Positions 1-64,000 of a DNA stretch of 64,000 bases are shown piece after piece. Both the position numbers and the translations under genes were made by a program. The DNA is from Kineosporia corallincola (GTDB lineage Bacteria > Actinomycetota > Actinomycetes > Actinomycetales > Kineosporiaceae): assembly GCF_018499875.1 (NCBI RefSeq), contig NZ_JAHBAY010000021.1:1-64000 (forward strand). Direction: 5' to 3'. Under the pieces are notes generated by a model. That model was given only the letters and a program-made list of their open reading frames with translations. It did not search any database and was not told where the DNA came from. Every line of letters starts with the position of its first letter. Within the stretch, counting starts at the first letter, position 1.

Positions 1-235
1 CGCTTGGACCATCCGATTTTCCCGAGCGAATCTTCGCGGCCCAACCCATCAGGGTTAGACCTCAGAAGAAGTTCGAGGGAAGTTGAGCTCGGGACCGGCC
101 GCTTTCGCGTCCGTGCCTCCCTCGCTGCCAACACGTAGAACTTTACGGATGGCCCACCGGCAGGTCAAATCCATATGACATCCCTGCGGCCATCCGCGTG
201 TCGACGCCCCCAAAAGGGTTACAGCGGCACAGCGT

Positions 236-1741
236 TCAGGCTTTGCGGAGCACCGGGACGCCGAGCGCGACCGGACGGGGGCCGGCCTGCGCACCCGTGG
301 TCAGACCAGGACCGCAGGCATCCACCTGCCGCCGCTCCCAGGCGTCACCCGCCTGGCTGCGCCGGACGGAGTACGCGGCACCCGAGTCGTCGGCGACCAG
401 GTGGTGAGGCGCCCCGTAGGAGACGCGCACCGAGGCGAAGTCGCCGGGCCGTGGGGACGGCGCACCCTCCGGCACGCTGAAGTGGACCAGCCGGTTGTCG
501 GGAGCACGGCCGGACAGGCGGGTCGTCTCGTCGTCCTTACGCCCCTGGTTCTCGGTGACCAGGAGCTCGAGCACCTGACCTTCCAGCTTGCGGTTCTCCT
601 GCCAGGAGATCTCCTCCTGGAGCCGCAGCAGCCGCTCGTAGCGCTCCTGCACGACCTTCTTCGGGAGCTGGTCGGGCAGCGTGGCCGCGGGCGTGCCCGG
701 GCGCTGGGAGTACTGGAAGGTGAAGGCCTGGGCGAACCGGGCCTGCTCGACCACGTCGAGGGTGCCCTGGAAGTCCTCCTCGGTCTCCCCCGGGAAGCCG
801 ACGATGATGTCCGTCGAGATCGCCGCGTGCGGGATCTGCTCCCGCACCCGCTCCAGGATGCCCAGGAACTTCTTGGACCGGTACGACCGGCGCATCTCCT
901 TGAGCACCCGGTCCGACCCGGACTGGAGCGGCATGTGCAGCTGCGGCATCACGTTGGGCGTGGCGGCCATCGCGTCGATCACGTCGTCGGTGAACGCGGC
1001 CGGGTGCGGGCTGGTGAAGCGCACCCGCTCCAGGCCCTCGATCGAGCCGCAGGCCCGCAGCAGCGAGGCGAACGCGCCGCGGTCGCCGAACTCGACGCCG
1101 TAGGTGTTGACGTTCTGGCCGAGCAGGGTCACCTCGACCACTCCCTCGGCGACCAGCGCCTCGACCTCGGCGAGGATCTCGCCCGGACGCCGGTCGCGCT
1201 CCTTGCCGCGCAGCGAGGGGACGATGCAGAACGTGCAGGTGTTGTTGCAGCCCACGCTGATCGACACCCAGGCCGCCGCGGCGGACTCGCGCCGGGTGGG
1301 CAGGGTGGACGGGAAGACCTCGAGCGACTCCAGGATCTCGACCTGGGCGGACTCGTTGTGGCGGGCCCGCTCGAGCAGGACCGGCAGCGACCCGATGTTG
1401 TGGGTGCCGAACACGACATCGACCCAGGGGGCCTTCTTGACGATCGTGTCGCGGTCTTTCTGGGCCAGGCAGCCACCGACCGCGATCTGCATGCCGGGCT
1501 TGCCGGCCTTCACCGGGGCGAGCTGCCCGAGGTTGCCGTAGAGCTTGTTGTCGGCGTTCTCGCGGACCGCGCAGGTGTTGAAGACGACCAGGTCGGCGCC
1601 CTCTCCCCCGGGGTCGGCGGGCACGTAGCCCGCGGCGTCGAGAAGGCCCGACAGGCGCTCCGAGTCATGCACATTCATCTGGCAGCCGAAGGTGCGCACC
1701 TCGTAGGTGCGGTGACCAGGCGCGTCATCCGTCGTCGTCAT
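236..1741 (-). CDS. miaB: tRNA-2-methylthio-N6-dimethylallyladenosine synthase MiaB
   Basis: A radical-SAM methylthiotransferase that adds the 2-methylthio group to N6-isopentenyladenosine at position 37 of tRNAs reading UNN codons. The N-terminal UPF0004 domain shows its three cluster cysteines in GCQMN (about residue 20), NTCAVREN (about 55) and GGCLAQK (about 90). The radical-SAM CxxxCxxC is CNNTCTFC near residue 165, and a TRAM region follows near 390-450. The start is the ATG before TTTDDAPG; the ribosome site is weak. At 501 residues it is of normal length, with a loosely conserved tail of about 40 residues after TRAM. It is divergent from the TAXI gene. A second methylthiotransferase, rimO, lies 38 kb away; the GCQMN and GGCLAQK signatures point to MiaB here. 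Confidence 0.96.
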
Positions 1742-1897
1742 AGCAGGTCAACTCTACGACGCCGGACACACCGGACGGCGCCACCGGTCACCCGGACATC
1801 CGGTCCGGACGGGGAGAAAGTGCATCTTCACGCGGGCAAGTGTTTCGGGATGGTTGCAAGTTGGGATAGCGACGCGAAGTTCAGGCATGGTGGACGG

Positions 1898-2854
1898 ATG
1901 CGTCACACCAGGGCACTCGTACTCGCGGTGCTCCTGGTGCTGCCCCTGACCTGCTCGGCCGGCAGCTCCGGGGAGATGAGCGGGGAGTCCGCCTCCGGCC
2001 GGATCGTGATCACCGCCGGAACCACCGCAGGCGTGTACTACGCCTGGGCGCTGGCCCTGAAGGAGCAGCTGGAGGCCACCTCGTCGCTGGAGGTCGAGGT
2101 GCTGCCCTCGTCGGGGAGCATCGAGAACCTGGCCCGGCTGACGGCGGGCACGGCCGACCTGGCGGTGAGCGCGGGCGACGCCGCGGAGACCCGTAACGGG
2201 CGGGGCTCGGCGGACGACGAGAGCAGCGACGTGCCGTTGCGGGCGATCGCCCGGATCTACGACGACTATTACCACGTGATCGTGCCGGCCGGCTCGACGC
2301 TCCACTCGCTGTCCGATCTGGCCGGGCACCGGGTGGCGATCGGCGATCCCGGGTCGGGCACCGCGCTGATCGCGCGGCGCCTGCTGTCGCTGGCCGGAAT
2401 CACCGTGCAGGAGAAGGAACTCGGCATCGTCGACGGCCTGGACGCGCTGAAGGCCGGCACGGTGGACGCGGTGTTCTGGTCGGGGGGCGTGCCCACCACC
2501 GCGGTACAGGCCACCTCCGAGCAGATCCCGCTGCGCCTGATCGGGCTCGGTGACCTGGCCCGCGAGATGCGCTTCACCTACGGCTCGGTGTACCGGCCCG
2601 CGGCGATCCCGGCCGGGCGCTACGGCGGCAACGAGCAGGTGGACACGATGGCGCTGGCCAACCTGCTGGTCACCCGGGCCGACGCGGACGACGAGATGGT
2701 GTCCACGGTGATCTCGACGATCTTCGACCGGCGCTCGGCCATCGCCAGGGACGTGCCCGCCGCGAACCAGACCGACCTGCGCTCGGCCATCCTCACCGGT
2801 GGTCTCGACCTGCACCCGGCGGCGGTGGCCTACTACCGCAAGGAGAAGCTCTGA
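1898..2854 (+). CDS. TAXI-family TRAP transporter solute-binding lipoprotein
   Basis: A periplasmic-type binding protein of the TAXI (TRAP-associated extracytoplasmic immunogenic) class, 318 residues. The N-terminus is MRHTRALVLAVLLVLPLTC, a signal peptide ending in an imperfect lipobox (PLTC, threonine at -1). The family hallmark ITAGTTAGVYYAWALAL follows, then ALAR/ADLAVS-type periplasmic-binding blocks. The ATG at 1898 is chosen because the signal peptide starts there; the frame is open far upstream only as a shadow of miaB. No TRAP membrane components (DctQ/DctM) lie nearby, so it is an orphan binding subunit. Its last 22 bases overlap the 3' end of the convergent sensor kinase gene, which makes a sensing role for that kinase attractive but unproven. 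Confidence 0.88.
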   Translation: MRHTRALVLAVLLVLPLTCSAGSSGEMSGESASGRIVITAGTTAGVYYAWALALKEQLEATSSLEVEVLPSSGSIENLARLTAGTADLAVSAGDAAETRNGRGSADDESSDVPLRAIARIYDDYYHVIVPAGSTLHSLSDLAGHRVAIGDPGSGTALIARRLLSLAGITVQEKELGIVDGLDALKAGTVDAVFWSGGVPTTAVQATSEQIPLRLIGLGDLAREMRFTYGSVYRPAAIPAGRYGGNEQVDTMALANLLVTRADADDEMVSTVISTIFDRRSAIARDVPAANQTDLRSAILTGGLDLHPAAVAYYRKEKL

Positions 2855-4365
2855 GCCTCCGGCGGCAGCCACAACCGCACCCGTAGGCCGCGTTCCGCGC
2901 CGGGCATCACCTCGAGCGTGCCCTGGTGCCGCTCCATCAGCGTCTTCGCGATCGACATCCCCAGTCCGGTGCCCTCCTGGGCGGCACCGTCGGCACGCCA
3001 GAACCGGTCCGCCACGCGGTCCAGGTCGTCGGCCGGGACGCCGGGGCCCTCGTCGGTCACCGTCACCTCGACCCCGCCGCCCACCGGTGTGGCGTCGGCG
3101 ACCGCCCCCGAGCCGGTGCCGGCCGCGGCGATCAGGGCCAGCACCGGGGACGAGCTGGGCCCGCCGATCGGCAGCACCGGGTTCTGTGGCGCGGCCTCGG
3201 TCAGGGCACGCACCTCGACGGTGACGGTGCTGCCCTCCGGCGAGTACTTGAGCGCGTTGTCGAGTACCGCGTCGAGCGCTCCGGCCAGAGCTCCGGCGTC
3301 GTGCCGGGCCAGTGCCTCGGCCGCGCCCCGGCGCACCAGGTGGATGTCCCGGCGGTCGGCCACCACCATCCAGAAGGCCAGACGCTCGTCCACCACGGCC
3401 GCCACGTCGAGGCTCACCGCCGGGGCCCCGGCGTTCTCCACCCGGGCCAGGGCCAGCATGCGGTCGAGCGTGCCGGCCAGGTGCCGGCCGTCGGCCAGAG
3501 CCTGCTCCATCGCCTCCCGCTGACGCACCGGTGAGACACCCGGCAATGCCGAGGCCATCGTCATCCCCTCCAGCCGCATCAGCAGGGCAGCGAGCGGGTT
3601 GCGCAGCTGGTGGCTGGCGTCGGCGACGAACGCGCGCTGGGCCTCCACGGCGTCCTGCACGTGTACCGCCATGTCGTTGAACGAGGCTTCCAGGCGGCGC
3701 AGTTCGGGCGGGCCGGAACCGGTGGGCACCCGGGCCGACAGGTCACCGGCAGAGATCTGGTGCGCGGCCTCGTCGAGGCGTTCCACCGGCCGCAGCAGCC
3801 AGCGGGCCAGCCGGTCGGCCAGCGCGATCGCCCCGATCATCGCGACCAGCTCGGCCGCCAGCAGGATCGACCAGCGCTGGAGCACCCGCCCGGCGGCGCG
3901 TTCCACCGGGGACACGCTGACGACGGCACCGACCACGTCGCCGTCGCGCACCACCGGCTGGGCGGCGATCAGCGGTTCCTCGTCCCAGGGCCGGATCTGG
4001 TCCCAGACCTCGGTGAGCCGGCCGGACAGCGCGGTGTCGAGGGCGGCGTCCTCGGCCGGGGTCAGGGTGGTGGGCGGGTCGCCGTGCCCGCTGAACCGGG
4101 GACGGCGCGCGGCGTCGTAGACGGTGACCGAGATGCCGTACAGCTCCTCGTAGCGGCCCAGGTCCCGTTCCAGGGCCTGGCCCTCCACGTCGGCGGCGTC
4201 CGGGTCGAACGGCACCTGGCTGACGAACAGCGACAGGTCGGCCATCCGGTCGGTGTGCAGGGTGCGGGCCTCGTCGGCGGCGATCCCGGTGATCAGCGGT
4301 ATGCCCAGGCTGACCAGGACCACGCCGATCAGGACGAGCAGGAGGGCGGAGAGCCTGGTTCTCAT
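2833..4365 (-). CDS. Two-component sensor histidine kinase, HAMP type
   Basis: A membrane sensor kinase of 510 residues. The order is: TM1 (about 5-27), an extracytoplasmic sensor of about 140 residues, TM2 (about 170-190), HAMP, a HisKA H-box DASHQLRNPLAALL with the phosphorylatable histidine, then the ATPase with N-box LDNALKYS, G1 DEGPGVP and G2 GTGLGMSIAK. A Gly/Ala-rich insertion sits between the N and G1 boxes. The start is ATG 4365, which has GGCGGGG just upstream; an in-frame GTG at 4377 would add four residues. The response regulator lies 84 bp upstream on the same strand, so the two form an operon. The stimulus is unknown. The gene lies between a TAXI protein and a glutamate importer, so a role in nutrient uptake is plausible. 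Confidence 0.93.
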   Translation of the reverse strand: MRTRLSALLLVLIGVVLVSLGIPLITGIAADEARTLHTDRMADLSLFVSQVPFDPDAADVEGQALERDLGRYEELYGISVTVYDAARRPRFSGHGDPPTTLTPAEDAALDTALSGRLTEVWDQIRPWDEEPLIAAQPVVRDGDVVGAVVSVSPVERAAGRVLQRWSILLAAELVAMIGAIALADRLARWLLRPVERLDEAAHQISAGDLSARVPTGSGPPELRRLEASFNDMAVHVQDAVEAQRAFVADASHQLRNPLAALLMRLEGMTMASALPGVSPVRQREAMEQALADGRHLAGTLDRMLALARVENAGAPAVSLDVAAVVDERLAFWMVVADRRDIHLVRRGAAEALARHDAGALAGALDAVLDNALKYSPEGSTVTVEVRALTEAAPQNPVLPIGGPSSSPVLALIAAAGTGSGAVADATPVGGGVEVTVTDEGPGVPADDLDRVADRFWRADGAAQEGTGLGMSIAKTLMERHQGTLEVMPGAERGLRVRLWLPPEAQSFSLR

Positions 4366-4449
4366 CGCCCCGCCCACGGGTTCGTCCTGCGCAGGCGCGC
4401 CGGAAAGGGAAGGGGGATCACGTGGGGGCTCACGAAAAAAGGGTTCCGT

Positions 4450-5199
4450 TCAGGACCAGGTACTGCTCGCCGCACCGATCGCCAGACGGTACCCCACGCC
4501 GCGAACCGTCTCGATCAGTCCTGGTGACCCGGTCTTCGATCGCACCGCGGCCACGTGCACCTCCAGCGTGCGGCCCAGACCGTCCCAGGTGGACTGCCAG
4601 ACCTCGCTGATGATCTGCTCCCGCCGGAACACCACGCCCGGGTGCCGGGCCAGCAGTGCGAGCAGGTCGAACTCCTTGCGGGTCAGGGCGATGGTGCGGC
4701 CGCCCTTCACCACCGTGCGGCTGCTGACGTCGATGACCACCTCGTCGGGAGACAGGGCCGCCGGTTCCTCGGCGGGAGGGGGCGTCTCGTCCGGCTCCGT
4801 CGTCGTCCTCGGTTCCTCGTCGGCCTGCTCGGCGACCGGGTCGCGCCGGTGGCGCCGGCTCACCGCGTGCAGCCGGGCCAGCAGTTCCCGCACGTCGTAG
4901 GGCTTGACCAGGTAGTCGTCCGCCCCCAGGTTCAGGCCGTGCACGCGCGCGGTGAGGTCGGAGCGCGCGGTGGCCATCAGGATCGGGACGTCGTGCTGAC
5001 GGCGGATGCGGCTGCACACCTCGAAGCCGTCTCGGTCGGGAAGACCCAGGTCGAGGACGACCGCCTCGGTCTGGGGAGTGAGCCGGGCCAGGGCCGCACG
5101 GGCGGTGGTCACGTGCTCGACCTCCATACCGTGCACACGCAACACGTCGGACAGCGCGGCACCGAGCCGCGCGTCATCTTCCACCAGCAGCACACGCAT
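4450..5199 (-). CDS. OmpR/PhoB-family response regulator
   Basis: DNA-binding partner of the downstream histidine kinase, 249 residues. The receiver begins MRVLLVEDDARLG. The phosphoacceptor is Asp50 in VVLDLGLPDRDG and the conserved lysine is in DDYLVKPYD. An acidic and proline-rich linker (about 118-145) leads to a winged-helix effector domain with RKEFDLLALLARHPG and TVRGVGYRL. The start is ATG 5199, behind a purine-rich GGTAGAGG site; longer in-frame versions add residues that do not belong to the receiver fold. It is divergently transcribed from gluA across a 140-bp intergenic region, so it may regulate the importer, but no direct repeat was identified there. Confidence 0.94.
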   Translation of the reverse strand: MRVLLVEDDARLGAALSDVLRVHGMEVEHVTTARAALARLTPQTEAVVLDLGLPDRDGFEVCSRIRRQHDVPILMATARSDLTARVHGLNLGADDYLVKPYDVRELLARLHAVSRRHRRDPVAEQADEEPRTTTEPDETPPPAEEPAALSPDEVVIDVSSRTVVKGGRTIALTRKEFDLLALLARHPGVVFRREQIISEVWQSTWDGLGRTLEVHVAAVRSKTGSPGLIETVRGVGYRLAIGAASSTWS

Positions 5200-5339
5200 T
5201 CCTCTACCTTCGCCGGTGAACGTGTTTCGGGGAAGTGAAGTAACCCTCATGTGACCTCAGAAGATCCTCAACTCGTCTTCTCCGGGGGTGCACCTTTTCC
5301 ATACCTTCCAGACACGTGATGCAGAAGGAGGACTCAGCG

Positions 5340-6146
5340 ATGACGGCGGAAAACGTTGCTTCCGGCGACGATTCAGTGACATCAAAAAATGCCACTGAGA
5401 CCGGCGACCGGGCGGTGCTGGTCGAGCTGACCGGCGTCAACAAGCATTTCGGCTCCCTGCACGTACTGCGTGACATCAACCTCACGGTGAGCACCGGAGA
5501 GGTGGTAGTGGTGATCGGCCCGTCCGGATCGGGCAAGTCAACCCTCTGCCGAACGATTAACCGGCTTGAAACAATTGATTCCGGGACGATCCACCTCGAC
5601 GGCAATCCCCTGCCGGCCGAGGGCAAGGCCCTGGCCGGCCTCAGGTCCGAGGTCGGGATGGTGTTCCAGTCCTTCAACCTCTTCGCCCACAAGACGGTGC
5701 TCGAGAACGTCACCCTCGGCCCGGTCAAGGTGCGCAAGAGCAAGCGGGCGGACGCCGAGAAAGAAGCACTGGCACTGCTGGAGCGGGTCGGCGTCGCCTC
5801 GCAGAAGGACAAGTACCCGGCGCAGCTGTCCGGCGGTCAGCAGCAGCGCGTCGCGATCGCGCGGGCCCTGGCCATGAAGCCGAAGGTGATGCTGTTCGAC
5901 GAGCCCACCTCCGCGCTCGACCCGGAGATGATCAACGAGGTCCTCGACGTGATGACTTCCCTTGCCCGGGAAGGCATGACGATGGTCGTGGTGACCCACG
6001 AGATGGGCTTCGCCCGCCGCGCCGCGGACCGGGTGGTGTTCATGGCCGACGGCCAGGTGGTCGAGCAGGCCGCCCCGAACGACTTCTTCACCAACCCGAG
6101 CAGCGAGCGGGCTCGCGACTTCCTCTCCAAAATCCTTACCCACTGA
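5340..6146 (+). CDS. gluA: Glutamate/amino-acid ABC importer ATPase (GluA-like)
   Basis: ATP-hydrolysing subunit of a polar amino-acid importer, 268 residues. Walker A is GPSGSGKST, the signature motif is [15 protein letters not shown], Walker B is [14 protein letters not shown] and the switch histidine is in [10 protein letters not shown]. The ATG at 5340 is preferred over GTG 5316 and ATG 5319 because AAGGAGG lies at the right distance (5325-5331). The N-terminal 27 residues are acidic/Ser-rich and precede the usual [12 protein letters not shown] start of the domain. It is the first gene of gluABCD. The substrate is inferred from the gene set and family resemblance to the corynebacterial glutamate system. 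Confidence 0.94.
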
Positions 6147-6178
6147 GGTTTCCCACTCACAAGAGATTGGCGCACACG

Positions 6179-7090
6179 ATGAAGACCAGCAGCATGCGCA
6201 CCGCCCGGATCGCGGCAGTCGTCGCGGCGGGCGTCCTGGCCCTCACCGCCTGCGGCGGGGGCAGCGACTCGGACGACGGCGACACCGGCGCGGCGGCCGT
6301 CAACAGCGACGCCACGTTCGAGGCCGGCACCACCATGGAGACTCTCCAGAAGGCCGGAAAGATCACCATCGGCACCAAGTTCGACCAGCCGGGCTTCGGT
6401 GAGGAGAACCTGAGCGGCATTCCCGAGGGATTCGATGTCGAAATCGGCAAAATCTTGGCTGCGGGCATGGGAATTTCAGCCGACAACATCAAGTGGGTCG
6501 AAACGCCTTCTGCCGTACGCGAAAATGTGATTGAAGATGGCGATGTCGACCTGGTCGCCGCGACCTACACGATCAACGATGAGCGCAAGGAACGCATCTC
6601 CTTTGCCGGACCGTACTACGTCGCCGGCCAGCAGATCATGGTGCGCAACGATGACAGCACGATCACCGGGCCGGACAGCTTCAAAGAGAACGCCGACCTG
6701 AAGGTCTGCTCGGTGGCGGGCTCCACCCCTGCCGACAACATCGGCGAGTATCTTGCAAACAAAAGCCAGCTGGTAACCTTCGATCTTTACAGCAAATGTG
6801 CAGATGCTCTGCGTACCAAGCAGGTGGACGCAGTGACGACTGACAATGTCATTCTTCTCGGCCTGGTCGGCGACTCTGACGGCGCGTTCAAGATGGTCGG
6901 CGACACCTTCACTGAGGAGCCCTACGGCATCGGACTCAAGAAGGGCGACACCGCTTTCTGCGAGTACATCGTGGACACATTGAAGAAGGCCTCGGAAGAC
7001 GGCTCCTACGAGAAAGCCTGGACCGAGACCGCTGGCAAGGTCGAGGGCGCGCAGACCCCGACCCTCCCGACAGCTGACGCCTGCGCCTGA
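6179..7090 (+). CDS. gluB: Glutamate ABC transporter substrate-binding lipoprotein (GluB-like)
   Basis: Extracellular amino-acid receptor of the importer, 303 residues. The signal peptide ends in a good lipobox, LALTAC, followed by a Gly/Ser/Asp linker. Family-3 binding-protein blocks follow: ITIGTKFDQPGFG, GFDVEIGKILAAG, VDLVAATYTINDERK and KVCSVAGSTPADNI. The start is ATG 6179 (MKTSSMRTARIA); TTG 6167 is in frame but not needed. It follows gluA by 32 bp. The GC content begins to fall in this gene. Confidence 0.93.
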   Translation: MKTSSMRTARIAAVVAAGVLALTACGGGSDSDDGDTGAAAVNSDATFEAGTTMETLQKAGKITIGTKFDQPGFGEENLSGIPEGFDVEIGKILAAGMGISADNIKWVETPSAVRENVIEDGDVDLVAATYTINDERKERISFAGPYYVAGQQIMVRNDDSTITGPDSFKENADLKVCSVAGSTPADNIGEYLANKSQLVTFDLYSKCADALRTKQVDAVTTDNVILLGLVGDSDGAFKMVGDTFTEEPYGIGLKKGDTAFCEYIVDTLKKASEDGSYEKAWTETAGKVEGAQTPTLPTADACA

Positions 7091-7168
7091 CCGGTGAGTC
7101 CCGGCACCGGGGTCCTACCCCCCGGTGCTGGGTTCCGCGATGCCTCACACCGACTGGAGTCACTGGTC

Positions 7169-7819
7169 ATGAACGTCATCACCGACAACCTCGACCTGTT
7201 CTTCCAGGGATTTGCGAAAACCCTTGGTATCTGCATAATTTGCATGATTGGATCGCTGATCCTTGGCACCCTGGTTGCCGCCTGTCGCATCTCACCGGTT
7301 GCTCCACTCCGGGGCGTCGGCAGCCTCTACGTGAACTTCGTGCGCAACTGTCCGCTGACGGTTGTGCTCTTCTTCATCGCCTTCGGTCTGCCGGAGATCG
7401 GGATTAACCAGTCCTACTATGTCTTCGGCTGCACAGCTTTGATCATCTACACTGCCGCGTTCGTTTGTGAAGCACTCCGCTCTGGCATCAACGCCATCCC
7501 CACGGGACAGGCTGAAGCAGCACGGGCAATCGGGCTGACGTTCGGACAAAATCTGCGAGAGGTAGTCCTGCCGCAGGCTTTCCGCACTGCTATTCCTCCC
7601 GTTGGCAGCGTAATTATCGCGATGTTCAAAAACTCAGCCATCCTGGGCGCCTTCGGCGTCGGCGGAGACCTGCTCGGCAATGCCATCTTGCTGACCAGTT
7701 CGCGTGGACAGGATCCGACAGCTGTTTACCTGGGGATCGGATTCTTCTTCTTGATGATCACCATCCCCGCTGGGCTGCTTCTGCAGTTCCTCGAGCGCAA
7801 GGCGGCGATCCTTCGATGA
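7169..7819 (+). CDS. gluC: Glutamate ABC transporter permease (GluC-like)
   Basis: Inner-membrane subunit of 216 residues, His/Glu/Gln/Arg type. It has about five hydrophobic segments and the EAA loop EAARAIGLTFGQNLREVVLP, which contacts the ATPase. The start is ATG 7169 (MNVITDNLDLFF), with TGGAG 11 bp upstream; in-frame codons further upstream encode a non-membrane stretch in the intergenic region. It overlaps gluD by four bases (ATGA). GC is visibly lower than in gluA. Confidence 0.93.
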   Translation: MNVITDNLDLFFQGFAKTLGICIICMIGSLILGTLVAACRISPVAPLRGVGSLYVNFVRNCPLTVVLFFIAFGLPEIGINQSYYVFGCTALIIYTAAFVCEALRSGINAIPTGQAEAARAIGLTFGQNLREVVLPQAFRTAIPPVGSVIIAMFKNSAILGAFGVGGDLLGNAILLTSSRGQDPTAVYLGIGFFFLMITIPAGLLLQFLERKAAILR

Positions 7820-8697
7820 GTAATAATCACTTGTCAGTTCTCTACGACACACCAGGGCCACAGGCACGACGCAGGGCTACCATCGGTACAATCGCCGTCG
7901 GTATTCTGATATTCTGCGGCTTATTCGTGGTGTATCAGCGCCTCGTAAATCAGGGGCAGTTTGACGGAGAACGCTGGTCACCCCTCTTGAGCGCCGCAGA
8001 TGAAAACTTCGAGGCCGTGTGGAATCTAATCGGCACGGGCCTCAAGAACACGCTGATTGCCGCATGCATTGCGATCATTCTTTCACTGCTCATCGGAACG
8101 GTAGTGGGCACGGCCCGGGTGATGGCCGGTCGCGCAGGCAGGGTGCCTTTGATCGGTATCATTGAACTGCTGCGCGGGCTTCCAGTCATCGTTCTGATTT
8201 ACATGGCCTATCAGCTTCTACCTGATTTGGGGGTGGATTACGGACCGCTACCGGGAGACGATGCACTCTGGTGGCTGGTCACGGGCCTGGTTGCCTACAA
8301 TTCTGTGATCTTCGCCGAGATCCTTCGCTCTGGCGTTGCCTCACTGCCACGCGGTCAGCGTGAAGCTGGCTTGGTTATCGGTTTGACACCGCTACAGACA
8401 ATGCGGCTCATCCAACTTCCCCAGGCCTTCCGAACCATGCTGCCAGCAGTGATCAGCCAGATGGTGGTCGTCCTGAAGGACACATCACTTGCAGCCTTCA
8501 TCGGTCAGTACCCCGAGCTTTTGAACCGAGGCCGGACCATCCAGCAGAATCTAGACAACCCTCTTCAAACTTACCTGCTGATTGGCCTCATTTTCATCTC
8601 GGTCAACTTCGCGCTGTCGCAGGCAGCAATGTATGTAGAGCGTCGCATTTCGAAGCGCTCTGCGAGCGTCGGACGAGCGCGCGCCGTGCAGCAATAG
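7816..8697 (+). CDS. gluD: Glutamate ABC transporter permease (GluD-like)
   Basis: Second membrane subunit, 293 residues. It carries one extra N-terminal helix (about 24-44), then the family core with AYNSVIFAEILRSGVASLPR and an EAA-type loop REAGLVIGLTPLQTMRLIQL. The ATG overlaps the gluC stop (ATGA), so the two are translationally coupled. A rare TTA leucine codon lies in the first hydrophobic segment, and overall GC is well below the window norm. The operon ends in a strong intrinsic terminator 12 bp after the stop. Confidence 0.93.
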   Translation: MSNNHLSVLYDTPGPQARRRATIGTIAVGILIFCGLFVVYQRLVNQGQFDGERWSPLLSAADENFEAVWNLIGTGLKNTLIAACIAIILSLLIGTVVGTARVMAGRAGRVPLIGIIELLRGLPVIVLIYMAYQLLPDLGVDYGPLPGDDALWWLVTGLVAYNSVIFAEILRSGVASLPRGQREAGLVIGLTPLQTMRLIQLPQAFRTMLPAVISQMVVVLKDTSLAAFIGQYPELLNRGRTIQQNLDNPLQTYLLIGLIFISVNFALSQAAMYVERRISKRSASVGRARAVQQ

Positions 8698-8709
8698 ACC
8701 GTGTACTCG

Positions 8710-8749
8710 CGCCGGCGGACCTACAAGGGTCCGCCGGCGTCTCTTTTTG
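8710..8749 (+). terminator. Intrinsic terminator of gluABCD
   Basis: A perfect 12-bp stem (arms 8710-8721 and 8728-8739, CGCCGGCGGACC and its complement) with a six-base loop is followed by a T-rich tract containing TTTTT at 8743-8747. This is a textbook Rho-independent terminator closing the importer operon. Confidence 0.92.
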
Positions 8750-9089
8750 TCCCGCCTCTGCATTCAGGTCCCCAAAATCTCTCCGCTGCGCTCAAGCGCC
8801 ACGATCACGAGCGGTCAGAAGCTGCAACTGAACTCGCTGATTTACCATCCCTCGCATCGCGTGTTCGGCGAGCAGCACCAGATGATTCATGACCAGCGTC
8901 CACCTCCGTGCGCTCCCGGCGTCCTCATACACCACGCCTGGTCGAAGTACATGCATTATGCGAAGTTTGTAATAGACACGTTAGTCATAATGAGGCAAAC
9001 CTCATGATTCTCTTGAACCTCTTTGTTAACAGCTTGAATCGTCTTACAGTGGAACTTCTGCAACTTGGATTCGAGCACAAGGGGCCCTC
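8750..9089. other. Intergenic region upstream of the secreted-protein pair
   Basis: 340 bp with no convincing gene; short open frames here lack coding character. It becomes progressively AT-rich toward 9000. It contains a short inverted repeat ATGAGG-CAAA-CCTCAT (8991-9006) and AT-rich hexamers that could serve as a promoter for the gene at 9090, but no -35/-10 pair with standard spacing is clear. Confidence 0.5.
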
Positions 9090-9524
9090 ATGAACGTTCG
9101 CAGAAAAACCATTATTGGCTTAAGCTCCCTCATCTTGGCCGCCATGCCGCTTGGAGTCGGGACATCCTCGGCTTCAGCAGCTCCAGCCCCGGTTGGAGAC
9201 CTGGCACCGGATTGCGTTCCACAGGTTGACTTAAACAAATCCGAAACATATGGAATCATGGCGGTATTCGGAGCACAATGCGATCGAAAGATCAATGTCA
9301 ATATAAAAGGTCGTGTTTTTATCGGCGGAAAACTAAAGAAAACAAGCAAGCTCAAGAAGTGTCGAAACATGAAACAGAATGCTTACTGTCAGTCCTACTT
9401 AACCGCTAGCAACCCGCGCGGGAAGAACAAGGTACGCGTCGAGGTGACGGTGGATTGGTGGCTCGCTGAGGAGTCGAGCAAATACAGCCACCGAGTGATG
9501 GCGTCAACCACACAGGTAATGTAA
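9090..9524 (+). CDS. Small secreted cationic protein, four cysteines (unknown function)
   Basis: 144 residues, no recognised family. There is a clear Sec signal peptide (basic MNVRRK, hydrophobic IIGLSSLILAAMPLGVG, cleavage expected after SASA at about residue 30). The mature part is Lys-rich with four cysteines at 42, 64, 91 and 100, compatible with two disulfides, and a beta-type pattern in KVRVEVTVDWWLAEESS. GC is close to 50%. Three TTA leucine codons (residues 11, 48, 104) are very unusual for this genome. The start ATG has AAGGGG upstream. It is followed after 29 bp by a gene encoding a protein of identical length and similar design. Confidence 0.8.
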   Translation: MNVRRKTIIGLSSLILAAMPLGVGTSSASAAPAPVGDLAPDCVPQVDLNKSETYGIMAVFGAQCDRKINVNIKGRVFIGGKLKKTSKLKKCRNMKQNAYCQSYLTASNPRGKNKVRVEVTVDWWLAEESSKYSHRVMASTTQVM

Positions 9525-9553
9525 TTTAATTTCAAGGCGCGAGGGATAGACAC

Positions 9554-9988
9554 GTGAAACTTTCATTTAAGATGCACGCTCTTCGGCGAGCCACACTCCT
9601 AGTGACCTGCATTTCAATACTAGGTACCTGGTCCATTGCTTCAGGAAATTCTGCCAGCGCGGCATCCTCATATTGTTATGACGACATTGAGTGGGCCAAA
9701 GTAGGCAAATACATGCAAGTTCAGAACACTGCGCGCTGCAACTATAAGGATCAAAGAATCTTCAACGTGAGCTGGGTCACGTCCGTCGACAAGAAGTCTA
9801 AGAAGAGCGGCAGCATTACCAAGGAGCAGCGTTCCAAGAAAGCCAGCACGAATCTGGGAAAAATCAAGGTTCTAAAACGGTCTGGAAAGCATAACTACTG
9901 CGTAGATTGGATGCTTCAGACTGTGGTGACCAGCCTGCCGAATCTTCCGCGAAGCACGACCCAGGGCAAGTCCTGCTTCTATAAGTAG
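9554..9988 (+). CDS. Small secreted cationic protein, second of a tandem pair (unknown function)
   Basis: 144 residues from a GTG start with GAGGGA at a good distance; ATG at codon 7 is an alternative. The signal peptide ends near SASA (about residue 36). The mature part carries four cysteines (41, 62, 116, 141) and is strongly basic, with the cluster VDKKSKKSGSITKEQRSKK. The first two mature cysteines are 21 apart, against 22 in the preceding protein, and both proteins have a tryptophan/beta-strand motif, so distant paralogy is possible but not provable by eye. It has about 50% GC and shares an operon with its neighbour, closed by the terminator at 10034-10080. Confidence 0.78.
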   Translation: MKLSFKMHALRRATLLVTCISILGTWSIASGNSASAASSYCYDDIEWAKVGKYMQVQNTARCNYKDQRIFNVSWVTSVDKKSKKSGSITKEQRSKKASTNLGKIKVLKRSGKHNYCVDWMLQTVVTSLPNLPRSTTQGKSCFYK

Positions 9989-10033
9989 GCACATCGGGTC
10001 GGCGATAGCCCGAGCGGGTGTGAAACCGAGCCG

Positions 10034-10080
10034 AAGGCGCCGGTGCGCGGGACACTTGGTCCCACGCACCGGCGCCTTTT
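10034..10080 (+). terminator. Intrinsic terminator after the secreted-protein pair
   Basis: A 14-bp stem (10034-10047 with 10065-10078, AAGGCGCCGGTGCG and its complement) is extended by GGGA/TCCC across a small internal mismatch. It ends in TTTT at 10077-10080. Confidence 0.9.
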
Positions 10081-10096
10081 CACCTGAGGAGCAGCC

Positions 10097-10594
10097 ATGA
10101 CGCTCACCGCCGAAGAAGTCCGGACCTACGTCGGCCGAATGGTTTTCGACTCCGACCACGAGATGCTCGGACCGGTGGAGGGGATCTACTTCAACGACTC
10201 CACCGGGGTTCCGGAGTGGTTGTCGTTCTCCACCGATTTCCTTTCGTACCGGGACGCTTTCGTGCCGGCTGCGACCGTCGTGCCGTTCGGGGAGGGCATC
10301 TCGCTACCGCTGGACCGGGAGATCCTGCGGCACATGCCACGGATCAAGCCGCGCGAGGGTGCCCTGTCGAGCGCCCAGGTGGCCCGGCTGCACGAATACT
10401 TCGGCACGTTCTCCGGCGAGCACTTCAGCTCGGCCCACGAGGGCGCGCCGATCAAGGCCGTCGCACCGCTGATCCCGGCCCAGCGCTCGGGTTTCCGGGG
10501 CCGCTCGTTCGAGGTGGCCTTCGGTACCGGCGCCCCGGTGCCGGGTGAGCCGCACGATGTCACGCTTCAGGGCACCGGTAACCACGCTCCCTGA
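10097..10594 (+). CDS. PRC-barrel-like domain protein, copy 1
   Basis: 165 residues, probably cytoplasmic, with no membrane segment. The N-terminal 80 residues (VRTYVGRMVFDSDHEMLGPV, IYFND, WLSF, AFVPA) fit a PRC-barrel small beta-barrel, a fold used for protein or RNA contacts and regulation. The middle block SSAQVARLHEYFGTF and the end GEPHDVTLQGTGNHAP match the protein at 18256-18780 closely, so the two are paralogs. A strong site GAGGAG precedes the ATG. It starts right after the terminator of the preceding operon and converges on the ligase gene, with its stop inside a shared palindrome. Confidence 0.82.
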   Translation: MTLTAEEVRTYVGRMVFDSDHEMLGPVEGIYFNDSTGVPEWLSFSTDFLSYRDAFVPAATVVPFGEGISLPLDREILRHMPRIKPREGALSSAQVARLHEYFGTFSGEHFSSAHEGAPIKAVAPLIPAQRSGFRGRSFEVAFGTGAPVPGEPHDVTLQGTGNHAP

Positions 10595-10605
10595 AAAGCT
10601 TTTCA
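10592..10605. terminator. Perfect 14-bp palindrome spanning two convergent stop codons
   Basis: TGAAAAGCTTTTCA is fully self-complementary. Its left TGA is the stop of the PRC-barrel gene and its right TCA is the stop of the ligase on the opposite strand. It has no loop and so is a weak hairpin. With its A and T runs on both strands it may act as a minimal bidirectional terminator. Confidence 0.5.
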
Positions 10606-12090
10606 CACCAATGGACGACGAAGAGCCTTCTTGTCCGGTTTGCCGCCGGGTGTGAGCGGCAGCTCGTCGATCACCGTGAACCCCCGGGGCACCCAGGCCT
10701 CCCCCAGTCGTTCCGTCACGGCGCGGCGCAGCCCCGGTTCCAGGAGTTCCGTCGGCGTGTCGTCACGCAGGATCAGGAAGGCCTCGATCGCCTCGCCAGT
10801 GGTCTCGTCGGGCACGCCCACCACGTAGGCCGAGTCGACGGACGGGTGCGTGGCCAGCACCCGCTCGATCGGCCCGGCGTAATACACGTTGGCGTTGACG
10901 ATCACCACGTCGCGGGCCCGCCCCTCCAGGTGCAGGAAGCCCTCGGCGTCGAGGCCGCCGAGGTCGCGGGTGCGGATCCAGCCGTCCGGCGTGAACACCT
11001 CGGCCTGCTCGCGCTCGATGTCGCCCTGGTTGATGTAACCGACGGTCTGCTGCGGCGTTCGCACGTAGATCTCGCCGTCGTCACGGGTCTGCACCTGGTT
11101 GCGCGGAAGCGGCCGGCCGACCGAGGTCATGGCCGCTTCCGAGGCCAGGGCCTGGTCGGGCGACAGCATGCTGATCAGGCCGCACTCGGTCTGCCCGTAG
11201 CCCTGGAACACGATCGGCCCGAGCAGGTGCAGGGCCTCGGCGTAGCGGCGCGGGTCGAGCGGTGAGCCCGACACCATCAGCCCGCGCAGGCCGCTCACGT
11301 CGGCCCCCTCGTCCCGCACCGCGGCCAGCAGGGCCAGCAGCTTGGGCACGGTGATGATGCTGCCGGTCAGCCGGTGCCGGGCCACCAGCTCGGGGAACGG
11401 GGCGTCGCGCTCGGGGATCACCAGCCGGCCGCCGTGCAACAGGGTCATCAAGGCGTAGTCGAGCATGACGGCGCTGCTGAGCGTGCCGTGCAGCAGGTAG
11501 CGGTCCAGGCGGGAACCCAGGTCGGCGAGCACGTCGGAGTGGAACTCGGTGCGGGACGGCCAGTCCGCGTTCAGCGCGGCGTAGGTCTGCGCCGCACCCT
11601 TCGGGTTGCCGGTGCTGCCGCTGGTGTAGGTGATGCGGGCCTCGTCGGCGTCGCGGCCGCGAGGCTCCAGGTCGTGGTCCTCGTCGGCGTCCCGGTCGAG
11701 CGTCAGCCGGTCGACGTCCACCAGCACCAGGTCGGGCCGGGCCTTCAGCACCAGGTCGACGGGGGTGGCGGCGTCCACCAGCCCCCAGCCGATCCGCTCG
11801 TCCAGCAGGTAGGCCAGCTGGTCGGCGGTCAGCCCGGGCCGCACCCCACTCACCCGGGCGCCCACCACGTGGGCCGCCAGGTTCGCCGCGAACCCCTGCG
11901 CCGTCACCCCGACCATCAGCGCCACTCCCGAGCCCGGCCCGGCACCGGCCGTGCGCAGGGCCGCGGTGGCGCGGCACACCAGGCTCAGCATCCCGGCGCC
12001 CGTCACCTCCTGACCGGCGCGCTCCAGGACGACCTCCCCGGCGCGCACACGCAGATGCTCGAGAACCCTGCTCGGGAACTTGTCGCTCAC
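10603..12090 (-). CDS. Adenylate-forming acyl/aryl ligase (AMP-dependent synthetase)
   Basis: A class I adenylating enzyme of 495 residues that would activate a carboxylic acid as its acyl-AMP, and perhaps pass it to CoA or a carrier. The P-loop-like motif is YTSGSTGNPKG (154-164). Later motifs are VFQGYGQTECG, the ATP-binding D in IRTRDLGGLDAEGFLHLEGR, and the C-terminal lysine in PGGKPDKKALRR. The GTG start overlaps the stop of the upstream response regulator (CTGTGAG), giving tight coupling; longer readings of the frame are shadow. It is the last gene of the leftward redox cluster. No carrier protein or NRPS/PKS lies in the window, so the acceptor is unknown. The family includes CoA ligases and stand-alone adenylation domains. 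Confidence 0.88.
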   Translation of the reverse strand: MSDKFPSRVLEHLRVRAGEVVLERAGQEVTGAGMLSLVCRATAALRTAGAGPGSGVALMVGVTAQGFAANLAAHVVGARVSGVRPGLTADQLAYLLDERIGWGLVDAATPVDLVLKARPDLVLVDVDRLTLDRDADEDHDLEPRGRDADEARITYTSGSTGNPKGAAQTYAALNADWPSRTEFHSDVLADLGSRLDRYLLHGTLSSAVMLDYALMTLLHGGRLVIPERDAPFPELVARHRLTGSIITVPKLLALLAAVRDEGADVSGLRGLMVSGSPLDPRRYAEALHLLGPIVFQGYGQTECGLISMLSPDQALASEAAMTSVGRPLPRNQVQTRDDGEIYVRTPQQTVGYINQGDIEREQAEVFTPDGWIRTRDLGGLDAEGFLHLEGRARDVVIVNANVYYAGPIERVLATHPSVDSAYVVGVPDETTGEAIEAFLILRDDTPTELLEPGLRRAVTERLGEAWVPRGFTVIDELPLTPGGKPDKKALRRPLV

Positions 12091-12767
12091 AGCTCTCCCA
12101 GTTGGTAGCCCAGGTTGTGGACGGTGCGGACCGCGGTGCGGCCCAGCTTGCGGCGCAGGTAGTAGACGTAGGTGGCGACCAGTGAGGCGGACGAGGCGTC
12201 GCGGAACACCCGGCGCGCCAGCTCTTCCCGGGGGTGCACCGCGGCCGGGTGGTCGGCCAGGATCCGGATCAGCCGGAACTCCCTGTCGGACAACGGGATC
12301 CGCCCGCCCTCGGGCAGCACGGCGGTGCGGCTGCGCAGGTCGAGCTGCCCCTCGCCGATCCGCAGCACCTGCGCCAGTTCGACCGGGCGGCGGCACAGGG
12401 CCCGCAGTCGCGCGGTCAGCTCCCCGGTCTCGAACGGCCGGGCCAGGTAGTCGTCGGCGCCGGAGTCGAGGGCCTCGATCAGCTCGGGCACCGTGCGGTC
12501 GGGAGCGATCAGCAGCGCCCTCGTGGTGACGGCCCGGCCACGCAGCCGCCGGATCAGGCTCACCCCGTCGACCACCGGCAGCGTGCGGGAGATGACCATG
12601 ACGTCGTAGGTACGGGTCAGGGCCAGGTGCAGGCCGGCCTGACCGTCCCGGGCCTGCTCCACGTCGTAGCCCTCACACCGCAGCACCCGGCTCAACGCTG
12701 AGGAGGGTTCGGCGTCGTCGTCGGCGAGCAGAAGTCGTGGCGCCCGGCGGCGTTCCCTGTTTGCCAT
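12087..12767 (-). CDS. OmpR-like response regulator with degenerate receiver
   Basis: 226 residues. The receiver keeps the acidic pocket (LLLADDDAE, 16-18), but the phosphoacceptor position is Ser60 (VMVISRTLPVVDG in place of the usual LDLxLPxxDG). The conserved Thr is Ile87 and the conserved Lys is Arg110 (DYLARPF). All three phosphorylation residues are lost, so it probably works without a kinase; none is nearby. The C-terminal winged helix is intact (LSDREFRLIRILADHPAA, TVHNLGYQL). It is cotranscribed with the ligase downstream (overlapping stop and start). A 75-bp gap separates it from the antiporter gene upstream and contains GAAAGTT-type repeats. It is probably the cluster-specific regulator. 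Confidence 0.88.
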   Translation of the reverse strand: MANRERRRAPRLLLADDDAEPSSALSRVLRCEGYDVEQARDGQAGLHLALTRTYDVMVISRTLPVVDGVSLIRRLRGRAVTTRALLIAPDRTVPELIEALDSGADDYLARPFETGELTARLRALCRRPVELAQVLRIGEGQLDLRSRTAVLPEGGRIPLSDREFRLIRILADHPAAVHPREELARRVFRDASSASLVATYVYYLRRKLGRTAVRTVHNLGYQLGEL

Positions 12768-12820
12768 CGTTGGAAAGTTGCATAGGGTACGTAAAGGACT
12801 CGATCGGGCAACGATAAATG

Positions 12821-12842
12821 CTTGAAAGTTAACTCACTTTCC
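12821..12842. promoter_or_regulatory. Inverted repeat upstream of the degenerate response regulator
   Basis: GAAAGT (12824-12829) and ACTTTC (12836-12841) form an inverted repeat 57-74 bp upstream of the regulator start. The heptamer GAAAGTT recurs at 12773-12779 and again 31-37 bp upstream of the flavoprotein gene (18169-18175). This could be an autoregulatory operator. The motif is short, so confidence is low. Confidence 0.35.
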
Positions 12843-14110
12843 TCACGCGGTGGCGGCCGGAGCCAGCTCGGGTTCCCGGGCCCGGGTGCGGCGGGCCTCC
12901 AGCCGGTCGATCAGGGTGAGCGCGGGCGTCGTCATCAAAGTGGTCACCAGCGCAACGAGCACCAGGGCGGTGAACATCCGCTCGCTCACGAGCCCTGCGC
13001 TCAGCCCCACGTTGAGGGCGATCAGCTGCATCAGGCCGCGGGCGTTCATCAGGGCCCCGATCCGGGCGGCCACCAGTGGCGGCTGCCCGGCGATCCGGGC
13101 GGCGGCCCAGCAGGCGCCGAACTTCCCGATCACGGCCGCGGCGATGCAGGCCAGGGCGAACAGCAGCACGGCCGGGTCACCGAGCAGGCCGAACTTGGTC
13201 TGGAGCCCCGAATAGGTGAAGAACAGCGGCAGGAACAGGCCGTTCGCCAGCGGGAGATCGCCGTCATCACCTGCTCGCTGTCCTCGTTCTGCGGCATCAC
13301 CATGCCCACGCAGAAGGCGCCGAACACGGCGTACAGGCCGATCTCGTCGGTGTACCAGGCCACCGCGAAGAGCAGCAGGAGGACGGCGATGAGCCGGGTC
13401 TGCGGATCGAAGCGGGTCCGTTCCATCACTGTCGTGACCACCCGGCGCCCGGCCACCAGGACCAGCACCGCGAACACCACCGCGCCGCCGAGTGTGAGCA
13501 GCGCCGGGCCGAACTCGCCGGAGGCGGCGGCGAGCACGAAGGCCAGCAGGATCCAGGCGGTAGCGTCGTCGATCGCCCCGCCGGCCATGGCGAGCGACCC
13601 GTGCGGGGTGCCGGCGTGCCCGCGCTCGGTGACGATGCGGGCCAGCATCGGGAACGCCGTGATGGCCAGCGCCACCCCGACGAAGGCCGCGGACACCCCG
13701 GTGGACACCCCCTCGGCGAAGACCGGCACGTGGTCGCGTGAGACCACGGTCAGCAGCACCCCGAGCAGCAGCGGCGCGCTGACCCCGGCCAGCGAGATCA
13801 GCCCGGCCGTCCCGGCCACCCCGCGAGGGCGGTGCGCGCCGAACTCGTGGCCGGCCGTGAACATGAACAGCACCAGGCCGATCTGGCCCAGCACGTACAG
13901 CACCGGCCGCAGCTGATCGGGGAACAGCGCGTCCTGCACCTTTGGGAACAGCAACCCGAGCAGGCTGGGGCCGAGCAGCACGCCGGCCAGCATCTCGCTG
14001 ACCACCGCCGGCTGCCCGGCCTTGCCGAGCAGCCAGGCCACGGCCCGGCAGACCAGCACGATCACCACGACGGCGATGAAGAACCGGGGGGCGAGCTCGG
14101 TCGGGGTCAT
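12843..14110 (-). pseudogene. Cation/proton antiporter (CPA2, Kef type), frameshifted
   Basis: A membrane antiporter reading in two frames. The N-terminal part, from ATG 14110 to about 13255, has roughly ten hydrophobic segments and family motifs such as SEMLAGVLLGPSLLG, FMFTAGHEF and GGAIDDATAWILLA. The C-terminal part continues in another frame as LANGLFLPLFFTYSGLQTKF through to TTPALTLIDRLEARR. Restoring one C in the run at 13252-13254 (GGG on the plus strand) gives AISPLANGLFLPLFF in one frame, and the total length is one base short of a multiple of three. This is either a real recent inactivation or an assembly error in a homopolymer. The start overlaps the P450 stop by four bases, so it belongs to the cluster operon. 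Confidence 0.82.
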
Positions 14111-15483
14111 CGCCCGACCACCTCCTTCGGGGCCGGGCCGTGCTCCGGATGTTCGTCGAAATACGTCGCGCAGAGCCGTTTCCGCCGTGCGTCCCAGACC
14201 ATGTAGCTGCCGAGAACGAGCTGCGTCACGCTGGTCGTGACGTCGTCCACCCGGTCGCGGGCCCGCATCCGGGCCAGCGGCACCCGCAGGTCCGGCCGCG
14301 GCCGGTCACGCCGCACCAGCAGGCACGGCCCCCGGTTCGGCATCGAGCGGGTGTGCGAGGCCGAGCTGCGCAACGTGTAGCGGCGCAGCACCTCACGCGC
14401 CGCCGCCCGCATCATCACCGGTGCCATGCCGCGCGCCGGGCAGGCCCGGTTGGCGGTGACCCCGAACGGGATGAAGCTCGCGTCCTTGCGTTTCAGCGAG
14501 AGCCAGCGGTCCGGGCGGAACTCGTCGTCCGGGGCCGGGCCGGTGCGGTGGAAGGCCAGGTAGTTGAACAGCAGCACCGAGCCGGTGGGCAGGGTGCGGC
14601 CGGGCAGCTCGATCGGCGCGGTGGTGATCCGGTGGGCGATGCCGAACAGCGGGTTCACCCGCAGCGCCTCGTCGATCACCCGGTCCAGCAGCTCGTCGTC
14701 GTCCAGGTGCGCGGCCAGCTGGTCCTGCACGTCCGGATGCTGCGCGACCGCCATCAGCAGGTGCGCCATCGCCTCGGACATCTGCACCACGGCGGTGTTG
14801 AAGAACGCGCCCTGGAGGTACCAGGCGGTCTCCAGGGTGCTGAACTCGTCGTCCGGCAGGGTGACCAGCGACTCCCCTGCCTCCAGCCGCTCCACCAGGT
14901 AATCGGTCAGGGCGTCGCGCCGGTCCATGTGCCGCAGGCTGGTGCCCTTCAGCGCGGTGATCACGTCGTCGGCGTTGCCCACGATCAGGTCGCGTGCCCG
15001 CGGCGGGCAGGGCTCGCCGAAGACCAGCTCGTAGTAGGCCTCGGCCCAGATCGGCATCATCAGGTCGCGGATCCGGACCGGGCTCACGTCGTCCAACGGC
15101 AGTTCGTCCAGCACGGCGGCGGCGCGGTCGGCGGCGAGCCGCTCGGCGTCCTTCAGCGGCACGGCCAGGGCCTGGCGCGTCGTGCGGGCCACGGTGCGGT
15201 AGCGCGGTCCGGGTTCCAGGTGCTCCTGATGCATCTGCGGGCCGGGCGCTAGCCAGTACCAGAACAGGTCGGACAGGCCCGCCCCCAGACTGCGGCCGTC
15301 GGCGGCCGGGTCGGAGTAGAGCCGCTCGAAGTGCTCGGCACCGATCCCGGGGCCGGGCACCGGGATGCCCTCCTCACCGTTGATCAGGGTGAAAATGCCT
15401 TCGCGCAGCCGGATCACGGCCGGCGGCAGCCACCACGGCGAGCTCGCCGTCGCGGCGGCGGCCAGCAGGGCACGGCGGATCAT
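14107..15483 (-). CDS. Cytochrome P450, divergent
   Basis: A heme monooxygenase-like protein of 458 residues. The K-helix ExxR is EALR in IDEALRVNPLFG, the PERF-like region is FRPDRW, and the heme-thiolate Cys is in FIPFGVTANRACPARG. Two features are unusual. The heme loop lacks the usual glycines (FGVTANRACPA instead of FGxGxRxCxG), and the I-helix region LQGAFFNTAVVQMSEAMAHL has no AGxxT oxygen-activation motif. About 70 residues follow the heme loop. The short hydrophobic N-terminus ALLAAAATASSPWW could be a weak membrane or lipid contact. The ATG at 15483 overlaps the oxidase stop (ATGA), and 26 extra upstream codons in frame lie inside that gene. The substrate is unknown; monooxygenation or an atypical dehydration or isomerisation is possible. 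Confidence 0.88.
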   Translation of the reverse strand: MIRRALLAAAATASSPWWLPPAVIRLREGIFTLINGEEGIPVPGPGIGAEHFERLYSDPAADGRSLGAGLSDLFWYWLAPGPQMHQEHLEPGPRYRTVARTTRQALAVPLKDAERLAADRAAAVLDELPLDDVSPVRIRDLMMPIWAEAYYELVFGEPCPPRARDLIVGNADDVITALKGTSLRHMDRRDALTDYLVERLEAGESLVTLPDDEFSTLETAWYLQGAFFNTAVVQMSEAMAHLLMAVAQHPDVQDQLAAHLDDDELLDRVIDEALRVNPLFGIAHRITTAPIELPGRTLPTGSVLLFNYLAFHRTGPAPDDEFRPDRWLSLKRKDASFIPFGVTANRACPARGMAPVMMRAAAREVLRRYTLRSSASHTRSMPNRGPCLLVRRDRPRPDLRVPLARMRARDRVDDVTTSVTQLVLGSYMVWDARRKRLCATYFDEHPEHGPAPKEVVGR

Positions 15484-16568
15484 GCGGTTCCTCCTGTCGG
15501 GGCCGAGAGATGGGGAGCCAGGACGTCCGGGCCCAGTTCTCCCGGCGATCGGGCGCCGCACAGGGCCATCGCCTCGTCGAGCTCGGTGCGCAGCAGTTCG
15601 AGCACCTCACGCACACCGTCCTGTCCGGCGGCGGCCAGGCCCCACAGCACCGGGCGGCCGATGCCGACGGCCGTGGCCCCGAGGGCGAGTGCCCGCACCA
15701 CGTCGATCCCGCGGCGCACCCCGCCGTCCACGATCAGCGGAAAACCCTGGGGGACGACGGCGGCCACGCCGGGCAGGGCGTCGGCCGTGGCGATCGCGCC
15801 GTCCAGCTGCCGGCCTCCGTGGTTGGACACGAACAGGCCGTCCACACCGTGCTCGACGGCGAGCCGGGCGTCGTCGGGATGCAGCACTCCCTTGAGCAGG
15901 ATCGGCAGGTCCGTGGTCTCCCGCAGCCGGGCGACCGCGTCCCAGGTCAGGCCGGCGTCCATCACGATGTCGCGCAGCACGCCCGCGTCGTCCACCAGGT
16001 TCTCGCAGCGCAGGCCACCGGGAAGATCGTGGAAACCGTTGCGGTGGTCCCGCTCCCGTCGCCCGAACACCGGGGAGTCGACCGTGACCACGAGCGCGCC
16101 GTAACCGGCCCGTCCGGCCCGGCGCACCAGATGACGGGTGAAGTCCTGGTCGGGCTGGAGGTACAGCTGGAGCCAGGGCCGCGTGGTGTGCGCGGCGACC
16201 TCCTCCAGCCTGGTCGTGGCGGCCATCGAGACCACCATCGTCACCCCGGCCGCCTCCGCCGCCCTGGCCGTGGCCGGCTCGCCCGCGGGATGGGCGAGGC
16301 GGTGGAAGGCGGTCGGCGAGAGCAGCACCGGCATCGAGTTCGGCCGGCCGAGGAGGCTGGTCGCGAGGCTCCGGGCGGACACGTCGCGCAGCACCCGCGG
16401 CCTCAGCCGGATCCGCTCGAACGCGGCCAGGTTGGCACGCGCCGTGCTCTCGTCGCCGGCCGCCCCGGCGAAGAAGTCGGCGTGCACCGGGTCCAGCACC
16501 GTCGCCGCCTCACGTTCGACATCGGCCAGGCTGAGGCGTTTTCCGGGCAGCACGTCAGTGGCCGGCAC
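15480..16568 (-). CDS. FMN-dependent alpha-hydroxy-acid oxidase/dehydrogenase
   Basis: A TIM-barrel flavoenzyme of 362 residues that oxidises an L-2-hydroxy acid to the 2-oxo acid (lactate/glycolate/mandelate oxidase family). The catalytic His and Arg are in VSNHGGRQLDG; FMN-phosphate binding is in DGGVRRGIDVVRALALGA; the N-terminal barrel strand has PVLLSPTAFHRLAHPAGE. The barrel entry YLQPD and the active-site VTVDSPVFGRRERD are present. The start overlaps the upstream flavoprotein gene by 14 bp and the stop overlaps the P450 start by 4 bp. The substrate cannot be read from sequence. In other pathways such enzymes act as mandelate-type oxidases or in cofactor modification. Confidence 0.92.
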   Translation of the reverse strand: MPATDVLPGKRLSLADVEREAATVLDPVHADFFAGAAGDESTARANLAAFERIRLRPRVLRDVSARSLATSLLGRPNSMPVLLSPTAFHRLAHPAGEPATARAAEAAGVTMVVSMAATTRLEEVAAHTTRPWLQLYLQPDQDFTRHLVRRAGRAGYGALVVTVDSPVFGRRERDHRNGFHDLPGGLRCENLVDDAGVLRDIVMDAGLTWDAVARLRETTDLPILLKGVLHPDDARLAVEHGVDGLFVSNHGGRQLDGAIATADALPGVAAVVPQGFPLIVDGGVRRGIDVVRALALGATAVGIGRPVLWGLAAAGQDGVREVLELLRTELDEAMALCGARSPGELGPDVLAPHLSAPTGGTA

Positions 16569-18138
16569 CGACCACCTCCAGCTGGTGGGCCAGGAACGCC
16601 GTCAGCGGCTCCTGGTGCACCGCGGGCCGGTTCCACTCGTTCTCCAGGTTCTCAGCCAGATGGTGCGTGGCCACCAGTTCCGGCGCGCCGCCGGTCTTGC
16701 GGTAGTGGCGGACGACGGGGTGCAGGTAGGCCGCGTCGTGGGCCTGCCCCGGCTCGTCCTGGGCGATGCGGGCGACGTCGATGTCGAAGGGGTCCACCTG
16801 GTCGTGGTCGGGGCCGTACTCCAGTGTGACCACGAAGGCGTGCTCCGGAACGCCCACGCCGCCCTCGCGGAAGTAGTCCACCGGAACCTCTTCCAGGTAG
16901 CGCGCCTGACCGCCGTCGACCGTCACCACGTCGGCCAGCACACCGAACTGCTGCCACAGTGCCGAGGTGCGGTTGACCCGGGCGATCACCGCGTCGGTGA
17001 TCGCCACCGGCTCCGCGGCCAGCTCGGTGGACGGCCAGTCCTGGCCCTCGTAGCGCTGGTCGAGGATCCTGGACAGCGCCCGCACCGCGTACCGGAACCC
17101 GTGGATGAAGCCGCTCGTCGACTTCTTGAAATCGCGCATCTGGCTGAGGGTTCCGGCGATGTACAGGCCTGGCACATTCACCGACTCCCAGGCCGACGTC
17201 TGCGCCGGGAAGCGGTCGCGGATGACCAGGTCGGGCTTGCTGTCCTCGTCGAAGATGCTCGCGTCGAACCGGAATCCGGCGGCCAGGATCACCCGGTCGT
17301 AGGTCAGGTCCTTGTGCACCTCGTTCACGCGGGCGAAGCTGAACGTGACCGTGAAGGTGCCGTCGTCGTTCTTGCGGATCCGCTGCACGTCGCCGTCGAG
17401 GATCGCGTTCTGCGACTTCAGCTGGTAGGTGTCGAGGAAGTTGTTGTTGACGGCGCGCAGGTGACCGACGAAGTGTGTGCGCCAGGCCAGTTTCAGCGAG
17501 TTCGGGCCGGCGACGTGCAGCACCGAGGTGGTCTCGACCAGGTTGTCGGCGGTCTCGAAGGCCGAGTTCCCCTTGCCGATGATCAGCACGCGCTGGTCGA
17601 TGAAGTCGTCCGGGTCCACACTCACTGTGTCGTAGTGCTCGACCGTCTCGATGCCCTCGATCTGCGGCACGTTCAGCTGCGAGACACCGGTGGCCACGAT
17701 CAGCCGCTTCGCCCGCCAGGTCTGGTCCCCGGAGCGCACCTCGAACTCGTCGCCCTGCCGGGACACCCCGTCGACGCGGGTGTCGTAACGCACCTGGACG
17801 CCGGTCTGCTCGGCGAAGTGCTCGAGGTAGCCGACCAGGTCGTCGGCCGCCGGGAAGTAGCGCCGGGTGCGGGAGGTGAACCGCAGATCCGGGTCGGGCC
17901 GGTCGCTGAGCAGCGAGTTCCAGTCCATCCGCAGGTTGAACTCGGGGTCGTCCGAACCGGTGTGACGCTTGTTGATCGAGATCAGCTGCCGGTGCCGCGG
18001 GTAGGTACGGAAGAAGGTGCCCGGGCCGGGCCCGGCCTCCAGAACCAGGTAGTCGCGGCCGGTGTGCTGGAACCGGGCGGCCAGCTGGAGCCCGGCCGGT
18101 CCGGCTCCGATGATCAGGTAGTCGATCGCGGCAGTCAT
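16555..18138 (-). CDS. FOXRED2-like FAD/NAD(P)H flavoprotein monooxygenase
   Basis: 527 residues with two Rossmann motifs: FAD-binding IIGAGPAGLQLAARF (about 8-22) and NAD(P)H-binding LIIGKGNSAFETADNL (about 190). Between and after them are stretches I recognise from eukaryotic FOXRED2/ERFAD: FFRTYPRHRQLISINKRHTG, EFNLRMDWNSLLS, YDTVSVDPDDF, NNFLDTYQLKSQNAI and SGFIHGFRYAVRAL. The class B flavin-monooxygenase fingerprint FxGxxxHxxxW is not seen, so it is not a classical FMO. The last 150 residues are less conserved. It is the first gene of the leftward cluster and would act with the hydroxy-acid oxidase and P450 just downstream. The reaction and substrate are unknown. Confidence 0.87.
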   Translation of the reverse strand: MTAAIDYLIIGAGPAGLQLAARFQHTGRDYLVLEAGPGPGTFFRTYPRHRQLISINKRHTGSDDPEFNLRMDWNSLLSDRPDPDLRFTSRTRRYFPAADDLVGYLEHFAEQTGVQVRYDTRVDGVSRQGDEFEVRSGDQTWRAKRLIVATGVSQLNVPQIEGIETVEHYDTVSVDPDDFIDQRVLIIGKGNSAFETADNLVETTSVLHVAGPNSLKLAWRTHFVGHLRAVNNNFLDTYQLKSQNAILDGDVQRIRKNDDGTFTVTFSFARVNEVHKDLTYDRVILAAGFRFDASIFDEDSKPDLVIRDRFPAQTSAWESVNVPGLYIAGTLSQMRDFKKSTSGFIHGFRYAVRALSRILDQRYEGQDWPSTELAAEPVAITDAVIARVNRTSALWQQFGVLADVVTVDGGQARYLEEVPVDYFREGGVGVPEHAFVVTLEYGPDHDQVDPFDIDVARIAQDEPGQAHDAAYLHPVVRHYRKTGGAPELVATHHLAENLENEWNRPAVHQEPLTAFLAHQLEVVGAGH

Positions 18139-18222
18139 GGCGGTGAACGCTAGGTCGGGGATCTCAGAGAAAGTTCAGGACCTCCGACTCTCGACTGGTG
18201 CTCACGGTCAACGGCGCGAAAC

Positions 18223-18238
18223 TGGTGCCCACGCACCA
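18223..18238 (+). repeat. Small hairpin in the leader of the second PRC-barrel gene
   Basis: TGGTGC-CCAC-GCACCA, a perfect six-base stem just before the ribosome site GGGAGGAG. A related string, CCCACGCACC, also precedes the first PRC-barrel gene (inside its upstream terminator), so the duplicated unit may have included leader DNA. Confidence 0.45.
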
Positions 18239-18255
18239 AGGGAGGAGCAGCAGTC

Positions 18256-18780
18256 ATGAACCTGAAGCCTCAGGAGGCCCGCGACCTGGTAGGACGCCCG
18301 GTGCACGACTCCCACGGCGAGCGCCTGGGCGCCGTCAGCGGGGTGTACTTCAACGACGTCGGCCGGGACCTCGCATGGGTGTCCTTCGTCACGGACCCGG
18401 AATCCTCCGACGCGGAATCTGCCCGGAACGGGCAGGCTTTCGTGCCCGCCGGACAGTTGCAGACGCATCAGGACCGGCTCACCCTGCCCTTCGACCGGGG
18501 TGTGCTGGAGAACCAGCCGCACATCGAGCCGCACGACGGCAGCCTGTCGAACGCGCAGGTGGCGCGGTTGCACGAGTTCTTCCACACCTTCGACGGGCAC
18601 AGCCGGATCACCGGCGCGAGCGAGGGCGAGCCGCCGACCGCCCGGGTGGTGGAATCCACGGAGAAATCACGGGTTCCGTTCACCGGGCGCGGTCATGAGG
18701 CGGCCTTCGGCACCGGTGCGGCCCTGCCGGGCGAACCGCACGACGTGACGCTTCAGGGCAACGGGAACTCGGCACCCTGA
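18256..18780 (+). CDS. PRC-barrel-like domain protein, copy 2
   Basis: 174 residues, paralog of the protein at 10097-10594. The matching order is a PRC-barrel start (ARDLVGRPVHDSHGERLGAV), GVYFND, W-V-SF, AFVPA, LPFDRGVL, the helix SNAQVARLHEFFHTF, and the C-terminal signature LPGEPHDVTLQGNGNSAP. It has no signal peptide or membrane segment. An eight-base purine site GGGAGGAG lies nine bases before the ATG. It is divergent from the flavoprotein gene across 117 bp. The two copies bracket the redox/ligase operon on its outer sides. The function is unknown. Confidence 0.82.
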   Translation: MNLKPQEARDLVGRPVHDSHGERLGAVSGVYFNDVGRDLAWVSFVTDPESSDAESARNGQAFVPAGQLQTHQDRLTLPFDRGVLENQPHIEPHDGSLSNAQVARLHEFFHTFDGHSRITGASEGEPPTARVVESTEKSRVPFTGRGHEAAFGTGAALPGEPHDVTLQGNGNSAP

Positions 18781-18816
18781 ACCCGGGCGTGTGCTTCGCT
18801 GGTCTTCGCCGGTAGT

Positions 18817-20244
18817 TCAGTCGAAGTCGGGATGGCCGAACATGCCCTCGGCGTCCAGATCGGCCAGTTCCTCACGAATGGCCTGATAGGCGATGCCCGA
18901 GCCGTAGCCCTTGCGGGCGAGCATGCCGGCCAGGCGCCGCATGCGGCGTTCCGGGTCGTCCTTGGTCATGCTGGGCGCCTTCTTGCGTACCAGCTGGCGG
19001 GCCGCCGCGAGTTCGTCGTCGGAGCTGAGTGAGTCCACGGCCTCGCGGACGGTCTCGTCGGCCACACCCTTCTGACGCAGTTCGTAGGCGAGTGCCCGCT
19101 TGGCCAGACCCCGCCCGGTGTGCCGGTTCTCGACGTACTGCTGGGCGAAGGCGGAGTCGTCGACCAGATTGACCTCTTCGAACCGGTCGAGCACAGCCGC
19201 GGCGATGTCGTCGGGAATGCCCTTCTGCGCCAGCACCTTCGCCAGCTGGGAGCGGGTGCGGTCACCGGCGGAGAGCTGCCTCAGCAGGATCTCGCGGGCA
19301 TCTTCCTCGTGCTCGGCGGGTGTGCGGGGATCTACCTCGGTCTCGGTCTCGTCCGTGGAGGACCTGTCGCCAGGGTCGTTCTCGCGGGCTCTGCGGCGCA
19401 GGCCGCGGGAGTTGCCCTCTGCGGGATCGCGGCGCTTGCGGCTCAGGCCCCGGGAGCTGCCGTCGCGGTCGCGGGAGCTGCGGCCCGTTGTCGTAGGGTC
19501 GGCGTCGGAGTGGTCGGGGTGACCGGTGCCGTCATGAGTGGTGGCACCGTCTGCGGTTCCCGCCCAGCGGCTTTCGTCACGGCCCACCCTGCGCAGACCT
19601 CGGGGCTGCTTCTCCCGGTTCTGGCGGTTCTCCCGGTTCTGGCGGTTCTCCCGGTTCTTGCGGTTCTGGCGGAGCGGCGTGCCCGGACCGGAACCTCGCC
19701 CTGGATCCCGCGCGGATCCCTCCCCCGCCCAGTCGGGGCTGCTCCACGCGGGCTGGACCAGATCCTCATCGGGGCTCTGTTTGGCGCCGGACCACGCACC
19801 GGGGCTCGGTTCTACTGCCGGATCGCGCGTCTCGGCATCATCCGCCCAGCGAGCGCCGACCGGCCCGGTCTCGCGGTCGCTCTTACGGCCGGCCGTGCGG
19901 TCAGCCTCGCGGTTACTCTCGCGGCCTGTCTCATGGCTGGTCTCACGACCGGTCTCGGCCGAACGGGCGGCCCGCCATTCAGCCTCTTTCTGCGCGATCA
20001 TGTCGCGCAGGTCGTGCTGATTCAGTCGGGTGCCGTCCAGGCTGACGACCGTGTTGTTCGGGCCGGCGGCACTGTTCGGGCCGCCGGTGTTGTTCGCACC
20101 GTCAGGCCGGCCTGGATCCTTCTTGCTGCCCTTGGCACCCGCGCCCCGCTTGGGGGCGCGGCCGGAGAACAGGTCATGGACAGTCGCCAGTCCCGGGGTG
20201 CCCCCCTCCGGGACACCCCGGGACCGTCGCTGGTCATCGGTCAT
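18817..20244 (-). CDS. recX: Regulatory protein RecX with long N-terminal extension
   Basis: An inhibitor/modulator of RecA filaments. The recognisable RecX three-helix repeats occupy roughly residues 300-465 (AREILLRQLSAGDRTRSQL, VDDSAFAQQYVENRHTGRGL, DPERRMRRLAGMLARKGY). The preceding 300 residues are low-complexity, charged and Asn/Arg/Glu/Ser-rich, including three copies of the hexapeptide NRENRQ (DNA unit 18 bp, 19611-19664). At 475 residues it is about twice the usual RecX length. It lies downstream of recA on the same strand, with a stem-loop between them. The ATG at 20244 is the first start; an internal start cannot be excluded. The extension is probably disordered. Confidence 0.9.
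   Translation of the reverse strand: MTDDQRRSRGVPEGGTPGLATVHDLFSGRAPKRGAGAKGSKKDPGRPDGANNTGGPNSAAGPNNTVVSLDGTRLNQHDLRDMIAQKEAEWRAARSAETGRETSHETGRESNREADRTAGRKSDRETGPVGARWADDAETRDPAVEPSPGAWSGAKQSPDEDLVQPAWSSPDWAGEGSARDPGRGSGPGTPLRQNRKNRENRQNRENRQNREKQPRGLRRVGRDESRWAGTADGATTHDGTGHPDHSDADPTTTGRSSRDRDGSSRGLSRKRRDPAEGNSRGLRRRARENDPGDRSSTDETETEVDPRTPAEHEEDAREILLRQLSAGDRTRSQLAKVLAQKGIPDDIAAAVLDRFEEVNLVDDSAFAQQYVENRHTGRGLAKRALAYELRQKGVADETVREAVDSLSSDDELAAARQLVRKKAPSMTKDDPERRMRRLAGMLARKGYGSGIAYQAIREELADLDAEGMFGHPDFD
19611..19664. repeat. 18-bp tandem repeat inside recX (3 copies)
   Basis: Three consecutive copies of an 18-bp unit beginning TCTCCCGGTTCTGGCGGT, the last with one change. On the minus strand it encodes NRENRQ repeats in the disordered N-terminal extension. 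Confidence 0.85.
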
Positions 20245-20286
20245 GCTTGCTTCACCTTCGAACGGGCCCCACCACAGGCCGTTTGA

Positions 20287-20344
20287 GCCCCGCTACAGAC
20301 ACCGGCCGGTACCGGAGGAGGTCGACCGGAACCCGTAGCGGGGC
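20287..20344 (-). terminator. Stem-loop between recA and recX
   Basis: GCCCCGCTAC (20287-20296) pairs perfectly with GTAGCGGGGC (20335-20344) around a 38-base GC-rich loop that can itself fold (CCGGTACCGG). There is no T run, so it is more likely an attenuator or processing structure that lowers readthrough from recA into recX than a full terminator. Confidence 0.6.
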
Positions 20345-20354
20345 ATCACAAGGA

Positions 20355-21389
<1,035 letters not shown>

Positions 21390-21587
21390 GAGTGTTCACC
21401 TCACAGTCGGCCGGCTTCGCGAGGTGTCGCGGTGCGCCGGAATCCTTCGCGTCGGTGGAGACGCTAGCCGCGACCACCGACAATCTTCGCCGAGTAACTT
21501 CGCCCTGTGGATAACCGGGCACTCGATGCACCGGTGGAAAACACGATCTCCCTCGACCCCGCGCCACCGGAACACCGGGACTCTATC

Positions 21588-21601
21588 CGAACAAGTGTTC
21601 G
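21588..21601. promoter_or_regulatory. LexA (SOS) box of recA
   Basis: CGAACAAGTGTTCG matches the Gram-positive/actinobacterial SOS consensus CGAAC-N4-GTTCG exactly. It lies 199 bp upstream of the recA start, so recA has a long leader or a second proximal promoter. It also sits about 430 bp from the divergent ankyrin gene. Confidence 0.9.
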
Positions 21602-21774
21602 GACGGACAAGTGACACGCCCGGGTCACTCACCGCCACCACGACCCGCGGCGCCCGTCATCGGATCGACGCCGGATCGCCATCGGGCCGCAATCCAAGCG
21701 CCTCGACAGGCCCGGCAGCCGCCCCCGGAGAACCGCCCGACCCATGCTTCACCTGTGTCAACAGTTGTCGCATA

Positions 21775-21789
21775 GTTGCATTTTGCAAC
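21775..21789. promoter_or_regulatory. Palindromic putative operator GTTGCATTTTGCAAC
   Basis: A perfect 6-3-6 inverted repeat in AT-richer DNA, with a partial third half-site (CCTGCAAAAG) 5 bp further on. It is shaped like a dimeric regulator site; the regulator is unknown. It is closer to the ankyrin gene than to recA. Confidence 0.5.
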
Positions 21790-22029
21790 CCCTGCAAAAG
21801 CTCCCAGCGCGAATCCATGCACCTCATTTTGTCACTCTGCGCAATCACTGTTGAACACGCAATGTGATCACAGACTGCACCCAGGAAGGGTCGGAAAGTT
21901 ACCCGTCTCTCACCCCGTAGTTCCCCGTTGACGCTGCATCATCACTGGCCACACGCGAGAACACAATTTTCGGAACAGGGTGTGACACGAAGCGGATTGG
22001 GGTGGAAATGGACGTTACTTAGAGGCACA

Positions 22030-22476
22030 ATGCCGGACATGATCGATGCACTCCGCGAGACCGATGAGTTCGGGCGTTCCCCGCTCCACTACGCCGCTGC
22101 CGACGGCGATGCCGCTGAGGTCGCCCGGCTGCTGGCCGAGGGCGCCGACCCGAACCAGCCCGACGCCGTCCGCTTCACCCCGCTGCACTTCGCCGCTCAG
22201 GAGCAGCACCCCGAGGTGGTCGCCCTGCTGATCTCCGCGGGCGCCGACACCCGGGGCACCGACCGCTGGGGCAACACGCCGCTGTGGCGCGCCATCTTCA
22301 CCGCGCACGGCCGCCGGGAGGCCGCCGACGCGCTCCTGGCCCGCGGCGCCGACCCGGACGCCGCCAACTCCGTCGGCATCAGCCCGCGCCGGCTGGCCGA
22401 GCGGATGGGCCTGACCGGTGTGCTCTCTCCGGTGACGGCCTCGATCCCGGTGCAGTTCGCCCGTCAGCGCGACTGA
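22030..22476 (+). CDS. Ankyrin-repeat protein
   Basis: 148 residues made almost entirely of ankyrin repeats, which mediate protein binding. Three to four repeats are visible: DEFGRSPLHYAAADGDAAEV, RFTPLHFAAQEQHPEVVALL, RWGNTPLWRAIFTAHGRREA and a shorter NSVGISPRRLAERMG. It has no signal peptide. The ATG at 22030 (MPDMIDAL) is chosen because the repeats start ten residues later and AGAGG lies upstream; a longer frame to 21928 runs through intergenic DNA. It converges on the ABC exporter. The partner is unknown. Confidence 0.86.
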   Translation: MPDMIDALRETDEFGRSPLHYAAADGDAAEVARLLAEGADPNQPDAVRFTPLHFAAQEQHPEVVALLISAGADTRGTDRWGNTPLWRAIFTAHGRREAADALLARGADPDAANSVGISPRRLAERMGLTGVLSPVTASIPVQFARQRD

Positions 22477-22486
22477 CCTCGCGGCC

Positions 22487-23323
22487 TCAGGACAACAACA
22501 ACCGCTCCAGCCTGCGCCCGGCCAGCAACAGCCCACCCACGCCGAGCAGCAGCAGGTACAGCACGTGCACGGCCACCGAGAGGTCCAGGGTGCCGAGCAC
22601 GAGGGCACGCTCCAGCTCGACCCCGTGGTACAGCGGGGTGAGCTGCACGAGCAGCCCCAGCGCGTGCGGGTAGGTGGAGAGCGGGTAGAAGGTGGTGGAG
22701 AGCAGCGTGAGCGGCAGCACCACGAGATTCACCAGGTCGAAGTCCTGCCAGGAACGCATGAACGTGGTCGCGGCCATGCCCGCGCCGGCGAAGGCCAGGC
22801 CGACGAGCGTGGCCGCCGGTACGGCGAGCACCGCCCACCACGACCGCACGAACCCGGCCACCAGCAGGATGAGCAGAAAAGCCGTCGCGTAGCCGGCACC
22901 ACGCAGCAGCGCCCAGGAGATCTCCCCGGCCGCCACCGCGCGCGGGCCCAGCGGCGTGGCCAGCATGCCGTCGTAGACGCGCGCGTACCTGAGTTTCCAG
23001 AACACGTTGAACGTCGAGTCCGCGATCGCGCCGTTCATGGCCGAGGCCGCGAGCAGCGCCGGGGCGATGAACTCCTGGTAGCCGAACGACTTTCCGCCGT
23101 AGTGCACCTCTCCCACCAGGGCGCCGATCCCGACGCCGAGGGAGAGCAGGTAGAACAGCGGCTCGAAGAAACCGGACAGCAGCACGACCAGTCCCCGCCG
23201 GGCGGTGCGCGCGTTCCGCTCGATCACCGCACCAGCCCCGCCGAACTCGCCGAGCAGGACCGCCGTGCGGTGGATCCAGTCCGCCGGGCGACCGGTGGCG
23301 GGTGCGTCGACGAGACCGCTCAC
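22487..23323 (-). CDS. ABC-2 type exporter permease 2
   Basis: Six-helix ABC-2 membrane protein, 278 residues, like the DrrB/daunorubicin-resistance group. Motifs seen are GFFEPLFYLLSLGVGIGALVG, a central MLATPLGPRAVAAGE loop and the end GGLLLAGRRLERLLLS. The GTG start overlaps the preceding gene's stop (GTGA). It pairs with the next permease and the ATPase to make a three-gene exporter. The substrate is unknown; drug or lipid export is typical. Confidence 0.9.
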   Translation of the reverse strand: MSGLVDAPATGRPADWIHRTAVLLGEFGGAGAVIERNARTARRGLVVLLSGFFEPLFYLLSLGVGIGALVGEVHYGGKSFGYQEFIAPALLAASAMNGAIADSTFNVFWKLRYARVYDGMLATPLGPRAVAAGEISWALLRGAGYATAFLLILLVAGFVRSWWAVLAVPAATLVGLAFAGAGMAATTFMRSWQDFDLVNLVVLPLTLLSTTFYPLSTYPHALGLLVQLTPLYHGVELERALVLGTLDLSVAVHVLYLLLLGVGGLLLAGRRLERLLLS

Positions 23324-24129
23324 GACAGCAACATCTTCCGGTAGGAGCGCAGGGCGAGCAGGTATCCACCCACACCCCACAGCAGCAGGTAGGTGAGGTG
23401 CCCCAGGGAGGTGAGCAGAGCTGCGTCCCCGGTTGAGAGATCGCGGCAGAGCTGGGTGCCGTGCCACAACGGCGTCAGCCGGGCCAGTGCCCCGACCGCC
23501 CAGGGGAACTGGCCGACCGGGAAGAACGTGCCCGCGAAGAGGAAGAGCGGGGTCATCACGAAACGGATGAGGACGGAGAAGTCCGTGTCGCTCTCCCGGG
23601 TGACGGCGAAGGCGATGAGCGGAGTGGCGTGGGCCAGCCCGGTGAGCACAGCGGCCGGGACCGCGAGCACCACCCCGGCCGAGGCGAAGGCCTTGAACAC
23701 GGATCCGACCAGGACGAATGCGACGGCGCCCAGGCCCAGCCGGAGGGTGATGAACAACAGGTGCCCGGTGACGATGTCGGCGATCGTCAGCGGGGACCCG
23801 GCCTGCGCGTGGTAGTGCCCGTTCCACTTCCGGCTGGACAGGATCGGCCAGGTCGACTCGGCGAACGCCCCCTGCATCGCACCGGCTGCCAGGATGCCCG
23901 GTGCGACGAAGGTCAGGTAGGGGACGCCGCCGATCCGGCCCGGCCCGTCGCCGTCCACCAGTTGTGCGAGCCCGAAACCGAACGCCAGAAGGAAGACCAG
24001 GGGCATCGCGAAGGCGGTCGCCGCGCTGGAACGCCAGGTGCGCCGGTAGGCACGCAGCCAGTACTCCAGAGCGGCCAGCGCCCGCCCGGGATCGGCGAGC
24101 GGCGGCGCCTTGACGGTGGGTGTGCTCAT
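23320..24129 (-). CDS. ABC-2 type exporter permease 1
   Basis: 269 residues with six predicted helices and the ABC-2 pattern: FAMPLVFLLAFGFGLAQLV, PGILAAGAMQGAFAESTWPI, LFLFAGTFFPVGQFP and GGYLLALRSYRKMLLS. It is a paralog of the downstream permease, with similar C-termini ending in LLS. It starts 10 bp after the ATPase gene ends, so it is in the same operon. Confidence 0.91.
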   Translation of the reverse strand: MSTPTVKAPPLADPGRALAALEYWLRAYRRTWRSSAATAFAMPLVFLLAFGFGLAQLVDGDGPGRIGGVPYLTFVAPGILAAGAMQGAFAESTWPILSSRKWNGHYHAQAGSPLTIADIVTGHLLFITLRLGLGAVAFVLVGSVFKAFASAGVVLAVPAAVLTGLAHATPLIAFAVTRESDTDFSVLIRFVMTPLFLFAGTFFPVGQFPWAVGALARLTPLWHGTQLCRDLSTGDAALLTSLGHLTYLLLWGVGGYLLALRSYRKMLLS

Positions 24130-24139
24130 CGCCGTCTCC

Positions 24140-25222
24140 TCAGTCGATCAGCGTGCGGCCGGTCAGGTGCAGGAAGACGTCTTCCAGCGAACTGCGCCGG
24201 ACCAGGACCGACAGCGGGCGGTCCGGGCCGGCGTCGACGAGCCGAGCGGTGGCGTCGCCGTTCGCGGTGTAGATCAGCAACCGGTCGGGCAGCACCTCGA
24301 CCCGGGCGGCCTGGTCGCCGAGAGGCAGCCGGTCCCGGTGCCGTTCCAGGTCGAATCCGGGATAACGGACCTCCACCACCTCACGGCTGGAATACCGCTC
24401 GATCAGCTGCCGGGGCGAGCCCTCGGCCACGATCCGGCCGCCGTCCATCACCACCAGGCGGTCGCACAGCTGCTCGGCCTCGTCCATGTAGTGCGTGGTC
24501 AGCACCAGCGTGACGCCCTGCTGCTTGAGCCGGTGCAGACGGTCCCAGAGCACGTGCCGGGCCTGCGGGTCGAGGCCGGTGGTCGGCTCGTCGAGCAGCA
24601 GGATCTCGGGGGCGTTGATCAGCGCGCGGGCGATGGTGAGGCGGCGTTTCATGCCTCCGGACAGGGGTTCCACCGGGCTCTTCGCCCGCTCGGTGAGCTG
24701 GGCGAACCGCAGCAGCTCGTCGGCGCGGACCGCCACCTCGGAGCGGGACAGGCCGAAGTAGCGGCCGTACACCAGGAGGTTCTCGCGCACCGTGAGTTCC
24801 TCGTCGAGCAGATCCTTCTGCGGCACCACGCCGAGACGTGCGCGGATCGCCGGCCCGTCGGCCTCCGGGTCCATGCCGAACATCGTCAGAGTGCCCGCGG
24901 TCAGGGGTGAGACGCAGCCGATCATGCGCATTGTGGAGGACTTGCCCGCACCGTTCGGGCCGAGGAACCCGAACGCCTCACCCCGGCGTACGTCGATGTC
25001 GATGCCGTCGACGGCGACGAAGTCGCCGAACTGTTTGGTCAGCCCGCGCGCCTTGATCAGGACGTCTTTCTCAGGGACGCCCGCGGGGACGTCGTGGGGG
25101 CCGGGACCGGGATCGGCGTCGTGCGCGATCCTCAGGTCGTCGTGTTCGCTGTGGTGCCGGGTGCCTGCCGTACCGTCCGTCCGTGAACCGGTGGTGGGCC
25201 GTTCCCCCGCCCCTGAGGTCAT
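24140..25222 (-). CDS. ABC-2 exporter ATP-binding protein (DrrA-like)
   Basis: 360-residue ATPase. Walker A is GPNGAGKSS, the signature is LSGGMKRRLTIARAL, Walker B is ILLLDEPTTGLDP and the H-loop is LVLTTHYMDEAEQL. It carries a DrrA-like C-terminal extension after residue 260. The ATG at 25222 is preceded by GAAGGAGAG and overlaps the stop of the DUF3046 gene (ATGA). The first 55 residues before the domain are hydrophilic and unique. It powers the two ABC-2 permeases downstream. Confidence 0.92.
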   Translation of the reverse strand: MTSGAGERPTTGSRTDGTAGTRHHSEHDDLRIAHDADPGPGPHDVPAGVPEKDVLIKARGLTKQFGDFVAVDGIDIDVRRGEAFGFLGPNGAGKSSTMRMIGCVSPLTAGTLTMFGMDPEADGPAIRARLGVVPQKDLLDEELTVRENLLVYGRYFGLSRSEVAVRADELLRFAQLTERAKSPVEPLSGGMKRRLTIARALINAPEILLLDEPTTGLDPQARHVLWDRLHRLKQQGVTLVLTTHYMDEAEQLCDRLVVMDGGRIVAEGSPRQLIERYSSREVVEVRYPGFDLERHRDRLPLGDQAARVEVLPDRLLIYTANGDATARLVDAGPDRPLSVLVRRSSLEDVFLHLTGRTLID

Positions 25223-25446
25223 GCTCGACGGCTCTCCTTCTCGTCCTTGCCCCACTGGCGTTCCCGGGGCACGTCCATCGACCGGCACAGGGCGAACCAG
25301 ACGTCGCGGTAGGGCTCCCCCGCGTCCATCGCCTGCTCGGCCGTGCGGTTGCCCAGCTCCAGCAGCACGTGGTCACGGACCAGCGTGCGGCCGTGGGCCC
25401 GCCCGAATTCGTCGTCCACCAGTTCCCAGAACTCACTGCTGCGCAC
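25219..25446 (-). CDS. DUF3046 family small protein
   Basis: 75 residues. Its FWELVDDEFG start, ELGNRTAEQAMDAGEPYRDV core and WFALCRSMDVP end match the actinobacterial DUF3046 family, which typically lies beside recA. Function unknown. It is probably the first gene of the operon with the ABC exporter, because its stop overlaps the ATPase start. It is divergent from lhr. Confidence 0.88.
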   Translation of the reverse strand: MRSSEFWELVDDEFGRAHGRTLVRDHVLLELGNRTAEQAMDAGEPYRDVWFALCRSMDVPRERQWGKDEKESRRA

Positions 25447-25613
25447 CGCACGAGCATGCCACCGCCGGGGCGGGGCGCGCGCGGGGATTCCCGGTTCCCG
25501 GCTGTCCGGGAGGACCCGTGCGTGGTCATTGACCTGCGGGGACGGTGATCGAACCGAAATTGTCGGTGGTCCGTGTGAGGATCCTTTCCGTGAGCGAGGG
25601 GGGTGCTGGAGGC

Positions 25614-30581
<4,968 letters not shown>

Positions 30582-30592
30582 CCGCAGCGGCG

Positions 30593-30641
30593 ACACAGTG
30601 GCAGCACAGTGGCAGCACAGGGCAGCACAGGGCAGCACAGC
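30593..30641. repeat. 10-11-bp tandem repeat between lhr and the phosphatase gene
   Basis: About four and a half copies of GCAGCACAGG/GCAGCACAGTG fill the 65-bp gap between two convergent genes. No function is evident. Confidence 0.85.
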
Positions 30642-30646
30642 GGCGG

Positions 30647-31081
30647 TCAGGCCGGGCCGAACCGGCTGACATACCGCTTCTGCCAAGGCGTTTCGACGGC
30701 GTGCCGCGAGTACCGCTCGCGCACGTAAGACACGGCCTCGCCGGGCGGCACCCCGTCGAGCACCGCCAGGCAGGCGAGGGCGGTGCCGGTGCGACCTCGT
30801 CCGCCGTGGCAGGCGATCTCGACACGTTCGTCAGCGGCCCGGGACAGAGCCTCCCGCAGAACGGCCAGGGCCTCATCCTGGTCCGAGGGCAGGCGGAAGT
30901 CGGGCCAGCGGATCCATCGGGCTTCCCAGGCGACCTCCGGGGGCCGCCGGCCCAGCAGGTACACGCCGAACTCCGGGGGCGGACCGGTGGGCGGGCCGTC
31001 GCGCAGGCCGCGCCCCCGTACCAGACGCCCCGACGGCAGGGTGAGCACCCCGGCCGATCCTGCCGGCCATCCCCCGGACAT
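30647..31081 (-). CDS. Tyrosine/dual-specificity phosphatase-like protein
   Basis: 144 residues. The catalytic P-loop CX5R is visible as IACHGGRGRTGTALACL (Cys about 90, Arg about 96), with the general-acid region likely RWPDFRLPSDQDEAL, where the Asp is in WPDF. It has no signal peptide, so it is a cytosolic protein phosphatase; substrates could be proteins or small phosphoesters. The ATG at 31081 is the first in frame. It converges on lhr and is followed upstream by the 52-bp repeat array, so its promoter lies within or near that array. Confidence 0.85.
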   Translation of the reverse strand: MSGGWPAGSAGVLTLPSGRLVRGRGLRDGPPTGPPPEFGVYLLGRRPPEVAWEARWIRWPDFRLPSDQDEALAVLREALSRAADERVEIACHGGRGRTGTALACLAVLDGVPPGEAVSYVRERYSRHAVETPWQKRYVSRFGPA

Positions 31082-31320
31082 CCACGCCCCTCGCCGCTCG
31101 TCGCGCCAGAACTGCGCCCGGCAACCGTCTCACGCGCCGGGCCAGCTGTCTCACCCGCGAAAATTACACCGCGCGGCCAGGATCCGGTCCAGGTCCGGCG
31201 CCGCCCACCCCGGAGCCCCGCCCACCCCGGAGTCCGCCACCACCGGTGCGAGGTCTGTCCCGGGGGGGGTGAGCCCACCCACACCGGCCGGCTCGGCGTG
31301 AGCGTACGCGCCGCCAGGTC

Positions 31321-31598
31321 GTCGAGTTCCGTCGCCCGCACCACTCGACGTGACCGCAGATGTCCCCAAGCCCTCAGGTCCCAGCCGCCGCACCGCTCGA
31401 CGTGACCGCAGGCGTCCCCAAGCCGTCCGGTCCCAGCCGCCGCACCGCTCGACGTGACCGCAGGCGTCCCCAAGCCGTCCGGTCCCAGCCGCCGCACCGC
31501 TCGACGTGACCGCAGGCGCCCCCAAGCCGTCGAGTTCCGTCGCCCGCACCGCCCGACGCGACCGCAAACGTCCCCAGGTTGTTGGGTTCCCCGCCCGC
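31321..31598. repeat. 52-bp direct tandem repeats, about five copies
   Basis: Units start at 31339, 31391, 31443, 31495 and 31547 with CACCGCTCGACGTGACCGCA or close variants; a partial copy precedes them. The second and third units are identical over all 52 bases and the outer units are diverged. There are no spacers, so it is not CRISPR. Each unit contains CGACGTGACCGCAGGCGTCC. Confidence 0.95.
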
Positions 31599-31682
31599 AG
31601 CGCCTGTTTCCGTGATGCGCAGCCGCGCAGGCCCACACACCCGTGCCGGGGCAGGAGGCCTGCGCGGCAGGATGGGGCCGAC

Positions 31683-31700
31683 CCAGGAGGAAGATCCTGG
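31683..31700 (-). terminator. Hairpin immediately after the flavin reductase gene
   Basis: CCAGGA (31683-31688) pairs with TCCTGG (31695-31700) across a six-base loop directly after the stop codon. It is short, without a U run; a probable weak terminator. Confidence 0.45.
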
Positions 31701-32264
31701 TCAGACGGCCTGCGAGTGCAGCTTCACCGCGGCGACGAGCTGATCGAGCAGGCCGGCGACCTCACCCTGACGGCGCTCCATCGGCGCGAGCTCCTGGGTG
31801 CTGGGCTCGACGTCGAAGAACATCGAGAGCGCGACCTGGGCACGCACGTCCACCATGTGGAAGTTGGCCACGATCTGACGCCACTGCTCGACGGCGCGGA
31901 TGCCGCCGTCGGCGCCGAACGACACGAAACCGACCGGCTTGCTGGCCCACTCGGCACCGAGCGAGTCGAAGGCGTTCTTGAAGGCACCGGGCACGCCGTG
32001 GTTGTACTCCGGCGTCACGAAGATGAAGCCGTCCATCGCGTCGACGGCGTCACTCCAGCGCTGCACGTTCGCCGAGTCGTACTTCTTGCCGGCCGCGGCG
32101 GGCACCACCGGCGACGTCAGCAGCGGCACGTCGAACGCCTTCAGGTCGATCAGCTCGAACTCGGCGTCGGTCCGGCCGTCGGTGGCGGACAGCAGCCACT
32201 TGGCGATGGCCTCCGTACGACGCGCGCCGTCGCGGACGGATCCGACGATGATGCCGATCTTCAT
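31701..32264 (-). CDS. NADPH-dependent FMN reductase (flavodoxin-like)
   Basis: 187 residues from ATG 32264 (MKIGIIVGSVRDGARR); the upstream ATG 32276 is in frame, but GGAGAAGG overlaps it and best serves 32264. It is a flavodoxin-fold quinone/azo/chromate-reductase-like enzyme. FMN-phosphate is bound by GSVRDGARR, and the second flavin loop TPEYNHGVPGAFKNAFD is the family hallmark. It is divergent from a MarR regulator with two palindromes between them, so it is probably repressed by that regulator and induced by electrophiles or oxidants. Confidence 0.92.
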   Translation of the reverse strand: MKIGIIVGSVRDGARRTEAIAKWLLSATDGRTDAEFELIDLKAFDVPLLTSPVVPAAAGKKYDSANVQRWSDAVDAMDGFIFVTPEYNHGVPGAFKNAFDSLGAEWASKPVGFVSFGADGGIRAVEQWRQIVANFHMVDVRAQVALSMFFDVEPSTQELAPMERRQGEVAGLLDQLVAAVKLHSQAV

Positions 32265-32278
32265 GACCTTCTCCATAC

Positions 32279-32310
32279 TTGAGTGCTCAATTACTTAGTT
32301 GCGATCGCAA
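32279..32310. promoter_or_regulatory. Two palindromes between the flavin reductase and marR genes
   Basis: TTGAGTGCTCAA (32279-32290) and the perfect palindrome TTGCGATCGCAA (32299-32310) lie head to tail with 20 bp between centres. They sit directly upstream of the reductase start and about 80 bp before the marR ATG. This is the expected layout for MarR control of a divergent target plus autoregulation. Confidence 0.7.
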
Positions 32311-32388
32311 GTACAGCACTGGATGATGGTGACCGCAACCATCGGCTCCGGGATCGGGACCAACGACACACGACGAGGCGGTCAGGTC

Positions 32389-33000
32389 ATGACGGATCGG
32401 CACGATGGACCGGGGACAGCCGGGCTGGAGATCGGGTACGAGGGCCCGGAACGCGGCGGACCGCCCTGGCTCGACCGCTCCGCCGCCGACGCCTGGCTCA
32501 ATCTGGTCGCCGTGATGGAGCTGCTGCCCGTCGCCCTGGACGCCCAGCTCGTGCGCGACAGCGATTTGTCGTTCGCCGAGTTCCTCTGCCTCGCCCAGCT
32601 GGCCGAGGCGGACGGGCACGCCCTGCGCCTCACCGACCTCGCCGCGACCACCAACCTGGGCCTGCCCCGGATCTCCCGGGTGGCCGCCCGGCTCGAGAAG
32701 GACGGGTTCGTGCAGCGGCGCGTGCACGAGAAGGACGGCCGCTCCCGCCAGGTGCGCCTGACCGATGACGGCTGGGGCAAGCTCGCCGAGGCGTCCGCCG
32801 GGCACATCGGCCTGGTCAACGAGATCTTCGTGAACCGGCTCTCCGCCGCGCAGTTCGAACAGCTGACGGCGATCGGCGCGGCGCTGGCCGAGGGGCTCGA
32901 CACGAAAGGGCGGGTGCTGGCCCGGGCACTGCACAGCCGTAACGAGCGGCCGGGCCTGTCCCGCGACCCGGCCGAGCTGCGTGCGGGCCTGAACCCCTGA
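32389..33000 (+). CDS. MarR-family transcriptional regulator
   Basis: 203 residues. The winged helix is readable: FAEFLCLAQLAEADGHALRL, recognition helix NLGLPRISRVAARLEKDGFV, and wing RRVHEKDGRSRQVRLTDDG. It begins with 35 flexible residues. ATG 32389 follows GAGGCGGTCAGG; in-frame upstream codons back to a TTG at 32299 would overlap the palindromes. Divergent from the flavin reductase, which it probably represses. The ligand is unknown; no conserved redox cysteine cluster was seen. Confidence 0.9.
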   Translation: MTDRHDGPGTAGLEIGYEGPERGGPPWLDRSAADAWLNLVAVMELLPVALDAQLVRDSDLSFAEFLCLAQLAEADGHALRLTDLAATTNLGLPRISRVAARLEKDGFVQRRVHEKDGRSRQVRLTDDGWGKLAEASAGHIGLVNEIFVNRLSAAQFEQLTAIGAALAEGLDTKGRVLARALHSRNERPGLSRDPAELRAGLNP

Positions 33001-33021
33001 CCGCACGGATCCGGAGCCAGG

Positions 33022-34314
33022 TCAGGCGGCGACCGGCACCGGTTCGGCCGTGCGGTCCATGCACTTCCAGGCCCCGCCCCGCAACGGTTGCAGGGTCATG
33101 ACGATGTAGACCACCCCGACGACGACCAGGGTCGGCCGCAGCCCGAGATGATCGACGGCGAACCCCGCGCCCAGGCTGCCGAGCGGCATGCCGGCCCAGC
33201 ACCCGGCGTTGACCAGGCCGAACACCCGGGCCCGCATGCGCACGGGGATCCGCTCCAGCTGGACCGTGCCGAGGATCGGGTTGATCGCCCCCGCCGCCAG
33301 CCCGGCCAGGCCCTTCACCACCACCAGCGCCCACAGCGGCAGCCCGGCGGTGAGCAGGAGATACACCGGGCCGCCGCAGATCGTGAACGCCACGACCATG
33401 GTGGGACGCCGGGGCAGCCGGTGCCCGATCGCACCGAACACCAGCGACCCGATCATCGCCCCACCACCCATCACCCCCACCATCAGCCCGAGAGCGACCG
33501 CTCCCCCGAGCTCACGCTGGGCGTAGACCGGCAGCAGCACGGTGCTGCCCGCGGCGTCGAGGAGATTCGTGACCACGACGAGCAGCACGATCGCCCGCAG
33601 CAAAGGCTCACGCACGACGAACTCCAGTCCCTCCCGCATCCCCTTCCAGTACCCCTGCCCCTCTCCCGACCCGGCGTCCACCACGGTGGACGTCGCACTC
33701 GAGTCCTCGAGAGCGTCCACCATCGGGTTCCGGAACCGCACGAGGCAGGCGACGAGCAACGCCGAGACCAGGAACGTGGCGGTGTCGACGAACAGCGCCT
33801 CGAGCGAGCCCAGCGCCACCACGAGGAACCCGGCGGCGGGCGCCCCCAGCAGACGGGCACCGCGCTCCGTGGCCTCCATCCAGCCGACGGCCCGCTCCAG
33901 CGGAACTCCGGCCTCCGCAGCCACTTCCGGCAGCAGGGCACGACGCGCCGTCTGCCCCGGGGCGTCGATCAGCGACCCGGTGAAGAGCAGGGCGAGCACC
34001 ACCCACAGCGGCAGCCCGACCGTGATGTGGAGGATCGGCACCAGGGCGACGAAGAAACCGCCGAAGACGTCGGTGAGGATGCTCGCGCGCCGGTAACCGA
34101 GACGGTCGACGACGGCCCCACCGAACAGGTCGCCGATGACGATGGGGAGGCTCGCGACCACCCCCGCCGCGCCGGTGGCGGAGGCCGAGCCGGTCACCTT
34201 CAGCACGTAGAGCGGCAGGGCGATCAGCGTGATCATGTTGCCGGTCAGGGAGATCGTGTGCGCCGCGTAGAGGGCACGGAGAGGCCTGCCCGTCGTTCCT
34301 GCCACCTGGGTCAT
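33022..34314 (-). CDS. MFS efflux transporter
   Basis: 430 residues with about 12 hydrophobic segments in two bundles and a cytoplasmic loop near residue 200 (RFRNPMVDALEDSSATST). MFS motif A-like FGGAVVDRLGYRRASILTDV lies after helix 2. It resembles the enterobactin/macrolide exporter class. The start overlaps the stop of the upstream ArsR-type regulator by four bases (ATGA), so the pair is one operon under the palindrome at 35127. Substrate unknown; drug or metabolite export is likely. Confidence 0.91.
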   Translation of the reverse strand: MTQVAGTTGRPLRALYAAHTISLTGNMITLIALPLYVLKVTGSASATGAAGVVASLPIVIGDLFGGAVVDRLGYRRASILTDVFGGFFVALVPILHITVGLPLWVVLALLFTGSLIDAPGQTARRALLPEVAAEAGVPLERAVGWMEATERGARLLGAPAAGFLVVALGSLEALFVDTATFLVSALLVACLVRFRNPMVDALEDSSATSTVVDAGSGEGQGYWKGMREGLEFVVREPLLRAIVLLVVVTNLLDAAGSTVLLPVYAQRELGGAVALGLMVGVMGGGAMIGSLVFGAIGHRLPRRPTMVVAFTICGGPVYLLLTAGLPLWALVVVKGLAGLAAGAINPILGTVQLERIPVRMRARVFGLVNAGCWAGMPLGSLGAGFAVDHLGLRPTLVVVGVVYIVMTLQPLRGGAWKCMDRTAEPVPVAA

Positions 34315-35111
34315 TCCGGCCTCCGGAAGAGCTGGTACACGAGGACCGCGGTCTGGGTGCCGGTGCGGTCGTTGGCCACGGACCTGGCTTCCCAGCGCTC
34401 GACCAGATCGTTCACCTCGGACTGGAGCTCACGCATCTGGTCGAGGGTCAGGTGCAGGAAGGCGTCGCCGGTGGTGGACGCCCGCACCCAGTCCGGGTCC
34501 ATCGCCGGCTCGGCGGCCAGGTACTGCTCGAACACCTCGGCGTAGCGCCGCGCGATGGTGCGCCGCAGTTCACCCGAGGCCTGGTGCCGGGCGGGGTCTT
34601 TCAGGTCTTCGGAGGGAGACCAGGAGGTGTACGCGTGCACGGCCCTCCACCAGCGCTCGCGGCGGTCGCGCGCGAGCTCGGGCGCCTCCTCGACGAAACC
34701 GAACTCGGCCAGCTTGCCCACGTGGTAGCTGACCGAACCGGGAGCCTCGTCGACGATCTCGCAGAGCATGCCCACGGACTGCGGCCCCCGCACCCGGAGC
34801 TCGCCGAGCAGCGTGATGCGCAGGGGGTGAGCCAGGACCCGCATGGCCTTCGGGTCGCTGAGCCGCAGCGTGTCGAGGCCCCGGTAGGGCCCGCCGAGCC
34901 GGTCACCGGCTGGGCCGTCGCCCCCGGCCGGGCCCGCGCCGTCCGAGTCGCCGCCGTCCGAGTCGCCGGCATCCAGGCCGCCGTGGGCATCCACGCCGTC
35001 GCCATCCAGCTCAGAGGCGGCGGCCAGGCCCTCGCCGGCCTTCCGCCCGACCTCTGCTGCCCGCTCGCGGCGCCCGTCACTCGATCGCCCAGGGTCCCCG
35101 GTCCAGTTCAT
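34311..35111 (-). CDS. ArsR-type winged-helix regulator
   Basis: 266 residues from ATG 35111 (MNWTGDPG). A disordered Gly/Asp-rich first 75 residues precede a winged helix: DPKAMRVLAHPLRITLLGEL, GMLCEIVDEAPGSVSYHVG (recognition helix) and KLAEFGFVEEAPE. A C-terminal ligand or dimer region of about 100 residues follows. No metal-binding ELCVCD motif is present, so it is not a classical arsenic sensor. A longer reading from 35147 would start inside the palindrome, which supports 35111. It is cotranscribed with the MFS exporter and probably represses it and itself. Confidence 0.9.
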   Translation of the reverse strand: MNWTGDPGRSSDGRRERAAEVGRKAGEGLAAASELDGDGVDAHGGLDAGDSDGGDSDGAGPAGGDGPAGDRLGGPYRGLDTLRLSDPKAMRVLAHPLRITLLGELRVRGPQSVGMLCEIVDEAPGSVSYHVGKLAEFGFVEEAPELARDRRERWWRAVHAYTSWSPSEDLKDPARHQASGELRRTIARRYAEVFEQYLAAEPAMDPDWVRASTTGDAFLHLTLDQMRELQSEVNDLVERWEARSVANDRTGTQTAVLVYQLFRRPE

Positions 35112-35126
35112 GAGCCCGAGCGTAGA

Positions 35127-35156
35127 TGCACAAGAACTCTTGTGCAATGTTCATTG
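35127..35156. promoter_or_regulatory. Operator palindromes upstream of the ArsR-type/MFS operon
   Basis: TGCACAAGA-AC-TCTTGTGCA (35127-35146) is a perfect 9-2-9 inverted repeat, 16 bp upstream of the regulator ATG. It abuts a second perfect palindrome, CAATG-TT-CATTG (35145-35156), sharing two bases. The position fits an autoregulatory site; the divergent glycosylase gene begins 60 bp away and may share the control region. Confidence 0.85.
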
Positions 35157-35215
35157 TCGAACTCCTCGTGCCCGGTGCGGACGCCGTACCGCCCGTCTAC
35201 GGGCATGCTGGGCGG

Positions 35216-36094
35216 ATGCCCGAAGGTGACGTCGTTCTACGGACCGCCCGCCGCCTGCACGCCGCGCTGGCCGGGCGGGAACTGGTCACGGCCGATCTGC
35301 GCTGGCCCTCACTGGCCGCCGAGAACCTGGTCGGCCTGGAGGTGATCGAGGTGGTCGCGATCGGCAAGCACCTGCTGATCCGGCTGGACCAGAACGCCAC
35401 GCTGCACAGCCACCTGCGGATGGAGGGGTCGTGGCACGTGCACCGCACCGGAGAGCCGTGGCGCCGGCCACGCACCGAGCACGAGATCCGGGCGGTGCTG
35501 GCCAACAGCGAATGGACGACGATCGGCCATCACCTCGGGATGCTGGACCTCGTCGCCACCGACCGCGAGCACACGCTGGTGGGACATCTGGGTATGGACA
35601 TCCTCTCGGCCGCCTGGGACCCGGCCGTCGCCGTGCGGCGGGTGCGCGACCAGGGCGATCGCGAGATCGGGCTGGTGCTGCTGGATCAGCGGGTGATCGC
35701 CGGGATCGGGACGTTCTTCATGAGCGAGGCGGCGTTCCTGCGCGGGGTGAACCCGTGGACGCCGACGTCGTCCGTGGGAAAGCTCGACGAGCTGGTGCGC
35801 CTGGCGCACCGGCTGATGGTGGTGAACGTGGACCGGGCCACCCAGGTAACCACCGGCAACGCCCGCAAGGGTCAGGAGGCCTACGTGCACGCCCGGTCCG
35901 GGCGACCGTGCCGGCGGTGCGGCACGACGATCCGGGTGGCCCAGCTGGGCGAGGCGCCGAACGACCGGGCGGTGTTCTGGTGCCCGCACTGCCAGCCGGG
36001 GACGGTGCCGACCGACGACGGACGGGTGCGACGCCCCCTGGGCGCGACCCCCGCTCCGGCGGGACGGCGGACGCGGTCGCCCTACCGGCGCTGA
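35216..36094 (+). CDS. nei: Fpg/Nei-family DNA glycosylase (endonuclease VIII-like)
   Basis: Base-excision glycosylase/AP lyase for oxidised bases, 292 residues. Mature N-terminal catalytic PEG (Pro2, Glu3) in MPEGDVVLRTARRL indicates the Nei branch (Fpg has PELPE). H2TH region: LLDQRVIAGIGTFFMSEAAF. The zinc finger has CRRCG and CPHC separated by 16 residues and ends near QPG. The start is fixed by the need for Pro2. It is divergent from the ArsR/MFS operon and convergent with clgR. Gene symbol nei is by family. Confidence 0.92.
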   Translation: MPEGDVVLRTARRLHAALAGRELVTADLRWPSLAAENLVGLEVIEVVAIGKHLLIRLDQNATLHSHLRMEGSWHVHRTGEPWRRPRTEHEIRAVLANSEWTTIGHHLGMLDLVATDREHTLVGHLGMDILSAAWDPAVAVRRVRDQGDREIGLVLLDQRVIAGIGTFFMSEAAFLRGVNPWTPTSSVGKLDELVRLAHRLMVVNVDRATQVTTGNARKGQEAYVHARSGRPCRRCGTTIRVAQLGEAPNDRAVFWCPHCQPGTVPTDDGRVRRPLGATPAPAGRRTRSPYRR

Positions 36095-36142
36095 GCGCGG
36101 GCGGAGGTGGCCGACACCGCGACCGATCGGGCGGCAAAACGA

Positions 36143-36177
36143 CACCGCCCCGGGCACAGACGATCCCGGGGCAGGTG
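36143..36177. terminator. Bidirectional terminator between nei and clgR
   Basis: CACCGCCCCGGG (36143-36154) pairs with CCCGGGGC-a-GGTG (36165-36177), a 12-bp stem with one bulge and a ten-base loop. The minus-strand side is followed by GTCGTTTTG, giving the U run for clgR. Confidence 0.8.
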
Positions 36178-36197
36178 TGCGGTGTGGAGATCCGGGC

Positions 36198-36509
36198 TTA
36201 TGCGGCCCCGGCCAGCTCGCCGGCCAGCCCGTCGGGCACGGTGTCAGGCACACGGACGGCTGCGGGCACGATGTTCTCGGCCGCGGCGACCCGTTCGCTC
36301 ACCTCGTGCAGCACCGAGGACAGCGGGACGTCGAGAGCCCCGCAGATCGATGCCAATAGCTCGGACGACGCCTCCTTCTGACCGCGCTCGACCTCGCTCA
36401 GGTAGCCGAGGGAGACACGGGCCACCGAGGACACCTCACGCAGGGTGCGGCCCTGCTGGCGCCTGGCATCGCGGAGCACGTCGCCGATCTCCTGTCGTAG
36501 AAGCACCAT
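36198..36509 (-). CDS. clgR: ClgR-type XRE regulator of Clp proteolysis genes
   Basis: 103 residues. The HTH and flanks read [11 protein letters not shown]-type sequence with the ClgR-typical block [20 protein letters not shown] and [17 protein letters not shown], which I recognise from ClgR of Streptomyces, Corynebacterium and Mycobacterium. The ATG at 36509 has a strong AAAGGAGGG; an extra 99 codons in frame upstream are intergenic. ClgR activates clp protease, chaperone and other stress genes and is itself a ClpP substrate in relatives. It is the last gene of the ftsK-rimO-pgsA-cinA row, 396 bp beyond cinA, so it likely has its own promoter. Confidence 0.93.
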
Positions 36510-36905
36510 GGCGCGCCCTCCTTTCTGTGGTCCTACCCTCGGCGCCCCGCCCGGAAGGCGGGACTCGACGGTGTTGGCACCATCTTGCCCCCGAACCGTT
36601 ACGACCGTGTGGCCGACAGTCCGGCGTCCGTTCGACTTGACGGACTGTTCTGTACCCCGGTCGTTCAGCGGGCGCGGTGGTTGAGGACCGGCCGATGCGC
36701 GTCGTGGTGGTTTTACCGTACCCCGCGGCACCGACAACGGTCGCGTAGGAGTCCGAACTGCGTGTGCCGGGACAGCACGTTCGGACCGGTTGGCAGCTGG
36801 CGACATGTTGTGCTCAACGGTGGTCGTGGCGCACGTGTTCCAGGGTTGAGGCGACCTGACTCACCTTTGATCGGCCCTTGACGTTCGGCGGCCGGTGTGA
36901 AGCAG
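36510..36905. other. 396-bp region upstream of clgR
   Basis: No gene seen. It probably holds the clgR promoter and regulatory sites. One long inverted repeat, TCCGAAC (36752-36758) and GTTCGGA (36779-36785), encloses GTGC/GCAC (36764-36767 and 36775-36778) and could form a bulged hairpin after cinA. A consensus ClgR site could not be identified by eye. Confidence 0.6.
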
Positions 36906-37550
36906 TCAGCAGGCCACGTCGATCAGCAGTTCGAGCAGCCGGGCGGCGCTTCCCAGCCGCACCGCGGCCCGGTCGCCGGGCAGGTCCAGCCGAACCACCA
37001 GCGCCGTGACCTCGCCGTTACCTACAGGCCGGTAAAACTGCTGATCAGTCGCCGGTTCACGACACACGTCGCGCGGCCCGGCGACAGCCACGAAGACCCG
37101 CCCGGCGGGGGCACCGTCGGCCGGGCCGGGCCCGGCGACACCGGTCGTGGCGAGCCCGAAATCGGCCTTGAGCAGACGCCTCACCCCCAGCGCCATCTGC
37201 GCGGCGACGTCCGGATCGACCGGTCCCCGGGCCGTCAGCAGGTCCGGATCCACGCCCAGCACGTCACGTTTCACCTCTGTGGCATACGCCACGACGGCGC
37301 CACGCAGCACTGCCGACGCACCCGCGATCGCCACCAGCGAGGCCGAGACCATGCCGCCGGTGAGCGATTCGGCGACCGCCACGGTGCGCCCTTGTTCGCT
37401 CAGGGCAGAAACGATCTGGGCCGCACTCTGATCGACATCCGCAGCTGTCTCGCCGGCGATGTCGGCGTGATGGGGCGACGCCGCGAGCTCGGTCTCGTCC
37501 GCCTCACCCGGCTGCGGATCCGGCCGCGGGACATCCTCGGTCTGCGTCAT
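36906..37550 (-). CDS. cinA: Nicotinamide-nucleotide amidase (CinA C-terminal domain/PncC)
   Basis: 214 residues. Stand-alone CinA C-domain that deamidates NMN: AAQIVSALSEQGRTVAVAES, then TGGMVSASLVAIAGASAVLRG, YATEVKRDVLGV, ATTGVAGPGPADG and GRVFVAVAG. The N-terminal 45 residues are acidic and not conserved. ATG 37550 is preferred over GTG 37556. It follows pgsA by 36 bp, which is the order I recall for Streptomyces and mycobacteria. Confidence 0.93.
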   Translation of the reverse strand: MTQTEDVPRPDPQPGEADETELAASPHHADIAGETAADVDQSAAQIVSALSEQGRTVAVAESLTGGMVSASLVAIAGASAVLRGAVVAYATEVKRDVLGVDPDLLTARGPVDPDVAAQMALGVRRLLKADFGLATTGVAGPGPADGAPAGRVFVAVAGPRDVCREPATDQQFYRPVGNGEVTALVVRLDLPGDRAAVRLGSAARLLELLIDVAC

Positions 37551-37586
37551 GAACACAGACTGCCACCGGCGCCCGGCGGCGCCCGC

Positions 37587-38195
37587 TCAGGAGGCCGGTG
37601 CGCCGCTGTGTCGCTCGCGGCGCACCGTGCGCCGCAGCCGCACGGCCTGGAACACGTAGTCCAGACCGGTGACCAGGGTCAGGGCCACGGCGACACCCAT
37701 GCAGACGAAGGCCAGCGGCTCCACCACCCCGGGCAGGGGCGCCACCATCAGCGAGATCGCCATCGACTGCACCACGGTCTTCGCCTTGCCGCCGCGGCTG
37801 GCCGCCATCACGCCGTACCTGATCATGAAGAACCGCATCACCGTGATGCCGAGCTCGCGGACGAGCACGACCACGGTCACCCACCACCACAGCGCCCCGA
37901 CGATCGACAGCGAGATCAGCGCCGCCCCGATCAGGGCCTTGTCGGCGATCGGGTCGGCGATCTTGCCCAGGTCGGTGACCAGGCCCCGGCTGCGGGCCAG
38001 GTCACCGTCGATGCGGTCGGTGATGATCGCCGCCAGGAAGGCCACCGTGGCGGCGATGCGCCAGCTGGTGACGTGCCCGTCGTCGTGCAGCATCAGGAAG
38101 ACGAACAGCGGCACCAGGGCGATCCGCAGCGCCGTCAGGGCGTTGGCGATGTTCCAGTTGCTGGGCTTGCTGGGCGGCGTGGTCGAGGCGTTCAC
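37587..38195 (-). CDS. pgsA: CDP-diacylglycerol-glycerol-3-phosphate 3-phosphatidyltransferase
   Basis: Integral membrane CDP-alcohol phosphotransferase, 202 residues, making phosphatidylglycerol phosphate. The family motif D(x2)DG(x2)AR(x8)G(x3)D(x3)D reads [20 protein letters not shown] followed by ADPIADK. It has about five or six helices, starting with [20 protein letters not shown]. The C-terminus is basic. The ATG overlaps the rimO stop (ATGA). Paralogs making phosphatidylinositol phosphate or cardiolipin share the motif; the operon context favours PgsA. Confidence 0.92.
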
Positions 38196-39715
38196 CCGGC
38201 TGAGTGCACCGCGACGGGGGCGGCCGAGCCCGCCCGCTGGAGGGGGGAGGCGATCAGGTCGACGCCCAGCGACTCGGTGACGACCGCCTCGATCCAGTCG
38301 CCCGGTGAGGCCTGCACACCCGGCAGGAGGATCTGCCCGTCCACCTCCGGGCCCTGGTGGGCGGCGCGGCCGACCACGGTGTCCGGGTCGTCGTCGTCCG
38401 TGCCCTCGACCAGCACCCGCACGTGCTCGCCGACCCGCTCCTCGGCGCGCTGCGCGGTGAGTTCCTCGACCAGGCCGGTGATGTGGGCGAGGCGGGCGGC
38501 GATCTCGTCGTCGGGCAGCTTGCCGTCGAGCGTGGCCGCCTCGGTGCCGTCCTCGTCCGAGTAGCCGAACACGCCGACCACGTCGAGCCGGGCCTCCACC
38601 AGGAAACCGGCCAGCTCCTCGACGTCCGCCTCGGTCTCGCCGGGGAACCCGACGATGACGTTGGACCGGATGCCGGCCTGCGGACTGCGCTCGCGGATGC
38701 CCTGGAGCAGCGTGAGGAAGTCACCGGTGCTGCCGAAGCGCCGCATGCGCCGCAGCACCGCGTTGGACGAGTGCTGGAAGGACAGGTCGAAGTAGGGCGC
38801 CACACCCTCGGTGCCGACGATCGCGTCGATCAGGCCGGGCCGCAGCTCGGCCGGCTGGAGGTAGGACACCCGCACCCGGTCGACGCCGTCGACGGCCGCC
38901 AGGTCGGGCAGCATCGTCTCCAGCAGGCGCAGGTCGCCCAGGTCCTTGCCGTACGAGGTGGAGTTCTCGCTGACCAGGAACAGCTCCTTGACGCCGCGCT
39001 CGCCCAGCCAGCGGGCCTCGGTGAGCACCTCGGCCGGGCGGCGGGACAGGAACGCGCCGCGGAAGGCGGGGATGGCGCAGAACGCGCAGCGGCGGTCGCA
39101 GCCGGAGGCCAGTTTCAGCGGGGCCCAGGGGCGCCCGTCGAGCCGGGCCCGCATCACTCGCGGGCCGCTGACCGGGGCCACGCCGTCGGGCAGGTCGCCG
39201 ATGATCACCGGGTCGGGCGAGGCACCGTGGCCGGGCACCGCGACACCGGCGGCCGACGAGCGCGCGGCAGGAGTCAGCGGCAGCAGCGTGCGCCGGTCCA
39301 CCGGCACGTGCGACTTGGGCTTCTCACCGTGCAGGATCGCGTCGAGGTGCGTGGAGAGGTCGGCGTAGGAGTCGAACCCGAGCACCGCGTCGGCCTCGGG
39401 CAGCGAGTCGGCCAGCTGCTCGCCGTAGCGCTCGGCCATGCAGCCGACCGCGACCACGGCCTTGGTGCGGGCGGACCCGTCGTCTTTCAGCTCGGCCGCC
39501 TCCATCAGCACGTCGATGGAGTCTTTCTTGGCCTGCTCGACGAAGCCGCAGGTGTTGACCACCGCGACATCGGCATTCTCGGCGTCGTCGACGAGCTGCC
39601 ACCCGGCGGCGGCCAGACGACCGGCCAATTCCTCCGAATCGACCTCGTTCCGGGCGCATCCCAGAGTGACCAGAGCGACGGAGCGGGTAACGGAACCAGG
39701 GGCAACCACGGCCAC
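38192..39715 (-). CDS. rimO: Ribosomal protein uS12 methylthiotransferase RimO
   Basis: Radical-SAM enzyme that methylthiolates Asp in ribosomal protein S12; 507 residues. The N-terminal cluster Cys are in [32 protein letters not shown] and VGCMAERYG; radical-SAM [16 protein letters not shown]-terminal TRAM. The ARNEVDSE and [11 protein letters not shown] signatures distinguish RimO from MiaB. About 30 residues of insertion ([18 protein letters not shown]) lie before the SAM domain. It is separated from the NYN gene by a strong hairpin. Confidence 0.96.
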
Positions 39716-39782
39716 AGACTACTGGCCGTTTCTGGTTCCCGATCCCGCCCCGGTCCGGTGTGCGTCGAATGAGCGCACAGAC

Positions 39783-39820
39783 GGACGACGAGGAGCCCGG
39801 TCCGGGCCCCTCGTCGTCCA
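39783..39820 (-). terminator. Hairpin between the NYN gene and rimO
   Basis: An 18-bp stem with one mismatch (39783-39800 with 39803-39820: GGACGACGAGG-AGCCCGG) and a two-base turn, six bases past the NYN stop. It lacks a U run. Such I-shaped hairpins are common terminators in actinobacteria, so rimO may have its own promoter. Confidence 0.7.
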
Positions 39821-39825
39821 TGATT

Positions 39826-40503
39826 TCAGCTGTTCTCGTTCGCGCTGAGCAGCGCCCGCATCGGGCGGGTGGGCTGGAGCCAGGCGCCGCCCTCGGGCAG
39901 GTTGTCGAGACGCACGCGCGGCAGCGGGGTGGTGAACGCCCCCGGGACGTCTTCCAGGTCGACGAACCGGATCACGTCCGACTCCTGGGCGTAGCCCGCG
40001 ACCTCGACGAACGAGAGCACGGTGACGTCGACGCCCTCGCGCGCCAGCTCTTCGAGCGGCTCGTTGAAGTTGCGCCCGTCGCCGCTGGCCACCACCAGGC
40101 GGCGCAGACGCCGCGTGCGGTGCCGCTCCGCGATGTGGGCCAGCATGTCGGCGTCCACGTCGTCGAGCGGGCCCAGCTTGGGCCGGGCGAACACCGCGTA
40201 ACCGAACGACCGGATGGCCTCCACCCAGCCCCGCATGGTGGCCGCACCTCCTGGCGGCACGTTGGCGAACACCGCGCCCTCGACGTCCCGGTCGCCCGCC
40301 TGCGCGAGCAGCCACTTGGCCACGGCGTCGAACCGGGGCCGCGACTGCGCGGACGGCCGGCCACCGATCACGTTCGACAGCGTCATGTCGATGTTCGGTG
40401 CGTCCCAGACCAGCAGGTCCAGCTCCGACCGGCCGGTGGCGGCGGTGTCGGTGATCAGGTCTTCTACCGAAAGTGGGGCGTCGTCGCCCATGTCGTCAAT
40501 CAT
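39826..40503 (-). CDS. NYN-domain (PIN-like) protein
   Basis: 225 residues. The fold pattern matches NYN/LabA-type PIN-like nucleases: acidic strand LDLLVWDAPNIDMTLSNVIG (usual D-x-x-N), central DADMLAHIAE, and LRRLVVASGDGRNFNEPLEEL, where SGDGDF is replaced by SGDGRNF, then GVDVTVLSF. The missing last Asp of the SGDxDF motif may reduce nuclease activity. The start overlaps the last 8 bases of ftsK; ATG at 40491 is an alternative. Likely RNA-related, substrate unknown. Confidence 0.82.
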   Translation of the reverse strand: MIDDMGDDAPLSVEDLITDTAATGRSELDLLVWDAPNIDMTLSNVIGGRPSAQSRPRFDAVAKWLLAQAGDRDVEGAVFANVPPGGAATMRGWVEAIRSFGYAVFARPKLGPLDDVDADMLAHIAERHRTRRLRRLVVASGDGRNFNEPLEELAREGVDVTVLSFVEVAGYAQESDVIRFVDLEDVPGAFTTPLPRVRLDNLPEGGAWLQPTRPMRALLSANENS

Positions 40504-43216
40504 CGTCCATACCTGGTTCCCATAGATCTTCTACCCGTCCGGCGTCGTCATCCGGCGGGGTCTCCCCCCGAATCAGGGCCAGCGTGGCAGGAAGATCGTC
40601 TGGTTTCACCATGACGTCACGCGCCTTGCTGCCCTCGCTCGGTCCCACCACGCCCCGGGATTCAAGCAGGTCCATCAGGCGACCCGCCTTGGCGAACCCG
40701 ACGCGCAGCTTTCGCTGGAGCATCGAGGTCGACCCGAACTGTGAGGTGACGATGAGTTCGGCAGCGGCCAGGAGCAACTCGAGATCGTCGCCGATGTCCT
40801 CGTCGATCTCCTTGCGAACGACCGGGGCGGCGACATCATCCCGGTAAACCGGCTGCAACTGCTCCTTGACGTGTTGGACGACCTGCTCGATCTCACTCTC
40901 GGTCACCCAGGCACCCTGCACGCGCATGGGTTTCGAGGCACCCATCGGCAGGAACAGACCGTCACCCTGACCGATCAGTTTCTCCGCGCCGGGCTGGTCG
41001 AGCACCACCCGGGAGTCGGTGACGGAGCTGGTCGCGAAGGCCATCCGGGACGGGACGTTGGCCTTGATCAGACCGGTGACCACGTCGACCGAGGGACGCT
41101 GCGTGGCCAGCACCAGGTGGATGCCGGCGGCCCGGGCGAGCTGGGTGATGCGCACGATGGCGTCTTCGACGTCACGCGGAGCAACCATCATCAGATCGGC
41201 CAGCTCATCCACCACCACCAGCAGGTAGGGGTAGGGCCGCAGCTGCCGGTCGCTGCCCGGGGGCAGCACCACGCTGTTGTTGCGGATGGCCTTGTTGAAG
41301 TCGTCGATGTGCTTGAACCCGAACGCCGACAGGTCGTCGTAACGGGTGTCCATCTCCTTCACCACCCACTGGAGGGCCTCGGCGGCCTTCTTCGGATTGG
41401 TGATGATCGGCGTGATCAGGTGCGGGATGCCCTCGTAGGCGGTGAGCTCCACGCGCTTGGGGTCGACCAGCACCATCCGGACCTCGTCCGGTGTCGAGCG
41501 CATCAGCAGAGAGGTGATCATCGAGTTCACGAACGACGACTTACCGGCACCGGTGGCACCGGCCACCAGCAGGTGCGGCATCTTGGCCAGGTTCGCGATG
41601 ACGTAGCCGCCCTCGACGTCCTTGCCCACACCCATCACCATCGGGTGCTCCGAGCGCCGGGCGGTCTGGCTGCGCAGCACGTCGCCGAGCGCCACCGTCT
41701 CGCGGTCGGTGTTCGGGATCTCGATGCCGATCGCCGACTTGCCCGGGATCGGCGACAGGATGCGGACGTCGGCGCTGGCCACCGCGTAGGCGATGTTCTT
41801 GCTGAGGGCGGTGACCTTCTCCACCTTGACCGCCTGGCCCACCTCGACCTCGTAGCGGGTCACGGTCGGGCCGCGGCTGAAGCCGGTCACCTGGGCGTCG
41901 ATGCCGAAGTCGTCGAACACCCGGGTGAGCGACTCGACCACCTTGTCGTTGGCGGCGCTGCGTTCCTTCGGCGGCGGGCCGGCGGTGAGCATGTCGGACG
42001 GCGGCAGGTGGTAGGCGACGTCGCCGGCCAGCAGCAGCTGCTCGACCCGCTCGGGCAGCTGGGTGGTCTCCGGGGCCTCGGGCGGCTTGGAGGGCACCGG
42101 CACCGGCTGGGTGTGGGCCACCGGCGGGGGCGGGGGCGGTGCGGGTGCCTTCTTGCTTCTGGACGACGGGGAGCCCGTGCCGCGACCGGCGTCGAGCAGT
42201 TCCTGGAGGCTGACCTCGCCGGTGTCGTGGACCTCGTCGGCCTGGGCCGCGGCGTCCACGTCGAACACCTTCGGCGTCTTGCGGCGGGGCTGGGTCGGGA
42301 CCGGGGCGGTGTCTTCCTCGTCCGGCGTGAGCAGGGCCTGCGCGTACGCCTCGTCACCGTGCATGGAGGCGCCGCGGCCGGCACTGCGGTAGGAGGACCG
42401 CAGGTCGTCCTCGGTGCCCATGCCGGTGAGCACGTCGTGCACGTAGCGCAGGCGCTCGGGGATGGCGTAGACCGGGGTGGCAGTGACCACGAGGATGCCG
42501 AAGAAGGCGAGCAGCAGCAGGATCGGCACGGCCGCCCAGGCGCTCACGCCGGCGTTCAGCGGGGCCGAGGTGAGGTAGCCGATCATGCCGCCGGCGCCGC
42601 GCATGTCGCTCGCGCCCTCGGACGGGCCCGGGATGCCGTTGGCCAGGTGGGTCAGGCCGCAGGCGGAGATCGTGATGGCGGTGGTGCCGATGGCCATCCG
42701 GTTGACCGAGTCGATCTCCTCCGGCCGGCGCATCACCAGCCAGCCGGCGACCAGCAGCAGCAACGGCAGGGCCAGCCCCACCTTGCCCACGGTGCCGGCC
42801 ACGATCGCGTGCACCGCGACACCGACGTTGCCGGGCAGCCCCCACCACTCGCGGGCGGCCACCACGATCGCGACGGCGATCAGCAGCAGCCCGACGCCGT
42901 CGCGGCGGTGATCGGCGTCCAGCTCGCGGGCCTGTGCACCGACCGCCCGCGCACCGCCACCGACCAGGTGCGCGAAGCCCATGTAGACACCCCGCACCAT
43001 CCGCAGCGGCAGGGCCGGGCGGGAGCGCGTGGTGCGCCGGGCGGGCGCCTTCGTGGTGGCCTTGGTGGTGCGGCCCTTCGGCGGTGCCTTGGTGGTGCGG
43101 CCCTTGGCCGGGGCCTTGGTGGTGCGGCCGGTCGTGGTGCGGCTGCGGCCGGACGCACCTCGGGAGGCGTTCGAGCGTGCCGAACTGCCGCCAGATGTGG
43201 ACGTACGGGTCGCCAT
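40496..43216 (-). CDS. ftsK: DNA translocase FtsK/SpoIIIE
   Basis: Septal motor that pumps chromosome ends at division, 906 residues. It has an N-terminal Lys/Thr-rich tail with repeats GRTTKAPAKGRTTKAPPKGR, then four transmembrane helices (about 90-245), a Pro/Asp linker (to about 400), and the RecA-like motor with Walker A VAGATGAGKSSFVNSM, Walker B LLVVVDELADLMM and QRPSVDVVTGLIKANVPSRM. A C-terminal gamma winged helix (LIVTSQFGSTSMLQRKLRVG) reads the polar DNA motif. ATG 43216 (MATRTSTSGG) is chosen; longer frames are intergenic. Divergent from the SGNH hydrolase. Confidence 0.96.
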   Translation of the reverse strand: MATRTSTSGGSSARSNASRGASGRSRTTTGRTTKAPAKGRTTKAPPKGRTTKATTKAPARRTTRSRPALPLRMVRGVYMGFAHLVGGGARAVGAQARELDADHRRDGVGLLLIAVAIVVAAREWWGLPGNVGVAVHAIVAGTVGKVGLALPLLLLVAGWLVMRRPEEIDSVNRMAIGTTAITISACGLTHLANGIPGPSEGASDMRGAGGMIGYLTSAPLNAGVSAWAAVPILLLLAFFGILVVTATPVYAIPERLRYVHDVLTGMGTEDDLRSSYRSAGRGASMHGDEAYAQALLTPDEEDTAPVPTQPRRKTPKVFDVDAAAQADEVHDTGEVSLQELLDAGRGTGSPSSRSKKAPAPPPPPPVAHTQPVPVPSKPPEAPETTQLPERVEQLLLAGDVAYHLPPSDMLTAGPPPKERSAANDKVVESLTRVFDDFGIDAQVTGFSRGPTVTRYEVEVGQAVKVEKVTALSKNIAYAVASADVRILSPIPGKSAIGIEIPNTDRETVALGDVLRSQTARRSEHPMVMGVGKDVEGGYVIANLAKMPHLLVAGATGAGKSSFVNSMITSLLMRSTPDEVRMVLVDPKRVELTAYEGIPHLITPIITNPKKAAEALQWVVKEMDTRYDDLSAFGFKHIDDFNKAIRNNSVVLPPGSDRQLRPYPYLLVVVDELADLMMVAPRDVEDAIVRITQLARAAGIHLVLATQRPSVDVVTGLIKANVPSRMAFATSSVTDSRVVLDQPGAEKLIGQGDGLFLPMGASKPMRVQGAWVTESEIEQVVQHVKEQLQPVYRDDVAAPVVRKEIDEDIGDDLELLLAAAELIVTSQFGSTSMLQRKLRVGFAKAGRLMDLLESRGVVGPSEGSKARDVMVKPDDLPATLALIRGETPPDDDAGRVEDLWEPGMDDD

Positions 43217-43419
43217 GGTGGCGAGGCTACGCGATAGCCACGCCGGATCACGGGTGCAACGCCGACCCCAGGGTGACCGGTCGGCCACCGGACGCGGGTC
43301 CGGACGGGTGCCGGGATCAGGCCGTTCGTGCCGTACCGCACTCCACTCTTCGCCCGGGGCGGGCTGACACGCCGGGTGCGAGAACCGGTCCCGGGCGGGC
43401 GGCCGCCTAGCTTCGTACC

Positions 43420-44880
43420 GTGCCGGCCCAGGATCCGTGGTTCGATGCCGCGTCCGGGCTGCATCCGGCGGCCTCCCCCCACCACCCGTTCACCCGGCCG
43501 GCCCTGCTGGTGGTGGTCGTGGTGGTGCTGGCCGCGGTCGGCACACTGCTCGGGGTGCACCACTGGCGTCCGGGCCCGGACCCGTCCTGGCCGGCCCGGG
43601 CGGGTCAGGCCGGATCCTCCGCCTGCACCGACCCGGCCGGGAAGCGGCAGTGGCGGGTGTCCTGGGCGGTGGCGCCCGGGCTCGGGCTGCGGGTGACCGG
43701 GCTGGCGGCGCGCGCGCTGCCGGCCGGGGGCTGGGAGGACCAGGCCGCGCGCTCCTGGCAGCTGCGCTGGGACCAGGCCCCGGCCGAGATGGCGGGCACC
43801 GACCTGGCCGTGGCCCATCAGGTGACCGCGCCGTTGTCCGGGCTGGGCGGGCTGACCGTGGCGGTCGCTCTGTCGCCGCGTCTGGTCACCCCGGACGGTT
43901 CCTGCACCGTGTACACCGCCGCGTTCGGGCCCGGGGACGCCGGGCCCGGGTCGGTCGCGATGGTCGGCGACAGCCTGCTGGCCCAGGTGGTGCCGGCCAG
44001 AGGTGGCGCTCTCGGGAGCTCGGGGAGCTCGGGGGCGACCGTCTCCCCGGTGCCGGGTGCCTCGGCGATGACGGTGCCCTACGGTGCCGCGGGTTCGGTG
44101 GACGGAGCCTCCGACAGCCGGGTTTCCGGGGGCGGTGCCTCCGGGACAGGGGCTGGCGGTGGTTCCGGGGCCGGGATGATGGGTGCCCCGGGGGCGTGGC
44201 GCCTGCTCACGACGGGCCTGATGCCGGGCCGGGTGCCGGAGGCCGTCATGCCGGGCCGGGTGCCGGAGGCCGTCGCCTCGGGGGCCCCGGGCGCGTCACT
44301 GATCGGCCCGCTGCCCGCCGCCCTGCGCGCCGAGGGGTACCGGGCCCAGGTCGAGGCGCAGGGCGGACGCCGCTGGGTGGTGGTGGATCCGGCCGGGCTC
44401 GGCCCGCTGGAGATCGCCGACGCCACCCTCACCGACGAACTGCGGGGACTGCGGCAGGCCGGCACCGTGGTGGCCGCCCTGGGCACCAACGACGCCGGCT
44501 GGTCAGCCCTCGCCCCCGACAATGCCCAGTTCGCCACGCGGCTCACCGGCACCCTGAAAGCACTGGGCCGCACCCTGGACGAACTCGGCCGGCAGGAGCA
44601 CTGCACCGTGCTGGTCACCGTGGCGGGCCTGAACAAGACCTACTCGGGCACCGCCCCCGGGCGCTTCGGCCTGGCCGCCACGAAGATCAACGACCTGCTG
44701 CGCCGCCGGGCCCGCACCGATCCCCACCTGGCCCTGTACGACTGGGGTGCCCAGGCCGACCAGCACGGTTACGGTTCGGCCGCGCCCTGGTTCGGTCCGG
44801 ACACGATCCACCTGGCCCCGGCCGGCATCACCGCCTACGCCCGTGCCCTCACCCAGGCCGCCGACCTGGGCTGCGGCTGA
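43420..44880 (+). CDS. Membrane-anchored SGNH/GDSL hydrolase
   Basis: 486 residues from GTG 43420. One N-terminal helix (ALLVVVVVVLAAVGTLLGV, about 28-47) anchors an extracytoplasmic domain. SGNH blocks: I MVGDSLLAQ (Ser nucleophile), III ALGTNDAGW, V DTIHLAPAGITAYA (His and Asp). Between block I and the rest is a Gly/Ser/Pro-rich insert (about 195-290) with a perfect 27-bp duplication encoding MPGRVPEAV twice (44221-44274). It is likely an esterase or acyl hydrolase on cell-surface glycans or lipids. A second open frame in the same stretch (43437-44897) is a shadow: only this one carries the motifs. Confidence 0.85.
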   Translation: MPAQDPWFDAASGLHPAASPHHPFTRPALLVVVVVVLAAVGTLLGVHHWRPGPDPSWPARAGQAGSSACTDPAGKRQWRVSWAVAPGLGLRVTGLAARALPAGGWEDQAARSWQLRWDQAPAEMAGTDLAVAHQVTAPLSGLGGLTVAVALSPRLVTPDGSCTVYTAAFGPGDAGPGSVAMVGDSLLAQVVPARGGALGSSGSSGATVSPVPGASAMTVPYGAAGSVDGASDSRVSGGGASGTGAGGGSGAGMMGAPGAWRLLTTGLMPGRVPEAVMPGRVPEAVASGAPGASLIGPLPAALRAEGYRAQVEAQGGRRWVVVDPAGLGPLEIADATLTDELRGLRQAGTVVAALGTNDAGWSALAPDNAQFATRLTGTLKALGRTLDELGRQEHCTVLVTVAGLNKTYSGTAPGRFGLAATKINDLLRRRARTDPHLALYDWGAQADQHGYGSAAPWFGPDTIHLAPAGITAYARALTQAADLGCG

Positions 44881-44881
44881 G

Positions 44882-44953
44882 GCCGAAACCGCGGTGACGG
44901 CCGCGGCCGTGGTGACTGCCGCCGCCGTGGTGACTGCCGCGGCCGTGGCGAAC
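44882..44953. repeat. 18-bp tandem repeat between convergent genes
   Basis: About four copies of GCCGCGGCCGTGGTGACT, the first degenerate, lie between the SGNH hydrolase stop and the psuG stop. GC-rich and strongly self-complementary around CCGCGG; it may serve as a transcription block for both genes. Confidence 0.8.
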
Positions 44954-44959
44954 CGGGCC

Positions 44960-45922
44960 TCAGGTCCGGGTGGCGCCGCCGGCCCGGTCCCCGGCACTCA
45001 CCGCCACCGCCAAGTCGGCCGCGAACGCCGCGTTGTTGCGGATCAGCGCCACGTTGGCGGCCAGGCTGCGGCCGCCGGTGAGCTCGTTCACGCGGGCCAG
45101 CAGGAACGGGGTGACGTGCTTGCCCTTCACGCCCTGCTCATCGGCGTCGTGCAGGGCCTGCTCGATGATGCCGTCGATCTCCGCCGGGGCCAGGGCGTCG
45201 GCCTCCGGGATCGGGTTGGCCACCAGCACACCGCCCAGCCCCAGCGCGCGCTGCGTGGCGATCAGAGCGGCCAGTTCCGCGGCCGTGTTCACCCGGTGCG
45301 CGACCGGCAGGCCGCTGGTGCGCGAGAAGAAGGCCGGGAACTCGTCGGTGCCGACGCCGACCACGGGCACCCCGTTGGTCTCCAGCACCTCCAGGGTGGC
45401 GGGCAGATCGAGGATCGACTTGGCCCCCGCGCAGACCACGGTCACCGGGGTGAGGCCCAGCTCGACCAGGTCGGCGGAGACGTCGAACGTGGTCGAGGCA
45501 CCCCGGTGCACTCCCCCGATGCCCCCGGTGGCGAAGACGCCGATACCGGCCCGCGCGGCGATGTACATGGTGGCGGCGACGGTGGTGCCCGCCGTGGCGC
45601 CGGTGGCGACCAGCGCGGCCAGATCGCGGCGTGAGGCCTTGGCCACCTCGTCCGGCGCGGCCAGCCGTTCCAGCGCGGCGTCGTCGAGGCCCACCCGCAG
45701 CCTGCCCCCGACCAGGGCGATCGTGGCCGGCACGGCGCCGTGGTCGCGCACCACCTGCTCGATCTCACGGGCCGTGGCCAGGTTCTGCGGGTACGGCATG
45801 CCGTGGCTGATGATCGTGGACTCCAGCGCCACCACGGCGCGACCGTCCGCGAGCGCGCCGGCCACCTCCGCGCTGACCTGGAGCAATGGACCGTGGCCGG
45901 TGATCACGCCGGATGCGGGCAT
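44960..45922 (-). CDS. psuG: Pseudouridine-5'-phosphate glycosidase
   Basis: Cleaves pseudouridine 5'-phosphate to uracil and ribose 5-phosphate (the reaction is reversible), 320 residues. Family blocks: VALESTIISHGMPYPQNLA, PATIALVGGRLRVGL, DLAALVATGATAGTTVAATM, GIGVFATGGIGGVHRGA, DVSADLVELGLTPV-type and NVALIRNNAAFAADLAV. ATG 45922. It follows psuK by 51 bp, giving the normal two-step pseudouridine degradation pair. No nucleoside transporter is adjacent. Confidence 0.95.
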   Translation of the reverse strand: MPASGVITGHGPLLQVSAEVAGALADGRAVVALESTIISHGMPYPQNLATAREIEQVVRDHGAVPATIALVGGRLRVGLDDAALERLAAPDEVAKASRRDLAALVATGATAGTTVAATMYIAARAGIGVFATGGIGGVHRGASTTFDVSADLVELGLTPVTVVCAGAKSILDLPATLEVLETNGVPVVGVGTDEFPAFFSRTSGLPVAHRVNTAAELAALIATQRALGLGGVLVANPIPEADALAPAEIDGIIEQALHDADEQGVKGKHVTPFLLARVNELTGGRSLAANVALIRNNAAFAADLAVAVSAGDRAGGATRT

Positions 45923-45973
45923 CCCGCATTTTATGCCGCGGGAACGCCCTTTTCGAGGCCGTTCGGGCGTTTC

Positions 45974-46846
45974 TCAGGAGGCGGGCAGCACGCTCAGTTC
46001 GCTCTCCACCGTCCGGGCCGCCCGTTCCGCTCCGGCGCGGGCCGCGGTCACCAGGTCGGCACCGCCGATCAGCGCCGCCAGGGTGCCGGCCATCAGGGCG
46101 TCCCCGGCGCCGGTCACGTCGATCGGTGAAGCAGGGACGGCGGGCACCTCGGCCAGCACGCCCTCACTCGCGACCACCAGGCCGGCCGGGCCCCGGGTGA
46201 GCAGGACCGCCCCGGCTCCCGCGGCACGCAGGGCGGTGGCCAGGGTCTTGTCGTCGCCGTCGGTGGGCAGCCCGTGACGGCCGAGCCAGGCGCGGGCCTC
46301 GGCGCGATTACAGCTCAGCAGGCTCAGGCCGGAGAGGTCTCGCGGCAGCCGGAGCACCTTGTGGGTCGAGACGGCGTCGAACGCGACCGGCCGGGCTTCT
46401 CGTCGTCCCTGATCGAGGGCCAGGGCGAGCACCGGCGGGCTCAGGTTGCCGTCGCAGAACACCCAGCCCTGACCCGGCCAGGCGGCCTGGAGATGGCCGG
46501 TGGTGATGCGGTCGAGCACGGCCATCGCGGCGGCGCCCACACTCAGTCCGCCGTCCGGTTCGAGCAGGGCCACGTACTGCGCGGTGACCTCACCCGGCAG
46601 CACGGCGACGTGATCGGTCGCGATGCCGCACCGCTGCGCGGCGAGGATCAGGGCCTGGCCCGGGGCGTCGTCCCCGACCGCCGACAACAGCGAGACGGGC
46701 ACCCCCAGCGCCGCGAGGTTCTCGGCGACGTTGCGGGCCACCCCGCCGAGCGACGCCGAGCCGGTGCCCGGGTTAGAGGTGCCGGCGACGGCCGGCGCGG
46801 TGAAGCGGATCTTGAGATCCACCACCGCGCCGCCGGCGCACAGCAC
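45974..46846 (-). CDS. psuK: PfkB-family kinase, probable pseudouridine kinase
   Basis: Ribokinase-fold kinase of 290 residues. GG-containing substrate loop: GSASLGGVARNVAENLAALG; ATP/anion hole and catalytic Asp: SPIDVTGAGDALMAGTLAAL. The assignment to pseudouridine is by its adjacency to psuG. It begins at GTG 46846, only ten bases after the RNase J stop, so it may be read through from rnj. It carries a small extra N-terminal VVDLKIR strand typical of PsuK. Confidence 0.9.
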   Translation of the reverse strand: MLCAGGAVVDLKIRFTAPAVAGTSNPGTGSASLGGVARNVAENLAALGVPVSLLSAVGDDAPGQALILAAQRCGIATDHVAVLPGEVTAQYVALLEPDGGLSVGAAAMAVLDRITTGHLQAAWPGQGWVFCDGNLSPPVLALALDQGRREARPVAFDAVSTHKVLRLPRDLSGLSLLSCNRAEARAWLGRHGLPTDGDDKTLATALRAAGAGAVLLTRGPAGLVVASEGVLAEVPAVPASPIDVTGAGDALMAGTLAALIGGADLVTAARAGAERAARTVESELSVLPAS

Positions 46847-46856
46847 CTGTGTGATG

Positions 46857-48545
46857 TCAGGCCTCGATGACCAACGGGATGATCATCGGACGACGACGGT
46901 AGGACTCGTTCACCCACCGGCCGACGACCCGCCGCACGATCTGCTGCAACTGGTGCGTGTCGTTGTTCGTGCCGTTGCTGGCCGCGTCGCGGAGAGCGTC
47001 GATGATGCGCGGGCGCACCTTGTCGAACACCGCGTCGGTCTCGGCGAAACCACGGGCGTGGATCTCCGGGCCGGCCAGCACCTTGCCGCTGGCCGAGTCG
47101 ACCACCACGATGATCGAGATGAAGCCCTCCTCACCGAGGATGCGACGGTCTTTCAGGTCCGCCTCGGTGATCTCGCCGACCGTGGAGCCGTCGACGTAGA
47201 CCAGGCCGCACTCCACCTTGCCGGCGATGGTGGCCTTGCCGTCGATCAGGTCGACGACCACGCCGTCCTCCGCCACCAGCACCCGATCACGCGGCACCCC
47301 GGTCTTGATCGCCAGCTCGGCGTTCGCCACCAGGTGCCGGGTCTCGCCGTGCACCGGCATGACGTTCTTCGGCTTGATGATGTTGTAGCAGTACAGCAGC
47401 TCACCGGCGCTGGCGTGGCCGGACACGTGCACCCGGGCGTTGCCCTGGTGCACGACCTTGGCGCCGAGGCGGGTGAGCCCGTTGATCACCCGGTACACCG
47501 AGTTCTCGTTGCCGGGAATCAGGGACGACGCGAGCACCACCGTGTCTCCCGCACCCACCTGCACCCGATGGTCGCGGTTGGCCATCCGGGACAGGGCGGC
47601 CATCGGCTCGCCCTGGGAACCGGTGCACATCAGCACGACGCGCTCGTCGGGCAGGTCGTCGACGGCCTTGATGTCGATCAGCACACCCGGCGGCACGGTC
47701 AGGTAGCCCAGGTCACGGGCGATGCCCATGTTGCGCACCATCGAGCGGCCGACCAGGGCCACCCGGCGGTTGTGAGCGTGGGCGGCGTCGAGCACCTGCT
47801 GCACCCGGTGCACGTGCGAGGCGAACGAGGCCACGATGATGCGGCGCTCGGCCGCGCCGAACACCGAGTTCAGCACCGGGGTGATGTCACGCTCGGACAC
47901 CGTGAAGCCCGGCACCTCGGCGTTGGTCGAGTCCGGCATGAACAGGTCCACGCCGGCCTCGCCCAGCCGGGCGAAGGCCCGCAGGTCGGTGATCCGGCCG
48001 TCCAGCGGCAGCTGGTCCATCTTGAAGTCACCGGTGTGCAGCACGGTGCCCGCACCGGTGGTCACGGCGACCGCCAGGGCGTCCGGGATGGAGTGGTTGA
48101 CCGCCACGAACTCGCAGTCGAACGGGCCGAACTGCTCCTTCTGCCCCTCCTTCACGGCGAGCGTGATCGGGGTGATCCGGTGCTCCTTCAGCTTGGCCTC
48201 GACCAGGGCGAGGGTGAGCTGGGAGCCGACCAGGGGCAGGTCGTCCTTCAGGCGCAGCAGGTACGGCACCGCACCGATGTGGTCTTCGTGGCCGTGCGTG
48301 AGCACGACCGCCACCACGTCGTCGAGCCGGTCGGCGATGTAGGAGAAGTCGGGCAGGATCAGGTCGACGCCAGGCTGGTGGTCCTCCGGGAACAGCACCC
48401 CGCAGTCGATGATCAGGAGCTTGCCCTTGTGCTCCAGCACAGCCATGTTCCGGCCGACCTCACCCAGCCCACCGAGCGGGACGACGCGCAGTGCGCCGTC
48501 CTTGATGGGTTTGGGCGGGCCGAGCTCGCTCAGGGTCTTGGTCAC
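46857..48545 (-). CDS. rnj: Ribonuclease J
   Basis: Metallo-beta-lactamase/beta-CASP nuclease for mRNA turnover and rRNA maturation, 562 residues. Metal site motif LTHGHEDHIGAVPYLL, later LHTGDFKMD, beta-CASP STNAEVPGF and CTGSQGEPMAALSRMA, and VHVSGHASAGELL; the C-terminal dimerisation region ends NESYRRRPMIIPLVIEA. GTG start at 48545. Upstream of it is dapA (55 bp away), the usual actinobacterial neighbour. Confidence 0.97.
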   Translation of the reverse strand: MTKTLSELGPPKPIKDGALRVVPLGGLGEVGRNMAVLEHKGKLLIIDCGVLFPEDHQPGVDLILPDFSYIADRLDDVVAVVLTHGHEDHIGAVPYLLRLKDDLPLVGSQLTLALVEAKLKEHRITPITLAVKEGQKEQFGPFDCEFVAVNHSIPDALAVAVTTGAGTVLHTGDFKMDQLPLDGRITDLRAFARLGEAGVDLFMPDSTNAEVPGFTVSERDITPVLNSVFGAAERRIIVASFASHVHRVQQVLDAAHAHNRRVALVGRSMVRNMGIARDLGYLTVPPGVLIDIKAVDDLPDERVVLMCTGSQGEPMAALSRMANRDHRVQVGAGDTVVLASSLIPGNENSVYRVINGLTRLGAKVVHQGNARVHVSGHASAGELLYCYNIIKPKNVMPVHGETRHLVANAELAIKTGVPRDRVLVAEDGVVVDLIDGKATIAGKVECGLVYVDGSTVGEITEADLKDRRILGEEGFISIIVVVDSASGKVLAGPEIHARGFAETDAVFDKVRPRIIDALRDAASNGTNNDTHQLQQIVRRVVGRWVNESYRRRPMIIPLVIEA

Positions 48546-48600
48546 GCGGTCACCTCACCGGCGCACGCCGTGCGGGGCGCGTCGGTCGCAATTGCCAGGT

Positions 48601-49500
48601 TCAAAGAAGTTTTGCCTCCTCGAGGTCGCTGCGCAGCAGCGCTACCTCCTCGTTCGTTGCCGCCATCTGCGGCAGTCGTACTGTTCTTGTGGGCAGTACA
48701 CCCATGAGTTCCAGGGCGGCCTTGGCCATCACCGCACCTTGTGCGCGGGTCATGATGCCTCGGACCGCGGGCAGTACCTCGGAGTTGATCCGCCGCGCGG
48801 TGACCAGGTCACCTGCGTCGACGGCCTCGACCATGCGCCGGTACTGCCCGGCAGCGACATGGCCGACGACACTGATCATGCCGGAGGCGCCGATGCTGAG
48901 CCAGGGCAGGTTGAGCTGATCGGTGCCGGAGTAGATCTCCAGACCGGTCTGCTCCAGCAGCCAGGCCCCCGCGAACAGGTCGTCCTTGGCGTCTTTCACC
49001 GCGACGATGTTGGGGTGCATGGCCAGCTCGAGCAGGGTCTCGCTCTGGATCGGGATCGCCGAGCGGCCCGGGATGTCGTACAGCATCACCGGCAGGTCGG
49101 TGGCGTCGGCCACGGCCGTGAAGTGCGCGACCAGCCCGGCCTGCGACGGCTTCGAATAGTACGGGGTGACGGCGAGCAGGCCGTGCGCGCCCGCCCTGGC
49201 GGCCTGGCGGCTCAGCTCGACGGTGTGCGCCGTGTCGTTGGTGCCGATGCCGGCGATGATCACCGCGCGGCCGCCGGCCGCCTCGATCACGGCCCGCAGC
49301 AGCTGGTCCTTCTCGACGTCGCTCGTGGTCGGCGACTCGCCGGTCGTGCCGGACACCACGAGTGCGTCGGCCCCGCCGTCGACCAGGTACGCCGCCAGCT
49401 TCTGGGCGGTGTCGAGGTCCAGTTCCCCGGTGGCGGTGAAGGGCGTGACCATGGCCACGCCGACAGAACCGAAAGAACGGGTGACAGGCTCCACGGGCAT
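48601..49500 (-). CDS. dapA: 4-hydroxy-tetrahydrodipicolinate synthase
   Basis: First committed step of lysine/diaminopimelate synthesis, 299 residues. Substrate motif VVSGTTGESPT, catalytic Tyr in VMLYDIPGRSAI, Schiff-base Lys in NIVAVKDAKDD, and GASGMISVVGH. ATG 49500 (MPVEPVTRSFG); a longer frame to 49581 runs into the intergenic region. In many actinomycetes thyX lies just upstream of dapA; here folA-thyA takes that position. Confidence 0.96.
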   Translation of the reverse strand: MPVEPVTRSFGSVGVAMVTPFTATGELDLDTAQKLAAYLVDGGADALVVSGTTGESPTTSDVEKDQLLRAVIEAAGGRAVIIAGIGTNDTAHTVELSRQAARAGAHGLLAVTPYYSKPSQAGLVAHFTAVADATDLPVMLYDIPGRSAIPIQSETLLELAMHPNIVAVKDAKDDLFAGAWLLEQTGLEIYSGTDQLNLPWLSIGASGMISVVGHVAAGQYRRMVEAVDAGDLVTARRINSEVLPAVRGIMTRAQGAVMAKAALELMGVLPTRTVRLPQMAATNEEVALLRSDLEEAKLL

Positions 49501-49908
49501 GTCGGCAAACGTTACCGGGCCCTGGAGCCCCTTCGGTGACGGCCGGACGGCGGGCCCCGGCAGTGCGGCCGGATGCCCCATTCGTCACTTCCTTCACAGC
49601 ACGGCGAACCTCGGCCCACGGGGCCCGATCGGTCGGTCCGGCCATTGTCCCCGTTTCGTTCAGGGACGCCGGAAGTGCTCCTGTGCATCCCGCGCCACCG
49701 CCGGAGGATACGCCGGGCCCGGCCCGGAGGGGCCGTAAATCCACCATCCGGCCGCCGGGCACCACCGGTGCCGAATGATGGCGGGGTGCGGCGCAAAACA
49801 GTGAATTCCGGCGCTACTCGCTCGGGGGTTCGAGCAGCGCCGGAACTCGCAGGTCTCATCGGCGTGGCACCGGGGGATGTTACGGAAAGGCTGGAGAAGT
49901 GACGCGCG
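49501..49908. other. 408-bp region between folA and dapA
   Basis: No gene supported. It contains the folA hairpin (49806-49845) and presumably the dapA promoter closer to 49500-49700. No riboswitch (lysine or otherwise) was recognised. Confidence 0.6.
49806..49845 (-). terminator. Hairpin terminator of thyA-folA
   Basis: TTCCGGCGCT-a-CTCG (49806-49820) pairs with CGAG-c-AGCGCCGGAA (49831-49845): a 14-bp stem with one mismatch and a ten-base loop. On the minus strand it is followed by a T-containing tract TCACTGTTTT, 63 bp after the folA stop. Confidence 0.8.
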
Positions 49909-51272
<1,364 letters not shown>

Positions 51273-51355
51273 GCCCGGGATCGTACGACGGGCCACCGAC
51301 AGACATGGACAACCACCGACGTGCCACTGGCAGCCCGCCGACAGCCCGCACCGGT

Positions 51356-52033
51356 TCAGGCCGGGACGACCCGGACGCCGTCCCCGGTGATCACGAATCG
51401 CACCGCCGACAGGTCCGGCACGATCGCCTCGGCGTCGAGATCGCCGTCGGGGTGGGTGGTGGTCAGCGCGAGCCGGGCCGCGCCGGCCGCCAGACCGGAG
51501 GCCAGACCGGCCGGGGCGTCCTCCACCACCAGGCAGTCGGCAGCGTCCACACCGAGCCGGCCGGCGGCCAGCAGGTACGGCGCCGGGTCCGGCTTGCCCA
51601 CCTCCACCATGTCGGCGGTGACCAGCACCTCCGGTGGCTCCAGGCCGGTCGCGCCGAGCCGGGCGACGGCCAGGTCATGCACGCACGAGGTGGCGATCGC
51701 CGCGCGGCCGGCCGGGGCCAGCACGCCCAGGGCCTCCCGGCTGCCCGGCAGCACCTCGATGCCGGTGAGGTCCTCGGTCTCGATCTGCTCGATGCGCCGG
51801 GTCGCCTGCTCCCACAGCTGCGGGGTGCCCGGCATCAGCGAGGGCACGATCTGTGCCGCCGGGACGCCGTGCCAGGTGCCGAAACCAGTCAGGTGGACGC
51901 CGTACTCGTCCGCCCAGCGCATCCACGACCGCTCCACCGCCGGGGTGGAGTCGATCAGGGTGCCGTCCATGTCGAACAGCACGGCGGCGAAGGTGCGCCC
52001 GGTCAGGGGACCCAGGAGATCGTTGTCGGCCAC
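51356..52033 (-). CDS. HAD-superfamily sugar-phosphate phosphatase
   Basis: 225 residues, HAD subfamily IA. Motif [19 protein letters not shown] (nucleophile Asp and acid Asp), motif [12 protein letters not shown], motif [22 protein letters not shown] and [14 protein letters not shown]. Closest in character to DOG/glycerol-1-phosphatase/beta-phosphoglucomutase-like enzymes. The GTG at 52033 is the probable start ([10 protein letters not shown]). It is divergent from the GNAT gene with only 57 bp between starts, so a shared promoter region is likely. Confidence 0.87.
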
Positions 52034-52090
52034 GCGCGCCAGCCTAGCCAGAGCCGGAAGAGTGTCGGTGGGCGGTGGAATGATGCGGAC

Positions 52091-52627
52091 ATGGCATCGA
52101 ACGTCCTGGTCCGGCCCGCCCGCGCCTCCGACCCGGCGGTGATCGGCTCCATCCAGGCCCGCGCCTGGGGCATCGCCTACGCCGAGCTGCTCCCGGCCCA
52201 GGCTCTGGCGGCGCTCACGCCGTCCGAACTGACCCCGGTCTGGCGCGAGGCGGTGCTGCGCCCGCCGAGCCCGAAACACGGTGTTTTCGTGGCGGTCTCC
52301 GACGACCTGGTGGTGGGTTTCGCCTCGGTCGCGCCGAGCGACGACCACGACGCGAACGGCGAGACGGGTGCCCTCGGCGTGCTCGCGGTCGATCCCGGCC
52401 ACCAGCAGGCCGGCCACGGTTCGCGGCTGCTCTCGGCGGCGGTCGATCACCTGCGCAACCACGGGCTGAACGCGATGACGGTCTGGGTCCCCGAGGCCGA
52501 CGAGGCCCGGGCCCGGTTCTTCACCTCGGCCGGCATGGTGGCCGACGGCGCCCGGCGGTCCTTCGCCGGACCGGGCGGTGCCACGGTCACCGAAGTGCGC
52601 TACGGCGCGGAGATCTCGGGTGCCTGA
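52091..52627 (+). CDS. GNAT-family N-acetyltransferase
   Basis: 178 residues with the GNAT fold: N-terminal VLVRPARASDPAVIGSIQAR, acetyl-CoA loop VDPGHQQAGHGSRLLSAAVD (Q/RxxGxG/A), beta-bulge ALGVLAVD, then FFTSAGMVADGARR. Acceptor unknown. Start ATG 52091. Its last 8 bases overlap the start of the membrane acyltransferase gene, so the two are coupled. Confidence 0.88.
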   Translation: MASNVLVRPARASDPAVIGSIQARAWGIAYAELLPAQALAALTPSELTPVWREAVLRPPSPKHGVFVAVSDDLVVGFASVAPSDDHDANGETGALGVLAVDPGHQQAGHGSRLLSAAVDHLRNHGLNAMTVWVPEADEARARFFTSAGMVADGARRSFAGPGGATVTEVRYGAEISGA

Positions 52628-53861
52628 CTCACCGGGCGAGCCGGTCGACGGCGACGGAGCCCCCACGGCGCCCCCGCTCCCCGGCTCTGCGCCGCGTCTC
52701 ACCGGCATCGACGTGGCCAGGTCGTTCGCGCTGTTCGGCATGATGGCCACCCACGTGCTGCTCGGTGCCGGCTCGGACGACGGGGCGATGGGCGCCGTTC
52801 ACCAGATCGCCGGGGGCCGGGCCGCGGCCCTGTTCGCGGTGCTGGCCGGGGTCGGGCTGGCGCTGGCCTCCGGGGGCGAACGGCCCACCCCGCGCAGGAT
52901 CGCCCGCGCCCGTCACGTCACGCTGGTGCGCTCGGGCGCGCTGGTGGCGCTCGGCCTCACGCTCGGCCTGGCCGACACCCCGGTCGCGATCATCCTGGCC
53001 TACTACGGCGTGCTGTTCCTGGTCGCGGTGCCGGTGCTGGCCTGGCCGGCGCGGCGGCTCGCGGCCGCCGCCGTCATCTGCGCGGTGGTCACGCCCGCCG
53101 TCAGCCACTGGCTGCGCGGGGCGGGCGGGCTCGACGAGGCCTCCGGCGAGAACCTTTCCTGGGCAACCCTTTTCCCGCTGGTGCCGGCCGTGCGGCATCT
53201 GCTGCTGACCGGCTACTACCCCGTGCTCACCTGGACCACCTACCTTTTCGCCGGCCTGGCGGTGGGCCGGCTGGCGTTGCGCAGCCCGCGGGTCGCGGCA
53301 GCCGTGGCCGCGACCGGCGCGGCGCTGGCGGCCGGGTCGTGGCTGGTGTCGGTCGCCGCGGTGCATCTGGCCGGGGGGTTCGGCTCCCTGGTCACCGAGG
53401 GACTGCTGCCGCGCTACTCCGCCGACGGCCGCACCCCCAACGACGGCTTCTACGGCACCACGCCGGTCAACGACCCGTGGTGGCTGCTGGTGCGGGTGGC
53501 GCACAGCGGCTCGATCACCGACCTGGTGCACACGGTGGGCACGTCCCTGCTCGTGCTCGGCCTGACCCTGCTCGCGGTGCACGCGCTGACCCGGCGAAAA
53601 CCGGTGCCCGCCCTGGTCCGGGTGCCGCTGCGGATGCTGGCCGCGGCCGGCTCGATGACGCTCACGCTCTACTGCGTGCACGTGCTCGCGGTCGGTGTGA
53701 ACACCGGCGCCCTGCGCGAGCCGATCGTGCCGGCCTGGCCCTACCTGGTGCTGAACGTCGTGGGGGCGATCATCATCGCCCTGCTCTGGGGCGCGCCCCG
53801 GCGCCGCGGCCCGCTGGAAGAGGCGATCGTCTCGATGGCCGGGGTCGCCGCGCGGGGCTGA
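52620..53861 (+). CDS. DUF1624/DUF418-type membrane acyltransferase-like protein
   Basis: 413 residues with about ten helices. The start reads LTGIDVARSFALFGMMATHV, followed by GRAAALFAVLAGVGLALASGG, the pattern of heparan-alpha-glucosaminide N-acetyltransferase/YeiB-like DUF1624 proteins; the end LTLYCVHVLAVGVNTG fits DUF418. Probably transfers acyl groups across or at the membrane. GTG start at 52620, overlapping the acetyltransferase gene. The link with a cytosolic GNAT enzyme suggests a common substrate, unproven. Confidence 0.82.
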   Translation: MPDSPGEPVDGDGAPTAPPLPGSAPRLTGIDVARSFALFGMMATHVLLGAGSDDGAMGAVHQIAGGRAAALFAVLAGVGLALASGGERPTPRRIARARHVTLVRSGALVALGLTLGLADTPVAIILAYYGVLFLVAVPVLAWPARRLAAAAVICAVVTPAVSHWLRGAGGLDEASGENLSWATLFPLVPAVRHLLLTGYYPVLTWTTYLFAGLAVGRLALRSPRVAAAVAATGAALAAGSWLVSVAAVHLAGGFGSLVTEGLLPRYSADGRTPNDGFYGTTPVNDPWWLLVRVAHSGSITDLVHTVGTSLLVLGLTLLAVHALTRRKPVPALVRVPLRMLAAAGSMTLTLYCVHVLAVGVNTGALREPIVPAWPYLVLNVVGAIIIALLWGAPRRRGPLEEAIVSMAGVAARG

Positions 53862-53955
53862 GCCGGGCGAGCCGGGCACCCATGTGGCTGGCCCGCCCAG
53901 GCACGACCAGGCACGACCACAAGACCGGGCCCGCCCAGGCCGCGAAACCAGCGTC

Positions 53956-54690
53956 CTACAGGTAGTTCTCCAGCCCTCGCACCAGGCCGGGCCGCCCCGA
54001 CACCTGGCGCACCGCCAGCAGCACGCCCGGCATGAACGAGACCCGGTCGAAGCTGTCGTGGCGGATGGTCAGCTGCTCACCGGGACCACCGAGCAGCACC
54101 TCCTCGTGGGCCACCAGGCCCTGCAAGCGCACCGAGTGCACGCGCACGCCGTCGACGTCCGCACCGCGAGCGCCGTCGAGCACGGCCGTGGTGGCGTCAG
54201 GCGATGCGGGCAGGCCGGCCTCGCGGCGTGAGGCCGCGATCTGCGCGGCGGTGTGCCGTGCCGTGCCGGAGGGGGCGTCGGCCTTGTTCGGGTGGTGCAG
54301 CTCCACCACCTCGACCGACTCGAAGTACCTGGCCGCCTCGGCCGCGAAGCGCATGAGCAGCACCGCGCCGAGTGCGAAGTTGGGGGCCAGCAGAACGCCG
54401 ACGCCGGGTGCCTTCGCGAGCGCCGCGCGCACCCTGGCCAGGCCGTCCTCGGTCCAGCCGGTGGTGCCGACCACAGCGTGCACGCCCTGCTCCACGCAGG
54501 TCACCACGATGTCGTCGACGCCGTCCGGCGAGGTCATGACGACCGCGACGTCCGCACCCTTGAGCCCGGCGACCAGGTCGTCGCCCGACCCGACCCGCGC
54601 ACTCAGCGTCAGATCGGCGGCGGCCTCCACCGCGTCGCAGGTGGTCTTGCCCATTCGACCGGCCGCGCCGATCACCGCTACCGCTGTCAC
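53956..54690 (-). CDS. dapB: 4-hydroxy-tetrahydrodipicolinate reductase
   Basis: Second lysine-pathway enzyme after DapA, 244 residues. NAD(P)H loop VAVIGAAGRMGKTTCDAVE, substrate/catalytic block VVELHHPNKADAPSGTARHT (His and Lys), VGTTGWTEDGLARV. The GTG at 54690 gives the normal N-terminus. Converges on the acyltransferase gene. In relatives it is next to the M16 peptidase; here eutBC lies between them. Confidence 0.96.
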   Translation of the reverse strand: MTAVAVIGAAGRMGKTTCDAVEAAADLTLSARVGSGDDLVAGLKGADVAVVMTSPDGVDDIVVTCVEQGVHAVVGTTGWTEDGLARVRAALAKAPGVGVLLAPNFALGAVLLMRFAAEAARYFESVEVVELHHPNKADAPSGTARHTAAQIAASRREAGLPASPDATTAVLDGARGADVDGVRVHSVRLQGLVAHEEVLLGGPGEQLTIRHDSFDRVSFMPGVLLAVRQVSGRPGLVRGLENYL

Positions 54691-54753
54691 GCAGGTGAAG
54701 GTATCAGCGCCACCGATGACCAGGCAGCCAACCGGGCAGCCAACCATCCGGCC

Positions 54754-55560
54754 TCAGGACAGCGCGGTGTCCGGCGTGGACAGTTCCGCCGCCCGGCTGG
54801 TGTCTTTCAGGTCCACGCCCGAGCGTCCCAGCTGCCGGGCCCCGGCCACCAGCCCGGCGACCACCCGGGCCGCCACCTCGTAGGCCAGGCCGCCGGGGGC
54901 ATGGATGTTGGACACGCAGTTGCGGTCGGAGTCGGCCCGCCCGGGCTCCGGGTGATGGGTCAGGTACACGCCCAGGCTGTCCGCCACGGACAGCCCCGGA
55001 CGCTCGCCGATCAGCACCAGCACCGTGCCCACGCCGAGGGCCGCGCCGATGTGGTCGCCCAGCCCCACCCGAGCCTGCGTGGCGATCACCGGTGGGGCCA
55101 GGGTCAGCGTCGGCGGCAGGGCTCTCACCAGGGCGGACAGCAGGGCGGGCCCGTGCGTGGCCAGAGCCCGGGCCGAAAGACCGTCCGCCAGGACGAATCC
55201 CACGTCCGCCGTCGAACGGGGGACGACGGGAGAACCGGCCGGCACCCGCCCCAGGTCCGGACGCCGCAGGTACTCCGCCCGGTCGGCCGCACGGCTGGTC
55301 ACGGTCGTCGGATGCCCGAGCCGCGGCCCCGCACCCCCGCTCTCACCGGCCTCACCGTCGTCCGGCCCGGCGCACACCCCCGACCGCACCAGCTCCGCGA
55401 TCAGCTTGTCCACGTCCAGCGGGTCGTGCACGGCGTCCCGGGCGATCGCGTGGGCCAGCCGGAACTCCAGCACCCGCGAGGTCGGCATCCCGTCGCCCGC
55501 CCGGCCCAGGCCGATCCGGGCCTGGGTGGTGGCGCGCAGCTCGTCCCAGAAGTCCGTCAC
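54754..55560 (-). CDS. eutC: Ethanolamine ammonia-lyase small subunit
   Basis: 268 residues. Adenosylcobalamin-dependent conversion of ethanolamine to acetaldehyde and ammonia, small subunit. Blocks: SRVLEFRLAHAIARDAVHDP, YLRRPDLGRVP, ADVGFVLADGLSARAL, ATQARVGLGDHIGAAL, VLIGERPGLSVADSLGVYL, SDRNCVSNIHAPGGLAYEVA. GTG start overlapping the eutB stop (GTGA). A Glu/Gly-rich insert sits near 65-80. Confidence 0.96.
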   Translation of the reverse strand: MTDFWDELRATTQARIGLGRAGDGMPTSRVLEFRLAHAIARDAVHDPLDVDKLIAELVRSGVCAGPDDGEAGESGGAGPRLGHPTTVTSRAADRAEYLRRPDLGRVPAGSPVVPRSTADVGFVLADGLSARALATHGPALLSALVRALPPTLTLAPPVIATQARVGLGDHIGAALGVGTVLVLIGERPGLSVADSLGVYLTHHPEPGRADSDRNCVSNIHAPGGLAYEVAARVVAGLVAGARQLGRSGVDLKDTSRAAELSTPDTALS

Positions 55561-56972
55561 CGCCCCACCGCCGTCAGCGAGCGCAGCACCGAGGACGACG
55601 CCTCGACCGGCAGCACCCGCCCCTCGTCGTCCATCAATTGCATGGTGCGCAGCCACGCCTCGAACTCCGGCGCCGGCCGCGACCCGAGCACCTGCCGGGT
55701 GTACAGCGCGTCGTGGAACGACGTGCTCTGGTAGCCGAGCATCACGTCGTCCGCGCCCGGCACCGCGATCACGAACGAGCAGCCCGCCACACCGAGCAGG
55801 GTCAGCAGGTTGTCCATGTCGTCCTGGTCGGCCTCGGCATGGTTGGTGTAGCAGACGTCCACGCCCATCGGCAGACCGAGCAGCTTGCCGCAGAAGTGGT
55901 CCTCCAGACCCGCACGGACGATCTGCTTGCCGTCGTACAGGTATTCCGGCCCGATGAACCCGACCACGGTGTTCACCAGCAGCGGCTCGAACTCCCGGCA
56001 GACCGCGTAGGCCCGGGCCTCCAGCGTCTGCTGGTCCACCGGGCGCCCGTTCACGCCGCGGTGCGCGTCCGCCGACAGGGCCGAGCCCTGACCGGTCTCC
56101 ATGTACATCACGTTCTGCCCGACCGTGCCCCGGTTCAGCGACAGCCCGGCCTCGTGTCCCTCCCGCAGCAGGGCCAGGTCGACGCCGAAGCCCTGGTTCG
56201 CGGCCTGGGTGCCGGCCACCGACTGGAACACCAGGTCGACCGGCACCCCGGCCTCGATCAGCCCGATGGTGGTGGTGACGTGGGTGAGAACGCAGGTCTG
56301 GGTGGGGATGTCGTAGGCCGAGCGGATCCCGTCGAGCAGGTGCAGCAGGTCGGCGCAGGTCTGCGGCGAGTCGCCGGCCGGGTTCACGCCGATCACCGCG
56401 TCGCCGCAGCCCAGCAGCAGACCGTCGAGCGTGGCCGCGGCGATGCCGCGCAGGTCGTCGGTGGGATGGTTGGGCTGGAGGCGGGTGGCCAGGCGGCCGG
56501 GCAGTCCCACGGTCGAGCGGAACGCCGTGGTCACCCGGGTGGCCCGGGCCACCGCGATCAGGTCCTGGTTGCGCATCAGCTTGCTCACCGCGGCCACCAT
56601 CTCCGGGGTCAGCCCGGGGGCCAGGGCGCCCAGTACCGCCCCGGCCTGCGGCTTCGGTGCCAGGTCGAGCAGCCAGTCGCGAAATCCGCCCACGGTCAGC
56701 GATTTCACCGGCTCGAAGGCATCCGGCGCGTGCGTGTCGAGGATCAGCCGGGTGACCTCGTCGGTCTCGTACGGCACCAGCGGCTCGTCGAGGAACTGCC
56801 GCAGCGGCACCTCGGCGAGGGCCAGCTGGGCGGCCACCCGCTCGGCGTCGGAACCCGCGGCGCACCCGGCCAGCTCGTCGCCCGACCTGAGTGGGGTGGC
56901 CTTCGCCATCAGGTCGACGAGGCCGTCGAACTGGTACGTCGTGCCCCGGCTCGTCTGCGTGTACCTGACCAT
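55557..56972 (-). CDS. eutB: Ethanolamine ammonia-lyase large subunit
   Basis: 471 residues, the catalytic barrel subunit. Blocks: MAKATPLRSGDELAGCAAGS, AVIGVNPAGDSPQTCADLLH, THVTTTIGLIEAGVPVDLVF, GQGSALSADAHRGVNGRPVD, VNTVVGFIGPEYLYDGKQI and VDVCYTNHAEADQDDMDNLL. The ATG at 56972 follows GGAGGTCG. No ethanolamine permease, aldehyde dehydrogenase, microcompartment or cobalamin riboswitch is nearby, so only the two enzyme genes are present. Confidence 0.97.
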   Translation of the reverse strand: MVRYTQTSRGTTYQFDGLVDLMAKATPLRSGDELAGCAAGSDAERVAAQLALAEVPLRQFLDEPLVPYETDEVTRLILDTHAPDAFEPVKSLTVGGFRDWLLDLAPKPQAGAVLGALAPGLTPEMVAAVSKLMRNQDLIAVARATRVTTAFRSTVGLPGRLATRLQPNHPTDDLRGIAAATLDGLLLGCGDAVIGVNPAGDSPQTCADLLHLLDGIRSAYDIPTQTCVLTHVTTTIGLIEAGVPVDLVFQSVAGTQAANQGFGVDLALLREGHEAGLSLNRGTVGQNVMYMETGQGSALSADAHRGVNGRPVDQQTLEARAYAVCREFEPLLVNTVVGFIGPEYLYDGKQIVRAGLEDHFCGKLLGLPMGVDVCYTNHAEADQDDMDNLLTLLGVAGCSFVIAVPGADDVMLGYQSTSFHDALYTRQVLGSRPAPEFEAWLRTMQLMDDEGRVLPVEASSSVLRSLTAVGR

Positions 56973-57160
56973 GGCACGACCTCCGCTCGGCGAATCACCG
57001 CCATCCCACCATCGGGTCCCGGCAGCGTCAACGAACGGGTCGTTTCGGTCGTGGGTCGGTGTGTTTCGGCCGGTTCCGGCGATCGGCGGGAGGGCCATAA
57101 CAGTTGAGGACGCCGGGAGCCCCACCGGGCCCACCGACGTCCTCGAACTGAAGGTCGTGC

Positions 57161-58537
57161 TTACTCCAGCCGGAAGGTGCGGCCTTCGTCGAACGGGCCC
57201 ACCACCGCCAGCGACATCGGCCGGGACACCAGGTCGGCGGCCAGCTCGCGCACGTCGGCGGCGGAGATCGAGCGGATCCGGTCCAGAGCCTTGTCAAGGC
57301 CCAGGTACTCACCGTGCACCAGCTCGGCCTTGCCCAGCCGGGACATCCGGGAACCGGTGTCTTCGAGGCCCAGCACCAGACCGCCGGCCAGCTGGCCGTG
57401 GGCGCGGTGCAGTTCCTCCTCCGGCACACCGTCGGCGGCCAGGCGGCGCAGTTCGGCCACCATCAGCGCGATCACCTCGTCGGTGCGGGCCGGGGTGCAG
57501 CCCGCGTACAGACCGAAGTAGCCGGAGTCGGAGTAGCCACTGGCGAACGAGTACACCGCGTAGGCCAGGCCCCGCTGCTCGCGGATCTCCTGGAACAACC
57601 GGCTGCTCATCCCGCCGCCGAGCACCGCGTTGAGCACCGACATGGCATAACGCCGCGAGTCGGTGGCGACCAGCGAGGTGGTGCCGACCACCACGTTGGC
57701 CTGCTCGGTCGGGCGGTTCACCACGACCAGTCGGTGCGGGGTGCCACCGGACGACGCGCCGGCCTGCTCCCGTTCCGGCTGCGACACATCACGCCGGGCG
57801 AAGGGCGCGTCGCCGGCGCCGATCGTCCAGCCGGACCGGGCCAGGCTGGCCTGGACCAGTTCGCACACCCGGTCGTGATCCACCCCACCGGCCACCGTGA
57901 CCACCAGGCCGGGGGCCCGGTAGTGCTCGGCGTAGTGGTCGAGGATGTTCTCGCGACGCACGGCCCGGATCGTCTCCGGCGTGCCACCGATCGGCCGGCC
58001 CAGCGGATGCTGCCCCAGAACCAGTTCGGCGAACCGCTCGTGCACCACGTCGGCCGGGTCGTCGTCGTTCATCGCGAGCTCTTCGAGGATGACCCCGCGC
58101 TCGCTCTCGACGTCACCGGCCTCCAGCCGGGCACCGGTGACCATGTCGCAGAGCACGTCGACGGCCATCGGCAGGTCGTCGTCGAGCACCCGGGCGTAGT
58201 AGCAGGTGTGCTCCTTGCCGGTGACCGCGTTGGACTCACCGCCGACCCGGTCGAACGCGGTGGCGATGTCCATCGCGCTGCGCCGGGCCGTGCCCTTGAA
58301 CAGCAGGTGCTCGAGGAAATGGGTGGAGCCGTGGTGGCCGGTGGTCTCGTCGCGCGAGCCGACACCGACCCAGAACCCGATCGTGGCGGAACGCAGTCCG
58401 GGCATCGCCTCCGACAGCACCCGGACCCCGCCGGGGAGGACGGTCCGGCGCACGACGGCGCCGGCGTCCTCCCCCGCGATGGTCTGGGACGATCCGGAGG
58501 CTCCCGCTGCGACCAGCGGCAGAGGAGTCGCCGTCAC
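57161..58537 (-). CDS. M16-family zinc peptidase (PepR/mitochondrial processing peptidase-like)
   Basis: 458 residues. Inverted zinc motif HxxEH in GSTHFLEHLLFKGTARRSAM, distal Glu in ERGVILEELAMNDDDP; C-terminal half with SVLNAVLGGGMSSRLFQEIR and GLAYAVYSFASGYSDSG. Cytosolic metallopeptidase of unknown physiological substrate. It begins only 2 bases after the pnp stop (GTG 58537), as in other actinomycetes, so it is cotranscribed with pnp. Confidence 0.95.
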   Translation of the reverse strand: MTATPLPLVAAGASGSSQTIAGEDAGAVVRRTVLPGGVRVLSEAMPGLRSATIGFWVGVGSRDETTGHHGSTHFLEHLLFKGTARRSAMDIATAFDRVGGESNAVTGKEHTCYYARVLDDDLPMAVDVLCDMVTGARLEAGDVESERGVILEELAMNDDDPADVVHERFAELVLGQHPLGRPIGGTPETIRAVRRENILDHYAEHYRAPGLVVTVAGGVDHDRVCELVQASLARSGWTIGAGDAPFARRDVSQPEREQAGASSGGTPHRLVVVNRPTEQANVVVGTTSLVATDSRRYAMSVLNAVLGGGMSSRLFQEIREQRGLAYAVYSFASGYSDSGYFGLYAGCTPARTDEVIALMVAELRRLAADGVPEEELHRAHGQLAGGLVLGLEDTGSRMSRLGKAELVHGEYLGLDKALDRIRSISAADVRELAADLVSRPMSLAVVGPFDEGRTFRLE

Positions 58538-58539
58538 GA

Positions 58540-60777
58540 TCAGGAGTTCGCGTCCGCCGTCTCGGACTTGCCCTCGGTCTCCTCTTCCAGGACCGGGGCC
58601 AGCGAGAGCTTGCCACGCGGGTCGATCTCGGCGATCTCGACCTGGACCTTCTGGCCGATCTTCAGAACGTCCTCGACGTTCTCCACCCGCTTGCCACCGA
58701 CCATGCGGCGGATCTGCGAGATGTGCAGAAGACCGTCCTTGCCCGGCACCAGGGACACGAACGCACCGAAGGTCGTCGTCTTCACGACGGTGCCCAGGTA
58801 GCGCTCCCCGACCTCGGGCATGGTCGGGTTGGCGATCGCGTTGATCGCCGTCCGGGCGGCCTCGGCCGAGGGGCCGTCGGTCGCGCCGATGTACACCGTG
58901 CCGTCGTCCTCGATCGAGATGTCGGCGCCGGTGTCGTCCTGGATCTGGTTGATCATCTTGCCCTTCGGGCCGATGACCTCACCGATCTTGTCGACGGGGA
59001 CCTTCACGCTGATGACGCGCGGCGCGAACGGGGACATCTCGTCCGGCCGGTCGATCGCCTCGCTCATCACGTCGAGGATGTGCAGCCGGGCCTCGCGGGC
59101 CTGGGTCAGCGCGGCGGCCAGCACCGACGCCGGGATGCCGTCGAGCTTGGTGTCGAGCTGGATCGCGGTGACGAACTCGGAGGTACCGGCGACCTTGAAG
59201 TCCATGTCACCGAAAGCGTCCTCGGCACCGAGGATGTCGGTGAGAGCCGCGTACTCCGTCTTGCCGTCGACCGTGTCGGACACCAGGCCCATGGCGATGC
59301 CGGCGACCGGGGCGCGCAGCGGCACACCGGCGTTCAGCAGGGCCAGGGTGGAGGCGCAGACCGAACCCATCGAGGTGGACCCGTTGGAGCCGAGGGCCTC
59401 GGAGACCTGACGGATCGCGTAGGGGAACTCCTCGCGGCTCGGCAGGACCGGGACGAGCGCACGCTCGGCCAGGGCGCCGTGACCGATCTCGCGGCGCTTC
59501 GGCGAACCGACGCGACCGGTCTCACCGGTGCTGTAGGGCGGGAAGTTGTAGTTGTGCATGTACCGCTTGCGGGTCACCGGGGAGAGGGTGTCCAGCTGCT
59601 GCTCCATGCGCAGCATGTTCAGCGTGGTGACACCCAGGATCTGGGTCTCGCCGCGCTCGAACAGCGCCGAGCCGTGCACGCGCGGGATGACCTCGACCTC
59701 GGCGCCGAGCTGACGGATGTCGGCCAGGCCACGGCCGTCGATGCGCACCTTGTCTTTCAGGATGCGCTGACGGACCAGCTTCTTGTTGACGGCGCGGAAA
59801 GCGGCCGAGACCTCTTTCTCGCGGCCCTCGAACTCGGCCGAGAACTTGGCCTTGATGCCGTCTTTCAGCTCGTCCAGACGGCTCTCGCGCTCCTGCTTGC
59901 CGGCGATCGTGAGCGCCTGCGTCATGTCGTCGGACACCGCGGCGGCGACGGCCTGGAACACGTCGTCCTGGTAGTCCGGGAACAGCGGGAACTCGGCGGT
60001 CGGCTTGGCGGCCGCGGCGGAGACCTCGGCCTGCGCCTTGCACAGAGCGGCGATGAACGGCTTGGAGGCCTCCAGACCGGCGGCGACCACGTCTTCGGTG
60101 GGGGCGCCGGCGCCCTGGTCCTTGATCAGGGTCCAGGAGCCCTCGGTGGCCTCGGCCTCGACCATCATGATCGCGACGTCCTCGGTGCCGTCCTCCGTGG
60201 TGACGACGCGACCGGCGACGACCATGTCGAACACGGCCCGCTCGATCTCGTCGTGCCGCGGGAAGCCGACCCACTGGCCGTCGATCAGGGCCACGCGCAC
60301 GCCACCGATCGGGCCGGAGAAGGGCAGGCCGGAGATCTGGGTGGACAGCGACGCGGCGTTGATCGCCACGACGTCGTAGGGGTCGGCCGGGTTCAGCGCC
60401 AGCACGGTGATGACGACCTGGACCTCGTTGCGCAGGCCCTTGACGAAGGTCGGGCGCAGCGGGCGGTCGATCAGGCGGCAGGCCAGGATGGCCTCGGTGC
60501 TGGGCCGGCCCTCACGGCGGAAGAACGAGCCGGGGATCTTCCCGGCCGCGTACATCCGCTCCTCGACGTCGATCGTCAGGGGGAAGAAGTCGAACTGGTC
60601 CTTCGGCTGCTTGCCGACCGTGGTGGCCGACAGCAGCATCGTGTCGTTGTCGAGGTAGACGGCGACGGAGCCGGCGGCCTGCTTGGCCAGACGCCCGGTC
60701 TCGAAACGGACCGTGCGCGTGCCGAACTTGCCGTTGTCGATGACGGCCTCGGCCGCGGTGATCTCGGGACCCTCCAA
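58540..60777 (-). CDS. pnp: Polyribonucleotide nucleotidyltransferase
   Basis: Phosphorolytic 3'-5' exoribonuclease and RNA polymerase, 745 residues. Two RNase PH folds ([40 protein letters not shown]; catalytic [20 protein letters not shown] and [13 protein letters not shown]), KH domain ([20 protein letters not shown]), S1 domain ([20 protein letters not shown]). Probably TTG start at 60777 with ACAGGAGAG upstream. A hairpin in the leader suggests post-transcriptional control. Confidence 0.97.
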
Positions 60778-60796
60778 GGGTCACTCTCCTGTTCTT

Positions 60797-60813
60797 CCGC
60801 GGCTGCGCCGCGG
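60797..60813 (-). promoter_or_regulatory. Hairpin in the pnp leader
   Basis: CCGCGG-CTGCG-CCGCGG, a perfect six-base stem 20 bp upstream of the pnp start and just before its ribosome site. PNPase leaders are known to be autoregulated through stem-loops cut by RNase III in E. coli; whether this short hairpin does so is inference. Confidence 0.45.
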
Positions 60814-61073
60814 CATCGGGCAGGAGTGGTGCGGGAGCCGTGGTCGAGACGTTCCGGTCTTCGATCGAGGCCCACGCGTCCGCCCTGTGGGCTGCCCGCG
60901 GAGGCCACTACCGAGGACCGGTGACCGGCTCCTCGCCGACCCCTCCTGTGGTTCGTACTCACTGAAGTGTTGCCGGTGTTGCTGTGTTACCGGTGGTGCC
61001 GATTGTGCTACGGCCCACCGACAACCCGATGATCGGGCATCGATGGGCCGATGGCACGACCTGACACACCGAA

Positions 61074-61105
61074 GAGGCCGTGCCCGGATGTCCGGTCACG
61101 GCCTC
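61074..61105 (-). terminator. Terminator of rpsO
   Basis: GAGGCCGTG (61074-61082) pairs with CACGGCCTC (61097-61105), with inner CCGG/CCGG pairing, six bases after the rpsO stop. It is followed by TTCGGTGTG on the transcribed strand: an I-shaped terminator with a poor U run. Confidence 0.75.
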
Positions 61106-61111
61106 AGGGAG

Positions 61112-61381
61112 TCAGCGGCGCAGGCCGAGACGCTCGATCAGCGCCCGGTAGCGGGTGATGTCCTTCTTCTGGACGTACTTCAGAAGACGACGACGCTGGC
61201 CGACCAGCAGCAGCAGGCCACGCCGGCTGTGGTGGTCGTGCTTGTGCTCCTTGAGGTGCTCGGTGAGGTCCTTGATGCGCTGCGTCAGCATCGCGATCTG
61301 GACCTCGGGGGAACCGGTGTCACCCTCGACCGTCGCGTACTCCGCGATGATCTTCTTCTTCGTTTCGGCGTCGAGCGGCAC
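61112..61381 (-). CDS. rpsO: 30S ribosomal protein uS15
   Basis: 89 residues, the standard length. [20 protein letters not shown] start, [20 protein letters not shown] core, and the rRNA-binding [20 protein letters not shown] block, ending [15 protein letters not shown] start at 61381 with GAGGAGAT upstream. Binds the 16S rRNA central domain. Located between ribF and pnp as in most bacteria. Confidence 0.98.
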
Positions 61382-61536
61382 TCGATCTCCTCGTGAATTC
61401 GCTGCGCGGCGCCCCGGGGCACATCCACCCGGGCACTCTGGTTCCGCGGCCGATCTAACGGCACCCGCTACGTTAACAGCGCGGCGCCCCGTCAACCCAA
61501 TTGAGGGACGACGGCACGCTCCGTACTGATCACCGG

Positions 61537-62550
61537 TCAGGCCGGGGTGTTCACCCCGAGCACCTCCCGGCACCGGGCGACGTCGTCGTTCATCTGCTTG
61601 ATCAGTGCCTCGATCCCGTCGAAACGCAGGGTGGGCCGCAACCGCTCGACGAACTCCACGGCGATCCGCTCGCCGTACAGGTCCAGGTCGTCGCGGCCGA
61701 GCACGTAGGCCTCGACCCGGCGCTGCTCGCCGTCGAAGGTCGGGTTGGTCCCCACCGAGATCGCGGCGGGCAGCCGCTCGCCGGTGTCGTGCTTCGAGCA
61801 GGCCCCCGGCTCACCCGTCTCGCCCGGCCGGACCAGCCAGCCCGCGTAGACGCCGTCGGTGGGCACCGCGCCGATCGCGTCGGTGGTCAGATTGGCTGTG
61901 GGAAAGCCCAGTTCACGGCCGCGATGGTCGCCGTGCACGACCACCCCGGTGACCCGGTGCGGGCGGCCCAGCACGTCGGCCGCGGCGGCCACGTCACCGG
62001 CCACGATCTGTTCCCGCACCAGGGTGGACGACCAGCGCCGGGCCCCCTCGCCGGTGTCCGGGCCCTTCAGGTCGGCCACCTCGTCGACGGTGAAGTGCAG
62101 GTCGGCGCCGAGCTCGCGGAGGGTGTCGATGTCGCCGGCGTTGCGGCGGCCGAAACGGGTGTCCGACCCGACCACCACCTCACGGGCGTGGAGGGCGTCC
62201 ACCATCACCTCCTGCACGAACCGGCGCGGGCTCCACTCCGCCAGCTCGGCGGTGAACGGCAGCATCAGCACCGCGTCCAGCCCGGTGTCGGCCAGCAGCT
62301 CCAGCCGGTGCGCGGGGGTGGACAACGGCTGCGGAGCGCGATCGGGATGCAGCACCGCCAGCGGGTGCGGCGCGAAGGTGATGGCCACCGCCTTCAGGTT
62401 CTGACGTCGCGCGGCCTCGACCGTCCGGCTCAGAACGGCGAGATGCCCCCGGTGCACACCATCGAAATTGCCGACGGTCACCGCGGAGGGCCCGAACCCG
62501 GAAGGAACCTCACCGAGGTCCCGCCACACGTGCACCTGGCTCTGTTTCAC
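61537..62550 (-). CDS. ribF: Bifunctional riboflavin kinase/FMN adenylyltransferase
   Basis: 337 residues. The N-terminal nucleotidyltransferase has [20 protein letters not shown] and [15 protein letters not shown]; the C-terminal riboflavin kinase has [51 protein letters not shown] 62550 (VKQSQVHVW) chosen; another in-frame GTG lies slightly upstream. Makes FMN and FAD, which the flavoenzymes in this window also need. A short insert [16 protein letters not shown] sits in the kinase domain. Confidence 0.96.
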
Positions 62551-62701
62551 GGGACAACTCTGCCAGGTAGGTACTTCAGTTCCACGTTCGGTGCTCCGAT
62601 GTGGTGAAATCAGGCCGCTGTCGTGAGAGCAAGGTAACAAGGGCCTTACGCTCAGCGATCATTCAGCGACGAGCAGTTAAACCAAGTCCAGCGAGGACAT
62701 C

Positions 62702-62869
62702 ATGGACAGTCAGCGTGTTGCCGGTCGGGCCCCGATGCCCGCACAGCGAATCATCGACATCCACAGCAGCGGTGGCGGCTTCTGCGTCATCTGCGGAACG
62801 GTCTGGCCGTGCGCCCAGGCCGGTAAGCAGACGACGGACGAGAAGGTACTGGTCACCAGTTCTCGCTGA
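62702..62869 (+). CDS. Small zinc-knuckle-like protein (55 residues)
   Basis: Starts MDSQRVAGRAPM and holds FCVICGTVWPC: a CxxC pair (Cys28, Cys31) plus Cys37, with a nearby His21 as a possible fourth ligand. GAGGAC lies 8 bases before the ATG. It is flanked by a terminator shared with truB, so it is an independent transcription unit divergent from ribF. The CxxCGxxWPC pattern resembles small actinobacterial proteins I have seen annotated only as hypothetical. Function unknown; metal or nucleic-acid binding is a guess. Confidence 0.68.
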   Translation: MDSQRVAGRAPMPAQRIIDIHSSGGGFCVICGTVWPCAQAGKQTTDEKVLVTSSR

Positions 62870-62885
62870 GTCGTCCCGTGCCGGG

Positions 62886-62917
62886 TGACCGGTGCCGGGC
62901 GAGCCCGGCGCCGGTCA
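62886..62917. terminator. Bidirectional terminator between the small protein gene and truB
   Basis: TGACCGGTGCCGGG (62886-62899) pairs with CCCGGCGCCGGTCA (62904-62917), 14 bp with one G-T wobble and a four-base loop. The right arm includes the truB stop codon. No U run. Confidence 0.75.
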
Positions 62918-63811
62918 TCCGGTGAGGACGACGAGAGGCCGCGCGGTCAGCCCGGCGTCGGCGATCAGCGCCACCAGGTTCCCGTCCGGGGCGAACGCCG
63001 CCACCGGGCCGGGCCCCAGCTCGCTCGCCTCCAGCCGTTGCCCGTGGGCCAGGCGACGCGCCTCGTCCTCGGTCAGGTCCCGGCCGGTGAACGCGGCCCG
63101 GGCGGCGTCGGCGATCGGCAGGATGCCGAACGACTCCTCCAGCTCCGGCAGCGTGCGTGCACCGTCGAGGCGGTAGGGACCGACCCGGGTGCGCCGCAGC
63201 GCGGTCAGGTGCCCGGCACTTCCCAGGCTCTGACCGAGATCCCGCGCCAGGGCCCGGATGTAGGTGCCGGACGAGCAGACCACGTCCACGTCCACGTCGA
63301 GCACCGGCGTGCCCTCGTGCTCGGCCGGTCGCACCGCGAGCACGTCGAGGGCCACGGTCACCGGACGGGCCTCGAGCTTCACGTCCTCGCCCTCACGCAC
63401 CCGGGCGTAGGCGCGCTTGCCGTCCTTCTTGATCGCGCTGACCGAACTGGGCACCTGCTGGATGTTGCCGCGCAGGAACTCCGCGGCGGCGTCCACGGCC
63501 TCCCGGGTCAGCGGCTCCTGGCCGGGGGCCGAGGAGACCTCGCCCTCGGCGTCGTCGGTGACGGTGCCGACGCCCAGGCGCATCGTGGCCGAGTAGGCCT
63601 TGTCCGCGCCGATCAGGTAGGTCAGCAGCCGGGTCGCCCGCTCCACCCCGATCACCAGCACACCGGTGGCCATCGGGTCGAGGGTGCCGGCGTGGCCGAC
63701 CCGTCGGGTACCGGCCAGCCGGCGGATCCGGGAGACCACGTCGTGCGAGGTCATCCCGGCCGGTTTGTCCACGATCACCAGGCCGCTGGGACCCGGCTCA
63801 CGGGACTTCAC
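62915..63811 (-). CDS. truB: tRNA pseudouridine-55 synthase
   Basis: Makes the T-loop pseudouridine in tRNA, 298 residues. GLVIVDKPAGMTSHDVVSRI, catalytic Asp in GHAGTLDPMATGVLVIG, VSAIKKDGKRAYARVREGED, CSSGTYIRALARDLG; a C-terminal actinobacterial domain follows RVGPYRLDGA. GTG start overlaps the rbfA stop (GTGA). Confidence 0.97.
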   Translation of the reverse strand: MKSREPGPSGLVIVDKPAGMTSHDVVSRIRRLAGTRRVGHAGTLDPMATGVLVIGVERATRLLTYLIGADKAYSATMRLGVGTVTDDAEGEVSSAPGQEPLTREAVDAAAEFLRGNIQQVPSSVSAIKKDGKRAYARVREGEDVKLEARPVTVALDVLAVRPAEHEGTPVLDVDVDVVCSSGTYIRALARDLGQSLGSAGHLTALRRTRVGPYRLDGARTLPELEESFGILPIADAARAAFTGRDLTEDEARRLAHGQRLEASELGPGPVAAFAPDGNLVALIADAGLTARPLVVLTG

Positions 63812-64000
63812 TCGTCGTCGTCCTCGTCGTCGTCCTGCGCCACCACGGGCTTCTTGTACGGGTCGGCGTCACCGGCGTACGTGGCGCCGCTGGCCAGGGC
63901 CGCCACCTCGGCGTCCCGCGCGTGCGCCTTGCTCAGCAGCTCGTTCATCTGCGCCGCCGACTCCGGCAGCGCGTCGGCGATGAACTCCAGGGTCGGCGTG
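63808..64000 (-). CDS. rbfA: Ribosome-binding factor A (3' end only)
   Basis: Partial: the window edge cuts the gene, leaving the last 63 codons. TPTLEFIADALPESAAQMNE then LLSKAHARD is the RbfA C-terminal KH region, followed by an acidic tail QDDDEDDDE. RbfA helps 16S rRNA 5'-end maturation in the cold. It is immediately upstream of truB, the conserved order. Confidence 0.92.
   Translation of the reverse strand, partial: TPTLEFIADALPESAAQMNELLSKAHARDAEVAALASGATYAGDADPYKKPVVAQDDDEDDDE

Follow-up and report, generated by a model that had tools for sequence, protein, structure and literature searches.

Actinomycete pathways such as those to bagremycin and ferroverdin start from a tyrosine ammonia-lyase. 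The marinacarboline pathway contains the ligase McbA, which does not have the catalytic His found in 4-chlorobenzoyl-CoA ligase and carries Asp201 at a position linked to amine activation; the portions used here of two reports on McbA (PMC6282839 and PMC10804368) mention no partner genes for a FOX-like flavoprotein, a hydroxy-acid oxidase or a P450. Plant allene oxide synthase has an Asn followed by a Thr in its SRS4 motif FATcFNTw, and prostacyclin synthase has an Asn at the same place, according to part of a third report (PMC13049297). In the 64,000-nucleotide stretch of Kineosporia corallincola DNA analysed here (the window), positions 10603-18138 hold six minus-strand genes, whose products match the families Pyr_redox_3, FMN_dh, p450, Na_H_Exchanger, Response_reg plus Trans_reg_C, and AMP-binding. 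The features are as follows:

16555..18138, minus strand: FAD/NAD(P)H flavoprotein (FOX), 527 aa, of the FOX>HAO paralogue type
15480..16568, minus strand: FMN-dependent alpha-hydroxy acid oxidase/dehydrogenase (HAO), 362 aa
14107..15483, minus strand: P450, 458 aa
12843..14110, minus strand: CPA2-type cation:proton antiporter, frame broken near 13.24 kb in the assembly
12087..12767, minus strand: OmpR-type response regulator with no kinase beside it; the phospho-acceptor Asp is replaced by Ser60
10603..12090, minus strand: ANL adenylating ligase (LIG), 495 aa
10097..10594, plus strand: PRC-barrel-like paralogue A, a boundary outside the cluster, with no Pfam match of its own but resembling B
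18256..18780, plus strand: PRC-barrel paralogue B, a boundary outside the cluster

Open reading frames and family matches bear out the six leftward genes of the initial annotation in position and family, and its junctions were recovered on recomputation (four overlaps, of 14, 4, 4 and 4 bp, with antiporter and regulator separated by 75 bp), except that the antiporter is not a single open frame. The exchanger-family match begins at 14110 and continues in another frame to 12843, with the N part within 13130-14110, the C part within 12843-13253 and the switch near 13.24-13.25 kb. The homologue in the congener G003 is a single 418-aa open frame. The break may be a sequencing error or a true frameshift, and the data fit either. 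The regulator has Ser where a phosphorylation-dependent OmpR-type protein has its receiver Asp; among 51 aligned rows, this position is Asp in 48, Ser in 2 (both congener copies) and a gap in one. A search of the window and of L006-L008 on the same contig for a kinase of the family type returned only one 29% match, and the kinase of the window's cluster was probably lost. In the reading favoured below, the window's regulator would have to act without phosphorylation. The broken antiporter frame, the absence of a kinase beside the orphan regulator and the missing phospho-acceptor Asp had all been overlooked previously. Scanning 10500-18400 for promoters and terminators gave 0 and 1 sites versus 0.1 and 1.5 in shuffles, and no Rfam match at gathering scores lies inside the cluster.

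Residues 2-364 of FOX form an FMO/bacillithiol-reductase-like fold, followed by a C-terminal region. Its fold lists, which settle no function, have bacillithiol disulfide reductase (Bdr) and thioredoxin reductases near the top; a disulfide-reductase function is nevertheless unlikely, since CxxC occurs in none of 112 rows and Cys is entirely absent from the window copy. The lack of CxxC and the additional C-terminal region set FOX apart from both the single-component FMO (PDB 4a9w) and Bdr (7a7b).

A genome scan that picked loci by FOX alone kept 80 loci from 232 confirmed, falling under 25 genus names; the cluster family is represented under 24 actinomycete genus names and on one acidobacterial MAG contig. 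Within about 10 kb of FOX, at bit-score cut-offs of 80-250 set by family, we found the P450 in 74 loci, HAO in 70, the ligase in 62, the antiporter in 61, a histidine kinase in 57, a response regulator in 49 and a lyase in 35. In 70 of the 80 loci, FOX, HAO and P450 follow one another directly on the same strand, and in 54 the antiporter joins the row. In 31 of the 61 antiporter-bearing loci, identity of the antiporter to the query is no more than 39-44%, so these proteins may be of a different type. HAO is absent from four loci that retain FOX, P450 and ligase, and from the Nonomuraea gerenzanensis locus; the sole match over 80% or more in the plasmid collection is a record of that species without annotation. 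In a class sample of 394 genomes, with the 3-4 best candidates per genome scored, FOX at 61% identity or above occurred in 12 genomes and the P450 at E≤1e-40 in 13, namely the same 12 plus G107, where FOX lies in two pieces beside the P450 (Fisher p 5e-22 for co-occurrence). Excluded from this count were FOX proteins of 45-46% identity, found in G349, G387, G395 and G411 and as an additional copy in G456; at three such loci that were inspected, the other eight queries had no match at E≤1e-8. Given this co-localisation both at FOX-picked loci and in the even class sample, a chance neighbourhood is rejected; the cluster thereby passes the test set by the initial annotation, for which scattered homologues without co-localisation would have spoken against it. 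Enzymes, transport and regulation are co-located and co-inherited across lineages, as in specialised-metabolite clusters, and gain and loss are sporadic, as judged from the 12-13 of 394 class genomes, the congener fragments and gaps described below, and the P450 tree, in which the window's copy stands beside Micromonosporaceae rows.

In 35 loci, a tyrosine-ammonia-lyase-like enzyme is linked to a second FOX and the ligase. It is present in 35 of 36 FOX>LIG loci, and the FOX>LIG rows all fall on one side of a branch of the FOX tree (SH-aLRT 100); the fullest form, with lyase, two FOX, ligase, HAO and P450, occurs in 30 of the 80 loci. The L031 protein matches PF00221, and all 35 lyases have the ASGD motif of the aromatic lyase family and a His-Leu pair, which we take to be the substrate selectivity pair of tyrosine ammonia-lyases. 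In holding a tyrosine-type lyase, the relatives' clusters resemble the BagA/FevW family (NCBIfam NF041222) of the bagremycin and ferroverdin pathways; in contrast to that family, the L031 lyase, the one scanned, scores 220 bits where the cut-off is 1000, and the window's cluster has no lyase. It also has no second FOX and no kinase. The lyase is missing from 45 of the 80 loci, and 32 of 44 such genomes gave no match at 57% identity or above when searched, so p-coumarate is not the general starter. The search for a lyase elsewhere in the window's genome found, across the genus, only distant relatives (at most 39% identity over full length), with two partial lyase-like rows in G005 reaching 42-44%. 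The notion that the window holds a reduced lyase-type cluster was dropped, because its ligase is placed beside, not inside, the lyase-type rows of the ligase tree; the lyase module was thus either lost or never gained. The aromatic lyase and second flavoprotein of many relatives had gone unnoticed in the initial annotation.

The nearest solved relatives of the ligase are 6sq8 (best PDB match, E 1.5e-53) and 6h1b, both of which bear the title fatty acid CoA ligase and which we take to be entries of the amide bond synthetase McbA. 6h1b has Ala where 6sq8 has Lys; this difference fits the McbA K483A crystal structure reported in the portion used of PMC6282839 and supports this identity. At the CoA-ligase catalytic His position, as located by phmmer alignment, Ser206 is found in 64 of 64 rows. 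Like McbA, the window ligase is therefore without the catalytic His that 4-chlorobenzoyl-CoA ligase has, but it carries Ser206 where McbA, in those portions, has Asp201. This kinship to solved amide bond synthetase entries had likewise been overlooked.

We lean toward the view that the window's cluster belongs, as one of the smaller representatives, to a family of specialised-metabolite clusters that occurs sporadically in actinomycetes, with the following putative pathway. The best reading of the sequences is a core-less route that would activate and oxidise an aryl or related acid. In the fullest form, a tyrosine-type aromatic ammonia-lyase would make p-coumarate; the ligase would adenylate the acid and transfer it, most likely to an amine as acceptor. 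The skeleton would then be oxidised by the two FMO-fold flavoprotein paralogues, the FMN hydroxy-acid oxidase and the P450. The antiporter may serve ion handling or export, and the two-component pair would switch the operon. As the window's cluster has no lyase, its starter acid would have to be supplied from elsewhere. The data establish the gene identities, the unit and its distribution, the paralogue split, the losses and the conserved active-site residues; the substrates, step order and product are inferred, as is a peroxide feed from the oxidase to the P450. Points against this reading are the 45 loci without a lyase, the loci that miss HAO, the divergent antiporters, the Ser in place of the Asp of McbA, and the loss or lack of the full cluster in four of the six genomes of the genus. 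The data also agree with the earlier proposal of a small oxidised acid made without a core gene of NRPS, PKS, terpene or RiPP type, its product part being putative.

It is unlikely that the operon is catabolic or detoxifying, in which case uptake and oxidation of an aromatic acid or a hydroxy acid would serve growth or protection and the ligase would work as a CoA ligase. Catabolic operons too contain hydroxy-acid oxidases, acyl ligases and antiporters, and the adjacency of regulator and kinase in 47 of the 80 loci would suit such a role, whereas the invariant Ser at the catalytic His position speaks against it and the linked lyase of 35 loci would produce an aryl acid instead of removing one. 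The absence of hydratase, thiolase and ring-cleavage enzyme among ten Pfam-scanned neighbour proteins of recurring families is a weak argument in the same direction, as these are ten out of many neighbour families. We also doubt that the cluster is a dying relic in the window's genus with no current function. A colinear copy lies at the same site in one of five congeners (G003), two sister congeners have end-gene fragments only and two further ones a short gap, and the full cluster is lost or lacking in four of the six genomes of the genus. In two congeners, the PRC-barrel paralogues lie about 0.16-0.2 kb apart, which is in line, within the genus, with the earlier statement that the row interrupts a conserved backbone. 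Decay would account for these losses, for the broken antiporter frame and for the absence of both kinase and receiver aspartate. However, five of six genes are open in the window and six of six in G003, and dN/dS between the two congener copies is 0.22-0.37 for every gene and both antiporter halves. The regulator changes are moreover common to G000 and G003; thus, the cluster has outlived them. These dN/dS values support the favoured pathway in themselves, but their likeness to those of the flanking PRC genes (0.28-0.34), with recA far lower (0.03), counts against it.

Within the favoured core-less pathway, the mode of action of the P450 allows more than one reading. The window's enzyme has its heme Cys at C348, a C-terminal helical extension at about 400-444, and Asn229-Thr230 at the usual place of the I-helix acid-Thr pair. 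Asn229 is found in 71 of 76 P450 rows, with Asp or Glu in none, and Thr230 in all 76. An Asn at the acid position is one mark of a CYP74-like, allene-oxide-synthase-type enzyme, and the motif GAFFNTAV shares Asn-Thr with the allene oxide synthase motif excerpted above, a likeness of one position; no CYP74 entry is among the matches listed for the P450 by sequence and fold. The P450 possibly uses peroxide supplied by HAO. That FOX, HAO and P450 form a self-contained oxidising relay, with H2O2 from HAO or a hydroperoxide from FOX feeding an Asn-type P450 without redox partner, strikes us as quite improbable. We find it plausible, stopping just short of favouring it, that the P450 works as an ordinary monooxygenase with a ferredoxin encoded at another place in the genome, the Asn being incidental and HAO having no peroxide link. 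A linked ferredoxin is missing for many actinomycete P450s, Thr230 is invariant, some P450-bearing loci have no HAO, and the 50 fold matches listed mix ordinary P450s with CYP152 peroxygenases and hence are not decisive. Such a monooxygenase sits less well with the Asn that replaces the acid, with the consecutive FOX-HAO-P450 order in 70 of 80 loci, and with a ferredoxin motif scan of 82 neighbourhoods, in which only two of 22 raw matches were judged ferredoxins, each directly behind a different P450.

No account of the cluster family was found among the best matches (titles and abstract openings) in the open-licence PubMed Central literature. As it has no recognised core enzyme, rule-based finders keyed on such enzymes would probably miss it.

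In summary, many actinomycetes contain this family as a recurring unit, and its P450 is of unusual build. Its lyase, ligase, two flavoproteins, oxidase and unusual P450 together suggest a concrete chemistry open to testing, and the oxidising relay, if true, would define the chemistry of a core-less pathway that is widespread in actinomycetes. Within the window's genus, the gradation between genomes with the full cluster, with end-gene fragments and with a short gap provides a clear case of cluster loss, in which the surviving copies miss the kinase and the phospho-acceptor together.

The six cluster genes form one row on the minus strand:

10603–18138, minus strand: the six-gene row (FOX, HAO, P450, ANT, RR, LIG)
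FOX, minus strand: flavoprotein, 527 aa
HAO, minus strand: FMN hydroxy-acid oxidase, 362 aa
P450, 14107–15483, minus strand: cytochrome P450, 458 aa
ANT, ends at 14110 and 12843, minus strand: CPA2-type antiporter
RR, minus strand: OmpR-type regulator, 226 aa
LIG, minus strand: adenylating ligase, 495 aa

Recomputation reproduced the junctions claimed in the initial annotation, with overlaps of 14, 4, 4 and 4 bp and a 75-bp gap. The reading frame of ANT switches near 13.24 kb, and the exchanger-family match accordingly comprises a first part from 14110 and a last part, in a different frame, to 12843. An intact ANT of 418 aa is found in the congener G003; the break in the window may be a real frameshift or an assembly error.

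A search of 58 relatives, of which 52 belong to other genera, detected FOX at E<=1e-30 only in the window's genome (G000) and G003, and as a fragment in the congener G002. Scanning genome contigs with the FOX proteins of both congeners yielded 232 confirmed relatives, and the best 80 were kept. These 80 loci, selected by FOX alone, carry 25 genus names in their titles, including one acidobacterial MAG. Within about 10 kb of FOX, at cut-offs of 80–250 bits and with some loci ending at contig ends, we found P450 (74 of the 80 loci; 53–69% identity), HAO (70; 49–66%), LIG (62; 42–53%), ANT (61), a histidine kinase (57), RR (49), an aromatic lyase (35) and a sulfotransferase (17). ANT is of two sorts: 30 loci have one with 54–69% identity to the query, and 31 have one that does not exceed 44%. 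FOX, HAO and P450 are consecutive on one strand in 70/80 loci, followed through by ANT in 54 and by both ANT and RR in 25. HAO and P450 are both missing from six loci (five lyase loci and one at a contig edge), and HAO alone from four. The Nonomuraea-group loci L069, L079, L090, L095 and L136 have no HAO and keep FOX, P450, ANT, RR, the kinase and LIG. Locus L042, whose contig is labelled as belonging to an uncultured Granulicella MAG, contains FOX–HAO–P450 with a FOX identity of 62%, which may reflect transfer or a binning error.

As a less biased test of co-occurrence, 394 genomes of the class were searched. FOX at >=61% identity occurs in 12 of them and P450 at E<=1e-40 in 13, namely the same 12 plus G107 (Fisher p 5e-22), in which FOX also lies at the P450 locus, in two pieces. 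In the 11 FOX-bearing genomes besides that of the window, a FOX copy is located 1.0–1.2 kb from P450 on the same contig or, in G229, adjacent to it in divergent orientation. This count excludes four genomes with a 45–46% identical FOX, and three loci with such a FOX contain none of the other cluster genes. Loci L133, L134 and L135, from other actinomycetes, have a FOX family of 45% identity whose gene context is unrelated; its neighbour in L133 and L135 is a protein starting MGVEEEY, which we take to be glutamate-cysteine-ligase-like. The proposed six-gene unit holds up as real and recurrent.

Sequence analysis of P450 revealed the heme Cys in 76/76 rows and the Arg of ExxR in 66/76. Within the I-helix motif GAFFNTAV, Asn229 is kept in 71 of 76 rows (Thr in four, Val in one) and Thr230 in all. 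As the position is Asn, Thr or Val, the usual I-helix acid is present in no row. According to an excerpt of PMC13049297, the corresponding motif of plant allene oxide synthase is FATcFNTw, in which Asn321 aids hydroperoxide scission and is not indispensable; Asn takes the same place in prostacyclin synthase, 8R-LDS and 10R-EAS, and some peroxide-cleaving P450s have other residues there. When 82 neighbourhoods were scanned for ferredoxin motifs, 22 raw matches came up; two of these (L054 and L071) were judged ferredoxins, each directly 3′ of a different P450-family gene. In the predicted P450 model (mean pLDDT 84), residues 20–394 match P450 structures, and the 50 listed fold matches mix ordinary P450s and CYP152 peroxygenases within 2 Z units. 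Residues about 400–444 form a C-terminal helical extension in which several residues are invariant; none of the 50 PDB matches listed has an equivalent.

In a quick tree, one branch (SH-aLRT 100) splits FOX into 36 members preceding LIG (FOX>LIG) and 76 preceding HAO or P450, the latter including the window FOX. A tyrosine-ammonia-lyase-like enzyme is encoded at 35 of the 36 FOX>LIG loci and at no other; the remaining one, L063, lies at a contig end, with a lyase elsewhere in its genome. Both modules are complete in 30 loci, and in Virgisporangium they occupy two places (L039 and L109). The lyase of L031 matches PF00221, with 2o6y, presumably Rhodobacter tyrosine ammonia-lyase, as its best PDB match. 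The ASGD motif and a His-Leu pair, which we take to be tyrosine-type, are present in 35/35 lyases. A search of 44 of the 45 genomes without a lyase at the locus gave matches at E<=1e-80 in 13, and in 12 of these the identity is >=57%. The 17 sulfotransferase loci (L044, L055, L058, L061, L069, L070, L079, L080, L082, L084, L086, L090, L093–L096 and L108), as well as L136–L138, carry Sulfotransfer_4 adjacent to either LIG or HAO and are free of a local lyase gene. Lyase and Sulfotransfer_4 share a locus in 0/80 cases, and the genomes of L044, L055, L061, L069 and L094 encode a lyase elsewhere (58–71% identity).

Among the rows listed in the LIG tree, the window LIG neighbours the lyase-type rows without falling inside their clade; its stem is long (0.73), and it stands apart from the sulfotransferase-type rows (100/100). 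Among the P450 rows listed, that of the window has as its sister group nine lyase-type rows from Micromonosporaceae (support 100), and in the FOX tree an unresolved fork joins the window pair, the same nine Micromonosporaceae rows and the FOX>LIG clade. Judged from these tree positions, the window cluster is kin to the lyase type; it may have lost the lyase and the second FOX, or have split off before their gain.

The output domain of RR is recognised in the window. The receiver of both congener copies carries Ser in place of the phospho-acceptor Asp found in 48/51 rows; the switch Thr is replaced by Ala, and the conserved Lys by Arg or Trp. RR is followed by a kinase in 47/80 loci and by LIG, the window order, in 0/80. 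Given the Ser at the acceptor position and a best kinase match in the window of 29% identity at 2.9–3.7 kb, outside the cluster, phosphorylation site and kinase are both missing in the two related genomes, possibly through one shared event.

Two PRC-barrel-like paralogues (10097–10594 and 18256–18780) bound the row on either side; this diverged pair lies near each other in 6/6 genus genomes and marks the insertion site. G003 carries a colinear copy of all six genes at this site (overlaps 11, 4, 4 and 4 bp; gap 60 bp), and within the genus P450 at E<=1e-10 occurs only in G000 and G003. The congeners G002 and G005 retain remnants of the end genes, LIG and FOX, between the flanking genes, where tblastn at E<=1e-4 found no inner cluster gene and blastn gave short low-scoring pieces, the top one being 27 bp long and on the reverse strand in G005 (E 5e-5). 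The flanking genes are spaced about 0.16 kb apart in G004 and 0.2 kb in G001; against the G003 interval, G001 has a single 44-bp match at the upstream end, outside the coding genes, and every match in G004 has an E of 0.1 or more. The recA genes of G002 and G005 differ by 1.6%, against 5.8–7.5% for every other pair. Since these two are thus sisters, descent from an ancestor that had the cluster, with later deletion, accounts for at least G002 and G005. Between G000 and G003, dN/dS is 0.22–0.37 for all six genes, including both ANT parts, compared with 0.28–0.34 for the flanking PRC genes and 0.03 for recA; the cluster genes are under constraint, yet not more than their neighbours.

Beside the site, 9090–9988 encodes two small proteins with secretion-signal-like starts (judged by eye) in the window's lowest-G+C 2-kb block (53% vs 60–76% elsewhere); in G003, merely about 0.1 kb separates the transporter gene from the PRC-barrel gene. 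An Actino-pnp RNA (Rfam RF01688; 60853–60922, minus strand) is an ordinary cis-regulatory element.

What the cluster makes, which substrates it uses and whether peroxide links HAO to P450 are matters of inference. The cluster likely serves a core-less specialised-metabolite pathway, in which acid activation is combined with flavin and heme oxidation.
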